Part shown: positions 1 to 64,000 of the stretch, piece after piece
How positions within the stretch are numbered: position 1 is the first letter of the stretch
Layout: every line of letters begins with the position of its first letter
DNA from: Oscillospiraceae bacterium
Lineage (GTDB): Bacteria > Bacillota > Clostridia > Oscillospirales > Ruminococcaceae
Length of the DNA stretch: 64,000 nt
Reading direction: 5' to 3'
NCBI GenBank assembly: GCA_015067175.1
Contig: SVMX01000004.1
Location: forward strand, 62,001-126,000
Program-made: the position numbers and the translations under genes
The notes under the pieces: generated by a model
Told to the model about the DNA's origin: nothing
What the model saw: the letters and a program-made list of their open reading frames with translations, nothing else
The model's database searches: none

Positions 1-1667
1 GCACCACAGATTCATGGCGCACAGTCAAGAAAAGCAAGCCGCAGCTTGCGGCATTGTGTCTGCCGTTTGCAGCGATAGTTGTCTGCATGATCGTAAACAC
101 CTTTACTGACAGCTTCATTTTTTATATTCAGGATAGTGTTTATGTGCGCGGACCATTCATCTTCCTGCTTTATGCATCTGCCGCATATTACGCGCTGCTG
201 TGTCTGATATATCTTGTGAAATTCAGAAAGCAGATGAAGCTTTCTAAGTTTATTGCTATAGCAATAATACTTCCGCTGGTAGCCATAGCGGTTGTTATTC
301 AGTTCCTGCACCCCGACATTTCTGTTGAGATGTTCGCCTGCGCGCTTTCACTGCTGTTTATAAGCATGACCGCACAGCGCCCTGAGGATCATATTGATGT
401 GCTCACAGGTCTTAACAACCACAGCTCATACATCGACAGCATGAAATACAGCTTCAACAGCGGCAAAGAGTTCACAACCATAATAATCAACATGGAGAAC
501 TACTCCGCGCTTCAGGCTATGCTCGGAATAGACTCGCTGAAAACTCTGCTGATGCGCATTTCCTCGCGTTTGACGAGAATAGATAAAAGCGAAAAGCTGC
601 ACGCTGATATATATTATCTCGACAGCGGACGCTTCCGCGTTGTTTTAAGAGAGGATACCCGCGAAAAAGCGGAACTTGTAGCTCACAGCATAATAAGTGC
701 TTTTGAGCGCAATATCATGATAAATGAGCTTACGCTCAACCTCACGGCTTACGTTTGTGTCGTAGACTGCCCCGAGGACGCGGCTGATTTCAAAGCGCTC
801 TCCTCTTTTGGCTCCAGTTTTCAGGATAATGCGCGTGAGCCGAATGTGGTGCTCTATGCGAAAAATCTTCTGAAAAAAGAAAACTTCGATCTTATGAGCA
901 ACCTCGACAATATAATCGAGAACGCTCTGCAAAACCACAAATTCAAGGTGTACTATCAGCCGATCTACTCGGTCGAGCAGAAACGCTTTACCACTGCAGA
1001 GGCGTTGCTACGCCTTATAGATGATGATTACGGCTTTATACCGCCTGACATCTTCATAACCGCTGCGGAAAAGAGCGGCGCTATCCACAGGATAGGAGAA
1101 TATGTTCTGGACGAGGTATGCCGCTTCATATCAAGCGACAGATTCAAGCGTCTGGGACTTGATTACATCGAGATAAATCTGTCGGTTGCTCAGTGTATGC
1201 ATGGAAATCTCGCACACGAGGTATTGCAGACGCTCAGAAAGCATGATATCTCCTCCGATAAGATAAACCTCGAGATCACCGAGACTGCCGCAAGCTACTC
1301 ACAGAATACCATGCAGGCAAACATGAATATTCTGAGCAGCGCAGGCATATCATTCTCGCTTGACGATTACGGCACAGGCTACTCCAATATCCGCAGAGTG
1401 GTTCAGCTTCCTCTGAAGATCGTTAAGCTCGACAAGTCCTTTGCGGACGAGCTTAACAACCCGAAGATGTGGGTAGTGCTTAAAAACACCGTAAAGATGC
1501 TCAAGGATATGAATATGGAGATAGTCGTTGAGGGCATCGAAACTCAGGATATGGCAGAGCAGTTCTCCAATCTTAAATGCGATTATATCCAAGGCTATTA
1601 TTTCTCAAAACCCATTCCCGAAAATGATTTCGTGGAATTTATTACAAAATCCCGCGCAAGTGCGTGA
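1..1667 (+). CDS. Membrane protein with degenerate GGDEF and intact EAL domain (c-di-GMP phosphodiesterase-like); 5' end lies upstream of the window
   Basis: Frame is open from the window edge (..TTDSWRTVKKSKPQLAALCLPFAA before the first ATG at 54). N-terminal hydrophobic segments. EAL motifs AEALLRL, EITETA, LDDYGTGYSN, KLDKSF, EGIET. GGDEF site replaced by LDSGRFRVVL. Confidence 0.88.
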   Translation, partial: TTDSWRTVKKSKPQLAALCLPFAAIVVCMIVNTFTDSFIFYIQDSVYVRGPFIFLLYASAAYYALLCLIYLVKFRKQMKLSKFIAIAIILPLVAIAVVIQFLHPDISVEMFACALSLLFISMTAQRPEDHIDVLTGLNNHSSYIDSMKYSFNSGKEFTTIIINMENYSALQAMLGIDSLKTLLMRISSRLTRIDKSEKLHADIYYLDSGRFRVVLREDTREKAELVAHSIISAFERNIMINELTLNLTAYVCVVDCPEDAADFKALSSFGSSFQDNAREPNVVLYAKNLLKKENFDLMSNLDNIIENALQNHKFKVYYQPIYSVEQKRFTTAEALLRLIDDDYGFIPPDIFITAAEKSGAIHRIGEYVLDEVCRFISSDRFKRLGLDYIEINLSVAQCMHGNLAHEVLQTLRKHDISSDKINLEITETAASYSQNTMQANMNILSSAGISFSLDDYGTGYSNIRRVVQLPLKIVKLDKSFADELNNPKMWVVLKNTVKMLKDMNMEIVVEGIETQDMAEQFSNLKCDYIQGYYFSKPIPENDFVEFITKSRASA

Positions 1668-1688
1668 CCGAAAGGAAGTTTACACCAT

Positions 1689-2873
1689 ATGTCAACAGGA
1701 CGTTACGGCGATTTCGGCGGACAGTATGTTCCCGAAACGCTGATGAGCGAGCTTATCAACCTTGAAAAAGCTTATGAACACTACAAAAACGACCCCGATT
1801 TCAACAGAGAGCTTACACAACTTTTCAACGAATATGCGGGCAGGCCCTCTCTGCTGTACTACGCAGAGAAAATGACAAAAGACCTCGGCGGCGCGAAGAT
1901 ATATTTCAAGCGCGAGGACCTCAACCACACAGGCTCGCACAAGATAAACAACGTGCTTGGTCAGGCTCTGCTTGCAAAGAAGATGGGCAAGACCCGTATC
2001 ATTGCCGAAACAGGCGCAGGTCAGCACGGTGTGGCTTCGGCTACTGCTGCAGCGCTGCTCGGACTTGAGTGCGAGGTGTTCATGGGCGAGGAGGATACCA
2101 TTCGTCAGGCGCTCAACGTTTATCGTATGGAGCTTCTCGGCGCAAAGGTAAACGCCGTTACAAGCGGCACCAAGACCTTAAAGGACGCAGTAAACGAGGC
2201 TATGACCGACTGGTGCAAGCGCACTCACGATACGCTGTATGTGCTTGGCTCTGCGGTTGGTCCTCACCCCTTTCCTATGATAGTTCGTGATTTCCAGAGC
2301 GTTATCAGCCGCGAGGCAAGAGCGCAGATACTTGAAGCCGAGGGCAAGCTCCCGACGGCTGTTATGGCGTGCGTAGGCGGCGGAAGCAACTCCATCGGTA
2401 TGTTCACTTGCTTTGTTGAAGATAAAGACGTTCGCCTTATCGGCTGTGAGGCTGCGGGCAGAGGCGTTCACACAGGCGAAACTGCCGCTACAATAGCAAC
2501 AGGCTCCACAGGTGTATTCCACGGAATGAAGTCGCTGTTCTGTCAGGACGAGTTCGGTCAGATAGCGCCTGTATACTCCATTTCCGCAGGTCTTGACTAT
2601 CCCGGTATCGGTCCCGAGCACGCGCATCTGTATACATCGGGCAGAGCGGAATATGTCCCCGTCACCGACGACGAGGCTGTTGACGCATTCGAGTATATTG
2701 CCCGCACCGAGGGCATAATCTGCGCTATCGAAAGCGCTCATGCGGTCGCTCATATCATGAAGCTTGCCCCCACACTGAGCAAGGACGATATCATCGTATG
2801 CTGCCTGTCGGGCAGAGGCGACAAGGACGTTGCCGCTATCGCTAGATACAGAGGAGTGAATTTGCATGAATAA
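1689..2873 (+). CDS. trpB: Tryptophan synthase beta subunit
   Basis: 394 aa; [28 protein letters not shown] (PLP lysine), [20 protein letters not shown]. Confidence 0.97.
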
Positions 2874-3645
2874 GCTTAGAGAAGCGTTTACCAAAAACAA
2901 AAAGACCGTTATCGGCTTTATGACCGCTGGCGACCCTACATTTGAAGCAAGTGTGCAGAATATTCTTGCACTTGCAGAGGGCGGCGCAGATATTATTGAA
3001 ATAGGCATTCCCTTTTCCGACCCTATCGCCGAGGGTGCTATCATTCAGCAGGCAAACGTTCGCGCGCTGAAAAACGGCATGACCACAAAGCGCATATTCG
3101 AGCTTGTTCAGAGAGTGCGCGAAAAGATAGATACACCTATCTGCCTTATCACATATCTGAACCCTGTGTTCAAGTATGGCTATGACAGATTTTTTGAGGA
3201 CTGCGCAAAGAGCGGCGTAGACGGTATCTTCGTTCCTGATATGCCGTATGAGGAGCGCCCCGAGGCTGCCGATTATGCGAAAAAGCATGGTATCACCATA
3301 ATTCCGCTTATCGCACCCGCTGCGCCCGAGCGTATAAAAGCTATTGCCGAAAGCGCAAACGACGAGGCCTATATCTATGTTGCCTCCGCTATGAGCGAAG
3401 CAGGTCTTACCGAGCAAAGCAAGCAGGAGCTGAAGGCTGTTATCGACGAGGCAAAGAAGTATACCGATGTACCCACAGCGGTATGGTTTGGTATACATAC
3501 TCCCAAGGAAGCTAAACGTGTAGCTGAGATAGCAGACGGTGTTATCGTTGAAAGCATTGCTGTTGAGCTTGTTACAAAGCACGGAGAAAAAGCTGCGCCT
3601 TACATTGCTGAATTTATCGAACAGATGAAAACAGCACTGAGCTGA
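2866..3645 (+). CDS. trpA: Tryptophan synthase alpha subunit
   Basis: Overlaps trpB by 8 nt; [38 protein letters not shown]. Confidence 0.96.
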
Positions 3646-3684
3646 TATCAGATATCTTCACAAAAAATATCAGGGGGGGAAGCA

Positions 3685-4827
3685 ATGGGCAAGGGCTTTT
3701 TAATAAGCAAGCAATTCACACAGGGCGATAGCGAAGCGTCAAGAAATCTGTACACCCTGCGAACAGAATTTTTTGCCTTGTGCATCGTCATGCTGATAGT
3801 TTTGCTGAATGCACTCGATATCTTTATAATAGACGATACACTCATGTATGTCAGCCTCGGCATAGCTTCGGCCGATGTCATGGTGACCGCACTGATAATG
3901 AACTGGTGTGATTGCAGAGCGCCATGGGTGAAATACATGGTAATATTCTCCTTTGTGACGCTTATCACGATAATGGGTGTCGCGCTTACCTATCAAGCAG
4001 TGTTGGCAGGATTTCTGCCTCTGCTCTGCGCCGCACAATACCGAAGCCGCAAGATGATAATTTATACATATATCCTTTGTATATTAAGCTGCTTCATCTC
4101 GGTCATGGGCGGTTATTTCATGGGCCTTTGCGACGCAAATATGCTGGTGCTTACTGTAGGCACGATACAGAACTACTACGACCCCGAAACAGGCATGGCT
4201 CTTTTCGGAGAGATAAATCAAAATCCATGGCTGTCGCTGCCTTTGTATTATGCTTTTCCGCGCTGTCTGATACTTCTCAGCGGAATACCGATAATAAATC
4301 ACATTTCCGATGTTATTTCCCGAAACGCTGTCCGCGAAGCAGAGCTTAAACAGCTCAGCGAGACCGACAGCATGACGCGTCTTTACAACAAAAACAAGTA
4401 TCTTTCCATGATGAAAGAATACTACCCGTCTGTGAAACAGCTTGGCGTTATATTCTGGGACGTGAACGGTTTAAAGGCTATCAATGATGAGGTCGGTCAC
4501 GAATACGGTGATTACCTTATCTCAAACGTTGCGGCGTCTGTCCATGAGGTAGCTGTCGAGCACTCCATGGCATACAGGGTCGGCGGCGACGAGTTTGTTA
4601 TGATAGTAGAAAACGCTGACGAAGCAATGCTCGAAAGCATCATCGCAAAGTGGAACAGAAGCATGGAGATAAAAAACCAAGGCTCAAAGATAAAGTTGTC
4701 TGCGGCTGTTGGTTATGCTCTGGGCTCGGGTGCTGATATCACCCGTATCGTAGGAAGAGCCGACAGCGAGATGTATCGCAACAAAGCCGAAACCAAGCTT
4801 GCGGCAAGCAAAACAACAACCGAATAA
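3685..4827 (+). CDS. Membrane-anchored GGDEF-domain protein (putative diguanylate cyclase)
   Basis: Multiple hydrophobic segments, then DSMTRLYNKNKY ... YRVGGDEFVMIVE. Confidence 0.92.
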   Translation: MGKGFLISKQFTQGDSEASRNLYTLRTEFFALCIVMLIVLLNALDIFIIDDTLMYVSLGIASADVMVTALIMNWCDCRAPWVKYMVIFSFVTLITIMGVALTYQAVLAGFLPLLCAAQYRSRKMIIYTYILCILSCFISVMGGYFMGLCDANMLVLTVGTIQNYYDPETGMALFGEINQNPWLSLPLYYAFPRCLILLSGIPIINHISDVISRNAVREAELKQLSETDSMTRLYNKNKYLSMMKEYYPSVKQLGVIFWDVNGLKAINDEVGHEYGDYLISNVAASVHEVAVEHSMAYRVGGDEFVMIVENADEAMLESIIAKWNRSMEIKNQGSKIKLSAAVGYALGSGADITRIVGRADSEMYRNKAETKLAASKTTTE

Positions 4828-4831
4828 AGAT

Positions 4832-5075
4832 AAACCGCCGAGTTTTTCTCGGCGGTTTCAGACCGTCGAAAAAGTCCCGTTGGGACTTTTCCGCCGAAAC
4901 ATCCGCCCTGCGCGCACTCATTGTCGGCGATGCCGACAATTCGCACACTGGTGCGGATAGAAGTGTTTTTTGACCGAAGTAAATTCGGTCAAAAAAGTTA
5001 TCAAAAACGCCCGCTTCGCGGGCAAAAACATAGTTTTTCGACAAGCAGAAACCGCCGAGTTTTTCTCGGCGGTTT
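4832..5075. repeat. Cluster of seven consecutive hairpins bounded by two identical 27-nt terminator-like palindromes
   Basis: AAACCGCCGAGTTTTTCTCGGCGGTTT at 4832-4858 and 5049-5075; inner palindromes at 4870-4890, 4920-4940, 4942-4955, 4966-4996 (13-bp perfect arms) and 5009-5023. Lies between convergent genes. Confidence 0.85.
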
Positions 5076-5083
5076 GATTTATT

Positions 5084-6052
5084 TTATTCCTGTGTTTTCA
5101 AGAAACGCTCATAAGCCTCTCTAAGCTCCACAGAAGTAGCCTCGGGAGCAGTAGGATTGCAGTGCGCCCATGCACCCGTTTCACTGGAAGCGTTGAACTT
5201 CTGCTTGTCTGCGCTTCTCATAGGCGGGTAGAACGCAATATGGAAATGATGATGCGAAACATCGCCGCTGTTTACAGGCGCGTTGTACATACACATCATG
5301 TAGGGGAAGTTATATCCGAACAGACTGTCAAGCGTGCCTGCACACTTTTTCACGATATCCGCAAGGTCTGAGCGCTCCTTTTCGGAAAGCTCGCTGATAT
5401 ACTGAACATGGCGCTTTGCCATTATGTAAATTCCATAGGGATATTCGCAGAAGAACGGCAGGAACACTGTAAAGCTGTCGTTTTCAAAGATTATTCTTCT
5501 GCCGTCTGCTACCTCATGCTCCAACATATCGCAGCACAGGCACTTGCCCTTTTCGTCCATGCTCTTGCGGTAAGCCTCGTCCTCAAGCTGAAGCTTTTTC
5601 GGAACAAAGCTGTAGCCGTAGATCTGACCGTGGGGGTGCGGCATAGTAACTCCCACAACATCGCCCCTGTTCTCAAAGATAAAGATAAACTTTATCTTTT
5701 CGTCCTTGCGAAGCTCGTCAAAGCGCTCGCACCAGAGATCAACAAGCTTGCAAACATGGTTGTGAGGAAGCTCTTTCAGTGTCTTTGTATGCTCGGGCGA
5801 ATACAGAATTACCTCACACTTGCCATAGGACGGTGCGGTCTTGAAAAAGTCGTTTGCAACGTCGTCCTCTGCGGGAGGATTCTGCGACAGCGCAGGGAAA
5901 TCGTTGTCGTATTTATACACATCATAATCGGGCACCTTGCCGCCGCTCGGGCAGAAAGGACACCAGTCCTTAGGCATCTGAGGACGATTTTGTCTGTGAG
6001 ATGCGATCATCACCCAGTCGTTGATAAGCGGGTTCCATCTAAGCTCAGCCAT
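5084..6052 (-). CDS. galT: Galactose-1-phosphate uridylyltransferase
   Basis: MAELRWNPLINDWVMIASHRQNRPQ, WCPFCPSGG, MPHPHGQIYGY, HHHFHIAFYPP. Confidence 0.95.
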   Translation of the reverse strand: MAELRWNPLINDWVMIASHRQNRPQMPKDWCPFCPSGGKVPDYDVYKYDNDFPALSQNPPAEDDVANDFFKTAPSYGKCEVILYSPEHTKTLKELPHNHVCKLVDLWCERFDELRKDEKIKFIFIFENRGDVVGVTMPHPHGQIYGYSFVPKKLQLEDEAYRKSMDEKGKCLCCDMLEHEVADGRRIIFENDSFTVFLPFFCEYPYGIYIMAKRHVQYISELSEKERSDLADIVKKCAGTLDSLFGYNFPYMMCMYNAPVNSGDVSHHHFHIAFYPPMRSADKQKFNASSETGAWAHCNPTAPEATSVELREAYERFLKTQE

Positions 6053-6120
6053 AATTAATAATTCCTTTCGGGATTTTTTCTAACAGATACCCGCCCAAAA
6101 GGGCGGGTGAAAAATTCAAA

Positions 6121-6549
6121 TTATTCCTCGTCTTCGTCGTCGGAAGCCTCTGCTTCTTCCTCAACAGCAACCTCGGCGGGAGCCTGTACAACAGGCAGCT
6201 TTGTGCCGCACTTGGGGCAATAGCTGTTGGTGTTCTTGGTCTTTTCGCCGCAGTTTGTGCACGCAACGTTTCCGCTAAGCTCGTCAAGCTGCTTGTTTAC
6301 CTCAGCAAGCTGCTCATACAGAGCGTCGATCTCAGCAATAGCTGCGTCAAAAGCCTCATTATCCTTTTCATTGGACTTAGCCATGCTATATACCATATCG
6401 CCAAGTCTTTCCTTCTTGCCCTTTATCTCACCATTAACCTGAGATTTTTTAATCTTCAGCTTGGAGAGCTTTACAGCCTCATTTGTTTTCTTGCCTGCAG
6501 TAGCAGTAACATTTTTAGTGGTTGATACGAGATCATCTAAAAAACCCAT
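6121..6549 (-). CDS. Coiled-coil zinc-ribbon protein of unknown function
   Basis: Coiled N-terminal part; CTNCGEKTKNTNSYCPKCGTKL zinc ribbon; acidic C-terminus; RBS upstream. Confidence 0.8.
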   Translation of the reverse strand: MGFLDDLVSTTKNVTATAGKKTNEAVKLSKLKIKKSQVNGEIKGKKERLGDMVYSMAKSNEKDNEAFDAAIAEIDALYEQLAEVNKQLDELSGNVACTNCGEKTKNTNSYCPKCGTKLPVVQAPAEVAVEEEAEASDDEDEE

Positions 6550-6738
6550 GTCAATACTCCTTTCAAAATTAAAAGCAGCGGTTATCGCTTCAATAATATT
6601 TTAGCATATTCCGCAGGATTTTTCAATATGTTTATCACATTTTTACTCTTTTGTGTTTTATGAATAATCTTTGCAAAGCTGCACACAATACTTTTGCGGA
6701 ACTTCCGTACAAACCTAAAACACTCAGGAGGAAAGAAA

Positions 6739-6843
6739 ATGTCTAACTATAACGAACAGCAGAACAAGCAGAATCAGCAGAACAACAAGACTGAAAAGCA
6801 GAACACCAACACAAACAAGAAGAACAACAACGAACAGCAGTAA
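6739..6843 (+). CDS. 34-aa Asn/Gln-rich microprotein MSNYNEQQNKQNQQNNKTEKQNTNTNKKNNNEQQ
   Basis: ATG 7 nt after AGGAGG (6726-6731); stop at 6841-6843; terminator follows at 6871-6900; sigma-G-like promoter at 6662-6690. Below the size cut-off of the ORF track. Confidence 0.65.
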   Translation: MSNYNEQQNKQNQQNNKTEKQNTNTNKKNNNEQQ

Positions 6844-6870
6844 CACGCGGCGGTTATCCGCCGTACATAT

Positions 6871-6900
6871 AAAATCGCCCTCGTTTTCGAGGGCGATTTT
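6871..6900. terminator. Bidirectional intrinsic terminator
   Basis: AAAATCGCCCTCGTTTTCGAGGGCGATTTT perfect inverted repeat. Confidence 0.85.
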
Positions 6901-6902
6901 AT

Positions 6903-8381
6903 TTATCTGTAATATGTTTCTGCAAGGACTCTGAGCTTATCGGCTCTTGCTGCGGTTGCAGCGCCTGCAGTCATGCGCCAGCTCCAGTTTCCGCCCAAGG
7001 TTGAGGGAATGTTCATTCGTGCCTCCTTGCCAAGTCCAAGAACGTCCTGCATGGGAATTATCGCAAGCATTGAGGGACTTGCATAAACATTCCTGATAAA
7101 GCAGAAATTCATGCGCTCAAGGAAACGTGGATTAAGGTAACGCTTCGCCATAGCACGGGAGCCTTCATCGGCCTCCTTATACCACTGCATGATAGTAGCG
7201 TTGTCGTGCGTACCTGTGTATGCAACACTGTTTTCGGGGTAATGGTGCGGCAGATGGTCATTATCGTTGTTTTCGGGGTTAAATCCGAACTGCAGCACTC
7301 TCATTCCCGGGAAGCCGCTGTCTTTAAGCAGCACCTTAACACTGTCAAAGATATCACCGAGATCCTCCGCGATGATATTAACATCACCGAGATCAAGCTT
7401 AATCGCATTGAAAAGATCCATTCCGGGGCCCTTTTCCCATGTGCCGTGCTCTGCGGTCTTGTGACCGTAGGGGATCGCATAATAGGTGTCAAATGCACGG
7501 AAATGATCTATTCTGAGCATATCATAGCAGTCATTCGCCTTGCCGATACGCTTCAGCCACCATTTGTAGCCTGTTTTCTTCATCTCGTCCCAGTTGTACA
7601 GCGGATTTCCCCAAAGCTGACCTGTCGCAGAGAAGTAATCTGGGGGAACTCCCGCAACGCGCGAGGGATTTCTTCGCTCGTCAAGCTGGAACAGCTCGGG
7701 CTGCGCCCACACATCGGCACAGTCAGGTGAAACATATATCGGAATATCGCCGATTATTTGTATACCATTTTTGTTGCAGTAGCGATGGAATCTGTCCCAC
7801 TGACGGAAGAAGATATACTGCACGAACTTCACAAAGCGTATTTCCTCCGAAAGCTCCTTGCGGTAAAGCTCGACAGCCTCGGGGCGGCGCAGCTTGATAT
7901 CCTCGTCCCACTCTGTCCAAGGTCTGCCGCCGAACTTCTCTTTCAGCGCAGTGAACAGCGCGTAGTCTTCAAGCCAATCGCCCTCATCTATCATAAATGA
8001 GGTGTAACCCACATCATCAGTAAAGCTCTTGAAAGCCTCTCTCAGAAGCCTCATTTTTGTGCGCGTAACTTTTTCGTAGTCAACATAGGTGGGGTCGGCG
8101 CCAAAGTCTGCGTCCTCGCACATCTGTTTTGTGATAAATCCGTTCTCGACCAACTCGTCAAGGTCGATCAGCAGCGGATTTCCCGCAAAAGTGGAAAACG
8201 GCTGATAAGGCGAATCGCCGTAGCCCGTAGGGCCTATAGGCAGCACCTGCCAGTATTTCTGACCTGCGTCCCTCAGCCAGTCTGCAAATCTCTCCGCCTC
8301 CTTGCCGAAAGTGCCTATGCCGTAAGGCGAGGGCAAGCTGGTGATATGCATAAGTATTCCGCAGCTTCGCATATATGTCAC
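6903..8381 (-). CDS. malQ: 4-alpha-glucanotransferase (amylomaltase)
   Basis: RSCGILMHITSLPSPYGIGTFG, YWQVLPIGPTGYGDSPYQPFSTFAGNPLLIDL, IIAEDLG, YTGTHDN. Confidence 0.96.
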   Translation of the reverse strand: MTYMRSCGILMHITSLPSPYGIGTFGKEAERFADWLRDAGQKYWQVLPIGPTGYGDSPYQPFSTFAGNPLLIDLDELVENGFITKQMCEDADFGADPTYVDYEKVTRTKMRLLREAFKSFTDDVGYTSFMIDEGDWLEDYALFTALKEKFGGRPWTEWDEDIKLRRPEAVELYRKELSEEIRFVKFVQYIFFRQWDRFHRYCNKNGIQIIGDIPIYVSPDCADVWAQPELFQLDERRNPSRVAGVPPDYFSATGQLWGNPLYNWDEMKKTGYKWWLKRIGKANDCYDMLRIDHFRAFDTYYAIPYGHKTAEHGTWEKGPGMDLFNAIKLDLGDVNIIAEDLGDIFDSVKVLLKDSGFPGMRVLQFGFNPENNDNDHLPHHYPENSVAYTGTHDNATIMQWYKEADEGSRAMAKRYLNPRFLERMNFCFIRNVYASPSMLAIIPMQDVLGLGKEARMNIPSTLGGNWSWRMTAGAATAARADKLRVLAETYYR

Positions 8382-8587
8382 TCCTTATTCTTTTTCTTGG
8401 AAATATATATCTTTACACCCGCAGCTATCATTACCGCTGCCGCGATAAGCTGAAGCACACTCATAGCGAGCGCCGCTTCCTTTGGCAGCATAATGCCTGC
8501 GATATTCATAACGCCCGTTGCTATCGCAAGGATACCCAGCACCAACAAACTCACGCAATAGGCGCGGACAACATTCTTGTTATCCAT
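8378..8587 (-). CDS. Small two-helix membrane protein
   Basis: Internal start MDNKNVVRAY preceded by AAAGGAGAACT; overlaps the malQ start by 4 nt. Confidence 0.65.
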   Translation of the reverse strand: MDNKNVVRAYCVSLLVLGILAIATGVMNIAGIMLPKEAALAMSVLQLIAAAVMIAAGVKIYISKKKNKE

Positions 8588-8621
8588 AGTTCTCCTTTCA
8601 GTATATCCAAAGGTGCGCGGA

Positions 8622-9053
8622 TTATTCCTCGCAGTCGTATACACCATCGCCGTCCTCATCGTGACCGGACGGAACATCGCTGCCTATCATATCTCTGCCG
8701 CGAACATAGTATTTATCGCGCTGCAAAGTAACTGCGCTGTCGATAAGGCGCTTAGCTTCGCGCGGCTTCTTGACACTTTTCAACTCTTTGTTGGGCGTGT
8801 CGCTGTCCTTAGAGAGCAGCTTTATAGTACCGCAGCCGAATATTCTCTGTCCCAAAGGGAGATTCAGCGACATATCATACACACGGTAAAGCTCTATCTC
8901 GTCCTCGCGAATATTAAGCAGACCGACCTTTGTGATAAGCTTGGTTTCGGTTAGGATATATCGGGTGAGTGAAATAGGCATACCGAGTATGCGTTTTTTT
9001 CCTGTCCACAGCACCTCGCCGTATTCTTTTGAAAGCTTTGCAAGATTTGCCAT
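8622..9053 (-). CDS. PH-domain-like (DUF304-type) protein with a C-terminal EF-hand-like loop
   Basis: VLWTGKKRILGMPISLTRYILTETKLITKVGLLNIREDEIELYRVYDM...FGCGTIKLLS...; C-terminal DEDGDGVYDCEE. Confidence 0.7.
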   Translation of the reverse strand: MANLAKLSKEYGEVLWTGKKRILGMPISLTRYILTETKLITKVGLLNIREDEIELYRVYDMSLNLPLGQRIFGCGTIKLLSKDSDTPNKELKSVKKPREAKRLIDSAVTLQRDKYYVRGRDMIGSDVPSGHDEDGDGVYDCEE

Positions 9054-9076
9054 AAATATCAGTCCTTTCGTATTTA

Positions 9077-10264
9077 TCAGCGGTTGTAATAATCCGTTGC
9101 GCCGCCGTAAGAGGAAAGCTCACGGATCTTCTCCTGTATCATCTTATACTCAGCAGAAACAGCGGTCGCGCCCTTACTGCGCAGATACACCTCATTCTGC
9201 AAACGCCTGAAAAACAAATCCTCGCCGAAAAAGCGCTCCATTCGCTTCATCTGAGGATAATCATAAACGCGGGCAAGGAAAATTCGTTTTTCTTTCATGG
9301 TCGTGTTATACTCAAGACCGCCCATCATGAGGAAATCATAACACACCTCTATCGCGATCTTCTTCGTGGTGTTTGTATAACCGTTTTCAAACACCATCTC
9401 CATGTATCCGATAACATCATTTATGCGGTCGTTGTCGCGGTTTCTGAGCCAACCCACGCGGTCGTATACATACAACGCTCTGCAAAGCTCCTCGGCAGTG
9501 CGCGCGTCTTCCATATATTTCGTGACAAGCGCCAATGGATAGCGCAGGTTTTTATCGGGTTCTGAGGAAAAGCTTCCGACAGCAAAGCGCGTGGTCTCGT
9601 TGTCAAGCCTTGCTGCATTTGTGAGCGGCGCATTATCTACATTAAGGCAGTGCGCAAATATCTCAACAGCCGTCTTTCTCAGTGCAGGGAATTTATCCGT
9701 CAGCAGTCTGAAAAATCCATATGTATAATACGGTGCGACAAAGCGCCCGCCCTTTGACAAAAATCTACGCAGCACATCAAGGGAATATTCAAGGCTTTTC
9801 TGCACCATATTGCAATCATTCTGCGAGCGAATAAGCGCCACCGTGTCACGCAGTCTGCTCTCCCAGTTTTCAACATCGTTAAGCTTCAGTATTCCCGCGG
9901 TCAGTCTGCCACAGGAGGCCTCAAAATCAGTCGGTCGCCAATCCAGCGCGTTCACATAATGCTCATAAGCCTTGGCAAAATCCCACTTTCCGAGACACCG
10001 CTGAGCCTTTTCACACTCCTCGCGGCACTCGGACATTCCATAGCCGTCCTCGCACTGGGCGTCGTCCTCGTCGATAAGCTCGCTCAGCTCAACCTCAAGC
10101 TGAAATTCATCGGGAATAGCCGAGCGCAGACCGCTGAGAAAATCCTCGCGCGCCTCGTCATAGGCGATATGTGTGCCGCAGTACAGACAAAAGCCCGTCG
10201 GAAAATCTCCGTCCAGCATTATCATGCGCTCACATTTTGGGCAAAGGCAATAGTCCAGCACCAC
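9077..10264 (-). CDS. Hypothetical protein with N-terminal zinc ribbon
   Basis: CPKCERMIMLDGDFPTGFCLYCGTH. GTG start at about 10264 after AAGAGG is more plausible than the track start at 10402. Confidence 0.7.
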   Translation of the reverse strand: MVLDYCLCPKCERMIMLDGDFPTGFCLYCGTHIAYDEAREDFLSGLRSAIPDEFQLEVELSELIDEDDAQCEDGYGMSECREECEKAQRCLGKWDFAKAYEHYVNALDWRPTDFEASCGRLTAGILKLNDVENWESRLRDTVALIRSQNDCNMVQKSLEYSLDVLRRFLSKGGRFVAPYYTYGFFRLLTDKFPALRKTAVEIFAHCLNVDNAPLTNAARLDNETTRFAVGSFSSEPDKNLRYPLALVTKYMEDARTAEELCRALYVYDRVGWLRNRDNDRINDVIGYMEMVFENGYTNTTKKIAIEVCYDFLMMGGLEYNTTMKEKRIFLARVYDYPQMKRMERFFGEDLFFRRLQNEVYLRSKGATAVSAEYKMIQEKIRELSSYGGATDYYNR

Positions 10265-10454
10265 AGGCACCTCTTTTCTACATAAATATATATTTATTGT
10301 ATCACAAACCATCGGATTTTGCAACATATTATACAAAAAAGCAGCGGAAAAACTCACATTTTCCGCTGCAAAGTAATTTGAACATGGCTGTAAAATACTC
10401 AAAGTTAATATTTTCGATAAAAAGGCAAGAACAGAACAAACCGTATCGAAAAAC

Positions 10455-10940
10455 TTACATCACTTCACTGAATTTGCTGACGGTACAGCCTTTGCTCGCA
10501 TAATATTCAAGCATTTTGTCGAGTTGCTTTTTATCATAACTGGTGATACAATCAGACAAAACACAAACGCTATAACCTGATTTGGTCATATTGTAGCAGG
10601 TGGATTTTACGCAAGCCGTAGCATCTGCGCCCGCAACAACAAAATCGGTGATGCCGTGCTCCTGTATAAAGTCGGTAAATTCTTCGCTTGTTAAAGCGTT
10701 GCTTTTTGTCTTAACAAAGATGTTATCGGATACGATCTTTAATTCAGGAACCAGTTCAGCGCCACGAGTACCAAGTTTAAATGTTCTCGTTCCTGCAGAC
10801 ATATTGATATGTTTAATATAAACGACATACATATCATTGTCAACAGCCCAGTCAATTGCTTGATTGGTAGTGTCGATGATCTCTTTATAGTTCTTTGTAA
10901 TGTCATTCTGAAGGTCGATCACGACCAAGGCTTTGTTTTT
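10455..10940 (-). CDS. Isochorismatase-family cysteine hydrolase
   Basis: MKNKALVVIDLQNDITK, VAGADATACVKSTCYN; start chosen after GGAGGAGTGTT. Confidence 0.88.
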   Translation of the reverse strand, partial: KNKALVVIDLQNDITKNYKEIIDTTNQAIDWAVDNDMYVVYIKHINMSAGTRTFKLGTRGAELVPELKIVSDNIFVKTKSNALTSEEFTDFIQEHGITDFVVAGADATACVKSTCYNMTKSGYSVCVLSDCITSYDKKQLDKMLEYYASKGCTVSKFSEVM

Positions 10941-11022
10941 CATAACACTCCTCCATAACTTCAATATTTCACTATCATAAGGCAAGCATTTTTGATAAAA
11001 ACATAAAAATAGTTTCTATGCG

Positions 11023-13113
11023 TTATTTTTCTATCTCCACCCGCACGCGCATATCCTCGCCGAGGACGAGCTTGCCGCTAACGACATCTCCACGCTTTGT
11101 GGTAAATCCCTTAAGCACTATAGAGCTTCCCTTTTCAAGCACGCGCTTAGCCTGTGTTTCGGAAATCTCCTTGCCCCATATCTCTTTCATAAAGAAAAAT
11201 CCGCACTGTCCGTGGCTGTCCTCGCATGAATAGGACTTCGGGAAAGCATAAACATTTTTGCCGCATTTGGGACATTTTCCGATGGAGGGAAGTCTTGAAA
11301 ATCTGAACGGATTTGCATTTTTGGTGGCCTCCGTTTTGTTGTCGCGGATAAGCGCCTTTGTAAACTCGATTATCTCGTTAAGGAACTCCTCGTCGCTCGC
11401 TTCTCCCCTTGCAATACGCTGCAGTGTAGTTTCCCATTCCGCGGTCATCTTCGCGGACTTTACGTTTTCGGGAACTACATCAATAACTCTTCTGCCCTTG
11501 TCAGTGGGAATGAGCTGCTTTCCTTTACGCTCAACATACTGACGCTTTACAAGCGTTTCAATAATTGCGGCACGGGTAGCGGGAGTACCAAGTCCCTTTT
11601 TCTCAACGTCCTCGTTTTCGTCATAGTCGTCATTTCCTGCGTGCTCCATCGCAGAGAGCAGCATATCCTCTGTATAACGCTTCGGCGGTGTTGTCTTATG
11701 CTCAGCAAGCTTTGCAGACTTCACGGGAACTACCTTGCCAACCTCAAGCGGCGGCAAAGCCTTTGTGTTTTCCTCCTCGTCATCGTCGGAAGCGTCCGCA
11801 ACGATGCCTTTCATGTGAGCCTTAATGTCAGCTTCAAGCTGCTTCCAGCCGCCCTGCACCACGGTTTTTCCCTTTGCGGTAAACATAGTATCTCCGCAGA
11901 GAAGCTCCGCTGTGACAGTATCGTATGTGTGCTTCGGTGCAACCGCACACAGCAACCTTGCCGCGACAAGGCAAAGAACATTATAACATTCCTCAGTGAG
12001 ATTATCGAAATTATACCTGTTTATCTCCCTTGTGGGCAAGAGCGCATGATGGTCGGACACCTTGTCATTATTAATAAGGCGCTTTATGTCAGGCTCGCAC
12101 GACAGCGCGTCATAGCTCTCGCCAAACGGGAACACCCTAGCGCAAAGCTTCACCATCTCAGCCGCCTGCTGCTCCATATCGTCGGTTATGTAGTTGCTGT
12201 CGGTTCTGGGATAGGTCATAAGCTTGCTTTCATACAGCTTCTGGGCGCAATCCAAGGTCTGCTGCGCAGTGTAGCCATACAGCTTGTTGCAGTCGCGCTG
12301 CAAGGTCGTAAGGTCGTAGAGCTTTGGAGGATTTGCGTTTTTCTGCTCCTTAACCACAGTTTTGACCTCGGCGCTTTCTCCGCACGCAGAAACAGCCGTT
12401 TCCGCTGCGGTCTGACCCTCTATCTTCTCGCTCTCAGCAGTGAATTTCCCGCAGCTCAGCACAGCGGAATAATACTTTGCGGAAGCGAACTGCTCTATCT
12501 TCTTTTCACGTTCTACAAGCATAGCAAGCGTGGGCGTCTGAACACGTCCGACCGACAGCATATTGCGGTACTTCACAGTGAAAAGCTGAGTGGCGTTCAT
12601 TCCGACAATCCAGTCAGCCTTGTTGCGCGCAAGTCCGCTGCGATACAGCGCGTCATACTCCGAGCCGTCGCGAAGTTCGCTGAAGCCGTCGCGGATAGCC
12701 TCGTCCGTCATGCTGCTTATCCAAAGCCTTTTAAACGGCTTTGTGCACCCTGCCTGATAATAAACATATCTGAATACGCACTCGCCCTCGCGGCCTGCGT
12801 CTGTGGCACAGATAAGCTCCTCCACATCATCGCGCTGCATAAGGCTTTTGAGTATCTCAAACTGCGCCGCAGTGCTCTCCGCTACCGTCCACTTAAACTC
12901 CTCGGGGAGAATGGGGAGATTTTCAAACTTCCACGGCTTTTCATAGCGCTTGTCATACTCCTCGGGGCTTGACAGCGCCACAAGATGCCCGAAGCACCAC
13001 GATACTATATATCCGTTTCCCTCGGTGTAGCCCTCGCCGCGGCGCTTGTTAGCGCCGATCACCTTTGCGATAGAGTTACCTACTGAGGGTTTTTCTGCAA
13101 TTACTAATTTCAT
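11023..13113 (-). CDS. topB: DNA topoisomerase III
   Basis: MKLVIAEKPSVGNSIAKVIGA, ATDAGREGECVFRYVY, SVGRVQTPTLAMLV, YPRTDSNYITDDM, CPKCGKNVYAFPKSYSC. Confidence 0.94.
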   Translation of the reverse strand: MKLVIAEKPSVGNSIAKVIGANKRRGEGYTEGNGYIVSWCFGHLVALSSPEEYDKRYEKPWKFENLPILPEEFKWTVAESTAAQFEILKSLMQRDDVEELICATDAGREGECVFRYVYYQAGCTKPFKRLWISSMTDEAIRDGFSELRDGSEYDALYRSGLARNKADWIVGMNATQLFTVKYRNMLSVGRVQTPTLAMLVEREKKIEQFASAKYYSAVLSCGKFTAESEKIEGQTAAETAVSACGESAEVKTVVKEQKNANPPKLYDLTTLQRDCNKLYGYTAQQTLDCAQKLYESKLMTYPRTDSNYITDDMEQQAAEMVKLCARVFPFGESYDALSCEPDIKRLINNDKVSDHHALLPTREINRYNFDNLTEECYNVLCLVAARLLCAVAPKHTYDTVTAELLCGDTMFTAKGKTVVQGGWKQLEADIKAHMKGIVADASDDDEEENTKALPPLEVGKVVPVKSAKLAEHKTTPPKRYTEDMLLSAMEHAGNDDYDENEDVEKKGLGTPATRAAIIETLVKRQYVERKGKQLIPTDKGRRVIDVVPENVKSAKMTAEWETTLQRIARGEASDEEFLNEIIEFTKALIRDNKTEATKNANPFRFSRLPSIGKCPKCGKNVYAFPKSYSCEDSHGQCGFFFMKEIWGKEISETQAKRVLEKGSSIVLKGFTTKRGDVVSGKLVLGEDMRVRVEIEK

Positions 13114-13310
13114 GTTGGTTACCTTTCTTGATAAGACTTGCTGACACAGCTTACTTATTTTAGCATATTTTTAAAAAAAGTGCAACAGTAAGCTATAGTC
13201 TTTTGCTTTCGCTTCCAAATAAAAATGTAGTGATTTTCACCGCATAAAACGGCTTTTACAGCTGAGTTTTTGACATAATTGCCGAACAGAGAAAATTTTT
13301 GTATACCCTC

Positions 13311-13339
13311 TTGAAAACGTTTTCAAAATGTGCTATACT
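13311..13339 (+). promoter_or_regulatory. Sigma-A promoter overlapped by a perfect LacI/CcpA-type operator
   Basis: TTGAAA (13311-13316), 17-nt spacer, TATACT (13334-13339). TGAAAACGTTTTCA at 13312-13325 matches cre consensus TGWAANCGNTNWCA within the 16-nt palindrome TTGAAAACGTTTTCAA. Confidence 0.82.
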
Positions 13340-13408
13340 GTTATCAATAAAACCGCATATTGGCTCTGCGGCAAGTAATTTGTACTTTAAAGGAACGGAG
13401 AATAAATC

Positions 13409-14857
13409 ATGGAACAGAAGATCTACAGCATCGAAATGGGCCCCGCAAAGTGCGCTGTTGACCTCGGCGACGGAAGCGAGCGCGGCGAATACGTTAATCA
13501 GGACTATATCCTGCACAAGATGGGACGTCCTCACCGCGGCATAAGCCTTATGTACTGCTACTATCCCCTTGACAAGACATGGCCTGCAAGAGCGCGTGAC
13601 GCTTTCGCAGATCAGGAAGTGTCTTTCCAGTGGGATTATCCCTATGACGACTACTTCACCTATAAAGGCGGTATCGGCGGCACTACCGAGGACGAGCCTT
13701 TCACCTGCATGAGAGATGTTCGCCGTCACGGTCAGGACGTTATCCTCACCATTACCGTTGACCCGAATCTCACAGATGAATACCTCATTAAGGTCGCACA
13801 AGAACTTCGCACCTACGGCAGAATGCAGCTTCGCATAAACCACGAAGCTACAGGCAACTGGTTCAGCTTTACAAAACGTGCTTCCTATCAGGAGGTTGCT
13901 GATTTCTATGTTCGTTTCCACAATATTACAAAGAAAGAAGCCCCCAATGTTCAGACCGTTCTTTGCATCGGCGGCGTTGAGCACCCCGAAAAGGGCGGCG
14001 AGATCGAAATGGAAAAGGAGTTCGCCGAGGCTGTAAGAGCTACCGACATCTGGTCTGTAGACAAATATATGGCTCTGCACTGGGGTTGGCCCTATGATGT
14101 TGCAGAGGTTGGCGGCACTTCTTTCAGCAGAAGCAAGGTGTCCGACACCTACAATCTCACAAAGCTGTCTGAGAAGCGCTACAAGGAGCTTTGCGGCGGC
14201 GTTAAGAAGCCGATGGTAATGAGCGAATTCAACGCTGACGGCGACGTTACAGGTCCTTATGATCAGGCAGAGATGATAAAGGAATTCTGCGATCTGCTTA
14301 AAAACGACCCCGAACAGGGTTGGTTCAACGGCTTTACATTCTATCAGTTCCGCGACCGCGGCAGACTGGGTCTTGAGATTGAAGATCCCAACAACCCCGA
14401 TGTAGGTATCGAGCAGCCCGCTCTCAAGACCTACAAGGAGATAATCCACGACGAATACTTCTACCCCTCCATGAAGCAGGGCGAGGAGCTTACACTTCCC
14501 GCAAAGCTGCGCTGGGGCGGTGCAGAGGACAGCACAGGTCTTTCAATTCCGCTCCATTTTGAGAAGAACCCCACATTCTGCGAGGTTACATTTGATGAGC
14601 CGCTCAACCTTATGATGGAGATAAACGGCAAGTGGTTCTACAAGTCTCCCGAGGCTAAGACTATCGACCTCATGTCCGCGTTCTTTGAAAAGCCGCTGGA
14701 CGGCGAGGCTGACCTCACCCTCAAGATATTCGCACCTCCCGCAAGCGGCGAGAACGACCCCTCTCAGGGCGAGGACTGGCAGACTAACTACTATACCACT
14801 ATCAACAAGCTCCCCGATATCCGCATAAGATTTGCGCCTATCGTTGCAAAGCTGTAA
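13409..14857 (+). CDS. Putative clan GH-A glycosidase, divergent GH26-like; no signal peptide evident
   Basis: QLRINHEATGNWFSF (HE acid/base-like) and PMVMSEFNADG (nucleophile-like); followed by a clear GH26 gene. Confidence 0.6.
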   Translation: MEQKIYSIEMGPAKCAVDLGDGSERGEYVNQDYILHKMGRPHRGISLMYCYYPLDKTWPARARDAFADQEVSFQWDYPYDDYFTYKGGIGGTTEDEPFTCMRDVRRHGQDVILTITVDPNLTDEYLIKVAQELRTYGRMQLRINHEATGNWFSFTKRASYQEVADFYVRFHNITKKEAPNVQTVLCIGGVEHPEKGGEIEMEKEFAEAVRATDIWSVDKYMALHWGWPYDVAEVGGTSFSRSKVSDTYNLTKLSEKRYKELCGGVKKPMVMSEFNADGDVTGPYDQAEMIKEFCDLLKNDPEQGWFNGFTFYQFRDRGRLGLEIEDPNNPDVGIEQPALKTYKEIIHDEYFYPSMKQGEELTLPAKLRWGGAEDSTGLSIPLHFEKNPTFCEVTFDEPLNLMMEINGKWFYKSPEAKTIDLMSAFFEKPLDGEADLTLKIFAPPASGENDPSQGEDWQTNYYTTINKLPDIRIRFAPIVAKL

Positions 14858-15024
14858 TCACTAAAAAACGACCTCACCCGCCGTACAATTCGGCGGGTGT
14901 AATAATGCAAAAAAATTTTTTAAAAAATTTTGCAACCTTTTCACAGCGTGCAAGGTGTTATCTGCGTAAGGGCAATAAACACAGGGCTTGTGCGCTTGGA
15001 AAATTGCTCTTCCGAGGTGACATC

Positions 15025-16155
15025 ATGAGCTATAAAACAGATTTTGACGCACTGCTGAGTGAACTTGAAGCCAAAACTCCCGACCCTAGCAGACTTGTCA
15101 CAGACGACCCTACGCCTAACACACAAAGGCTGTTCGAATTTCTTAAAGACTGCTATGGCAAAAAGCACATCTCAGGTCAGCAATATCTTTTCGAGAGCGA
15201 GCTTGAAGACCTTGTTTACTACAAGTACACAGGCAAGATACCCGCGATAAGAGGCTACGACTTCATGGGAATAAGCGGTCTTGGCGGCGGATACGATCAG
15301 ATCGAGCGTGCGCTCGACTGGGCACGTAACACAGGCGGCATACTCACTATGTGCTGGCACTGGTACGCTCCCGATGATATGAACGACAGCTCAAAGCCTG
15401 CGGCGTTCTACTACAAGACCACAGACTATGACAGGAAAACAAGCTTTGATCTTGTAAGAGCTATGACCGACGGCACTCCAGAGAATGATTTCGTCATCAG
15501 AGAGATAGACCTTGTCGCAGAGCAGCTCAAGCGCTTTGAAGCCGAGGATATCCCTGTTATATGGCGACCGCTTCACGAAGCGAACGGCGGCTGGTTCTGG
15601 TGGGGAGATCACGGCAATGAGAGTGTAGAGGCTTATAAGAAGCTATGGTACATGATGTTTGACCGCATGATGAATCACCACAAGCTCAAAAATCTGATCT
15701 GGGTATGGAACGGACAGAGCAGTAAGCTTGCCGTAAACGCGAATACTTTTGATCTCGCCGGAGAGGATATCTACACAGACCCTCCGAGCCATGCTTCTCA
15801 GGTCGAGCGTTTCCGTGAGGTGAGTAGCTACACCCACGGAAAAATGATAACCTTGTCAGAATGTGGCTCTATCCCCGAGCTTGACGAAATGCAGCGCGAC
15901 GGCGCTATGTGGCTGTGGTGGCTGCCCTGGTGGGGTCAGTTCGTTCATGAGAACAACCAAGACCGCAGGCCTATAATTGACGATGACGGATTCCCGCGGC
16001 CCAATCCGACATATATGGAAGAAGATTTCCTGTGCCGCCTGTTCAGCGATGAACGTGTTATCACGCTGACCGATCTACCGTGGTACGACGAGCGAAAGCA
16101 TCGTTTGCCTACCGCTCTTTTAAAAAATTTAGAAAGAATCAAGAGCGGAAGATAA
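15025..16155 (+). CDS. GH26 family beta-mannanase-like glycosidase; no signal peptide evident
   Basis: GQQYLFESELEDLVYYKYTGKIPAIRGYDFM, IPVIWRPLHEANGGWFWWGDHG, MITLSECGSIPELDEM, WLWWLPWWGQF. Start MSYKTDF after GAGGTG. Confidence 0.9.
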   Translation: MSYKTDFDALLSELEAKTPDPSRLVTDDPTPNTQRLFEFLKDCYGKKHISGQQYLFESELEDLVYYKYTGKIPAIRGYDFMGISGLGGGYDQIERALDWARNTGGILTMCWHWYAPDDMNDSSKPAAFYYKTTDYDRKTSFDLVRAMTDGTPENDFVIREIDLVAEQLKRFEAEDIPVIWRPLHEANGGWFWWGDHGNESVEAYKKLWYMMFDRMMNHHKLKNLIWVWNGQSSKLAVNANTFDLAGEDIYTDPPSHASQVERFREVSSYTHGKMITLSECGSIPELDEMQRDGAMWLWWLPWWGQFVHENNQDRRPIIDDDGFPRPNPTYMEEDFLCRLFSDERVITLTDLPWYDERKHRLPTALLKNLERIKSGR

Positions 16156-16185
16156 ATAAGCTAAATACGAAAGGAAACAAAAAAG

Positions 16186-17226
16186 ATGAAAAAGTTTATG
16201 ACAATCGCAGCTATCCTTGCTGCACTCACAATGACTGTTACAGGTTGCTCCAGCAATGCAAACAACTCCTCTAACACCTCCGACAGCAGCAATGTCCAGG
16301 ACAACTCCTCCAACAGTTCTTCTGAACCTGAAAGCGGCGCAGCAAGCGGCACAGAGTCCGAGGGCGAGAGCGACACTGACGCAGAAGCTCTCACAGCTGA
16401 TCAGATGGCTGCTAACGCACTCACAGCAGTTGAATGGCCCGCTATGATGGAAGTTGAAGACGCAGAGATGATCAACAGCTTCTTCGGCATTGATGTAAGC
16501 CTTTGCGATGAGTACTACATCTCCAACCAGATCATCTCCGCACAGCTCAACGAAGTTATCATCCTTAAGCCCGCAGAGGGCAAGGAAGCTGACCTCCAGG
16601 CTCAGCTTGACGCTCACTTTGAGTATATCAAAAACGATGCAGCATTCTATCCTGAGCAGGAGATTTCCGCAGCAGGCGCTGTAATGGGCAAGACCGACAG
16701 CGGCTATCTGTATCTCATCGTTCACAAGGACGGCGCTGACGCAGAGGCTGCTCTGATGAACAACCCTCCCGCTGAAATGCCCGGCGCTGACGCAGGTGTT
16801 GACGATGGCTTCGGTGTTGGTGGCGACGCAGCAGGTATGCCCCTCTCCATCGAGATGTCCGACGCAGCTTACGGCGCAGTTGAGTGGCCCGCTATGCAGC
16901 CCGTTGATGATCCCGAGATGATCCAGAGCTTCTTCGGTATCGACTCCACTATCTGCGAGGACTACTACATTGCTAACCAGATAATTTCCGCTCAGCTCAA
17001 CGAGATCATCATTGTAAAGCCCATGGCAGGCAGCGAGGCTGATATGCAGGCTCAGCTTGACGCTCACTTCGAGTATATCAAGAACGACGCAGCATTCTAT
17101 CCGGATCAGGAGTCTTCCGCAGCAGGTGCTGTAATGGGTACTCTCGATAACGGATATATGTACATCTTCGTTCACGAGAACGGCGCTGCCGTTGAGGAAG
17201 CTGTAAAGGCTGCTATCTCCGCATAA
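16186..17226 (+). CDS. Lipoprotein with two tandem DUF4358-like domains
   Basis: Lipobox LTMTVTGCSS, Ser/Asn-rich linker, two near-identical ~110-aa repeats (AVEWPAM...FFGID...YYISNQIISAQLNEVIILKP...). Confidence 0.85.
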   Translation: MKKFMTIAAILAALTMTVTGCSSNANNSSNTSDSSNVQDNSSNSSSEPESGAASGTESEGESDTDAEALTADQMAANALTAVEWPAMMEVEDAEMINSFFGIDVSLCDEYYISNQIISAQLNEVIILKPAEGKEADLQAQLDAHFEYIKNDAAFYPEQEISAAGAVMGKTDSGYLYLIVHKDGADAEAALMNNPPAEMPGADAGVDDGFGVGGDAAGMPLSIEMSDAAYGAVEWPAMQPVDDPEMIQSFFGIDSTICEDYYIANQIISAQLNEIIIVKPMAGSEADMQAQLDAHFEYIKNDAAFYPDQESSAAGAVMGTLDNGYMYIFVHENGAAVEEAVKAAISA

Positions 17227-17248
17227 GATCAATACAAACCGTATAAAA

Positions 17249-17283
17249 AATGCCCTGAGAAGCAAATTCTCAGGGCGTTTTCA
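17249..17283. terminator. Intrinsic terminator
   Basis: AAATGCCCTGAGAAGCAAATTCTCAGGGCGTTTT. Confidence 0.75.
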
Positions 17284-17345
17284 TATAACAAAATCCGACT
17301 TTTTCCGACATTAACAACAATTGCTGACAAAAGCCTTTAATATCA

Positions 17346-17594
17346 TCAACCGCCGATGCTCAGCAGCTCGCTGATAGAAACCTTGAGCACCTTTGAAAAA
17401 ACTACAAGCTCGATATCTGTAAGAAAACGCTGTCCCGATTCTATTCTTTGTACAGCATTCTTATTAACGATAAGACCTTTCTCACAGAGCAAATCCGCAA
17501 GCTGACGCTGGGATATTCTCATGCCCTTACGTATTTCAGCGATCTTCTTACCGCTGATATTATTTCTTTGGTCAGTAGTTCTGTTCAAAAACAT
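17346..17594 (-). CDS. XRE-family helix-turn-helix regulator
   Basis: ISGKKIAEIRKGMRISQRQLADLLCEKGLIVNKNAVQRIESGQRFLTDIELVVFSKVLKVSISELL. Confidence 0.85.
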   Translation of the reverse strand: MFLNRTTDQRNNISGKKIAEIRKGMRISQRQLADLLCEKGLIVNKNAVQRIESGQRFLTDIELVVFSKVLKVSISELLSIGG

Positions 17595-17835
17595 AGTCTT
17601 GGTTGTCCTTTCAATTAATCGCAGTAAATGCCAATATGATTATATCACATTTTCATTGCTTTATCAAGCACAAATTTAAAAAATATCAAAAAGTTAAGCG
17701 TTAATGTATGAAAAACAAAAACTATATTATCATCTTAAAAACGATAATCAAGCATAACAATGCAAAGCGACTGACCAAAACGCCCTGAGAAGAAACCACA
17801 TCTCCTCACGGCGTTTTTTCTGTTTGATTTAAAAA

Positions 17836-18228
17836 TCAATGACAGCCATGGCTTCCGCAGCTATGTGAGCCGCAGTTATGCGCTTCGCCGTGCTCGTGAT
17901 GGCTGCACTTTACATCGGGCGCAAAATTCAGTGTTCCCGATAAAAGCGCCCTTACCGCGTCATCAGCGCTGCCGCTTACTCCGCCGTAAAGCTTTATGCC
18001 TGCCTGCATAAGCGCATTCTGCGCTCCGCCGCCTATGCCGCCGCAAACCAAAGTATCGACCTTATTCATGCTAAGAAATCCGGCAAGCGCGCCGTGACCG
18101 CTGCCCATTGTAAATATGACCTGCTCTTTTACTATTTTACCGTTCTCAATATCGTAAAGCTTGAACTGCTCGGTGTGTCCGAAGTGCTGAAATATCTGTC
18201 CGTTTTCGTATGTAACTGCAATTTTCAT
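17836..18228 (-). CDS. NifX/NifB-associated FeMo-cofactor-type binding protein with His/Cys-rich tail
   Basis: MKIAVTYENGQIFQHFGHTEQFKLYDIENGKI, VDTLVCGGIGGGAQNALMQAGIKLYGG; tail CSHHEHGEAHNCGSHSCGSHGCH. Confidence 0.85.
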   Translation of the reverse strand: MKIAVTYENGQIFQHFGHTEQFKLYDIENGKIVKEQVIFTMGSGHGALAGFLSMNKVDTLVCGGIGGGAQNALMQAGIKLYGGVSGSADDAVRALLSGTLNFAPDVKCSHHEHGEAHNCGSHSCGSHGCH

Positions 18229-18324
18229 TATGTTAGTTCCTTTCCAAAGCACCGAAAGCTAGGCGCGTTTTTTATATTTTACCACGTTTTGATCTTTGAT
18301 GCAAGCACAATTATAGTTTTAACA

Positions 18325-19659
18325 TCAAAAATATCCGTACTTTTTACGTTTCGCGGCAAGGAATATCAAAGTCAGAACAAATGCCATTATCTCTGCGGCG
18401 ATGATTGCGGAGAATATACCGTCAACGCCCCATATAAGCGGCAGCACAAACAGCGCCGTTACTTGGAACACAAGCGTTCTGAGAAAAGAAATTATCGCTG
18501 ATACCAGACCGTTGTTCAGCGCCGTAAAAAACGCCGAGCCATAGATGTTGAAGCCGCAAAGCAGGAACGCAAGCGAGAATATCATAAATCCGCGAAGCGT
18601 GAGATCAAACAGCGCCTTGTCATAGCCTACAAAAATAAGCGTGAGCGGATATGCAAGCACCTCTGCAAGCGCCGTCATAACAAGCCCCGCAGAGCCGATT
18701 ATGATCGCGCTTTTCTTCAGCAGACTTTTAAGCTCGTCCTTGTTCTGCGCGCCGTAGTTGTAGCCAACTATCGGAGCGGAGCCTATGGAATATCCGATAA
18801 ACGCCGCAACGAAAATAAAGTTCACATACATGATAACGCCGTATGCAGAAACTCCATCCTCGCCTGCGTACTTCATAAGCTGAAAATTATACAGCATACT
18901 TACAAGCGACATAGAGATATTGCTCATAAGCTCGGAAGACCCGTTCGCGCAGGCTTTGAGCAGCGGACGCGCTTCAAGACGCGTTTTGCGCAGCCGTAAA
19001 AGGCTGCCGTTGTCGCGCGCAAAATAAAAGAACGGTACAAAGCCTCCTACGAACTGGCTTATCACAGTAGCAGAGGCTGCTCCCGCAAGACCCCAGCCGA
19101 AAGCACCCACAAACAGCAGGTCGAGAATGATATTCGTAACGCCCGCCATTACTGTCACAACAAGGCCAAGCTTCGGCTTTTCCGCAGTGATGAGAAAGCT
19201 TTGAAATGCGTTTTGTAGCATAAATGCGGGCGAGCCGATAAGCACCATTCTGCCGTAAAGCACGCAATAAGGAAGCAGGGTTTCGTTTGCTCCGAGAAGC
19301 ACTGCGACAGGCTCTATCAATACAATTCCGACAATTGCAAGTATCACGCCCGAAATGATATCAAGTGTGATAAGCATGGTGAAGTAGCGATTGGCGCGTT
19401 CTCCGTCGCGCTCACCAAGCGTTTTTGCAACAAGCGCTGAGCCGCCCGCACCAAGCATAAATCCAAATGCGCCAAGCACCATGATAAAAGGCATGATAAG
19501 ATTAAGCGCCGCAAACGGGGTCTTTCCCACGAAATTAGACACGCAAAGTCCGTCCACCACTCCGTAAATAGAAGTGAATATCATCATTATTATAGACGGC
19601 AGCACAAACCGTATAAGCTTTTTATATGTAAAATGATCTGAAAGCTTTATCTCCTGCAT
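18325..19659 (-). CDS. MATE family efflux transporter
   Basis: Twelve hydrophobic segments; MQEIKLSDHFTYKKLIRFVLPSIIMMIFTSIYGVVDGLCVSNFVG...NLIMPFIMVLGAFGFMLGAGGSALVAKTLGE. Confidence 0.92.
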   Translation of the reverse strand: MQEIKLSDHFTYKKLIRFVLPSIIMMIFTSIYGVVDGLCVSNFVGKTPFAALNLIMPFIMVLGAFGFMLGAGGSALVAKTLGERDGERANRYFTMLITLDIISGVILAIVGIVLIEPVAVLLGANETLLPYCVLYGRMVLIGSPAFMLQNAFQSFLITAEKPKLGLVVTVMAGVTNIILDLLFVGAFGWGLAGAASATVISQFVGGFVPFFYFARDNGSLLRLRKTRLEARPLLKACANGSSELMSNISMSLVSMLYNFQLMKYAGEDGVSAYGVIMYVNFIFVAAFIGYSIGSAPIVGYNYGAQNKDELKSLLKKSAIIIGSAGLVMTALAEVLAYPLTLIFVGYDKALFDLTLRGFMIFSLAFLLCGFNIYGSAFFTALNNGLVSAIISFLRTLVFQVTALFVLPLIWGVDGIFSAIIAAEIMAFVLTLIFLAAKRKKYGYF

Positions 19660-19825
19660 AACTACTCCTTTATTGCGCAAAAAAAGCGCCCGAAGCTTCT
19701 TAAAAGAAGCACTGACCGAGCGCACTCGACATCTTATCGACCGTTCCGCTGCGGCGGACAGTCCTCCGATGACCTATTCAATTCACAAGCCTACTAAGTA
19801 TAGCACATATATATTAATATGTCAA
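19660..19825 (-). promoter_or_regulatory. Putative cis-regulatory leader of the MATE gene (promoter, hairpin, candidate leader peptide, intrinsic terminator)
   Basis: Minus strand: TTGACA (19825-19820), 17-nt spacer, TATACT (19802-19797); hairpin GACUGUCCGC-CGCA-GCGGAACGGUC (19763-19739); GCGCUCG...CGGGCGC hairpin (19723-19686) followed by seven U, just before the RBS and ATG at 19659. Confidence 0.7.
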
Positions 19826-19832
19826 GGGGCGG

Positions 19833-20540
19833 TCACGCGTTCTTGAAAAGCTCCGACAACTCCTCACCTGTTATCTCTCTGCATTCGCCTGAGGACAAGC
19901 TTTCGTCAAGCAGTATTCCGCCCATGCGAACACGTCTGAGATGTGTGACCTTGTTGCCTACTGCCTCCATCATACGCTTTACCTGATGGTATTTTCCCTC
20001 ATGAAGCACAAGTCTTACAACATCGCTTTTTTCTGTCATGATAAGCCTTGCAGGCAGGCATTTTTCGCCGCCGTCTATGGTGATCCCCGCGGAAAACAGC
20101 TCGATATATCTCTCCTCCGCAGGCTTTTCAAGAGTTACTGCATATTCCTTTTCGATGTGGTTTTTCGGCGACAGCATTTTATGAGCCAAAGCGCCGTCAT
20201 CGGTTATAAAAACAAAGCCCTCTGTATCCTTGTCCAGTCTGCCTGCGGGAAAAAGCCCTTTGCGCCTTAGCTCCTCAGGGATAAGCTCCAGCACCGTTGA
20301 GCTTAATCCGTCGCGCGTAGCGCAAACAACGCCCTGCGGCTTGTTGAGCATTATATAGACAAACTGCTTGTAGGAAAGCGCCTTTCCGCGTACAGCAACG
20401 ATATCCCTTTCGGGGTCTATCTTTGCGTCGGCTGTTTTCACTACCGCGCCGTTTACGGTTATCTCTGATTTTTTAATCATCGCCTTTGCGTCGGAGCGCG
20501 AGACCCCTGCCTGCTCAGAAACAAATTTATCAATACGCAT
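19833..20540 (-). CDS. RsuA-family 16S rRNA pseudouridine synthase
   Basis: MRIDKFVSEQAGVSRSDAKAMIKKSEITVNG (S4 domain), PAGRLDKDTEGFVFITDDGALAHKMLSPKNHIEKEY. Confidence 0.92.
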   Translation of the reverse strand: MRIDKFVSEQAGVSRSDAKAMIKKSEITVNGAVVKTADAKIDPERDIVAVRGKALSYKQFVYIMLNKPQGVVCATRDGLSSTVLELIPEELRRKGLFPAGRLDKDTEGFVFITDDGALAHKMLSPKNHIEKEYAVTLEKPAEERYIELFSAGITIDGGEKCLPARLIMTEKSDVVRLVLHEGKYHQVKRMMEAVGNKVTHLRRVRMGGILLDESLSSGECREITGEELSELFKNA

Positions 20541-20670
20541 ACACTGCCGCCTTTCGCATTGTTTGAAGCCACGCCGAATCTGCACGAAGCCTGTATATAA
20601 TTATACATCAACGCGGCGCAAAAATCAAGGTTTGTTTTCTTACAAAAGGCGACAGCGTGCTGCAATTGCG

Positions 20671-21645
20671 TTAATCCCACGCAGGACCGAAAAGCTCAGT
20701 CGACCAGAACTGCCTTGTATGTGTGTCTGTTATGCCCCATAGTTCTTCAAGGTCGATGTCATCGCGGTCATTCCTATTAAAATCCCAGTCGAATTTCCAG
20801 CCGTCCTCATACCGCAGTCTGCCAAAGTGTCCGTGCACCTCGTCGCACTGATAAGGCTCATAGGCAAGATAACCGAATACGATCTCATCTTCCGTTTGGC
20901 TTATCACCTTTGCTGTTGACCAGTTGATACATTCGCTGATAGTTTGAGTGCTCTCACTGCGATACAGCCGACCGTCAATTTCAATAAAAGTCGCGTATTC
21001 GTGGTCAGGATCGTCTGAAGCTATCCGATATATTCCATCTTCGCCTTTGACAGCGCTTTTCGCAACACAAACCCTATAGCGTTCAAGAAGTATGTCTGTC
21101 ATTCTTTGGCTGAACAAGGAGTTCAAGCCCGCCTCAAGCTCCCTCGCCGTTTTAAACGGAAGCTCGTCGCTGACAAGAAAACAGTAAAGTGGATATTGCT
21201 CCTCTATCGGAGTTTCAGCCTGTGGAAATAACACTTCTATATTCGGCTCGTGCAGTTCGTTGCCCTCAACATCTGCTCCATGCCCATTGCCCGCACCGCT
21301 CCAGCTTCCGGCCGCCATAAGGTCATAATACTTAGAAGCTGATTTATAATTTTCAAGGAGTATATTCTGCAGCTCAATATCCGCCTGAGAATACTCTACC
21401 TGTATCTCGGCAGGAGCGCTTTCCTCGGCGGCTGAAGAGCTTGCGGTCGATTGCGGCGGCGCAATGCTGTCCGACGTACTTTCGCTTACATCAGCACCGA
21501 TATCCGAGCTTTCTCCCGAAGACAGCTCAGAGGTCTGAACGGAAGCTTCTCCGAGGTCTTCGCTTTCGGACTGCGCCGTATTATCGCTGCATGAGCAAAG
21601 AAGCAGCAGCGAGGCTGTTAAAATGATCGAATAAAATTTTTTCAT
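20671..21645 (-). CDS. Hypothetical lipoprotein
   Basis: MKKFYSIILTASLLLLCSCSDN lipobox; Ser/Glu-rich linker. Confidence 0.75.
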   Translation of the reverse strand: MKKFYSIILTASLLLLCSCSDNTAQSESEDLGEASVQTSELSSGESSDIGADVSESTSDSIAPPQSTASSSAAEESAPAEIQVEYSQADIELQNILLENYKSASKYYDLMAAGSWSGAGNGHGADVEGNELHEPNIEVLFPQAETPIEEQYPLYCFLVSDELPFKTARELEAGLNSLFSQRMTDILLERYRVCVAKSAVKGEDGIYRIASDDPDHEYATFIEIDGRLYRSESTQTISECINWSTAKVISQTEDEIVFGYLAYEPYQCDEVHGHFGRLRYEDGWKFDWDFNRNDRDDIDLEELWGITDTHTRQFWSTELFGPAWD

Positions 21646-21978
21646 TGGTTTTCTCCTTTTTCGGGTCATATTTTTTACATACTAGCCCTTACATTAATAT
21701 TTGTCAGAAAAACTTGCCATTAGGTTTCATTTTTTAGCAAAATCGTCGTTATGCACTGATCTATAGTCCCAAAACTGTAAACATTTACGAGACGGCACAG
21801 TAGCTGCGGCAGCTCTCGTCTTGTATCTCTGGAACGAGTAGATACGAAAAGTATTGACATTTCACTTATCCGTATTGTATCATATAGTTAAAGCTCTCAA
21901 TATTGACGAGAGCAAGTTGACGGCTTTGCCGTCAACACTACGAGTATACAACAGAATTTAATTTCACGAGGTATCAAC

Positions 21979-24171
21979 ATGGGAGTTTTTCATCGGCTTG
22001 CGCCGTTTATTCAAGAATATATCTACCGCAACAAATGGGAGGAACTGCGCCCTGTTCAGGTGTTGGCGGCGGAGGCGGTATTTGATACAGACGAGAATCT
22101 GCTTTTAAGCTCGGGCACGGCTTCGGGAAAGACCGAGGCAGCGTTTCTCCCCGTGCTTACCCATCTGTGGGAAAATCCCTCAAAATCAGTCGGCGTGCTC
22201 TATCTTTCACCTCTGAAAGCGCTGATAAACGACCAGTTTGAGCGCCTTGAGGGACTGCTTGAGGAAGCCGAGATACCCGTAACGAAATGGCACGGTGACG
22301 CGTCACAGGCGGCAAAAAAGCGTGTTTTAAAGCGCCCTGCAGGAGTGATACAGACCACGCCCGAGTCGCTTGAAAGTATGCTGATGCACAATTCAAGCGG
22401 GGCTTACAGACTGTTTTGCGACCTGCGTTTTGTCATAATCGACGAGGTGCATTATTTCATGGATAACGACCGCGGACTTCAGCTTTTGTCGCTGCTTGAA
22501 AGGCTCTCGCGGCTTATCGGCTTTCACCCGAGGAGGATAGGGCTTTCCGCTACTCTCGGCGACTGCAAAAACGCCGAAGAATGGCTGTGCACCGATACAG
22601 ACCGCAGCTGTATAACTCCTAAAGTAACCGAGAAAGGCAGAAGTCTGCGCCTGTCTGTGAGGTTTTTCCCGATAAAGCAGAAGATACCCAACTCTGACAG
22701 CAAGGTGCTGCTGGAAAACTACTACAACTATCTTTACGAAAGCACCTCGGGCAAGCGGTGTATACTGTTTTCAAACTCTAAGGGTGAAGTGGAGGAAAAC
22801 ATCGCACATCTTCGCAGGATTTCCGAGGAGAAAAGGCATGATGACTGCTATCTTGTTCACCACGCCAACATCTCCCCCGCTCTGCGTGAATTTGCCGAGC
22901 AGAGAATGAAGTCCTCCGAGCTTCCCGTGTGCACAGGAGCTACCGTAACACTTGAGCTTGGAATAGACCTCGGACATCTTGAAAGGATAGTTCAGACAGG
23001 CTGTCCGCTCACCGTTTCGGGGCTTGTTCAAAGGCTTGGCAGAACAGGCAGACGCGGCGGCACCGCGGAGATGCGCTTTGCATTCCGCTATGATATGAGC
23101 CTGCCGCCACAGGAGTTCTACAAAGAAGTGAACTGGGATTTTGTCGCGTGTATCGCGATGATACTGCTGTATACGCGAGAGCGCTGGATAGAGCCGATGT
23201 ATATCCCGAAGCTTCCGTATTCGCTGCTGTATCACCAGACCATGAGCTATATGGCGTCACAGGGCGAAGTGCAGCCTCAGGCGCTTGCGAAATATATTCT
23301 TACTTTAGGCGTGTTCCGTCACATTTCAAAGGACGACTATCTTTTGCTGCTGCGCCATATGCTGCAAAACGGTCAGCTTGAACGCAGCGAAAACGGCAGT
23401 CTGCTTATCGGCTCAAAGGGCGAAGCGGCTGTGAACAACTATGAGTTTCTTGCGGTGTTCTCCGTGCCTGACGAATACAGTGTTCGCTGCAACGCTGAGG
23501 AAATAGGCACTGTGCAAAACCCTTTCCCCGAGGGCGCGCAGTTTGCGCTTGCGGGTCAAGCGTGGGAGGTAACAGAGCTTGACAAAAAGGAGCGCCGCAT
23601 TTATGTAAAGCACATCAAGGGCATATCCGCAAATATGTGGCAGGACAGTGGCAACGAGTATGTCCACACGCGCGTTATGAAGATGATACGCGATGTTCTG
23701 CGCTCGGACGAGCAGTATGCATTCCTTGACGAAACGGCAATGGCAAGGCTCTCCGAGATAAGAAAAATGTGCAGAAGCGGGGGACTTGCCGCACAGGGCA
23801 GTGTTGTCCCGATAACCGAAACGCTGTACGCTGTTTTCCCGTTCACAGGAACGAGAGCAACAGCCGCGCTGTGCTTTGCACTGAGAGAACGCGGCTTTGA
23901 CGCCGTGGTGTATCTTTCGCGTTACTTTCCTGTGTGCATTGAAGTTCGCACGGATATGGGCATAGAGGAGCTTTGCGCGGCGCTCGACGACATCAAGCAA
24001 TGCGGCGCGGATAAGTATGGGTTTATTATCCCCGACAACTGCGAGATATCGGGAAAATATAACGACTTTATCCCGCGCGAGTTGCTGAAAAAGCAATATG
24101 TTGAGGACTACCTTGATACCGAGGATATGAAACTCAACATGGAGGGCGGAGATACGCCGCTGCTGAAATAA
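21979..24171 (+). CDS. DEAD/DEAH-box ATP-dependent helicase (Lhr-like)
   Basis: LLLSSGTASGKTEAAFLPVL, DEVHYF, LSATLGD, CTGATVTLELGIDLGHLERIVQTG, QRLGRTGRRGG. Confidence 0.92.
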   Translation: MGVFHRLAPFIQEYIYRNKWEELRPVQVLAAEAVFDTDENLLLSSGTASGKTEAAFLPVLTHLWENPSKSVGVLYLSPLKALINDQFERLEGLLEEAEIPVTKWHGDASQAAKKRVLKRPAGVIQTTPESLESMLMHNSSGAYRLFCDLRFVIIDEVHYFMDNDRGLQLLSLLERLSRLIGFHPRRIGLSATLGDCKNAEEWLCTDTDRSCITPKVTEKGRSLRLSVRFFPIKQKIPNSDSKVLLENYYNYLYESTSGKRCILFSNSKGEVEENIAHLRRISEEKRHDDCYLVHHANISPALREFAEQRMKSSELPVCTGATVTLELGIDLGHLERIVQTGCPLTVSGLVQRLGRTGRRGGTAEMRFAFRYDMSLPPQEFYKEVNWDFVACIAMILLYTRERWIEPMYIPKLPYSLLYHQTMSYMASQGEVQPQALAKYILTLGVFRHISKDDYLLLLRHMLQNGQLERSENGSLLIGSKGEAAVNNYEFLAVFSVPDEYSVRCNAEEIGTVQNPFPEGAQFALAGQAWEVTELDKKERRIYVKHIKGISANMWQDSGNEYVHTRVMKMIRDVLRSDEQYAFLDETAMARLSEIRKMCRSGGLAAQGSVVPITETLYAVFPFTGTRATAALCFALRERGFDAVVYLSRYFPVCIEVRTDMGIEELCAALDDIKQCGADKYGFIIPDNCEISGKYNDFIPRELLKKQYVEDYLDTEDMKLNMEGGDTPLLK

Positions 24172-24252
24172 TGATGTTACTTTTTCGGCAGCACTGCGTA
24201 TAAACTACCGAAAGGCAAAAACGGCATGAGCCGACATAATAGAGGTACAGAT

Positions 24253-25272
24253 ATGGCTAAAGAATTTGTTGTAACTTTTGACGATGTAAAATATAGTATA
24301 GGTTGGTTGGGCTTTCATACCCCTGCCGTTTTCGGAGAGGGCAACGATGATCTGATGGCCGAGCAGAGCAATGTACTGCTTTCAAAAGCAGATTATTTAA
24401 GAGATGTATTTAAGGCTGCGTTAGCAGACGAACCCTCCGAGACAGATCTGCGCAAAGCAGAAATGTGGATCAACGATGGAAACCCCTTGGGAACAAGCTC
24501 TGCGCTTCGAAATTCAATGAACGGCATTTTCAAGGAAATGCTGCCCGAAGACGGCAGCGTCGCAGTGGACAGCGTAGAGGGCGCCAGAATGCTTGCCGAC
24601 CGCATCATTGTGGACAACTCTCGCTATCCTGTACGCGGAGATAAGATCACACAGCAAAACTACCGCTATGTACTCAACCATATAGCATTGCTTTCAGAGC
24701 TTGCGATGACAGGCGAGGAATATTCTGAGAACTTCACTATGACAATAGACGGCGTAGAACAGCCCCGCAAAGAAATGCCCAGCGTGGGATTTCTTGACAG
24801 GGACAACCAGCCGATAACTCTTGTAGCTGACGAAAACATTGTTGAGAAAAACTACAACCCGCGCCTCCGCGCAGAGTACCAATTCGGCGGACCGTATATA
24901 AAGCCGAACATTTTCAAAAGAATAGCAAACTTGCTCTTCGGAAAATATGAGGATGAGATCAACGAATACAACAATAACGTTGCTCGGTGTAAAGAAACGC
25001 TTGAAATTCGCAAACAGCAATACACCGCAGAATACGGCAGAAAAGTCGCAAACTTCGGAAGAAGCAATGCAGCGGCTACGCTGCTCGCGCAGGAAGTAAG
25101 AGAAGAAAGCCAGATGAATGCAGACAGAGTTCCTACAAGCGCTGCACAGCTCGCACGTGAGCTTGCGGCAGAAACAGGCACGCTCAGCAATGCGGCAAGC
25201 AAAACGACCGCTCCTGTAGCGCGTAATGTCAAGCAAAATGAAAAAACCGAAATAACTCACGCACCCAAATAA
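24253..25272 (+). CDS. Hypothetical protein, no recognised domain
   Basis: Open reading frame; downstream hairpin AAAAGCTCCGCTTCGGCGGGGCTTTT. Confidence 0.65.
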   Translation: MAKEFVVTFDDVKYSIGWLGFHTPAVFGEGNDDLMAEQSNVLLSKADYLRDVFKAALADEPSETDLRKAEMWINDGNPLGTSSALRNSMNGIFKEMLPEDGSVAVDSVEGARMLADRIIVDNSRYPVRGDKITQQNYRYVLNHIALLSELAMTGEEYSENFTMTIDGVEQPRKEMPSVGFLDRDNQPITLVADENIVEKNYNPRLRAEYQFGGPYIKPNIFKRIANLLFGKYEDEINEYNNNVARCKETLEIRKQQYTAEYGRKVANFGRSNAAATLLAQEVREESQMNADRVPTSAAQLARELAAETGTLSNAASKTTAPVARNVKQNEKTEITHAPK

Positions 25273-25411
25273 ACTTATCATACGCATAAAAGCTCCGCTT
25301 CGGCGGGGCTTTTATGCTGTGCAAAGGCTTTGACAGCTTGACAAATTATTATAAATTATAGTATAATATAATATTGGATTTAAGCACTGCAAAACATAAG
25401 AAAGGCACAAA

Positions 25412-26107
25412 ATGGACGAGAACAAAAAACTCCCCGAGGAGATAGAAGAAGATACCGCGGAGGTCATTCCCAAAAGCGACGGAACAGTGACCGAATACGA
25501 GGGTATGTCAAAGAAAAAAGAGGCGTTTTTAAAAGCACTTCCGCTGCTCATCACGCTTGTCTGTGTGGGAATCTTCGCGTTGGGTATAAAATGGGTAGCA
25601 GGAATGTTCTACACACCCGTTGATACGCTGTATGAAAAGAACGGATTCAAAATAGTACACTGCTATCAAAACCCATCAAACACATACTATGTCTACAACG
25701 AAAGCTTTGAGTTCGTGGAAAGCGAATACGAAAATGTAGCAAACGAGCATGAAAATGCACATTTTGCCCATGCGCCGCTGGTGTATTTTATACTGAACGA
25801 AAGCGAGCTGCCGCTTGATAAGACCGTAGTTAAAATGCTTTACGAGGGCAACGGCGTGTATGTTATGCAGTTCGGTGAGTTCGTGCTGTACCGACTGGAG
25901 GGACAATACGGTGTGTTTGCGCCGCTTCGCAATTATGAGGAAAGCGCTACCTCCCGCAAAAATGACCTGTATGTAATAAGGCAGCTTCTGAAAGAAGACC
26001 GCTACAAGCAGTACGAGCTGCCCGAAGGAACCAGCGAAGCGCAATTCCTTGAAATGCTTGAAAAAATAGAATGGTATCTCGATACGGAATACGAAGAAGA
26101 CCTGTAA
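25412..26107 (+). CDS. Hypothetical single-pass membrane protein
   Basis: [26 protein letters not shown]; promoter TTGACA-N18-TATAAT upstream. Confidence 0.7.
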
Positions 26108-26129
26108 TACACTGAAAGGAACAAAAGAA

Positions 26130-27947
26130 ATGTCCGACACAAGCTATCTTAAAAATATACGAAATTTCAGCATAATAGCACATATCGACCACGGCAAATC
26201 TACACTTGCAGACCGTATACTTGAACAGACGGAGACTGTCGCAAAACGCGATATGGAGGAGCAGCTCCTCGACAATATGGATATCGAGAGAGAGCGCGGA
26301 ATAACCATCAAGGCGCGCGCTGTGCGACTTAAATACCATGCAGACAACGGCGAGGATTATATTTTTAACCTCATCGACACCCCCGGTCACGTTGACTTTA
26401 ACTATGAGGTGTCGCGTTCTCTCGTTGCGTGCGAGGGTGCACTGCTCATCGTTGACGCTTCTCAGGGTATCGAGGCGCAGACGCTTGCCAACACATACCT
26501 TGCGGTAGAAAACGACCTCGAAGTAGTTCCTATCGTGAACAAGATCGACCTGCCCTCCGCACGTCCCGAGGTGGTTAAGAAAGAGATCGAGGACGTTATC
26601 GGCATTGAGGCAATGGACGCCCCCGAAATATCCGCAAAGGTAGGCATAAATATCCATGCCGTTATGGAGCGCATAGTAGAGGCCATACCCGAGCCACAGG
26701 GCAACCCCGACGCCCCTCTGAAAGCGCTGATATTCGACAGCTATTACGACAGCTACAAGGGCGTTATCGTGTATATCAGAGTTAAAGAGGGCTCCGTCAA
26801 GGCGGGCGATAAGATACGCATGATGGCAAGCGGCGCGGAATTTTCCGTTGTCGAGGTCGGCTATATGGGCGCGACCGAGCTTGTTCCCTGCAGGGAGCTT
26901 CGTGCGGGCGAGGTTGGATACATTGCGGCTTCTATAAAGTCCATCGGCGACACCAAGGTCGGCGATACCGTGACCTCCGTTGACAGACCTGCCACCGAAG
27001 CGCTCGCAGGCTACCGAGAAGTAAATCCGATGGTGTTCAGCGGTATCTATCCCGCGGACGGCGCGAAGTATGTTGACCTCAGAGAAGCGCTTGAAAAACT
27101 GCAGCTCAACGACGCGTCGCTTACTTTCGAGCCTGAAACTTCTATCGCACTTGGCTTCGGCTTCCGCTGCGGCTTCCTCGGACTGCTGCATATGGAGATA
27201 ATCCAGGAGCGTATAGAGCGCGAATATAACCTTGATATCATCACCACCGCTCCGTCGGTAGTGTATAAGATAGAGCTTGCGGACGGCTCCACCGTAATGA
27301 TAGACAACCCCACGAACTACCCCGACCCCGCAACCATCGCGCAGGCGTATGAGCCTATGGTAAACGCGCACGTTTATGCGCCCTCGGATTATGTGGGAAA
27401 TATCATGGAGCTTTGCCAGAACAGGCGCGGCGTTTTTCGCGATATGAAATATATCGACGAAACGCGTGTAGACCTGCATTATGAGCTGCCGCTGAACGAG
27501 ATAGTGTACGACTTCTTCGATGTACTGAAATCCCGTACGCGCGGCTATGCAAGCTATGACTATGAGATGATGGGCTTTGCGCCCTCAAAGCTCGTTAAGC
27601 TTGATATACTGCTTAACGGCGATATAATCGACGCGCTCAGCTTTATCGTGCACAGCGACAAGGCTTATGAACGTGCAAGAAAGATGGCGGAAAAGCTGAA
27701 AACGCATATCCCCCGTCAGCTTTTCGAGATACCGATACAAGCTGCCGTTGGCGGCAAGATAATCGCCCGCGAGACCATCAAGGCTATGCGCAAGGACGTA
27801 CTTGCGAAGTGTTACGGCGGCGATATAACACGAAAGAAAAAGCTGCTTGAAAAGCAGAAAGAGGGTAAAAAGCGCATGAGAGCCTTTGGTACTGTAGAAG
27901 TACCGCAGGAGGCGTTCATGGCAGTGCTTAAACTGGAAGATGAGTAA
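26130..27947 (+). CDS. lepA: Elongation factor 4 (LepA)
   Basis: [92 protein letters not shown]. Confidence 0.98.
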
Positions 27948-28992
27948 GCCTGTCGGACTGTATATCCATGTTCCGTTCTGCGTAAAGAAATGTCCCTACT
28001 GCGATTTCTACTCGCAGAGTCTTTCTCATGACAAGGAATACATTGAAGCCGTCCTGCGCAATCTCCGCAGATACGACGAGACATACGATACAGTGTATTT
28101 CGGCGGAGGAACGCCATCTGTGCTGCCACAAATTGCAGACGAGGTGCTGAAGAATATACGGCTTGCCGATAACTCAGAGATCACATTCGAATGTAACCCC
28201 GAAACGGTGAATAATTATGTGCTTGACGGGCTGGCAGCCGCAGGCGTAAACCGTCTGTCGTTCGGGGTGCAGTCGCTGAATGATACCGAGCTTTCCGCAC
28301 TTGGAAGAATACACTCAGCGGACAAGGCAAAGCATATAATACAAGAGGCGGCTATGTGCGGATTTGACAACATTTCCGCTGACCTGATGCTGGGCATTCC
28401 CCATCAAACGAAACGATCGCTTATCGAAACGATAGACAGCCTGTGCGCTCTTCCAATCACGCACGTTTCAGCGTATATACTGAAAATCGAACCTAACACT
28501 GTGTTTGGCAAAGCTCCGCCGCCTGTCCCCCACGAGGATGAACAGGCGGAGCTGTATCTGCTTGCGGTGCACGAGCTGGAAAAGCGCGGTTTCATGCAAT
28601 ATGAGATCAGCAATTTCGCAAAGCACGGCTATGAAAGCCGCCACAATCTGAAATACTGGCACTGTGAGGAGTACATCGGAATAGGGCCTGCGGCTCATTC
28701 TTTCTATGGTGGGCAGAGGTTTGCTGTTGCGCGTGACCTTGATGATTTTCTATGCTCGCCCAAGCAATCGGAGCAGACTACGGATAAATGTCCCGATATC
28801 CGCGAGGAGAGCGTAATGCTGGGTCTGCGTCTGACAGAGGGTATCCCCGAGGAGCTGTGGAAGCCACTTGAAGCGGCGCTGAAGCGTGTACCCAAGCAGT
28901 ATTACCGCATAGAAAACGGCAGACTTAGCCTTACAGCAGAGGGCTTTCTCCTGTCAAACGAGATAATCTCGCTTTTGCTTAACGAAATGTGA
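27940..28992 (+). CDS. hemW: HemW-like radical SAM protein
   Basis: [59 protein letters not shown]. Confidence 0.93.
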
Positions 28993-29035
28993 CCTTACAC
29001 ATAAACATTAATTGACAATTTAAAGGAGCATTATC

Positions 29036-30088
29036 ATGTACACTATCCCCGAAAACAAAAAGCTGATAACCCCCGACAGCGGAGCGTTTCAGTACATGGG
29101 CAGAATAGACTTTGACGACCCCGCGCGCCCCGTGCTCGTGTGGCCCGCGTCTTGCGCCGAAACGATCTTTACAGGCACGTCTGTTGGCGTTGTGTTCAAG
29201 AACATCAAAATGCAGGACTACACAAGCCTTGGCTATATCATAGACGGCGTTCAGGGACGTATCGAAATGGGCGATGAGTATGAGGATACGCTGTATATGC
29301 TCGCTGAGGGACTTGAGGACAAGGAGCACACACTGAAGATATTTAAGCGCCTTGCCGCCGCTCATTATGTTGACTTCGGCGGAATAGTGGTTGACGAAAA
29401 CGCTGTTTGCCGCAATCCCGAAAAGAAATACGACTACAAGCTTGAGGTGTACGGCGATAGCGTTACAGCAGGCGAAGTTACCGAAGCTATCTGGTACGAG
29501 GGTCAGTGCGACCCCGCTCACCACAGCCAATATGACAACTCGCATTTCAGCTATGCATCAAGCCTTGCAAGAAAGCTCAATGCAGAGCTTCACTTGATGG
29601 GTCAGGGCGGTATTGCGCTTTTTGACGGAACAGGTTATTTCTGCTCGGATCAGCTTACAGGTATGCTGTCCTGCTATGATAAGATACAGTACAGCCCTTA
29701 CAAGGATCGCAAGGCTTGGGATTTCAGCCGTTTCACTCCCGACGCGGTGATAATCGCTATCGGTCAGAACGACCATAATCCCGACCCCGAGCGCATAAAA
29801 ACTCCCGAATACCGCCGCAAGTGGAAGGACGCATATATCGGTATGCTGAACGACCTGCGCGAAAAGCACAAGGGCGCTAAATTCGTGCTCATACTTACAG
29901 TACTCGGACATGATAAAACATGGGACGAAGCCCTCGACGAGATAGTTGCGGAAGTGAACTCCCCCGACGTAACGCACTTTACATTCACGCGCTGCGGCTG
30001 CGGCACAAACGGACACCCCCGCGCTACCGAGCAGGAAGAAATGGCAAGCGAGCTGTTCCAGTACTTCAAGACAAATATTATCAGATAA
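29036..30088 (+). CDS. SGNH/GDSL hydrolase with N-terminal beta domain (CE2 esterase-like)
   Basis: YKLEVYGDSVTAGEVTE, AIGQNDHNPDPE, C-terminal CGTNGHPRATEQEEMA. Confidence 0.8.
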   Translation: MYTIPENKKLITPDSGAFQYMGRIDFDDPARPVLVWPASCAETIFTGTSVGVVFKNIKMQDYTSLGYIIDGVQGRIEMGDEYEDTLYMLAEGLEDKEHTLKIFKRLAAAHYVDFGGIVVDENAVCRNPEKKYDYKLEVYGDSVTAGEVTEAIWYEGQCDPAHHSQYDNSHFSYASSLARKLNAELHLMGQGGIALFDGTGYFCSDQLTGMLSCYDKIQYSPYKDRKAWDFSRFTPDAVIIAIGQNDHNPDPERIKTPEYRRKWKDAYIGMLNDLREKHKGAKFVLILTVLGHDKTWDEALDEIVAEVNSPDVTHFTFTRCGCGTNGHPRATEQEEMASELFQYFKTNIIR

Positions 30089-30156
30089 ATGCAACCTTTT
30101 TTCCTTTTTTCGGGTGTTACAGTTGAACACATGGATTATCCGAAAGGAATGATATT

Positions 30157-31668
30157 ATGAAAAAGAGTATATTTGCATTATTGTGCACAGCAGCTATGGC
30201 GGCAAGCCTTGCAGGCTGTCAGAGCGACAGCGTTTCCGCTTCCGATGATATAGGCGGCGCAGCGGATAAGCCCGCCGAGATCACATCTTCCGCAGCAAGC
30301 GGGCAGACTAGCACGGCTTCAACTACATCTGCCGCGAAAGCGCCCGATGAAACAGTTGTCACAACACAAACTGAACAACCCCCAGCTTCTACAAGCGGCA
30401 CTACCGTTTCGCAGACGACGACTTTCGGCAGCGCATCGACCTCAGAGCCTCCTGTCGAAATCCCCGATGAGCCGATTGAAATTACACCGCTTTCCGAAAA
30501 CGATATCGTTATCGAGATAGCGCAAGGTCAGGAGATAACCTCCGACACTGACGTGCTGACGCTGAAAATACGTTATGTCGGCGACGCCGAAAACGCTCAA
30601 TATTGCTTTGGCTGTTATTATACGCTCAAAACCTGGGACAACAGCATCGGCGACTGGCGCGAGGTGCAGTTCGGAGAAAACATCGGTTTTGATGAGCTTG
30701 GCTATCTTATCGGCAGCGATTGCCCCGAAAACAGTATTTCCGTATGGCTGAAAGACGATTACTATACCGAACCGCTTGCGGCAGGCTCTTATCTTGTTGA
30801 AATAGAGATCGACGGAATAGTATTTTCTGCTACATTCGATTACAAGCTTAAAGACGACAACAGCGGCTATATAATTGACAGTGCAGAGGGCAGGCTCACT
30901 CTCGTGATAAACGAGATAAAGGACGACAGACTTATATGCTCGCTGCCGTGGCCTTACCCCGCACAATATGAAGTTATGTGCGAAACAAACAGCTTCCCCG
31001 AGCTTTGCGTAAACGATACTATTGAAGTAATTTACGCGCCGATGTATAAGATTGAGGATTTCCTTTATCGCCTTATCCCTACCGAGATCGGCTTCAGCGA
31101 TTTTGAGCTTGAAGAAGGTGTCGATTACAAGCCTGTTATATATCTTTATCCCGAGCAGCCTACAGACGTAAGCGTTAAGCTGGATTACAACGGCGAGCTT
31201 ACCGTCACCGACCCGTATTACGGCGACGGCTGGGAGGTAACGGCACAGCCCGACGGAACGCTGACTACATCAGACGGCAGCGTTTATCCCTATCTTTTCT
31301 GGGAGGGCGAGCGTAATTTCGAGTATGAGCTTACCGAGGGCTTCTGCGTGAGCGGCGCTGACACGGAGAGCTTCCTGCTTGAAAAGCTTAGCTTCCTCGG
31401 ACTTTCCGAAAAGGAAACAGCCGATTTCACAGAGTTCTGGCTGCCGCACTTGAAGAATAACGCCTATAATATAATCACTTTCCGCGGGGAGGATTACACC
31501 GACAATGCGGTGCTTGATATTTCGCCGAAGCCCGAAACGGTTATCCGTGTATTCATGACGGTAAAGCCGTCTGATGAATATGTCGATATAGCTTCTCAGA
31601 AGCTTGAAAAAGCGCCCGAGCGCAGCGGCTTCACTGTCGTTGAATGGGGCGGCACGGTTATTGGATAA
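30157..31668 (+). CDS. Lipoprotein of unknown function
   Basis: MKKSIFALLCTAAMAASLAGCQS lipobox; Thr/Ser-rich linker; C-terminal block YKPVIYLYPEQPTDVSVKLDYNGELT...YPYLFWEG. Confidence 0.75.
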   Translation: MKKSIFALLCTAAMAASLAGCQSDSVSASDDIGGAADKPAEITSSAASGQTSTASTTSAAKAPDETVVTTQTEQPPASTSGTTVSQTTTFGSASTSEPPVEIPDEPIEITPLSENDIVIEIAQGQEITSDTDVLTLKIRYVGDAENAQYCFGCYYTLKTWDNSIGDWREVQFGENIGFDELGYLIGSDCPENSISVWLKDDYYTEPLAAGSYLVEIEIDGIVFSATFDYKLKDDNSGYIIDSAEGRLTLVINEIKDDRLICSLPWPYPAQYEVMCETNSFPELCVNDTIEVIYAPMYKIEDFLYRLIPTEIGFSDFELEEGVDYKPVIYLYPEQPTDVSVKLDYNGELTVTDPYYGDGWEVTAQPDGTLTTSDGSVYPYLFWEGERNFEYELTEGFCVSGADTESFLLEKLSFLGLSEKETADFTEFWLPHLKNNAYNIITFRGEDYTDNAVLDISPKPETVIRVFMTVKPSDEYVDIASQKLEKAPERSGFTVVEWGGTVIG

Positions 31669-31672
31669 CAAA

Positions 31673-31712
31673 AAAAGCGAACCTCTCTTAAATGAGAGGT
31701 TCGTCTTATTAT
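31673..31712. terminator. Bidirectional intrinsic terminator
   Basis: AAGCGAACCTCTCTTAAATGAGAGGTTCGTCTT between convergent genes. Confidence 0.8.
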
Positions 31713-31716
31713 GTGG

Positions 31717-33555
31717 TTATTCCTGCTCTGTCATCTGTATGCTGCCCAGTATCGAATCTATGGTTTCCTGCTGAAGTCCGATATCTGCGATAAAGGTCAG
31801 CGTGATGTTGTAGCCGCCGCTGTTTACAACGTACTTATACTCGTCAAGGCTGCCATCATCTTCATATTCTGACGGTGTTGAAGTGTGGATATAGTATTTA
31901 AAAAGGTCGTCATCTGTTCCCCATTCTTCCTCGTGCACGGTTACTTTTTTGCAGTCAGCATAGTCGGTATTGAACAAGAAGTTAGGGTCTATCTCCACGT
32001 CAGCGCAAACAGGACGTGCGTGCTCGAATATCTTGACGCCATTGAAGTATGCTGCGCCCTGTAAATATCCGTAATCGTTCCATTCGTGAGTCCAGTAAAG
32101 CGGCAAAATGAAATCCAGCCTTACCTCTCGTATATCCTCAACACTTTCGTTTTGTGTGCCATTCGTATCTACGGTATGATACACCTCGCCTGCCGACACA
32201 TAATGATTGAATTCATGGATATCGTTCAGCGTTTCGGGAACATTCTGCTCCGCAATAACCAGCTCATACTCACCGTCAGCCGTTTCGGTCAGGGCTAGCT
32301 CCCCATACCTTGTCTGATGCACCGTGGAGTATGCCCTTTCAACAGCGATGAGCTTGTCAATATCCATACGCAAGCAATAATCATGCTTGCCCCTGTCGGA
32401 CAGCTCATACTGCTTACCTTGCGCATAGTCATACACAATAATTCTATCATCAATTATTCCTGAGCCGAAGCTGACGCCGCAGCATATCTCCTGCTTGCCG
32501 TCGCCGCTCAGGTCGCTTAGATATACGCTCCATATAGGCATACCCGTGATTATGGCCTTTTCACTTCCGTCCGCATACACAGCCTTTATTGATTCATTTG
32601 ACCAAATAAACTGCACTTCGGGATAGCCCTCTACGTAAAAGCTTTGCGTTCTGTCCCACGGCATACTTTCAGCGTAGTAGTAGTCCAGAACCATGCACTC
32701 TGCGAGCAGTTCAGACTTAACGGGAGGCAAAGGCGGAGCATAACGATATTTTTCATAAAGCTTTTCGTACTCGGCTCTTGTCAAATCGAAATCATCTTCG
32801 CCTATAGCGATATCGTCCTTGTTCCAGCCCTTTCTGTAAAACTCCTCCGAAAACGGTTCCGAAATATCACTGTAGCTCAAAGTGCCGTGTGACAGAAGAT
32901 ATTCAACCGCATAACCGTCCTGAGGTCTTATTGCAGTCAGCACATCGGCAGCCATCACACCACCGTTATCAAAATGAAAAGAAAAATAGTGATAGCTTTC
33001 CTCGTCGTCCGAATATGGATACAACTCTAATTTTTCAATATAATTGAGCATTCCCATCCCAAACACCGAATCCTCAGATAATTCTCCATCGTTTTTTTCA
33101 AAAACATGGATCTGATTTCCGCCAAAAGACGAAAGCAACAATATCTCGTCCCGATCATCAAAATCCAAATCACAGAGCACTGTATCAAGCACCGAGATCC
33201 CATCTTTTTCTAATGTTTTTTTGCATGATTCTATATCTTGCTTTGTAATAATATCGTTATCTGCGGAATCTCCCTGCTGCGCAGGCGACAACAATTTTTC
33301 GTTGTTCAGTACGCAAGCTCCCCAAACACCGAATCCTAACACTGCCGCAGCAGAGCATACCGCAGCCGCTGTCTTCCACGCACTGCGAGAAGTTGCGGTC
33401 AGCTTTACCGAAGTCGGCGTGTGATATTCATTAACAGCCTCATCGTCAACACTTCTGTCCTCGAAAGAAGCCAGAAGCTTTTGCTTTGCCGAGACCTTAA
33501 ATTCATCGGAGAGCGCTATTTTGTTATATGCCGCTTTGATTTCATATTTATTCAT
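31717..33555 (-). CDS. Single-pass membrane protein co-encoded with an ECF sigma factor (candidate anti-sigma/sensor)
   Basis: Cytoplasmic N-terminus, TM AWKTAAAVCSAAAVLGFGVWGACVLNN, long extracellular part; overlaps the sigma gene by 4 nt. Confidence 0.7.
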   Translation of the reverse strand: MNKYEIKAAYNKIALSDEFKVSAKQKLLASFEDRSVDDEAVNEYHTPTSVKLTATSRSAWKTAAAVCSAAAVLGFGVWGACVLNNEKLLSPAQQGDSADNDIITKQDIESCKKTLEKDGISVLDTVLCDLDFDDRDEILLLSSFGGNQIHVFEKNDGELSEDSVFGMGMLNYIEKLELYPYSDDEESYHYFSFHFDNGGVMAADVLTAIRPQDGYAVEYLLSHGTLSYSDISEPFSEEFYRKGWNKDDIAIGEDDFDLTRAEYEKLYEKYRYAPPLPPVKSELLAECMVLDYYYAESMPWDRTQSFYVEGYPEVQFIWSNESIKAVYADGSEKAIITGMPIWSVYLSDLSGDGKQEICCGVSFGSGIIDDRIIVYDYAQGKQYELSDRGKHDYCLRMDIDKLIAVERAYSTVHQTRYGELALTETADGEYELVIAEQNVPETLNDIHEFNHYVSAGEVYHTVDTNGTQNESVEDIREVRLDFILPLYWTHEWNDYGYLQGAAYFNGVKIFEHARPVCADVEIDPNFLFNTDYADCKKVTVHEEEWGTDDDLFKYYIHTSTPSEYEDDGSLDEYKYVVNSGGYNITLTFIADIGLQQETIDSILGSIQMTEQE

Positions 33556-34040
33556 ATTACTTCTCCCTCCAGATCTGTTTTAAGCGCACTTCTGCCGCGC
33601 TCAAGGCGTTTGTATACGGTGTTTTCGCTTATTTTAAGTATATCGGCTATCTGCGCGGCTGACATATCCTCGTAATAATACATATACACCGTTGTCTTGA
33701 GCTTATCGGGCAATCGCATTACCATGTCAAGCACATCATGCTCACTGCCACTTAGCGGTGAGGATACCGTATTCGCCAAAAGCTCGTCAAGCGGCTGTGT
33801 TTTGGTTATTCTTGCCGACCTCACAACGTTTATGGCTTTATTTTCAGCCGTTCTTATAAGCCACGCCTTGATATGTCCCTCATCATTAAATCCGCTTTGC
33901 TTCATAAGCGCCATGAACACGTCCATTACGATGTCCTGCGCCTCCTCACGGTTGCGGACAATGTTCAAGGCAATACGGTATACCATATCAGAGTAGCTGT
34001 CAAAAGCCGCCCCGATCATTTCCTTTGAAACAACGATCAT
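33552..34040 (-). CDS. ECF-type sigma-70 family RNA polymerase sigma factor
   Basis: FDSYSDMVYRIALNIVRNREEAQDIVMDVFMALM; LPDKLKTTVYMYYYEDMSAAQIADILKISENTVYKRLERGRSALKTDL. Confidence 0.92.
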   Translation of the reverse strand: MIVVSKEMIGAAFDSYSDMVYRIALNIVRNREEAQDIVMDVFMALMKQSGFNDEGHIKAWLIRTAENKAINVVRSARITKTQPLDELLANTVSSPLSGSEHDVLDMVMRLPDKLKTTVYMYYYEDMSAAQIADILKISENTVYKRLERGRSALKTDLEGEVI

Positions 34041-34192
34041 GTTACCACCTTTCCCCGAGAGCTATGCTCCCTTATGTCATACCAGCCAAACCTATCGCGA
34101 TATTATGCACTGTGTATATTATAACATTTCTGAGAGATAAAATCTGACATTTACCCAAAAATCAAGGCGGACTTTTTTATCCGCCTTGTGTG

Positions 34193-35230
34193 TTACATTT
34201 TCTCGTACATTTCAGCACGCGCCTTGTAATTATCTATCATATCTCCCTCTGTGGTGTTGTAATCTGTTTTCAGCAACTCTATAGTATCTCTGTAATACTG
34301 CGCCGCCTTATCGAATTGATTTTTTATCACGCAGACCTCGGCAAGACATAAAAGATTGTCTGTCATCTTTGGTGACGGCTGAAGCTCATGTGAGCGAAGC
34401 CAACATTCCGACGCCTTATCATACTCAGCAAGACGCGCAAAAAAATCGCCCTTGTACGCCCATGCGAGCCAGTCCTCGGAAAACTGCTCCGTCATGCGAT
34501 GAAGTTCCGTCTGCGCACCATCCTTATCACCGCGTATATGGCATATCTGCGCCTTGTACCAGAGTGCGCGGCAGGTATTATCGCACCTTTTCAGCTTTGC
34601 TAGGATAAGCTCCGCCTCGTCAGCTCGGTTGTCCGCAATGAGATTGTCAAGCAATAGCTGCAAAGCGGGAACATTGTCGGGATACTTCTCAACAAAATCC
34701 ATGTAGTAGTCTATAAGCTCATGGTTGTTGGACGTGTGCCAGTCGCGGTCAGCGCCGTTCATTGCCATACACAGCACGCTGTGGTTTGATTTCTTTTCAG
34801 GCTGGAACTCGATGGCCTCCTTTACGTATTTGGCGGCGCTCATGTGATATGCGGTCGCCTGTTGGCCATACAGCCACGCGAGCGCCGTGAGCACTCTGCC
34901 GCGAAGCTCGGGTGTATCCTTGTGCTCAATAAGAAAAGCACGGTAGCTTTCAAAATCACACTGCGGAATAACAGTGTTCTTGCTGCTGTTTGAAAGCAGA
35001 TTTTCAATTCGCGACAGCCTAACCTCGTCGGTCATGGAGAAAAGCTCATCAATGGTAACGCCAAGTTCCGCCGATATCTGCGGCAGAAGCCCTATGTCGG
35101 GCGCAGTAACATCGTTCTCCCATTTTGACACCGACTGCGCGGTGACACAAAGCTTTTCCGCAAGCTGCTCCTGTGTAAGACCTATCCCAAGACGTAAAAG
35201 ACGTATCTTCTTTCCAATTTCGATATTCAT
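34193..35230 (-). CDS. XRE-family regulator with TPR-like C-terminal region
   Basis: MNIEIGKKIRLLRLGIGLTQEQLAEKLCVTAQSVSKWENDVTAPDIGLLPQISAELGVTIDELF. Confidence 0.9.
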   Translation of the reverse strand: MNIEIGKKIRLLRLGIGLTQEQLAEKLCVTAQSVSKWENDVTAPDIGLLPQISAELGVTIDELFSMTDEVRLSRIENLLSNSSKNTVIPQCDFESYRAFLIEHKDTPELRGRVLTALAWLYGQQATAYHMSAAKYVKEAIEFQPEKKSNHSVLCMAMNGADRDWHTSNNHELIDYYMDFVEKYPDNVPALQLLLDNLIADNRADEAELILAKLKRCDNTCRALWYKAQICHIRGDKDGAQTELHRMTEQFSEDWLAWAYKGDFFARLAEYDKASECWLRSHELQPSPKMTDNLLCLAEVCVIKNQFDKAAQYYRDTIELLKTDYNTTEGDMIDNYKARAEMYEKM

Positions 35231-35434
35231 ATAAATCCCTCCTGTGATGTTATAGAAGCTTCTGTAATAATGATAACACCAATCGGAACGATTTTCAATA
35301 ACGCGTTTGGCAACCCTGCTTAACTGTGCGGCTAATGACTTAAAAAGCCGAAATTTTCCGATAAACCTTATTGACAACACCCGTCAATAATAGTATAATA
35401 AAGGTGTATTCTTATATTTCGGAGGTCATACATC

Positions 35435-36445
35435 ATGGCTATTTTAGTTACAGGCGGCGCAGGCTTTATCGGCTCACATACCTGTGTGGAGCTGCTCAAC
35501 GCAGGCGAGGACATCGTTGTAATGGACAACTTCTACAACTCAAACGCCAAGGCGCTTGACGGCATCAGAGAGATAACAGGCAAGGACTTCAAGTTCTATG
35601 AGGCTGATATGCTGGATATGGCTGCCGTTGACCGTATTTTTGCGGATAATGATATCGAAGCGGTCATTCATTTTGCAGGCTACAAGTGCGTTCCCGAGAG
35701 CGTTAAAAAGCCGCTGATGTATTATTCCAACAATCTGCGCGGTACTTTTAATATACTTGAATGTATGAAGAAGTACGGCTGTACAAAGTTCGTATTCAGC
35801 TCCTCTGCGACAGTTTATGGCATACCTGCCACTGTCCCCGTAAAGGAGGATTTCCCGCTGTCTGCGATAAATCCTTACGGCAGCACTAAGCTCATCATTG
35901 AGAATCTCTGCCGCGAAATGGCTGCCGCAAGCGACAAGTGGAGCATGATACTGCTGCGCTACTTCAACCCCGTAGGCGCGCACGAAAGCGGAAAGATCGG
36001 TGAGGATCCTAATGGTGTTCCTAACAACCTTATGCCTATAGTATTGGATAAAGCTACAGGAAAGCGCGATGCGCTCAGCGTTGCGGGCAATGATTACCCC
36101 ACGCCCGACGGCACTTGTGTGCGCGATTATATCCACGTTGTTGACCTTGCAAAGGGTCACGTTGCGGCTATCAAAAAGGCAAGAAACTCAAACGGTGCGC
36201 TTGCATACAACCTCGGTACAGGCAACGGCTATTCTGTACTGGAGATACTCGACACATTCCAGCGCGTAAACGGCATTGACCTCGGCTATACCATCGGCGA
36301 GCGCCGTCCAGGTGACGCGGCTGTTACATACGCCGACCCCACGCTCGCAGAAAAAGAGCTTGGCTGGAAAGCTGAAAAGACACTTGAGGAAATGTGCCGC
36401 GACGCATGGAACTTCAGAAAACAGCGCGAAGCTGAAAACAAGTAA
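35435..36445 (+). CDS. galE: UDP-glucose 4-epimerase
   Basis: AILVTGGAGFIGSHTCVELLNAGEDIVVMDNFYNS, YGSTKLIIE, GDGTCVRDYIHVVDLA-like block. Confidence 0.96.
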   Translation: MAILVTGGAGFIGSHTCVELLNAGEDIVVMDNFYNSNAKALDGIREITGKDFKFYEADMLDMAAVDRIFADNDIEAVIHFAGYKCVPESVKKPLMYYSNNLRGTFNILECMKKYGCTKFVFSSSATVYGIPATVPVKEDFPLSAINPYGSTKLIIENLCREMAAASDKWSMILLRYFNPVGAHESGKIGEDPNGVPNNLMPIVLDKATGKRDALSVAGNDYPTPDGTCVRDYIHVVDLAKGHVAAIKKARNSNGALAYNLGTGNGYSVLEILDTFQRVNGIDLGYTIGERRPGDAAVTYADPTLAEKELGWKAEKTLEEMCRDAWNFRKQREAENK

Positions 36446-36497
36446 TATCAAGGCGGTATCGGTTTATCTGATACCGCTTTTTAAGTAAGGAGAGGCT

Positions 36498-37304
36498 ATG
36501 TCTGAGATAATTGAGATAACCGATTTTTCGGCTGCTGAGCTTGACGTTTATGCGCGCCTTTCAGAGCCGCAGCTTGCTCATTATTACGAGCCTAAGGCGG
36601 GCATTTTCATTGCAGAAAGTCCCACTGTGATAAAGCTTGCGCTTGACGCGGGATATCAGCCGATATCGCTGCTGACGGAACGCTCGCATATAAACGGACA
36701 GCTGCACGATATCGTTGAGCGCTGCGGAGATATCCCCGTTTACACCGCGGAATTTGACGTGCTTACGCAGCTTACGGGCTTTAAGCTGACAAGAGGAGCG
36801 CTGTGCGCGATGCGCAGAAGACTTCTTCCCCCGGTGGAAGAAGTCTGCAAAAATGCGCGTCGTATCGCTGTGCTTGAGGACGTAGTTAATCCAACGAACA
36901 TAGGCGCGATAATCCGCTCGGCGGCAGCGCTTAATATTGACGCTGTGCTGCTTACCTCGGCGTGCAGCGACCCTCTTTATCGCCGCGCCGCAAGGGTAAG
37001 CATGGGCACGGTTTTTCAGATACCGTGGACGTATTTTGACTGTGATGACTATATGGCTCAGCTTAGCTTACTGGGCTTTAAGACTGCCGCTATGGCGCTG
37101 TCGGATAAATCTGTAAGCATTGACGATAAGGAGCTTACAGCACAAGAGAAGCTCGCTGTTATTCTCGGCACAGAGGGAAGCGGGCTGTCAGACGAAACTA
37201 TCGCAAAAGCTGATTTTACCGTGAAAATACCAATGTCACACGGCGTTGATTCGCTGAATGTTGCTGCTGCGAGCGCTGTTGCATTTTGGCAGCTTACGCG
37301 GTGA
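36498..37304 (+). CDS. TrmH/SpoU-family RNA methyltransferase
   Basis: VLEDVVNPTNIGAIIRSAAALNIDAVLLT, LAVILGTEGSGLSDETI, IPMSHGVDSLNVAAASAVAFWQL. Confidence 0.92.
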   Translation: MSEIIEITDFSAAELDVYARLSEPQLAHYYEPKAGIFIAESPTVIKLALDAGYQPISLLTERSHINGQLHDIVERCGDIPVYTAEFDVLTQLTGFKLTRGALCAMRRRLLPPVEEVCKNARRIAVLEDVVNPTNIGAIIRSAAALNIDAVLLTSACSDPLYRRAARVSMGTVFQIPWTYFDCDDYMAQLSLLGFKTAAMALSDKSVSIDDKELTAQEKLAVILGTEGSGLSDETIAKADFTVKIPMSHGVDSLNVAAASAVAFWQLTR

Positions 37305-37487
37305 AATATTGCAGCACATAATTTGTTTGTTAGATTTGTCAATTTAGAGCATTGAAATTATTGCACAAAAACTATTTACAACTGTTAAAAAAAGTGGTAT
37401 AATAAACCAAAGATGTGCAAATCGCGAGGTGTTTTCCGCCAAGCGCTTTGCTATGCTAATACTTCACCACGAAAGGAATGTCCGCAT

Positions 37488-38033
37488 ATGTCTAAGAATA
37501 TCTTAATTACCGGCGGCGCTGCCAGCGGAAAAACGAGATGGGCTGTTACATATTTTTCTGCCTGCGACTATGTTCTGTATCTTCGCACAGGAGAGGCGGT
37601 GGACGCTGATACCATGCACCGTATCGAATACGGAAACAACCAGCACGGTGTTGAATGGGATATCGTAACAGGCGTTAAGACCGCACCCGCCGAATATTTC
37701 ACAGACCATAAATTCGTTATCTTTGATAGTCTTGGCGCATATACCTCAAATATAATCAAAGAGCTTTGCGATGACCCCGACAACATGAGCGAGGAAACCC
37801 GCAAGGAGATCGAAAAGCGCGTTATCTCAGACGTTACCGAAATGCTCGATCGCATCAAGGAAAAAGACGGAAGCATGATAATAATAACGCTTGAAACAGG
37901 CTTCTCTGTTATACCCGAAAACCGCTCACAGGCTATTTTCAGAGAGATACTAGGAAATGTAAACCAGCGTATCGCCAATATAAGCGACGAGGTTTATTTC
38001 TCGGCAAGCGGTATCCAGTTCAAGATAAAGTAA
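37488..38033 (+). CDS. CobU-like adenosylcobinamide kinase/guanylyltransferase family protein
   Basis: ILITGGAASGKTRWAV P-loop; TGFSVIPENRSQAIFREILGNVNQRIANISDEVYFSASGIQFKIK. Confidence 0.75.
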   Translation: MSKNILITGGAASGKTRWAVTYFSACDYVLYLRTGEAVDADTMHRIEYGNNQHGVEWDIVTGVKTAPAEYFTDHKFVIFDSLGAYTSNIIKELCDDPDNMSEETRKEIEKRVISDVTEMLDRIKEKDGSMIIITLETGFSVIPENRSQAIFREILGNVNQRIANISDEVYFSASGIQFKIK

Positions 38034-38067
38034 TTCAATTTATATTTCTGAAAGGACGGACTTATAT

Positions 38068-39138
38068 ATGACTTTTGAAGAATTTATTATGCAGGCTAGA
38101 GAGATGAAGGCTTCCGATATTCATCTTACCGTTGGTGCGCCTACTGTTGTAAGAGTAAACGGAGAGCTGCGCAAGTATACCGAGCTTAGCGATCAGGTCG
38201 TAAACCGTACCATTTTATCTATCCTTACCGCTGAACAGGAAAAGATGCTGACAGAGGGTCACGATATAGACTTCAGCTTTGAGCTGAAAAACGGCGCAAG
38301 ACAGCGTGTCAACGTATTCCGTCAGAGCGGAAAGCTTGCCGCTTGTATCCGTCTGCTCAATGCGGAGATACCCACACTTGAGTCGCTGAAGATGCCCCCT
38401 GTACTGCTTGAATTTGCAAAAAAGCGCCGCGGTCTGGTGCTTGTAACAGGTCCTACAGGTGCAGGTAAGTCCACAACACTTGCTGCAATGGTAGAGTATA
38501 TCAACAAGACCCGCGCGTGCCACATCATTACTATCGAAGATCCTATCGAGTACCGCTACACTCAGCAAAAAGCTACCATACATCAGCGTGAGCTTGGCAG
38601 AGATGTTCCAACATTTGCAAGCGCGCTCAGAAGCGCTCTGCGTGAGGACCCAGATGTTATCCTTATCGGTGAGATGCGTGACTATGAGACCATTTCCCTT
38701 GCAATGACCGCTGCTGAAACAGGACACCTTGTGTTCGGCACACTGCACACCTCCAGTGCTGCGCAGACTATCGACCGTATCATCGACGCTTGCCCCACAT
38801 ACGCACAGGAGCAGACACGTTCTCAGCTTGCAAATATGATACAGGGTATCGTTGCTCAGTCGCTGGTTCCTACCTCCGATGGCAAGGGCAGAGTAGCCGC
38901 TGTTGAAGTTATGGTCGGCACAGACGCTGTAAAGAACCTTATCCGTACGAACAAGATTCCTCAGATGGAAACTATAATGCAGTCCGCTACAAGCCTTGGT
39001 ATGATAACTCTCAATGACAGCCTTGCAAAGCTGTATCAGAGCAACACCATCACCTATCAGACCGCTATGGAATACTGCACAGATTCCACTGAAATGGAAA
39101 AGAAGCTGATGAGCAGCGCTGCCGCTTTACGCAGATAA
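38068..39138 (+). CDS. pilT: PilT-type twitching motility ATPase
   Basis: ASDIHLTVGAPTVVRVNGELRKY, LVTGPTGAGKSTTLAAMVEYIN, IIGEMRD-type ILIGEMRDYETISLAMTAAETGHLVFGTLHTSSA. Confidence 0.93.
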   Translation: MTFEEFIMQAREMKASDIHLTVGAPTVVRVNGELRKYTELSDQVVNRTILSILTAEQEKMLTEGHDIDFSFELKNGARQRVNVFRQSGKLAACIRLLNAEIPTLESLKMPPVLLEFAKKRRGLVLVTGPTGAGKSTTLAAMVEYINKTRACHIITIEDPIEYRYTQQKATIHQRELGRDVPTFASALRSALREDPDVILIGEMRDYETISLAMTAAETGHLVFGTLHTSSAAQTIDRIIDACPTYAQEQTRSQLANMIQGIVAQSLVPTSDGKGRVAAVEVMVGTDAVKNLIRTNKIPQMETIMQSATSLGMITLNDSLAKLYQSNTITYQTAMEYCTDSTEMEKKLMSSAAALRR

Positions 39139-39150
39139 TCAACGACATGG

Positions 39151-39184
39151 AAAGACCTGAGTTTTAAAACTCAGGTCTTCTTTT
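39151..39184. terminator. Bidirectional intrinsic terminator
   Basis: AAGACCTGAGTTTTAAAACTCAGGTCTTCTTTT between convergent genes. Confidence 0.8.
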
Positions 39185-40379
39185 ATTCAAGCACCGAAAG
39201 CGCCGCCGCCATGCTCTCACCAAGAAGCTCCGCTGTGTAAAGGGCTTCCTCCAGAGAATTTGCATGGCTGCCTACTTCGATAAGCAGCGAGCCTGTTGTG
39301 ATATGCTGATTGTAATTTCGATAATCAAACAAAACAGGGCGAGCAAGGCTTGGATACATAAGTTCCGCAGAATTTTGCAGTAGCGCCGCAAGCTTGAAAT
39401 TTTCGATATAATCGGGCATATTGAAGCGCCCGTCATCACAGCCCGCTATTATCATAAACTGCGCCGCGCTTTTTCCGTCTATCTCAACGCATGGAGCAAT
39501 ACGGCTGCCATCAGCGTCAAGCATGGCGTCGCGGTGCAGGTCGATAACTATCTTTATTGACGGATATTCCTCGAGCGCAGCGCGTATCGTTTCTTCGCTG
39601 CGGTCATAAGAGCCTGTATAAGTGGGATAGTCGTGTATCGTTCCGTCATGCAGCACTGAAATTCCGTTGTCAGCAAGCGTATTTGCCAACATCTCCCCTA
39701 CTGCGACCATATTGTGCGAGGAGTCTTTTGAACGACTGGGGAAATCCTCATCAAAATAGCTTCTGGTGTACGGCTCGTAGCTTTCTGTCGTATGCGTGTG
39801 TACTATAAGCACCTGCGGCTCGGGAGAATTAAGCTCTATATCAAGGTCAGGAAGCTGCTGCGCGGCTGACAGCAACAGCTCATTGTCGTCCTCGGTGCAG
39901 TTACGCACATAAGCGCCGCTTGACAAAGCTATATAATCGCGGCTTTTCGAAGCGCCATAGGTCTTTCTGATTATCTCCCCGCTGTTTTTGCCTGCGGCTG
40001 AATAATCAAGTCCGTCATCGTGTTCGGTTATATTTCGGGATATAGCTACCGCCTTTTGCGGTGTAGCTTCAGTCGGCTCAGATTCGATAGTTTCATCGGG
40101 TAACACACTCTGACTGTCAGAAGTACTCGCCGAAGTAGTCTGCGCGGCTGACGAAGCAGCAGGAATGTCCACGTCAGTCCGCTGAGTTGTTGGCGGTGTA
40201 GCTTCGGTGTTATTCTCCTTTGAAGCAGGAAGCGGAACTCCCGCCGATATGTAAGCCGCGTTTCGCGTAAGCTCAGCGGCCGCAGCAAAGGCCTCCCCAG
40301 CCGAAGCTCCCGATATCAGCATTGTCGATGGCAGAAGCGCTGCCGCAGACAGAATTGCAATTACTTTGTTTGTCCTCAT
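39183..40379 (-). CDS. spoIIP: Stage II sporulation protein P
   Basis: EPQVLIVHTHTTESYEPY, VVIDLHRDA-type IVIDLHRDAMLDADG, LLIEVGSHANSLEEALYTAELLGESMAAAL. Confidence 0.92.
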   Translation of the reverse strand: MRTNKVIAILSAAALLPSTMLISGASAGEAFAAAAELTRNAAYISAGVPLPASKENNTEATPPTTQRTDVDIPAASSAAQTTSASTSDSQSVLPDETIESEPTEATPQKAVAISRNITEHDDGLDYSAAGKNSGEIIRKTYGASKSRDYIALSSGAYVRNCTEDDNELLLSAAQQLPDLDIELNSPEPQVLIVHTHTTESYEPYTRSYFDEDFPSRSKDSSHNMVAVGEMLANTLADNGISVLHDGTIHDYPTYTGSYDRSEETIRAALEEYPSIKIVIDLHRDAMLDADGSRIAPCVEIDGKSAAQFMIIAGCDDGRFNMPDYIENFKLAALLQNSAELMYPSLARPVLFDYRNYNQHITTGSLLIEVGSHANSLEEALYTAELLGESMAAALSVLE

Positions 40380-40465
40380 TTTTAACCTCCAGTGATGTCT
40401 TTTGTATTAATAATATTGGACAATCCAGAGATTTATGCATAGAACGCAAAAAAATTTTAAAAGTA

Positions 40466-40766
40466 TTGACAAAAAACAGAGTGCGTGCTATAATAACATC
40501 AGAATATGTTGAAATGCGTTGATAGGAAATAAAGCTTTGACGTGGTTTTCAGAGAGCCGCCGTTTGGTGCGAGGCGGTAACGCGGCATGGCCATAGCTCC
40601 TCCTTGAGCAGGATCGCTGAACCTCACAGTAGGCGGTCACGGGTTCTCCCGTTACAGAGATACACATTGTTAGATGTGGACGAGTGGGCGAGGTTTTATA
40701 CCCGCCAATGAGAGTGGTACCGTGGAGTTTACAGCTTCATCTCTTTATGAGATGGGGCTGTTTTTG
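40466..40766 (+). ncRNA. T-box leader (predicted tRNA-Leu, specifier CUC) of leuA
   Basis: Promoter TTGACA-N17-TATAAT (40466-40494); AGAGAGCCGCCGTTTGGTGCGAGGCGG stem I top; GAACCTCAC specifier region; T-box GAGAGTGGTACCGTGG at about 40710-40725; terminator at 40731-40766. Confidence 0.88.
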
Positions 40767-40847
40767 TTTTATGCGTGCTTTTTAGAGCTTAAACGAATTC
40801 AACTGTTCTTCATTTGCTATAAAATTTTTGCGAAAGGACGAAATGAC

Positions 40848-42509
40848 ATGATCGAAGCAAGTAAGTACACACGACGTTATTTTATGCCGCCGTTTCCTTG
40901 TATGGACTGGACTACAAAAGAGTATGCGGATAAGCCGCCTATGTGGTGCAGCGTTGACCTGCGCGACGGAAATCAGGCGCTGATAATCCCGATGAGCCTC
41001 GAAGAAAAGCTGGAGTTTTTCGGACACCTTGTCAGAGTTGGCTTCAAGGAGATCGAAATAGGCTTCCCTGCCGCCTCCGATACCGAGTATGAGTTCTGCC
41101 GCGCGCTGATAGAGCGCAACCTCATTCCCGATGACGTTGCAGTGCAGGTTTTGACGCAGAGCCGTGAGCATATAATCCAAAAGACATTCGAGGCGCTGGA
41201 GGGCTGCAAGAACGCAGTAGTGCATCTGTATAACTCCACATCTGTTGCTCAGCGTCAGCAGGTGTTCAGAAAGAGCAAGGAAGAAATAATCGAGATTGCC
41301 GAAACAGGCGCAAAGCTGCTTAACGAATACAAGGCAAAAACAAAGGGTAATTTCCGCTTTGAGTACTCACCCGAAAGCTTCACAGGAACAGAGCCTGAGT
41401 TCGCCGCTGAGATATGCAATAGGGTCATTGATATATGGCAGCCTACCCCCGAAAACAAGGTCATCATAAACCTGCCCGTGACCGTTGCGGAATCTATGTC
41501 ACACGTTTATGCTCAGCAAGTAGAATATATGTGCAAAACTCTGCACAACAGAGAGAATGTTATCGTTTCGCTGCATCCGCACAACGACCGCGGCTGCGCA
41601 GTTGCGGATACGGAGCTTGGTCTGCTTGCAGGCGCCGACCGAGTTGAGGGAACACTGTTCGGAAACGGCGAGCGCACAGGCAATGTGGATATTATCACAT
41701 TGGCACTGAATATGTATTCCCACGGCGTTGAGCCGGGACTTGATTTCACTGACCTGCCCGAAATAACCGAGGCATATGAGCGCCTGACAAGAATGCACGT
41801 TTATGAGCGTATGCCGTACAGCGGACGTCTGGTGTTTGCGGCGTTCAGCGGCTCACATCAGGACGCTATCGCAAAGGGTATGCGCTGGAGAAACGAGACC
41901 GACCCCGAGCACTGGAATGTCCCCTACCTCCCAATCGACCCCAGAGATCTCGGCAGAGAATACGAGGGCGATGTTATCCGCATCAACAGCCAGTCGGGCA
42001 AGGGCGGTATCGGCTACCTCTTGGAGAGCAATTACGGAATCTCCATGCCGCCGAAAATGCGCGAGCAGTTCGGTTATATCGTCAAGGGTGTTTCGGACAG
42101 ACAGCATAAGGAGCTTATGCCCTCTGAGGTCTACAAGATATTCGAGGACACCTACCTCAACAGCAACGGAAATGTTAAATTTATCAGCGCACACTATACT
42201 CAGGGCGAGCTGATCTCCTCTATCGTTAAGGTAGCGATAAACGGCTGTGAGCGCACCTTTACAGGAAGCGGAAACGGTCGTCTTGACGCGGTTTCCGACG
42301 CGCTTAAAAACGGAATGGGCATCGACTACACCATCTCTACCTTTGCGCAGAACGCCATGGAGCAATCCTCCAAATCCAAGGCGGCGTCTTATATCGGCGT
42401 AACTCTCCCCGATGGCAGAGTAAGCTGGGGCGCGGGTATCCACACCGATATAATCGTATCGTCTGTGTTGGCGCTTATTTCTGCGCTGGATAATTCGGGC
42501 GTAGTGTAA
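40848..42509 (+). CDS. leuA: 2-isopropylmalate synthase
   Basis: MPPFPCMDWTTKEYADKPPMWCSVDLRDGNQALIIPM, SLHPHNDRGCAVADTELGLLAGADRVEGTLFGNGERTGNVD. Start chosen after GAAAGGACG. Confidence 0.95.
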   Translation: MIEASKYTRRYFMPPFPCMDWTTKEYADKPPMWCSVDLRDGNQALIIPMSLEEKLEFFGHLVRVGFKEIEIGFPAASDTEYEFCRALIERNLIPDDVAVQVLTQSREHIIQKTFEALEGCKNAVVHLYNSTSVAQRQQVFRKSKEEIIEIAETGAKLLNEYKAKTKGNFRFEYSPESFTGTEPEFAAEICNRVIDIWQPTPENKVIINLPVTVAESMSHVYAQQVEYMCKTLHNRENVIVSLHPHNDRGCAVADTELGLLAGADRVEGTLFGNGERTGNVDIITLALNMYSHGVEPGLDFTDLPEITEAYERLTRMHVYERMPYSGRLVFAAFSGSHQDAIAKGMRWRNETDPEHWNVPYLPIDPRDLGREYEGDVIRINSQSGKGGIGYLLESNYGISMPPKMREQFGYIVKGVSDRQHKELMPSEVYKIFEDTYLNSNGNVKFISAHYTQGELISSIVKVAINGCERTFTGSGNGRLDAVSDALKNGMGIDYTISTFAQNAMEQSSKSKAASYIGVTLPDGRVSWGAGIHTDIIVSSVLALISALDNSGVV

Positions 42510-42515
42510 TTACAA

Positions 42516-42552
42516 AAAATTGCGGCAGGATAAACTGTCGCAATTTTTTTGT
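42516..42552 (+). terminator. Intrinsic terminator after leuA
   Basis: AAAAATTGCGGCAGGATAAACTGTCGCAATTTTTTT. Confidence 0.8.
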
Positions 42553-42738
42553 TGAAAGTGTTGAAATATTACAAAAAGTATGATATAATAACAACATATA
42601 GTATGATACACTGATGAAAAAGACAATTCAGCAAAAGGCTATAGCAGTCACGCTCCTATATTCGCTTGACAGCGCATATAATAAGCATGGCTCTGATATA
42701 AGAAATATAAAAAGCAGATAATTGAGGAGAGTATCATT

Positions 42739-43188
42739 ATGAAATGTCCCGAATGTAATTGCGAGGAAAGCAAGGTTATCGACTCCCGCCCAACCGAAAA
42801 CAAGGTGCGCCGCCGCCGCGAATGTATACAGTGCGGCTATCGCTTTACTACCTATGAGATAATCGAAGAAGTTCCGCTGATGGTAATAAAAAAAGACAAT
42901 TCCATCGAGCCTTTTGACAGAGAAAAGCTGGTCGACAGGCTGTGCAGAGCTACCGTAAAGCGCCCTGTAACTCTGGAAACAATAGAAAACATGGTTGAAA
43001 GCATCGCAGCTGAGCTTAAAAATTCACTGCAGCGCGAGGTGACTTCCGACAAAATCGGCGAGCTTGTTCTGCATAAGCTGAAGGATATCGACCCTGTCGC
43101 ATACATCAGATTTGCGTCAGTTTATCGCGATTTCGGCGATGTTGACAGCTTTATGAAGATAATCTCTGAGCTTAAAGAAGCACAGTAA
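42739..43188 (+). CDS. nrdR: Transcriptional repressor NrdR
   Basis: [40 protein letters not shown] zinc ribbon plus ATP-cone. Confidence 0.96.
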
Positions 43189-43274
43189 TTTGTGCAGCGA
43201 ACACAAAAACATTATAAAAATCATACCCTGAGAAAATATCTTTCTCAGGGTATTGTTGTTATTTAAAAACCAAG

Positions 43275-43796
43275 TTATATATTTTTAAAATAGTTGCTAC
43301 CATTAAGAGCGGATATTTTGTATTTCTCCAGCTTGTCGCTGATGTCTATAACCTTGGGCATATTATCACTGCCTGCGCTCTCCAGCTTTTCTTCAAGCGT
43401 TTTGATAGTGTTTTTATAATCGTCAGCCATAAGGTCAAGATCGGCGCTGAGCATGACTACGCTCTTCGCCATATTCTTCATGATCTCGATAGCGTTATGT
43501 GTGTTTTTGATAATAAAGCTTTCAAACTGGTCCTCGGTCACCTGCATCACCATAGCGTCCTTGATTGCAACTACCGTATAGGGGCTGGGTCTGCCCGCAA
43601 GCATAGATACCTCGCCAAAGCACTTTGATTCTCCCGCAGCACCGATGAGATATTCATTTTCCTCGCCATAATGCAGATAAAGCGCAACGCTGCCCGATAA
43701 TATTTTATACAGCGCATTGCAACGTTCACCCTCGCGGATAATTATCTCGTCCTCTTTATATATCTTCATCAAAGAATTCTGCTTATTATCGCTCAT
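43275..43796 (-). CDS. Cyclic-nucleotide-binding-domain protein
   Basis: IIIREGERCNALYKILSGSVALYLHYGEENEYLIGAAGESKCFGEVSMLAGRPSPYTVVA. Confidence 0.85.
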   Translation of the reverse strand: MSDNKQNSLMKIYKEDEIIIREGERCNALYKILSGSVALYLHYGEENEYLIGAAGESKCFGEVSMLAGRPSPYTVVAIKDAMVMQVTEDQFESFIIKNTHNAIEIMKNMAKSVVMLSADLDLMADDYKNTIKTLEEKLESAGSDNMPKVIDISDKLEKYKISALNGSNYFKNI

Positions 43797-43889
43797 GGTT
43801 ATTCCTCCCTGTTAGGCATTAAATGGTGTGATTTATATAATTATTATACAATAAATGACAAGTCACGTCAAGACTATTTCGGCAAAAAA

Positions 43890-43968
43890 CGGCATAGTAA
43901 ACGCTCGCTTTGGCACAGAAACATAGTTTTTCGAAAGACTGAAACGCCCTGTTACACAGGGCGTTTCA
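43890..43968. repeat. Intergenic repeat related to 5000-5075
   Basis: Shared 16-nt core AAACATAGTTTTTCGA (43919-43934 and 5026-5041), similar flank ACGCYCGCTTYG on one side and GAAACSSCC hairpin on the other. Confidence 0.6.
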
Positions 43969-43970
43969 TA

Positions 43971-45533
43971 TCAGTTTAATGTCGAAGATTTTTCTGCAGC
44001 CAGTTCTGCTTTCTTTTCGTTTTTCTCACGAGAACGAACCTTGATCAGAGTATTATCTGCTCCGTCTAAAAGATCCTTATAGCCAATCTTTGACATGATC
44101 TCGTCTTGTGTTTTGATATGTGCTTTATCACTATTGCTCTTTTGTATATCCTTATCGGGATCTTTAATAATATTAAAGAAGCGAAGTATCCTTATCAACA
44201 GCGAAACAGGCTCCTTCTTCATATCCTTAATATCTGTCTCAATAGCAATGGGCGGTAGCAATTTAATGCCATTCTCAGCATGAGCGTCTTCTTTCATCTT
44301 ACAGATATCCAATCTCTTGCCGCTGAGCGCAGCAGCGCAGATGTCACACTTCAGCTTAGCATAATCCAAATTGGTGGGTTTAGCTTCTTCAAACTTCTGA
44401 CGATAGGTCACAAACATCTCATTACCGTCGACCTCTCTGGTTTCACCTGTAGGCAGATCAAGAACGCTTTTACCGTCTATGTATACCTCTGTGCAGGGGT
44501 CAAATCCCAGCTTTTTAACCTTTTTAAGCTCGTCGACGGTATATACCAGATCAAGCATTCTGTTAAAGCTTGCTTCGCCCCACTCTGTTTCAGCATAAGA
44601 AAGGGTGCGCGACTCATTATTTGCTATGAAACTTTCAGCGGTCAGATCTTTAAGAAGATAATTGCTTTCAAACTTAAGAAAAGCGCTACCGCAACCAAGC
44701 TCCAACATATCATCATCTATCAGATTCTCGACAGTGAGTTGACGCAGTTCATCAAGAACTTTGTTCTTTTGATCTTTTGATACTTTCTTACACTGTTCTT
44801 TAAGATGAGCAAAGATCTCCTTTTGCTCATCATTCTCAGGAACAAACTTTCCATCGCCGAATGCAGCATTCAGAATTGACGCAGCTTCTGTCATAGCCTT
44901 GTCCCAGAATTCTTTCATTGCAACACTGACAGGCATTCTTTCTCCATTGTCATTATTGAGAACCTTTCTGTCGAAAAATGCAGACATTACATTAGTAACG
45001 ACACTTTCCTTTACGGACAGCGGACACTCCTCAAAGGGCATACTTAAAGCCTGCTCGGGAGTAATGTTTTCCGGAATTGCAATCTTTTTTCCGGCAGTGT
45101 TATTAAGAATGATAAACTCATTTTTGTATTTTACAGGGACTTCAATGTTAGGATTTTCCTTAATAAAGGATTCTAAAAAACTGAGATATGTAGGCGCCAG
45201 CTTGCTTCTTACATTATCAGCGAAAAACGCAGTACCGTTTTTGCTCATACCCAGCATCGCCGCAATCATGACTGGATCGTAGCAGTTCAGCGCTATATCG
45301 TTCAGACGTTTACCTATCTTATACATCTCGATAACATCATCGTTATCGCCAACGAATCTATCGGTAGCGAAATCAGTTATCATATAATGGCGCAGATCAC
45401 GGTCGCTTTCATAACGTTCCTGTGCCATATTCTCATAAAGCTCTCTTGTAAAGCTCTTCTTGTCATTTGCATAATTCACAATTTCCGAAATAAGGTGATC
45501 AACATTCTGTATTACGATCTTATCGTCTGCCAT
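43971..45533 (-). CDS. Hypothetical protein, no recognised domain
   Basis: 520-aa ORF with RBS AGGAGG upstream (TTTTAGGAGGATATTGTT before ATG). Confidence 0.75.
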   Translation of the reverse strand: MADDKIVIQNVDHLISEIVNYANDKKSFTRELYENMAQERYESDRDLRHYMITDFATDRFVGDNDDVIEMYKIGKRLNDIALNCYDPVMIAAMLGMSKNGTAFFADNVRSKLAPTYLSFLESFIKENPNIEVPVKYKNEFIILNNTAGKKIAIPENITPEQALSMPFEECPLSVKESVVTNVMSAFFDRKVLNNDNGERMPVSVAMKEFWDKAMTEAASILNAAFGDGKFVPENDEQKEIFAHLKEQCKKVSKDQKNKVLDELRQLTVENLIDDDMLELGCGSAFLKFESNYLLKDLTAESFIANNESRTLSYAETEWGEASFNRMLDLVYTVDELKKVKKLGFDPCTEVYIDGKSVLDLPTGETREVDGNEMFVTYRQKFEEAKPTNLDYAKLKCDICAAALSGKRLDICKMKEDAHAENGIKLLPPIAIETDIKDMKKEPVSLLIRILRFFNIIKDPDKDIQKSNSDKAHIKTQDEIMSKIGYKDLLDGADNTLIKVRSREKNEKKAELAAEKSSTLN

Positions 45534-45616
45534 AACAATATCCTCCTAAAAGTGTTTTTAAGGTGTCATTAGTATATACGAATGACCTCTCAAAACGTAA
45601 CAGAAAAAATCACTTT

Positions 45617-46060
45617 TTATTTCTGCAATATCCGCTCCCCTCCCGAAAGCAGTGCGGCCGCAAACACCGCCATATGATCGTAATCCGAATAGCCTTTGTA
45701 AACAGGCATTGGCAGCTCAAGCGGCTCACAAAGTCCGCTCAATGTATGAATCGCTCTGTTGAGCGACAGCGTTATGCGCTCAGCGGTCTTTGAAGTGACC
45801 GATATAGTGTTTCGTGACCCTATGCCACAGGTCACAACTGCATTTCCACGAAGCTTTTCATACAAAAGCTCGTCATCTGCATTGACTACCGCCGCAAACA
45901 CCGTAAGCTTTTCGGGAATCCGCGCCCCCTTGCCAAGCACCACTATTGAGTTTTGTGCGGCTATTTCGGTTAAACTGTCGGTACACATAACCTCGCATTT
46001 AGGAAATACTGCCCCGTCAAGAAGCACTGAAACATTCACCTTACCGACTGCAACGACCAT
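45617..46060 (-). CDS. Hypothetical protein downstream of the cdaA cluster
   Basis: Start MVVAVGKVNVSVLLDG preceded by GGAGGGCGTTATC. Confidence 0.65.
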   Translation of the reverse strand: MVVAVGKVNVSVLLDGAVFPKCEVMCTDSLTEIAAQNSIVVLGKGARIPEKLTVFAAVVNADDELLYEKLRGNAVVTCGIGSRNTISVTSKTAERITLSLNRAIHTLSGLCEPLELPMPVYKGYSDYDHMAVFAAALLSGGERILQK

Positions 46061-46140
46061 GATAACGCCCTCCAAACAAAAAAGCCCTGAGCAATCACTC
46101 AAGGCTTAGTTTATGTTTCTGTTGTCAAAAAATCCGCTTA

Positions 46141-47724
46141 TCAGTCTGCGGAATATTTCTCCATAAGCTTTATCGCAGTGCGGATACCGTCCACCGCTGC
46201 AGACATTATTCCGCCCGCATAGCCTGCGCCCTCGCCGCACGGGAAAAGATTATCGGCGCAGCCCGCAAAGCCTGCTTCGCAGCGCGGTATCCTCACAGGT
46301 GAGGAGCTTCGTGTTTCTATAGCAGTAAGCACGCTGTCGCTGTCGGAAAATCCTTTTATGCGCCTGTCGAAAGATTTAAGTCCGCGCGCCATTATATCGG
46401 ATATATGCTCAGGGAAAAGCTGCCGCAGATCGGCACTTTCAACGCCAAGCGGATATGTCGGCGTTACTCGTCCAAGCGTAAGCGCTCCGCCGCTGCCTAC
46501 AAATTCCCTTGTGAGCATAGCAGGCGCCTTTCCCGCACCCTTGCCAAGCTCATAAGCCCTCTGCTCCAGCCGATGTATGAACTCAGCGCCCGCAAGCGGC
46601 TCATTTCCAAAATCCTCGGGAGTAACCGATACAAGTACCGCGCTGTTGGCGTTTTCCCCCGCACGGTCGAAATAACTCATGCCATTGGTGACGATAGTTC
46701 CGTTCTCGCTAGCCGAAGCCACCACATATCCACCGGGGCACATACAAAACGTGTAAACTCCGCGCTCGCCCTCTCGATAAGAAAGCTGATACTCCGCGGG
46801 AGGCAAAGCAGGGTGTCCCGCATAAGCGCCATAAAGCGCAGCGTCGATGTCAGCCTGAAGATGTTCTATTCTAGCTCCTACAGAAAACGGCTTCGGAATA
46901 AGCTCTACGCCGCTTCTCAGCAGCATTGAAAACGTATCGTGTGCGGAATGCCCCACAGCAAGAACAAGCGCGCCGCAGCGCTCCTCGCTGCCGTTTACGG
47001 TTATCGTGCTTACGCTGCCGTTTTCAAGCTTTATCTGCTCCATTGGCGAAAGGAAACGCACCTCGCCGCCGTATTCTATTATCTTTTTGCGTAGATTCTT
47101 CACTACTGTGCGAAGCTTGTCTGTGCCAATATGAGGCTTTGCCTTTGTCAGTATCTCCTCAGGGGCGCCGAACTCGCAAAAGCGCTCCAAAACGCGTGAA
47201 CACAGCGGATCGCCGATGCGCGTTGTGAGCTTTCCGTCTGAAAAAGTGCCTGCGCCGCCCTCGCCGAACTGCACATTGGTCGAAGTGTTCAATGCCGCAC
47301 CGTGCCAATATCCCTCGACCGCCTTTATACGCTCGTCCATCGCAGCGCCGCGCTCCAGCACTATCGGTTTATAGCCAAACTCGCACAACGTCAGCGCACA
47401 AAACATTCCCGCAGGGCCAAAGCCCGCAATATAGATATCACCGTGAAGCTTTTCACTGCCGAAATCCACCGAAAGCTCCGTTTCCTCATGAAGCCTTACA
47501 TTTTGAAGCTTCTCAGAAAGCCTGCGTTCCTTTTCGGCGCTGTCAAGCTCGACATAGACCGAGCTTACAAAGCATATCTCTCGCCGCGCGTCTACCGAGG
47601 TCTTATAAAGCCGCGCAGTTTTGACCTCATTTTTCCGAACACGAAGCAAGGATAGCGCCTTGCTTACAGCGCTATCCTTTGCCTGTGAAAGTTCAGTTTT
47701 TATCTGTGATACGATAAGTGCCAT
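46141..47724 (-). CDS. FAD-dependent oxidoreductase (NAD(FAD)-utilizing dehydrogenase type)
   Basis: DIYIAGFGPAGMFCALTLCEFGYKPIVLERG, VQFGEGGAGTFSDGKLTTR, LFPCGEGAGYAGGIMSAAVDGIR. Confidence 0.9.
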   Translation of the reverse strand: MALIVSQIKTELSQAKDSAVSKALSLLRVRKNEVKTARLYKTSVDARREICFVSSVYVELDSAEKERRLSEKLQNVRLHEETELSVDFGSEKLHGDIYIAGFGPAGMFCALTLCEFGYKPIVLERGAAMDERIKAVEGYWHGAALNTSTNVQFGEGGAGTFSDGKLTTRIGDPLCSRVLERFCEFGAPEEILTKAKPHIGTDKLRTVVKNLRKKIIEYGGEVRFLSPMEQIKLENGSVSTITVNGSEERCGALVLAVGHSAHDTFSMLLRSGVELIPKPFSVGARIEHLQADIDAALYGAYAGHPALPPAEYQLSYREGERGVYTFCMCPGGYVVASASENGTIVTNGMSYFDRAGENANSAVLVSVTPEDFGNEPLAGAEFIHRLEQRAYELGKGAGKAPAMLTREFVGSGGALTLGRVTPTYPLGVESADLRQLFPEHISDIMARGLKSFDRRIKGFSDSDSVLTAIETRSSSPVRIPRCEAGFAGCADNLFPCGEGAGYAGGIMSAAVDGIRTAIKLMEKYSAD

Positions 47725-48993
47725 TTATCCCTCTTCCGTAATTTTCGGCTCAGCATAGATCGTTGCTTTATAGCTTCCAGAAACCCAGCATTTGCTGTTT
47801 GCGCCCTTGAACTGAATATTTGCCGAAACGTCCTGTGTTCCGTCGCGAAGCGTTACACCAAGAAGGTTTACACTCACGAAGAAATCACTTGCAGACAGCG
47901 TTCCCAGTATCTCGGACGGTCCCATAACGCTTATAACAAGCTCTTTCGTGATAAGCGAAATATTGTAGTTATCGGGGACATTGATAACATTAATGTTGTC
48001 AATGACAAAATCCAGCTTGCCGTAATCGGAGATATCCCAGACAACTCTCGCGTTGTTGTTGCCCGAAAGATTTTTATAGCCCTCAGGCAGAGTTATCGGA
48101 ATGGTGACTGTTTGGTTAAGCTTGATATCCGAAATATCGATCGTGCCGATATCCAGTACGCTGAGGTAATCAATGGAATCATCGGGTGCCGCAACAGTGA
48201 TGGTAGACGGCTGTATCTCATATTTCAGACTGTCTACATTAAAGTAGTTCGGTACGTTTGTCAGCGTAAATGTGAGCGGAAGCTCCTTCTGCTTGTAGAC
48301 AGGGATATACACCGAAACATTCTCGGTGCTGAGGATAAGATCGTCATTCACTATCCTTGCGCCGTTCGTACCGTAGATAAACAGCTCGCTCTGCGTATCG
48401 TGCGACTCGCTGATTGCGCCCGCATAAACGGAGCGTGCCTCTATCCTGTCGATCTTGTCCATCACAGAAGCAGAGCCTGTGATGGATATCGTAGCAGGCG
48501 ATGTTGTTATCTCATCAACATAATATCCCTCGGGCAGGCTTATGCTGGGCGCTGTACCTGTTACGGGATACTCACGGGTAACTATCTCGTCTATCTCAAT
48601 AGACACGGAACGCGGCTCCGTGCTGAGCAGGGTGTAATCTGTGCCGCTCTGACAGGTTATTTTTACAGGTACATTGAATGTGCCTGCGGATTTTACCGAG
48701 GACAGATCAAGCTCTGCAAAAAAGCTATCGGCAGACAGACCCGAAATATCGTAGCGCTTTCCCTCAATGCGGATATCCGCGGTCTTTTCGTCATAGCTTA
48801 CGATCTGCAGATTGTTTTGAAGCATATACTCAGTCGCCTGCGTTTCGATATCTATGCCCTTAATGCTCTCCTCAATGGTAGGGAATATCTGTATCGATAC
48901 AAAAAACCACGCAAAGATCGCAATAAAAAACGCAAGAAGTATAGACCTGTAATTTGTCGTAATATTATTTATTATTCTCTTAAAAAAATTCAT
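47725..48993 (-). CDS. YbbR/CdaR-domain protein
   Basis: N-terminal TM (SILLAFFIAIFAWFFVSI), repeated YbbR-like beta domains; immediately downstream of cdaA. Start MNFFKRIINNITTNYRS. Confidence 0.88.
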   Translation of the reverse strand: MNFFKRIINNITTNYRSILLAFFIAIFAWFFVSIQIFPTIEESIKGIDIETQATEYMLQNNLQIVSYDEKTADIRIEGKRYDISGLSADSFFAELDLSSVKSAGTFNVPVKITCQSGTDYTLLSTEPRSVSIEIDEIVTREYPVTGTAPSISLPEGYYVDEITTSPATISITGSASVMDKIDRIEARSVYAGAISESHDTQSELFIYGTNGARIVNDDLILSTENVSVYIPVYKQKELPLTFTLTNVPNYFNVDSLKYEIQPSTITVAAPDDSIDYLSVLDIGTIDISDIKLNQTVTIPITLPEGYKNLSGNNNARVVWDISDYGKLDFVIDNINVINVPDNYNISLITKELVISVMGPSEILGTLSASDFFVSVNLLGVTLRDGTQDVSANIQFKGANSKCWVSGSYKATIYAEPKITEEG

Positions 48994-49009
48994 CTTGCCG
49001 TCCCCCCCT

Positions 49010-49891
49010 TTAATTATCCGTGCTCGGAGCTTCGGGCTTCGGCTTTCTTGTTCTCTTTTTAGCGCGCACTGCACCCTCGGGCATCTTTCTCTGAAGTATC
49101 TTTGTAAGCGCCTCCTTAGAAAGACCGCGGGTAAGCTGACCATTCTCCGCAACGGAGATAGTACCCGTTTCCTCTGATACGACTATAACGAGAGAGTCGG
49201 CGTTCTCACTCATGCCTATCGCAGCTCTGTGACGTGAGCCAAGGTCGCTCGAAAGATACTGGTCCTTGTTAGTATTGGGCAAAAAGCAGCCCGCAGCGTA
49301 TATTCTGTTATCGCGGATAACAACAGCTCCGTCATGAAGCGGTGCCTTGTTATAAAACAGGTTACAGAACAGATCGGGCTCGGGAGCAGCGTTGATAATG
49401 GTAGCTTTCTCGGTGATATCGCCTATCTTAGTCTGCCTCTCAACAACTATCAGTGCGCCTGTTTTTGTCATGTGAAGCCGCTCGCACGCCTCTGCGATAC
49501 CTGCGATCGCCTCATCGCGCGCACGGCTGCTCTGTACATCGGAATCCGCACCAAGCGAAATATTCGGCACCTTTGCACGTCCCACACGTTCAAGGATACG
49601 GCGCAGCTCGGGCTGAAACACAACAACTATCGCAATAATTCCGACCTGGAAGAAGTTCTCGAATATAAAGCTCATTACCTTAAGCTGACATACCTGCACA
49701 ACCATAAACATGAGCACAAGGATAAGTATACCCTTCATAAGCTGCTCTGCTCGTGTTTCCTTCATCAGCTTTATGACCATGTAAACAAGATAAGTAAGCA
49801 GCAGGATATCAATGATATCAAAAAAAGTTATTGATAAAACCACTCGGACAAGGTTTTGAAAAATATCCGATATATATGTCATAACGTCCAA
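49010..49891 (-). CDS. cdaA: Diadenylate cyclase CdaA
   Basis: Three N-terminal TMs; FQPELRRILERVGR, APLHDGAVVIRDNRI (DGA), LGSRHRAAIGMSE (RHR). Confidence 0.96.
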   Translation of the reverse strand: MDVMTYISDIFQNLVRVVLSITFFDIIDILLLTYLVYMVIKLMKETRAEQLMKGILILVLMFMVVQVCQLKVMSFIFENFFQVGIIAIVVVFQPELRRILERVGRAKVPNISLGADSDVQSSRARDEAIAGIAEACERLHMTKTGALIVVERQTKIGDITEKATIINAAPEPDLFCNLFYNKAPLHDGAVVIRDNRIYAAGCFLPNTNKDQYLSSDLGSRHRAAIGMSENADSLVIVVSEETGTISVAENGQLTRGLSKEALTKILQRKMPEGAVRAKKRTRKPKPEAPSTDN

Positions 49892-50059
49892 CGTTTTCTC
49901 TCCCTTTATATCTATGTATTTACCGCGCGCAAGGCGCAGTATCCCCTATATTATATTTTAACATAAATTCATAGAAATGCAAGGGATTTTACTGCAATTT
50001 ACAAAATTTTCTCAAAAAAATACGGCGAAACTTGTCGTTTTCGCCGTACCTTTATGTAA

Positions 50060-50770
50060 TTATTCGCTCGCACGCTTCAGTGCGTATTCTACTGCCTCAT
50101 TGAGAGTGCCCTGCAAGAACGCCGAATAGTCGGAATTTGCGGGATTTTCAAGAAACTCCGTCACAAGATACACATTCATTCCCGCCTGCGCCGCCGCCAT
50201 ATCCTCGGATACGTTGTTGCCTATCATAAGGCACTCGGCAGGGTCGAGCGACAGCTTTTCTGCTATCTCCTTGTAATACGCAGGCTGAGGCTTGCAGTAG
50301 GTGCTGTTTGAATAATCGGTGACATACTCAAAATCATCATAATCCAGTCCCACCCATTTCAGACGGGTCTTAAATGCATTGGTCGGAAAAACAGGATTTG
50401 TCGCAAGCACAAGTCTGAGACCTGCCGCTTTCAGCTTTTCAATAAGCGCTCTGCGGTCAGCCTCTTTTTTCAGCACAACTTTAACTCCATCAAACTCCTT
50501 GGTGTAAAACTCGTCGCAAAGCGGCTTCGCATCGGGAAGTCCCTGCATCATTTCTCTGAAAACTTCCCAGAATATCTCAACGTTAAGACGCGAGCCATCG
50601 TTTTTCACCATGCCCTTTGTGCCTGCCCATATAGCCTTTACCGTTTCATCGGGCTGATAGCCGAGAGGGCTGAGCTTTTTGCACAGAAGACCGAAATAAA
50701 CCTTTACAAAATCCTCCTGATAAAGCGGGAGGAGCGTTCCGTCAAGGTCAAACAGTACTGTCTTTATCAT
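50060..50770 (-). CDS. HAD-family hydrolase
   Basis: MIKTVLFDLDGTLLPL, LVLATNPVFP, CLMIGNNVSEDMAAAQAGMNVYLVTE. Confidence 0.9.
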   Translation of the reverse strand: MIKTVLFDLDGTLLPLYQEDFVKVYFGLLCKKLSPLGYQPDETVKAIWAGTKGMVKNDGSRLNVEIFWEVFREMMQGLPDAKPLCDEFYTKEFDGVKVVLKKEADRRALIEKLKAAGLRLVLATNPVFPTNAFKTRLKWVGLDYDDFEYVTDYSNSTYCKPQPAYYKEIAEKLSLDPAECLMIGNNVSEDMAAAQAGMNVYLVTEFLENPANSDYSAFLQGTLNEAVEYALKRASE

Positions 50771-51689
50771 CGCTTTTCCTTTCCGTCTTACGTCTTGCAA
50801 GAATCTCACGCTGACGCTTAAGCTTTTTGTCATAGGAGGCTATCGCCTCATCATCTGCGCGGTAGATGGTTCTTGCCGCCGTCCACAGCACAGCGGAAGC
50901 CTTTTTGCAGCTAAGCTTCACAAGGAACTTTCCGTGCTCCGCGCACTCTGCGATATTGCTCTTTCTGCCGCCACCAAATGACAGCCACTCGTACGGCTTC
51001 ATTATCTGCTGGCAATCGGGACACGGAATGTCCCTCACGCGCGCGTCTGAAAGCACTTCGCGGTAATCCTTGATGTTCTTGATAACATCTCGGCGAAGCG
51101 GTATCCTCGCTCCTGCAGACATACAGGAATACTCTGCAAGACCATTTTGCATATCAAGTCTGCGGCACACCTCATAGGTAAACCATGCGTCGTTCATTGC
51201 GTCATGTGCCTGAACTTCCATAGGTATCTGCAGGCGCTCGACTGCGTCTGACAGCGACCACTGCGTGCGCTCGTTGTCTATCTGATTTTTGTAGATAAGC
51301 TGAAGATTGATATAGTCGCTTCCCCATGACGGGTCAAGTCCGTGCAGCGCCATGTTATCCGACAGCATCGCAACATCATCAAAGCCCCATGTTATAAAGC
51401 GGAAATCATCACCACACCACTCCTTGAAGCGCTGAAATGCTTCGGGAAATTTTTCACCTGCGGCAAGCTGCTCATTGGTGATGCCTGTTATCTTTTCAAC
51501 ATGGCGGTTCATCTTTTTGTAGTATTTCGGCGCGATATTAAGCTTCATCTTATCAATAAGATTAAAGCTCTCGTCAGTCTTTACCGCACCGATCTGGATA
51601 ACCTCACCGCGAAGCACCACAGGCGACTGCACCACGCGTGAGCGGTCAAGTGCCTGATTCCACTCCATATCTAAAATAATGTAGTTCAT
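50748..51689 (-). CDS. DnaQ-like 3'-5' exonuclease domain protein
   Basis: MNYIILDMEWNQALD, GEVIQIGAVKTDE, VQAHDAMNDAWFTYEVCRRL; C-terminal CPDCQ zinc-ribbon-like part. Confidence 0.9.
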   Translation of the reverse strand: MNYIILDMEWNQALDRSRVVQSPVVLRGEVIQIGAVKTDESFNLIDKMKLNIAPKYYKKMNRHVEKITGITNEQLAAGEKFPEAFQRFKEWCGDDFRFITWGFDDVAMLSDNMALHGLDPSWGSDYINLQLIYKNQIDNERTQWSLSDAVERLQIPMEVQAHDAMNDAWFTYEVCRRLDMQNGLAEYSCMSAGARIPLRRDVIKNIKDYREVLSDARVRDIPCPDCQQIMKPYEWLSFGGGRKSNIAECAEHGKFLVKLSCKKASAVLWTAARTIYRADDEAIASYDKKLKRQREILARRKTERKSDDKDSTV

Positions 51690-51713
51690 TTTTATCCCTT
51701 GTTTATATAATAT

Positions 51714-51868
51714 AATTAGGAATTAGTAGTGAGGAATGAGGAATTTATGAATCCGCTGTCGCGGATTTATCAAGATCATCGCGAAATTTCAGCGTTTGCA
51801 CGCGGCAGTATTGATATCGATCAACAACCGCACCATAATTCTTCATTCCTAATTTCTAATTCCTAATT
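51714..51868. mobile_element. MITE-like 155-bp element with inverted terminal repeats
   Basis: Left AATTAGGAATTAGTAGTGAGGAATGAGGAATT versus reverse complement of right AATTAGGAATTAGAAATTAGGAATGAAGAATT (28/32 identical); no ORF; ends next to the stop codon of the ABC-F gene. Confidence 0.75.
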
Positions 51869-51871
51869 GCT

Positions 51872-53485
51872 TTAAAGCATCAGCTTTCCGCCGACATTCT
51901 CCTTGCGCCATTCAACGAACTCATCATATGTGCCCATTCGGTCGTAGCAGCCGTTTTCGGTTATCTCGATTATACGATTTGCAGCGGTCTGAAGTATCTC
52001 ATGGTCGTGAGAAGCAAACAGGATATTTCCCTTGTACTCGGAAAGACCGTTGTTTACCGCGGTTATGCTTTCAAGGTCGAGATGGTTTGTGGGACGGTCA
52101 AGGATAAGCACATTGCTCTGGAAAAGCATCATGCGTGAGAACATACAGCGCACCTTCTCGCCTCCCGACAGCACGTTTACAGGCTTAAATACATCGTCGC
52201 CGCTGAACAGCATACGTCCGAGGAAGCCACGCAGATAGCTCTCAGTTTCGTCCTTTGAGTACTGACGCATCCAGTCGAGAATAGACAGCTCGCAGTCGTT
52301 GAAGAACGCACTGTTGTCGTTCGGGAAGTAGCTTACAGAAGTCGTGCTTCCCCACTTGTAGCTGCCCTCATCAGGCTCAAGCTCGCCCATGAGTATCTTA
52401 AACAACGTTGTGACAGCTATCTCATTGCTGCCTATAAACGCTATCTTGTCGTTTCTGCCAACGGTAAAGCTGACATCATTAAGCACCTTGACACCGTCAA
52501 CAGTCTTGGAAATGCCAGACACCTGCAGGATATCCTTACCTACCTCACGCTCAATATCAAAGCCGATATAGGGATATTTTCTTGAAGACGCAGGAAGCTC
52601 CTCTACCGTCAGCTTGTCGATGAGCTTTCTTCTGGAGGTTGCCTGCTTAGACTTGGATTTGTTTGCGGAGAAGCGTGCAATAAAGTTCTGCAGCTCCTTT
52701 ATCTTTTCCTCTGCGCGCTTGTTCTGCTGCTTTATCATACGCTGGATAAGCTGCGATGACTCGTACCAGAACTCGTAGTTTCCGACATACATCTTAATTT
52801 TGCCGTAGTCGATATCAACGATATGAGTACATACATTGTTGAGGAAGTGACGGTCATGAGATACAACGATAACTGTACCGAAATACTCCGCAAGGAAGTC
52901 CTCAAGCCACGAAACCGCGTCAATGTCAAGATGGTTTGTAGGCTCGTCCATGAGGATTATATCGGGATTTCCGAAAAGACACTGTGCAAGCAGCACCTTT
53001 ACCTTTTCGTTACCTGTAAGGCTGTCCATCTTCTGATAAAGTATCTCCTCGGGAAGTCCCAGACCTTGAATGAGCTTAGAAGCGTCAGACTCAGCCTCCC
53101 AGCCGTTAAGCTCTGCAAACTCCGCTTCAAGCTGAGCCGCCTTGTCGCCGTCCTCCTCGGAAAATTCCTCTTTGGCATACAGCGCGTCCTTTTCCTGAAT
53201 GATATCATAAAGGCGCTTGTTGCCCATGATAACGGTATCCTGTACGGTGTACTCATCATATGCGTAATGGTCCTGCTTCAGCACACTCATACGAAGCTCC
53301 TCGGGCATGGAAACGCTGCCCTTTGTCGGCTCAAGCTCGCCGCAAAGCGCTTTCAGAAATGTGGATTTGCCCGCGCCGTTTGCACCGATAACGCCGTAGC
53401 AGTTACCCGGTGTAAATTTAAGCTCAACATCTTTAAACAAAAGCTGTCCGCCGAAGCTGATGCTGAGATTGGAAACTGTGATCAA
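51872..53485 (-). CDS. ABC-F family ATPase
   Basis: Two Walker A/signature/Walker B sets: GANGAGKSTFLKAL, LMDEPTNHLDIDAVSWLE; LSGGEKVRCMFSRMM, LDRPTNHLDLESI. Confidence 0.94.
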   Translation of the reverse strand: MITVSNLSISFGGQLLFKDVELKFTPGNCYGVIGANGAGKSTFLKALCGELEPTKGSVSMPEELRMSVLKQDHYAYDEYTVQDTVIMGNKRLYDIIQEKDALYAKEEFSEEDGDKAAQLEAEFAELNGWEAESDASKLIQGLGLPEEILYQKMDSLTGNEKVKVLLAQCLFGNPDIILMDEPTNHLDIDAVSWLEDFLAEYFGTVIVVSHDRHFLNNVCTHIVDIDYGKIKMYVGNYEFWYESSQLIQRMIKQQNKRAEEKIKELQNFIARFSANKSKSKQATSRRKLIDKLTVEELPASSRKYPYIGFDIEREVGKDILQVSGISKTVDGVKVLNDVSFTVGRNDKIAFIGSNEIAVTTLFKILMGELEPDEGSYKWGSTTSVSYFPNDNSAFFNDCELSILDWMRQYSKDETESYLRGFLGRMLFSGDDVFKPVNVLSGGEKVRCMFSRMMLFQSNVLILDRPTNHLDLESITAVNNGLSEYKGNILFASHDHEILQTAANRIIEITENGCYDRMGTYDEFVEWRKENVGGKLML

Positions 53486-53524
53486 TTCATCGTTCTCCTT
53501 TATTTTGGTTATTTCTAATGCGAG

Positions 53525-53580
53525 GACACGGCTGTGTCCGTTTTATAATCACACCATAGGGCACGGCAAGCCGTGCCCTT
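53525..53580. repeat. Double hairpin, REP-like
   Basis: GGACACGGCTGTGTCC (53525-53540) and AGGGCACGGCAAGCCGTGCCCT (53559-53580). Confidence 0.6.
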
Positions 53581-53590
53581 ACGGATATTA

Positions 53591-54862
53591 TCAGATTGCC
53601 TTAAACGCCTGCTCGATATCTGCAATGATATCGTCAACGTTCTCAAGCCCTACAGAGAAGCGGATAAGACCGCCGTCGATACCTGCCGCAACAAGCTGCT
53701 CGTCAGTGAGCTGTCTGTGAGTTGCGGAAGCAGGGTGAAGCACGCAGGTGCGGATATCCGCAACGTGCACCTCGTTGGAAGCAAGCTTCAGGCTGTCCAT
53801 GAACTTAACAGCTGTGCTTCTGCCGCCCTTGATGGAGAACGAGATAACACCGCTTGTGCCGAGAGGCAGATACTTCTTTGCAAGTGCGTTCTGCTTAGAC
53901 GAAGCAAGCGCGGGATATGTCACAAACTCAGCCTTGCCGCTGTTTTCGATATACTGTGCTACCTTGATAGCGTTCTCACAGTAGCGCTGCATACGAACTG
54001 CGAGAGTTTCAAGACCGAGGTTCAGCAGGAAAGAGCTATGAGCCGCGGGATAGCAGCCGAAATCTCTCATAAGCTGCATTCTTGCCTTTACGATATAAGG
54101 CGCAAATGCGTAATCTCTTGTGTATACTGTGCCGTGGTAGCTCTCATCAGGCTCAGTCATGCAGGGGAACTTGCCGCTTGTCCAGTCGAACTTGCCGCTG
54201 TCAACGATAACGCCGCCGCACTGAACCGCATGACCGTCCATGTACTTAGATGTAGAGTGGATAACGATGTCTGCACCCCACTCGATAGGTCTGCACAGGA
54301 TAGGTGTAGCAAAGGTATTGTCGATGATGAGCGGTACGCCGTGCGCATGAGCGACCTTTGCCCACATCTCGATATCAAGAACTGTGATAGCGGGGTTTGC
54401 GAGAGTTTCGCCGAATACTGCCTTTGTGTTCTCCTTGAATGCAGCGGAAAGCTCTTCCTCGGTAGCGTCGTGCTCAACGAAGATACATTCGATGCCCATT
54501 CTTTTAAGAGTAACGGCGAACAGGTTGATAGTGCCGCCGTAGATAGAAGCGGAAGCAATAAAGCTGTCGCCTGCCTGACAAATATTCAGGATAGACAGCA
54601 GAGAAGCAGCCTGACCGCTTGATGTGCACATAGCAGCAACACCGCCCTCCAGCGCTGCGATCTTCTTCTCAACGCAGTCTGTGGTGGGATTCTCAAAGCG
54701 GGAATAGATAAGGCTCTTTGTGGGGTCGTCAAATACTGCCGCAACGTCGTCGGTGGAGTCGTATACATAAGTGGTGCTCTGTACGATGGGCATTACTCTC
54801 GGCTCTCCGTTTTTGGGAGTATAGCCCTCATGTAAGCATTGTGTTTCGATCTTCATAATCAT
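53591..54862 (-). CDS. O-acetylhomoserine aminocarboxypropyltransferase/sulfhydrylase family PLP enzyme
   Basis: IETQCLHEGYTPKNGEPRVMPIVQSTTYVYDS, YSRFENPTTDCVEKKIAALEGG, VIHSTSKYMDGHAVQCGGVIVD. Confidence 0.93.
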   Translation of the reverse strand: MIMKIETQCLHEGYTPKNGEPRVMPIVQSTTYVYDSTDDVAAVFDDPTKSLIYSRFENPTTDCVEKKIAALEGGVAAMCTSSGQAASLLSILNICQAGDSFIASASIYGGTINLFAVTLKRMGIECIFVEHDATEEELSAAFKENTKAVFGETLANPAITVLDIEMWAKVAHAHGVPLIIDNTFATPILCRPIEWGADIVIHSTSKYMDGHAVQCGGVIVDSGKFDWTSGKFPCMTEPDESYHGTVYTRDYAFAPYIVKARMQLMRDFGCYPAAHSSFLLNLGLETLAVRMQRYCENAIKVAQYIENSGKAEFVTYPALASSKQNALAKKYLPLGTSGVISFSIKGGRSTAVKFMDSLKLASNEVHVADIRTCVLHPASATHRQLTDEQLVAAGIDGGLIRFSVGLENVDDIIADIEQAFKAI

Positions 54863-55037
54863 GTCTTCCTTTCGTATAGTAATAAATATACATTTTTTAT
54901 TATAGCACAAGTCTACCTATTTTACAAGCGTTATTTTTCAATTTCCGCGATATGACTAATATCAGCCGTAAATATCGAATAATACCAAGCAAAACCGCCA
55001 TAATATTGCCAATTGATAAAGAACGGAGCGTACAAAA

Positions 55038-55712
55038 GTGACTATAATACTTATTCGCGCCTGCATACTTTATGCGGTGATAACATTCGCACTGAGGCTT
55101 ATGGGAAAGCGACAGCTCGGCGAGCTTCAGCCATCGGAGCTTGTGGTGACTATACTGATATCGAATATCGCCTCAATACCCGTCGAGGACTCCTCGGTGC
55201 CTATGCTTCTGGGAATAATTCCGATATTCACGCTGGTCTGCCTTGACGTTATAATGTCAACCATTATGATGAAATCTCCGCGGTTCAGAAAGCTTATCAT
55301 AGGCTCGCCGCGCATAATAATCTCCGAGGGCGTGATACAGCAAAAAGAGATGAAGCGCCTGCGCTACACCGTTGACGATCTTGTGGAAGCAATGCGCGAA
55401 CAGCAGATCTTCGATATCGGAGAGGTATACTACGCCATAGTTGAAACCACGGGCAAGATAAATTTCCTGCAAAAAAAGGATCACCAATCCGCTACACGCG
55501 CCGATGTCGGTCACGGAGGCTCAAGCTACGACCCGCCCTCCGTCATAATCCGCGACGGGGTTAAGGACGAGGAACAGCTCGATCTGCTGGGTCTTGGACA
55601 GGGTTGGCTGAACAAACAGCTTCGCGACAATAATGTAAGCACCAAGGACGTATTCCTCATGACAGCGGATAAGAACGGAAGCACTATTCTGATAAAAAAG
55701 GCGGTGAATTGA
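55038..55712 (+). CDS. DUF421 (YetF-type) membrane protein
   Basis: ALRLMGKRQLGELQPSELVVTILISNIASIPVEDSSVPMLLGIIPI; IISEGVIQQKEMKRLRYTVDDLVEAMREQQIFDIGEVYYAIVETTGKINFLQK. Confidence 0.93.
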   Translation: MTIILIRACILYAVITFALRLMGKRQLGELQPSELVVTILISNIASIPVEDSSVPMLLGIIPIFTLVCLDVIMSTIMMKSPRFRKLIIGSPRIIISEGVIQQKEMKRLRYTVDDLVEAMREQQIFDIGEVYYAIVETTGKINFLQKKDHQSATRADVGHGGSSYDPPSVIIRDGVKDEEQLDLLGLGQGWLNKQLRDNNVSTKDVFLMTADKNGSTILIKKAVN

Positions 55713-56089
55713 TGAACAGACTTGCGGTAAGCATTTCGATACTTTCTGTCATGGCAGCAGGCTGCGTTATATCGGTATTCGCCACAAACAAAATAACCGA
55801 CGATATGCACGAACACATCAACCTTGTGGAGGAAAGCTTCAAGCGCGGCGAATACAGCCGCAGCGCAGACTACGCAAAGGAGCTTCAGAATATGTGGGAG
55901 GATATGATGGAACACAGTATTCTGATAAACGACCTCGGTCATGCTGTGGAGATAACCTCATCGCTTGCTGAGATAATCTCATTCGCCGAAGCGGAAAACG
56001 ATGAGATATACGCGTCCTGCGACCGCGCGCAGGTTCAGATAGAAATGCTAAGAGATATGCAGACGCCGACCTTTTGGAGGATATTGTAG
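55709..56089 (+). CDS. DUF4363-like protein
   Basis: Overlaps the DUF421 gene by 4 nt; N-terminal TM; helical; typical partner position. Confidence 0.7.
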   Translation: MMNRLAVSISILSVMAAGCVISVFATNKITDDMHEHINLVEESFKRGEYSRSADYAKELQNMWEDMMEHSILINDLGHAVEITSSLAEIISFAEAENDEIYASCDRAQVQIEMLRDMQTPTFWRIL

Positions 56090-56130
56090 TACCGCTTCGC
56101 ACTTTCATTTAAAAAAATTTCAAAACCCTC

Positions 56131-56418
56131 TTGACAAACACTTTCACACGTTGTATAATCAAAGCGTAAACTTAAATGCGTTGACGGGTGCGGCTTTGCC
56201 GCCATACGCCCTACCACCCTTTTCAGAGAGCTGCCGTTTGGTGCGAGGCAGTAAGGACGGAGTGTATGATCCACCCTTAGCAGATGGCTTCAAATGCATT
56301 ATCGCAGAGTAAGGTCATACGGATTTCCACCGTTACAGGGAAGTGCATTGCTGGATGTACAGAGGTTGAGTTTTCGTATATTATCGCCCTCTCTCCATTT
56401 GGTGTGAGGGCGTTTTTT
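56131..56418 (+). ncRNA. Divergent T-box leader (predicted tRNA-Ile, specifier AUC) of ilvA
   Basis: Promoter TTGACA-N17-TATAAT (56131-56159); AGAGAGCTGCCGTTTGGTGCGAGGCAG; TTATCGCAGAGTAAGG specifier region; terminator CGCCCTC...GAGGGCGTTTTTT (56385-56418). Canonical UGGNACCGYGG motif not found. Confidence 0.75.
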
Positions 56419-56475
56419 ATACAGCGAGAGTTTCCGCGTTCTCCTCTGCACACGACATTTTGAGGAGGAATTATT

Positions 56476-57675
56476 ATGCTTACACTCGACAGGATCTACA
56501 AGGCTTCACACGTTCTTAAGGAGGTCATCAGGACTACCGACCTTATCAAAGCGCCGAAGATAAACCCCGACGCGGACGTTTATCTCAAGACCGAAAATCT
56601 TCAGGTCACAGGCTCGTTCAAGGTACGCGGCGCATATTTTAAAATATCGCAGTTGTCTGATGAGGAAAAGGCAAAGGGTGTTATCGCCTGCTCTGCGGGA
56701 AATCACGCTCAGGGCGTTGCTCTCGCCGCAACAAAGGCGGGAATAAAGTCACTCATCTGTCTGCCCGACGGCGCGCCTATCTCTAAGGTCGAAGCAACAA
56801 AATCCTACGGCGCAGAGGTGTGCCTTGTTGAAGGCGTTTACGATGACGCTTATCAGAAAGCACTTCAGCTTCGCGACGAAAAGGGCTATACATTTATCCA
56901 CCCGTTTGACGACGAAAATGTTATCGCAGGACAGGGCACTATCGGACTGGAGCTTCTCGACCAGCTCCCCGACATGGACGCAGTAGTGGTTCCCATCGGC
57001 GGCGGCGGACTTATAAGCGGTGTTGCTTATGCAATAAAGCAGCTTAATCCCAACATCAAGGTATACGGCGTTCAGGCTGCAGGAGCGCCCAGTATGGCTA
57101 ATTCTGTTGCAGATGGCAAGATAGAGCGCCTTGACGGAGTTTCCACCATCGCAGACGGCATCGCCGTGAAAGAGCCGGGTGCGAACACCTTTGAGCTTGT
57201 AAAGGAATATGTTGACGAGATAGTGACCGTCACCGACGATGAGATATCCGGCGCTATCCTCGCGCTTATCGAACAGCAGAAGCTTATCGCAGAGGGCGCA
57301 GGCGCAGTTTCAGTTGCTGCAGTGATGTTCAACAAGGTGCCTGTCAAGGGCAAAAAGGTGGTCTGCCTTGTATCGGGCGGCAACATTGACGTTACGATCC
57401 TCTCGCGCGTTATCCGCCGCGGTCTTGTAAAATCGGGAAGAAACTGCCTGCTAACCATTCAGCTTGTTGATAAGCCCGGTCAGCTTACAGGCGTAGCTTC
57501 CATAATCGCAAAGCTTGGCGGCAACGTTACCGCAGTCCACCATGAGCGCGCCGACGCAAACAGCGATATCAACGGCTGCTTTTTGCGCATACAGCTTGAA
57601 ACAAGAAATTTCGAGCATCTTAACGAGATAAAACAGGCTCTTTCAGATAAGGGCTTTAAAATAGTTGCATCTTAA
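56476..57675 (+). CDS. ilvA: Threonine ammonia-lyase with C-terminal ACT domain
   Basis: VYLKTENLQVTGSFKVRGAYFKI, CSAGNHAQGVALAA, GGGGLISGVAYAIK, ACT region LLTIQLVDKPGQLTGVASIIAKLGGNV. Confidence 0.95.
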   Translation: MLTLDRIYKASHVLKEVIRTTDLIKAPKINPDADVYLKTENLQVTGSFKVRGAYFKISQLSDEEKAKGVIACSAGNHAQGVALAATKAGIKSLICLPDGAPISKVEATKSYGAEVCLVEGVYDDAYQKALQLRDEKGYTFIHPFDDENVIAGQGTIGLELLDQLPDMDAVVVPIGGGGLISGVAYAIKQLNPNIKVYGVQAAGAPSMANSVADGKIERLDGVSTIADGIAVKEPGANTFELVKEYVDEIVTVTDDEISGAILALIEQQKLIAEGAGAVSVAAVMFNKVPVKGKKVVCLVSGGNIDVTILSRVIRRGLVKSGRNCLLTIQLVDKPGQLTGVASIIAKLGGNVTAVHHERADANSDINGCFLRIQLETRNFEHLNEIKQALSDKGFKIVAS

Positions 57676-57689
57676 CAGGAGGAACAAAC

Positions 57690-58067
57690 ATGAAAACTAT
57701 AAGCACAAGCAACGCACCCGCAGCAATCGGCCCGTACAGTCAGGCTAAGATCACAGAAAACCTGCTGTTTGCATCGGGACAGATAGCTATAGTCCCCTCT
57801 ACAGGCGAGATTATTGATGGCGGCATTGAAGCGCAGACAACGCAGATATGCGAGAATATAAAAGCAATCCTCAGCGAAGCAGGACTTACATTCGACAATG
57901 TTGTAAAGACCACCTGCTATCTGCATGATATCGCAGATTTTGCAGCGTTTAACGCAGTGTATGCTGAGTATTTCACAGCAAAGCCCGCAAGAAGCTGCGT
58001 AGGAGGGCTTGACCTGCCCAAAGGCGTGCTTGCCGAAGTGGAGATAATTGCTGAGCTAAAAGCGTAA
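57690..58067 (+). CDS. RidA family enamine/imine deaminase
   Basis: APAAIGPYSQAKITENLLFASGQIAI, TTCYLHDIADFAAFNAVYAEYF, PARSCVGGLDLPKGVLAEVEIIAE. Confidence 0.95.
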   Translation: MKTISTSNAPAAIGPYSQAKITENLLFASGQIAIVPSTGEIIDGGIEAQTTQICENIKAILSEAGLTFDNVVKTTCYLHDIADFAAFNAVYAEYFTAKPARSCVGGLDLPKGVLAEVEIIAELKA

Positions 58068-58203
58068 ATTCATTAGCTAGCCCGAAATGTGATATTTTTC
58101 GGAGAATTGCAGAAAACCCCTTTATTTTTTTGATTATCTGTAGTATAATAATCAAGTAATGCGTTTTCGCAGCAGCTATTAATTATCACTCAGAGGTGGA
58201 AAA

Positions 58204-59193
58204 ATGGACATATTTCTTGACATCGTCCTTATACTCGCAGGCTTTGTTCTGCTGATAAAGGGCGCAGACTTTTTCGTTGACGGTGCAGCTTCCCTCGCAA
58301 GAAAGCTAAAGATACCGTCACTTGTTGTAGGATTGACCATAGTTGCGCTCGGCACCAGTTGTCCCGAGCTTGCAGTAAGCGTTTCCTCGTCGCTTAGTGG
58401 AGCGAACTCCATGGCAATAGGAAATGTTGTTGGCTCAAATCTGTTCAATCTGCTGGTCGTACTGGGCGTGTGCGCTGCTATCACACCCGTTGTGGTAAGC
58501 AAGGACGTAATAAAACGCGACTTCCCAGTTTCTATCGGCGTTATGGTAGTATTCGGCATACTGCTTCTTATCGGAACGCAAGACTATACGCTCGACTGGT
58601 ACGAAGCTGTCATATTGTTGGTTCTGCTCATAGGATATATGATTTGGACCGTTACAGCCGCACTGAAGAACAGAAAAAACGTAGTCGAAGAACAGACGAC
58701 TGAAAAATTCATTTGGTGGAAATGTGCGCTGTTTATAATCGGCGGTGCTGCAGGCATAGTTTTCGGAGGTACTCTTGTAGTTGATCACGCTGAAACTCTC
58801 TGCTGTGACAGGCTCGGCATCAGCCCTACACTCGTAGGTCTTACAGTATGCGCTATCGGAACCTCCCTACCCGAGCTCGTTACCTCCGTGGTTGCAGCCA
58901 AAAAGGGCGAAAGCGACATGGCTATCGGTAACGTTGTGGGCTCCAACATACTCAATGTAGTATGTATCCTCGGCGTTTCAGGACTTATCTCCCCCATTGA
59001 TGTATCGATGAATATCCCCATGAACATCATCATCGACATCTGCATCTTCCTTGCAACTGCGATACTCTGCTACATCTTCTGCCTCAACAAGAAGATAAAC
59101 CGTGTTGAGGGCATCGTTCTCGTGGTGCTGTATGTTGCGTACATGGTATACGCAATACTCCGCGAACCTGCTATTCAGGCGATGTTTGCATAA
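58204..59193 (+). CDS. Calcium/sodium antiporter (CaCA family)
   Basis: VGLTIVALGTSCPELAVSVSSSLSGANSMAIGNVVGSNLFN and VGLTVCAIGTSLPELVTSVVAAKKGESDMAIGNVVGSNILN alpha repeats. Confidence 0.94.
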   Translation: MDIFLDIVLILAGFVLLIKGADFFVDGAASLARKLKIPSLVVGLTIVALGTSCPELAVSVSSSLSGANSMAIGNVVGSNLFNLLVVLGVCAAITPVVVSKDVIKRDFPVSIGVMVVFGILLLIGTQDYTLDWYEAVILLVLLIGYMIWTVTAALKNRKNVVEEQTTEKFIWWKCALFIIGGAAGIVFGGTLVVDHAETLCCDRLGISPTLVGLTVCAIGTSLPELVTSVVAAKKGESDMAIGNVVGSNILNVVCILGVSGLISPIDVSMNIPMNIIIDICIFLATAILCYIFCLNKKINRVEGIVLVVLYVAYMVYAILREPAIQAMFA

Positions 59194-59216
59194 ACTATAC
59201 TAAAAAGCTATTGACA

Positions 59217-59253
59217 ACAAAGGGCGGCAGAAAAACACTGCCGCCCGTTTTAT
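59217..59253 (+). terminator. Intrinsic terminator
   Basis: AAAGGGCGGCAGAAAAACACTGCCGCCCGTTTT. Confidence 0.75.
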
Positions 59254-59277
59254 AAGCTGTATGAAAGGAACATCACA

Positions 59278-60810
59278 ATGAGCGAAAAGAACCATTCTTG
59301 GCTTGACAACGCCGTATTTTACGAAATATACCCCCAGTCCTTCCGCGATACCAACGCTGACGGCATCGGCGATTTCAACGGAATCATAGAAAAACTCGAC
59401 TATATCAAAGAGCTTGGCTGCAATGCCATATGGATAAATCCGTGCTTTCTCTCGCCTTTCGGTGACGCAGGATATGATGTACAGGATTACTGCACAGTCG
59501 CTCCGCGCTACGGAACAAACGAGGACCTTGTCCGCGTATTTGACGAAGCCCACAAACGTGGTATGCACGTTATTCTCGACCTTGTTCCCGGTCACACCTC
59601 AGTGGAGCATAGATGGTTTAAAGAGAGCATGAAGCCCGAGAAAAACGAGTACACCGACCGCTATATCTGGACCGATTCGATATGGGAATCCGTGGACTGT
59701 CTGCCTTGTCTGCGCGGTATATCTCAGCGCGACGGAAGCGTTGCACTAAATTTCTTTTCCACCCAACCGGCGCTGAATTATGGCTACTACAAACCCTCGC
59801 TCCCATGGCATCAAGCGATGACCGACGCGGGTCCGCTTGCCACCCGAGAAGCGATAAAGGACGTTATGCGCTTCTGGCTCAAAGCAGGCTGCGACGGCTT
59901 CCGTGTGGATATGGCAGGCTCACTTGTAAAGAACGACCCCGACGGCGAGGGCACTATAGAGCTTTGGCAGGATTTTCGCCGCTTTCTGGACGAGGAATTC
60001 CCTCATGCGGCGATGGTATCCGAATGGGGCGAACCCGACAAATCTTTACGCGGCGGCTTCCACATGGATTTTTTGCTGCATTTCGGACCCTCGCATTACA
60101 ACGACCTTTTCCGCTGCGACGAGCCTTATTTCTCAAAACGCGGCAAGGGCAGCACAGAGGAATTTATCGCAAAGTACAAGGAAAACTATGAAAAAACAGA
60201 CGGCAAGGGGCTTATCTGCATTCCCTCAGGAAATCACGATATGGACAGACTGGCACGCCGTCTTGACACAGACGAGATAAAGGTAGCATTCGCATTTCTG
60301 CTTACCATGCCCGGCGCGCCATTCATATACTACGGTGACGAAATAGGCATGAACTATGTAGAGGGACTTACCTCTGTAGAGGGCGGCTACGGACGTACAG
60401 GCTCGCGCTCCCCCATGCAGTGGAGCAAGGGACTTAACGCAGGTTTTTCCTCAGCGACCGCCGACAAGCTGTATATTCCGCTCGACCCATCGACTGACCG
60501 TCCCGACGCGGAAAGTCAGATGGCAGATGAATGCTCAGTATACAGCGAAACGAAACGCCTTATAGCGCTCAGAATGGCAAATCCTGCGCTGCAAAGCAAC
60601 GCAAAAATAGAATGGATACGCAATGACTACCCCACTGTATATCTGCGCGAATGCAGCGAGCAGAAGATACTCATAGTCATAAACCCCTCGGCACAGCCCT
60701 GCGAGGTTCAGCACATCGGCGGCAAATTACTGTACAGCATAGGCGAAGTGAAGATGTCTGAAACTGCTACAAGTCTTGGCGGCTGTGCAGCGGCGATCAT
60801 TGAGCTATAA
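59278..60810 (+). CDS. GH13 alpha-glucosidase/alpha-amylase family protein
   Basis: AVFYEIYPQSFRDTNADGIGDFNGI, GMHVILDLVPGHTS, GCDGFRVDMAGSLV, SGNHDMDRLA, YYGDEIGM. Confidence 0.93.
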   Translation: MSEKNHSWLDNAVFYEIYPQSFRDTNADGIGDFNGIIEKLDYIKELGCNAIWINPCFLSPFGDAGYDVQDYCTVAPRYGTNEDLVRVFDEAHKRGMHVILDLVPGHTSVEHRWFKESMKPEKNEYTDRYIWTDSIWESVDCLPCLRGISQRDGSVALNFFSTQPALNYGYYKPSLPWHQAMTDAGPLATREAIKDVMRFWLKAGCDGFRVDMAGSLVKNDPDGEGTIELWQDFRRFLDEEFPHAAMVSEWGEPDKSLRGGFHMDFLLHFGPSHYNDLFRCDEPYFSKRGKGSTEEFIAKYKENYEKTDGKGLICIPSGNHDMDRLARRLDTDEIKVAFAFLLTMPGAPFIYYGDEIGMNYVEGLTSVEGGYGRTGSRSPMQWSKGLNAGFSSATADKLYIPLDPSTDRPDAESQMADECSVYSETKRLIALRMANPALQSNAKIEWIRNDYPTVYLRECSEQKILIVINPSAQPCEVQHIGGKLLYSIGEVKMSETATSLGGCAAAIIEL

Positions 60811-60860
60811 AAAAACAAGCGCACTACCAAACGTGAGTCTTCTTTTACACGAAACACTTA

Positions 60861-60894
60861 ACCCCGCAGTTGTAAAACGGCGGGGTTAAAAAAC
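60861..60894. terminator. Intrinsic terminator
   Basis: AACCCCGCAGTTGTAAAACGGCGGGGTTAAAAAA. Confidence 0.75.
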
Positions 60895-60931
60895 TTATAT
60901 ATGACTGTCACACCCAAAAACGCTCCTGCTT

Positions 60932-61366
60932 TTATGCTAAATTATCGGGGCCGAAAGAGCTTGGCAGCAGCTCTTCAAGGGTTGTCTCGCGGTAGTCACT
61001 GACGCTTTTGCAGACTATAACTGTCATATCAGACGGCACACAGAACTCGCGCAGAACTTGTCGGCACACTCCGCAAGGATAAGCAAAGTCTGTTGCTTCA
61101 CTCATATCCTCGGTGCGTTTTCCGCCCGCTATTGCGATAGCCTTAAAGCTGCGGTGTCCCTCGCTGACAGCTTTAAATACCGCTGTGCGCTCTGCGCAGT
61201 TGGTCGCGCCGTAGGACGCATTTTCCACATTGCAGCCTGTATATATCGAGCCGTCCGCACATAGCAGCGCAGCTCCCACACAATAGCCCGAATAGGGCGC
61301 ATACGCATTTTTTCTGGCTTCAATGGCAAGAGAGATCAACTTTTCTCTGTATTCGCTGATGTCCAT
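60932..61366 (-). CDS. cdd: Cytidine deaminase
   Basis: NAYAPYSGYCVGAALLCADGSIYTGCNVENASYGATNCAERTAVFKA, YPCGVCRQVLREF. Confidence 0.95.
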   Translation of the reverse strand: MDISEYREKLISLAIEARKNAYAPYSGYCVGAALLCADGSIYTGCNVENASYGATNCAERTAVFKAVSEGHRSFKAIAIAGGKRTEDMSEATDFAYPCGVCRQVLREFCVPSDMTVIVCKSVSDYRETTLEELLPSSFGPDNLA

Positions 61367-61514
61367 TTCGCACCTCCGAAGTATAATTATATAATTATAA
61401 TAACATCAGACGAGCACAATGTCAACACTGTTTGTATTGACACCGCATCATAATTGTAATATAATTAGAGCATAGACAAACGGCTGTTCATCAAATACAA
61501 AGGAGCAAAAAAAT

Positions 61515-62255
61515 ATGCTGAAAAACAAGGTTGCAATAATCACAGGCGGCACAAGAGGAATTGGCTTTGCCATTGCTCAGGCATTCCTCAAAAACGGAGC
61601 AAAGGTTGCAGTTCTCGGATCGCGTAAGGAAACGGTAGATAACGCGCTTTCTAAGCTTAAATCAGAAAACTCATCATGGGAAGTCATGGGACTTTATCCC
61701 GACCTCACCGATTACAGCGCAGTTGAAGCAGCGTTCAAGACTATTTCCGAAAAATTCGGCGGTATAGATATCCTTGTAAACAACGCAGGTATCTCAGCCC
61801 GTGAGCCTATTGAAGCCTACGAACCCGATGCATTTAAAAAAATAATGGATCTGAATGTTACTGCGGTATTCAACGGTTGCAAGGCGGCTGTTCCGTTCAT
61901 GAAAGAAAAGGGCGGCAGCATAATCAACACCAGCTCCATGGTCGCAAAATTCGGACAGCAGAGCGGTGTGGGCTATCCTGCGTCAAAATTTGCTGTAAAC
62001 GGACTTACACAGAGCCTTGCACGCGAGCTTGGAAAATACAATATCCGCGTAAATGCCGTTGCTCCCGGAGTTACGCGCACCGACATGGTTGCTTCGCTTC
62101 CCGAGGAGATGGTAGCACGAGTTGCGGCGGGAATACCTCTCGGACGTGTGGGAGAGCCTGAAGAGGTCGCAAATGCGTTCCTGTTCCTTGCAAGCGATAT
62201 GGCAAGCTACATCTCGGGTGCGATACTCGCCGTTGACGGCGCAACAGTGAACTGA
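61515..62255 (+). CDS. SDR-family (FabG-like) oxidoreductase
   Basis: VAIITGGTRGIGFAIAQAFLKNGAKVAV, NNAGIS, YPASKFAVNGLTQSLARELGKYNIRVNAVAPGVTRTDM. Confidence 0.93.
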   Translation: MLKNKVAIITGGTRGIGFAIAQAFLKNGAKVAVLGSRKETVDNALSKLKSENSSWEVMGLYPDLTDYSAVEAAFKTISEKFGGIDILVNNAGISAREPIEAYEPDAFKKIMDLNVTAVFNGCKAAVPFMKEKGGSIINTSSMVAKFGQQSGVGYPASKFAVNGLTQSLARELGKYNIRVNAVAPGVTRTDMVASLPEEMVARVAAGIPLGRVGEPEEVANAFLFLASDMASYISGAILAVDGATVN

Positions 62256-62262
62256 TATATTT

Positions 62263-62300
62263 AAAAGCTCACCGATATTATTTCGGTGAGCTTAATTTGT
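62263..62300 (+). terminator. Intrinsic terminator
   Basis: AAAAGCTCACCGATATTATTTCGGTGAGCTTAATTT. Confidence 0.75.
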
Positions 62301-62417
62301 CGTTGTTTGCCGCGCAGACCTGTGTTCCGATAAAAAATAAGTCTTTGTACTTGATTTTTTATTGGTAAAGTAGTACAATATTATTAGTTGATACTATATC
62401 TGACAGGGAGGGTTACA

Positions 62418-63800
62418 GTGAAGCTTCATTGGAATACAAGATACCTTACTATAGCGGCATACGCTGTAGGCTCAATAGTTGTGAGCGCTCTTGCTATACT
62501 GCTTATCTTCAAATTTGACTCGGTCATGGAGAAGCTGTCGGTATTTGGCGCGATCGCAACGCCCATAATCATCGGCATATTTGTAGCCTATCTGCTCAAT
62601 CCGCTTATGACGTGGATAGAGACTAAATGGTTCAAAAAATGGTCGAAATCGGAAGATCACAAAAAGCGCGGCAGAGCGCGTGCATTGGCGCTGACTCTTA
62701 CAATGCTGTTTGTTGTTGCGGCATTGGCGCTGGTCGTTGTTATGGTTATACCTGAGCTAGTTGATAACATCATCACCATATTCTCGAATATGGATTCATA
62801 CATCGCAACAGTAAACGATTTTCTTAATGAAACATTTGAAAACAATCCCACACTGCTCGAGTTTTTCGATAACCCTCTTAATAACTTCAGCCAGTTCATC
62901 ACCAACCTATGGGAAGAGTACTCAAACGAGCTGCTCACATTTGCAGGAAACCTCGCAAACGGCGTTTGGTCTGTACTCTCCGCGATGTACAATTTCATCA
63001 TCGGACTTGTCATCTCGATATATCTCCTCGCTAAAAAAGAGATGTTCATCGGTCAGACGAAGAAGCTTATCTTTGCTTGTGTAAAGGTAAAGCGCGCTCA
63101 GCGTTTTCTTGCTATATGCCGCGAGGCGAGCAAGAAATTCCTTGGCTCTATCATGGGTAAGATCATTGAGGCGCTCATCGTTGCCTGCTTCTGCTTTATC
63201 GGCTGCACCTGCCTCAGCCTGCCGTATTCACTGCTTATTTCTGCGATAATGTTCGTATTTAACCTCATACCTTTTATCGGCCCGTTTATCGGCTGCATTC
63301 CCTGTACGCTGCTTCTGCTGCTGTCGGGCGACCCTATGAGCGCACTGTGGTTTGTGATATTCATTCTCATACTTCAGAATATCGACGGAAACATCATCTC
63401 TCCGTGGATACTGGGCGACTCTACAGGTCTTCCCGCTGTATGGGTGCTCATCGCCATTCTTATCGGCGGCGGATTCTTTGGCGTGCTTGGTATGCTCCTC
63501 GGTGTGCCTGTGTGTGCAGTTATCTATATGCTGTTCAAGGAGTTTATCGAGGGCAAGCTTCGAAAACGTAAGCTGCCGCTAAAAACAAACGACTATGTCG
63601 GCGATGTCGGGTATATAACTCCTGAATATCAATGCGACGAGTCTGAATATGAAGCTCCCATTACCGCTTCTGTTACTTCCGAGGTGCACAAGCCTACATT
63701 TAAAGAGGTGCTAGTCAATAAAAAGGACGAATATAAAAAGCGCTTCCATATAGGCGAGAAAAAGAAAAACGCTGACGAAAAGAAAGAACCAAAAAAATAA
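62418..63800 (+). CDS. AI-2E family (PerM/YdiK-type) transporter
   Basis: GTG start after GGGAGGG; polytopic; LPYSLLISAIMFVFNLIPFIGPFIGCIP, ILQNIDGNIISPWILGDSTGLPAVWVLIAILIGGGFFGVLGMLLGVPVCAVIY. Confidence 0.9.
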   Translation: MKLHWNTRYLTIAAYAVGSIVVSALAILLIFKFDSVMEKLSVFGAIATPIIIGIFVAYLLNPLMTWIETKWFKKWSKSEDHKKRGRARALALTLTMLFVVAALALVVVMVIPELVDNIITIFSNMDSYIATVNDFLNETFENNPTLLEFFDNPLNNFSQFITNLWEEYSNELLTFAGNLANGVWSVLSAMYNFIIGLVISIYLLAKKEMFIGQTKKLIFACVKVKRAQRFLAICREASKKFLGSIMGKIIEALIVACFCFIGCTCLSLPYSLLISAIMFVFNLIPFIGPFIGCIPCTLLLLLSGDPMSALWFVIFILILQNIDGNIISPWILGDSTGLPAVWVLIAILIGGGFFGVLGMLLGVPVCAVIYMLFKEFIEGKLRKRKLPLKTNDYVGDVGYITPEYQCDESEYEAPITASVTSEVHKPTFKEVLVNKKDEYKKRFHIGEKKKNADEKKEPKK

Positions 63801-63848
63801 ACTGTAAAAAAGCTGCTTTCGGTATGAACTGAAAGCAGCTTTTTTTGA
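63801..63848. terminator. Bidirectional intrinsic terminator
   Basis: AAAAAAGCTGCTTTCGGTATGAACTGAAAGCAGCTTTTTTT. Confidence 0.8.
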
Positions 63849-63857
63849 ATAACTTTT

Positions 63858-64000
63858 TTATTTAAGATATTGCGCGATCGTTTGATAGCATTTTAGCATT
63901 TCCGCCTCGGATATAGTCCTGTTTGCAGGGCTTGTAGACGGCAGGCATATCGCAGATGGGAAGTCGTCTCCGAAAAACCTGCAATAAAGCGAATACGCCT
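63858..64000 (-). CDS. C-terminal fragment of a probable DNA-deoxyinosine/uracil-DNA glycosylase-like protein (cut by window edge)
   Basis: Minus-strand frame AYSLYCRFFGDDFPSAICLPSTSPANRTISEAEMLKCYQTIAQYLK*; LPSTSPAN motif. Confidence 0.6.
   Translation of the reverse strand, partial: AYSLYCRFFGDDFPSAICLPSTSPANRTISEAEMLKCYQTIAQYLK

Follow-up and report, generated by a model that had tools for sequence, protein, structure and literature searches.

The window, by which we mean the whole 64,000-nucleotide stretch of bacterial DNA analysed, carries on its minus strand a gene for a MATE family efflux transporter, preceded by a leader with its own promoter and an intrinsic terminator (Table 1). 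A pseudouridine synthase gene (19833-20540) ends just before the promoter, so that the leader is able to start a new transcript, likely near position 19790. At the other end, 19 nt separate the U-run of the terminator from the ATG of the MATE gene. A gene for a Dinitrogenase iron-molybdenum cofactor family protein (17836-18252) follows downstream on the same strand. The sole Rfam match in the window is a T-box leader at 40510-40747 on the plus strand (115.2 bits).

A sequence-only reading of this DNA had proposed an uncharacterised cis-regulatory RNA or a leader-peptide attenuator, and the elements that it described are all present: the promoter, the hairpin GACUGUCCGC-CGCA-GCGGaACGGUC, the CAUC/GAUG pairing that encloses it, the open reading frame (ORF) MSSALGQCFF and the terminator hairpin with seven U before the MATE start. 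It overlooked a third hairpin, P3, which overlaps the 5' arm of the terminator in such a way that the terminator reuses the 3' strand of P3, and the complementarity between the loops of P2 (CGCA) and P3 (UGCG).

Table 1. Features of the leader and of the MATE gene, in window positions
Feature	Position	Strand	Evidence or remark
Promoter TTGACA-N17-TATACT, TG before the -10 (extended -10)	19797..19825	minus	11/12 consensus matches
Aptamer-like RNA core, conserved, one copy in own genome	19716..19775	minus	covariance model R2, 80.7 bits
Helix P1: CAUC (19771-19768) with GAUG (19733-19730)	19730..19771	minus	compensatory changes in relatives
Junction GGAGG between P1 and P2	19763..19767	minus	near invariant by column counts; its final G is at the same time the first of P2
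Facing junction GAUAA	19734..19738	minus	column counts
Helix P2: GACUGUCCGC/GCGGaACGGUC, loop CGCA (19753-19750)	19739..19763	minus	folding and covariation
Helix P3: CGAG-UGCG-CUCG, loop UGCG (19724-19721); putative antiterminator	19717..19728	minus	covariation
ORF MSSALGQCFF*	19700..19732	minus	AUG in 3' strand of P1; judged incidental to the RNA
Intrinsic terminator	19679..19723	minus	stem GCGCUCG (19723-19717)/CGGGCGC (19692-19686), inner hairpin 19710-19695, then seven U (T in the DNA, 19685-19679)
Ribosome-binding site AAGGAG of the MATE gene	19665..19670	minus	read in sequence
MATE family efflux transporter, 444 aa, regulated gene	18325..19659	minus	PF01554, E 1.9e-38; TIGR00797 above cut-off

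The conserved core and its distribution

The folding energy of the whole leader is unremarkable against chance (z = -1.26, with -0.82 for the aptamer alone and -2.28 for the terminator), and conservation therefore becomes the decisive test. Indeed, it is conservation and covariation in homologs, not folding energy, that lift the leader above chance. A search for the core pattern in 61 related genomes found two congeners with the same core, and a BLAST search of 43 congeners brought in a third; in G008 and G031 the gene that follows the motif is likewise a MATE gene of this type. In the four congener sequences CAUCGGAG, GCCGCAGC and AAGAUGUCG are near invariant, while stem letters vary. The promoter layout of the window also precedes the motif in the congeners L003 and L004, and the internal hairpin of the window terminator is absent from that of L003. 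In the L004 copy (G029, 1500-1641) the aptamer is near-identical (81 bits), but P3 is degenerate and the contig ends without a terminator having followed; this copy is possibly decaying or on a different platform. Across the wider family, the P2 stem is variable with a tetraloop that is mostly CGCA, an additional hairpin is inserted in P2 in 37 of 103 listed relatives, and P3, with the consensus CGRG-NNNN-CYCG, is only four pairs long.

Of 391 genomes of the class, 15, among them that of the window, were matched strongly (E < 1e-3) by a covariance model built from the four congener sequences (R1), and in nearly all of them a terminator follows immediately after the core. A scan of named public genomes with the pattern CATCGGA-N25-55-AGATGTCGRGTGNGCYCG matched at least 118 stretches. 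Those listed are mostly from Clostridia, with others from Bacilli, Bacteroidales, Actinobacteria, Spirochaetes and Elusimicrobia; they include isolates (Odoribacter lunatus, Limosilactobacillus oris, Sporobacter termitidis, Clostridium methylpentosum and Massilimicrobiota) as well as MAGs of Bacteroidales, Actinobacteria, Sphaerochaetaceae and Elusimicrobiales, and the source, where the title of a listed match names one, is mostly gut or rumen. The class is patchy, with matches in only 4 of 399 genomes of an even phylum sample. The model R2 readily finds two further relatives known from BLAST, L250 (Subdoligranulum variabile) and L251, both of which stand before MATE genes. The viral collection scanned with the pattern yielded no match; a 'phage' hit, H42, is probably bacterial DNA, since in this unverified scaffold from faeces the motif stands in front of a MATE gene. 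Tandem copies of the motif occur in L117 (2192-2273 and 2654-2734), L072, L074 and L130. An ORF of about 80 aa with no Pfam match lies between the two copies in L117 and L074, and the last tandem copy in L117, L072 and L130 precedes an ABC exporter.

Neither the leader nor its relatives matched any of the Rfam 15 covariance models (T-box, yjdF, guanidine-I and others) at gathering score, in agreement with the earlier reading, which could not fit the leader to the TPP, SAM, guanidine, preQ1, yybP-ykoY or T-box consensus. No description of the motif was found in the open literature; an earlier listing in a supplement, a subscription paper or a motif repository is possible. The leader is a genuine element and belongs to a widespread family of structured RNAs that Rfam 15 lacks.

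The genes downstream of the motif are nearly all of an export or detoxification type: the 90 downstream proteins of the listed copies include 42 MATE transporters, 18 ABC exporters, 10 cytidylate-kinase-like proteins (Cytidylate_kin2, PF13189), 5 GNAT and 3 MFS proteins. These MATE, ABC, MFS, GNAT and kinase-like genes point to a xenobiotic, an antibiotic or a toxic metabolite, possibly an amine, as the candidate ligand; from the same gene set we infer a class of compound that would be toxic, exported and perhaps acetylated or phosphorylated. Tetracycline-efflux names for the ABC gene came from NCBIfam matches far below the cut-offs and were not used for this guess. In six GNAT-linked copies (L043, L048, L049, L084, L103 and L121, classed by sequence motif) the P3 loop is invariably UGAG, not UGCG, and this subtype may mark a ligand variant. 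An unusual target is found in L093 (Massilimicrobiota sp. An134, 4785-4844), where the motif precedes a gene of glycosyl hydrolase family 1.

Covariation and the two expression platforms

The stems P1, P2 and P3 are kept in homologs and covary. In 100 distinct listed sequences, 98.2% of the cells are paired and 11 pairs show changes on both sides (0 of 500 shuffles as high), and pairing falls to about 30% when the partner is slid by one column. Because the scan pattern fixes parts of P1 and P3, the count was repeated on 22 sequences that had mainly been obtained independently of the pattern; here 97.0% of cells were paired, with 12 double-change pairs and 0 of 500 shuffles as high in four of five measures, in an alignment that was fitted to the covariance model's own structure and so leans towards pairing. 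P1 shows compensatory changes to CGUC/GACG in L038 and to CACC/GGUG in L049. At the one P3 pair where the pattern permitted A-C, the listed copies have A-U (50), G-C (45) and G-U (5), never A-C. The loops of P2 and P3 are complementary as CGCA/UGCG (64 listed copies), CGUA/UGCG (13), CCCA/UGGG (2) and CUUA/UGAG (1), and have one mismatch as CGUA/UGAG (11) and CGGA/UGCG (4). Full pairing in 80 of 96 copies, compared with 75.3 by shuffling (7 of 5000 shuffles as high), lends modest support to a contact between the P2 and P3 loops, which we consider likely from these sequence comparisons.

In 83 of 99 listed copies the 5' arm of the terminator begins inside P3, where shuffling of the DNA downstream predicts 6.6. 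A second platform, with a long terminator that takes the 3' strand of P2 and P1 as its 5' arm, is found in nine listed copies (L094, L138, L100, L104, L126, L078, L144, L114 and L041; 0 of 200 shuffles as good), a count to be read as at least nine; these copies are mostly from Bacteroidales, the others coming from Sporobacter, Elusimicrobiales and a further genome of the Clostridia. Minimum free energy folds of 3'-truncated window transcripts contain P1 and P3 at most lengths up to 19688, with an exception at 19700, and from 19685 onwards the terminator takes the place of P3. Comparative evidence shows that the predicted core and the intrinsic terminator are mutually exclusive on both platforms.

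This mutual exclusion makes it most likely that the RNA switches transcription on in response to a toxic small molecule. Without ligand the terminator would win, and transcription would stop before the MATE gene. Binding of a small toxic molecule to the core would stabilise P1/P2 and the P3 hairpin, perhaps through the contact between the P2 and P3 loops; P3 would then hold the 5' arm of the terminator and RNA polymerase would read through, so that the exporter would be made when its substrate is present. What generally characterises riboswitches is found here, namely a covarying aptamer before functionally related genes and an expression platform that is exclusive with it. We therefore hold with good confidence that the leader is a transcription-attenuating candidate riboswitch of a class not in Rfam, acting as a ligand-ON exporter switch. 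The structural and regulatory part of this claim is strong, and direct sensing of a small molecule by the predicted aptamer is likely, although a protein or another trans-acting factor could give the fold the same stability. The uncharacterised cis-regulatory RNA, one half of what the sequence-only reading had proposed, is thus strongly supported by the lack of an Rfam match, wide conservation, covariation and a terminator that excludes the fold.

Alternative readings of the leader

The unremarkable folding energy would suit an accidental fold in a spacer that holds a simple terminator, a reading that is refuted by deep conservation, covariation and the common gene context and whose probability we regard as negligible. 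The other half of the earlier proposal was a ribosome-mediated attenuator, in which MSSALGQCFF (or a homologous peptide) is translated and drug-stalled ribosomes block the terminator, as at bmrCD of B. subtilis. GGAGG does stand upstream of the AUG in nearly all listed copies, and control of this kind typically acts on ABC exporters; nevertheless, a whole hairpin lies between GGAGG and AUG, and start, frame and stop of the ORF all vary. Among relatives not selected by the pattern, the start codon is ACG in L038 (with the CGUC/GACG compensation in P1) and GUG in L046; in L049 the frame is lost through an insertion. In the listed copies the stops are scattered from codon 6 to beyond codon 35, with no C-terminus in common. 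Moreover, in copies not selected by the pattern the changes in the first codons are nearly all non-synonymous and follow the base pairs: serine/glycine and leucine/proline change jointly at codons 3 and 5 (AGU-CUC to GGU-CCC), as A-U to G-C, because these codons pair in P3. The comparison of stems and frame that had been suggested for MSSALGQCFF thus came out in favour of the stems: the RNA is conserved across the aligned copies and the predicted peptide is not. Leader-peptide attenuation finds no support here, and we consider it improbable.

A further reading would have an RNA-binding protein, and not a small molecule, stabilise the antiterminator. The conserved single-stranded GGAGG and GAUAA could be read by a protein, and sequence data alone do not separate the two kinds of effector; this alternative is nonetheless unlikely, as the core is patchily spread over several phyla before unrelated exporter families, a distribution that a shared ligand fits better than a shared protein, and no conserved regulator gene was noticed in neighbourhoods viewed unsystematically.

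Returning to the small-molecule switch, we rate the motif as a new class of a familiar kind of element, the riboswitches. For the family as a whole, it is fairly probable that we are dealing with a widespread, mainly gut-bacterial riboswitch class in which one common toxic compound (a drug, a dietary compound or a microbial metabolite) is sensed and induces MATE, ABC and MFS exporters, unrelated to one another, together with GNAT and kinase-like modifying enzymes, with two terminator platforms according to lineage and a possible UGAG ligand variant. Orphan riboswitches have repeatedly uncovered unexpected biology, as with fluoride and guanidine. Here several families of gut-bacterial efflux and modification proteins, unrelated to one another, are tied to a single RNA sensor, and the ligand of that sensor would consequently name the shared substrate of many 'multidrug' transporters. 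The minimal RNA, about 60 nt plus the terminator, makes a ligand screen straightforward.

Comparison with known regulatory systems

The yjdF (azaaromatic) riboswitch is thought to sense varied toxic compounds and to induce a detoxification protein (PMC7266159), and the proposed sensing of a toxic compound before a detoxification target is a likeness to it; the targets differ, however, and neither the window nor 17 relatives gave an Rfam match to yjdF. The bmrCD genes of B. subtilis are under ribosome-mediated attenuation (PMC4191407). A terminator before a multidrug ABC exporter and induction by toxic compounds are features of bmrB-bmrCD that the motif resembles, whereas the motif conserves an RNA core without a conserved leader peptide.

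A close parallel is guanidine-IV (GGAM-1 or mepA motif), for which MATE targets, loop contacts and a terminator are also cited (PMC7736828; PMC12186494), and with it Gd4v, a guanidine-IV variant of near-identical sequence with an orphan ligand, which stands mostly before PRK07324 aminotransferase genes and has MATE and GNAT targets in mostly gut bacteria of several phyla (PMC9788692). That the window motif is itself one of these, sensing guanidine or the Gd4v ligand, was an early strong lead: the motif, too, stands before MATE and GNAT genes, is enriched in the gut as is Gd4v, has an orphan ligand, and would combine two contacting hairpin loops, an intrinsic terminator and ON logic. Architecture, targets and a comparison with sugE leaders led us to reject it, and we now regard it as very improbable. 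The guanidine-IV aptamer takes in the loop of the terminator itself, where its conserved nucleotides sit, and the commonest target is sugE (PMC7736828). The terminator loops of our motif, by contrast, differ in both length and sequence across about 100 listed copies; the conserved letters lie in P1, P2 and P3, the conserved loop being that of P3, a separate small hairpin that the terminator would destroy. None of the 90 downstream proteins of the listed copies is SugE (COG2076/PF00893), PnuC or an aminotransferase, the last being the main target of Gd4v.

Four sugE leaders of the phylum panel without a guanidine-I match (L190, L199, L202 and L249), guanidine-IV-like by the text of the papers and not by a published alignment, have a conserved UAGGCC in the terminator loop, and R1 and R2 (for L249, R2) gave no match to them at E <= 10. 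A hairpin loop GCUGCCGAG occurs in two of the four, and the guanidine-IV class did not come up in an Rfam 15 scan of L190, L199 and L202. The pattern scan for further leaders of this type, which yielded L249, was too loose, its matches being equally common in a reversed control; the leader of a Paraclostridium sugE gene (H1) looks guanidine-I-type on inspection. By the tests available, the window motif would work rather like guanidine-IV and is not a member of it.
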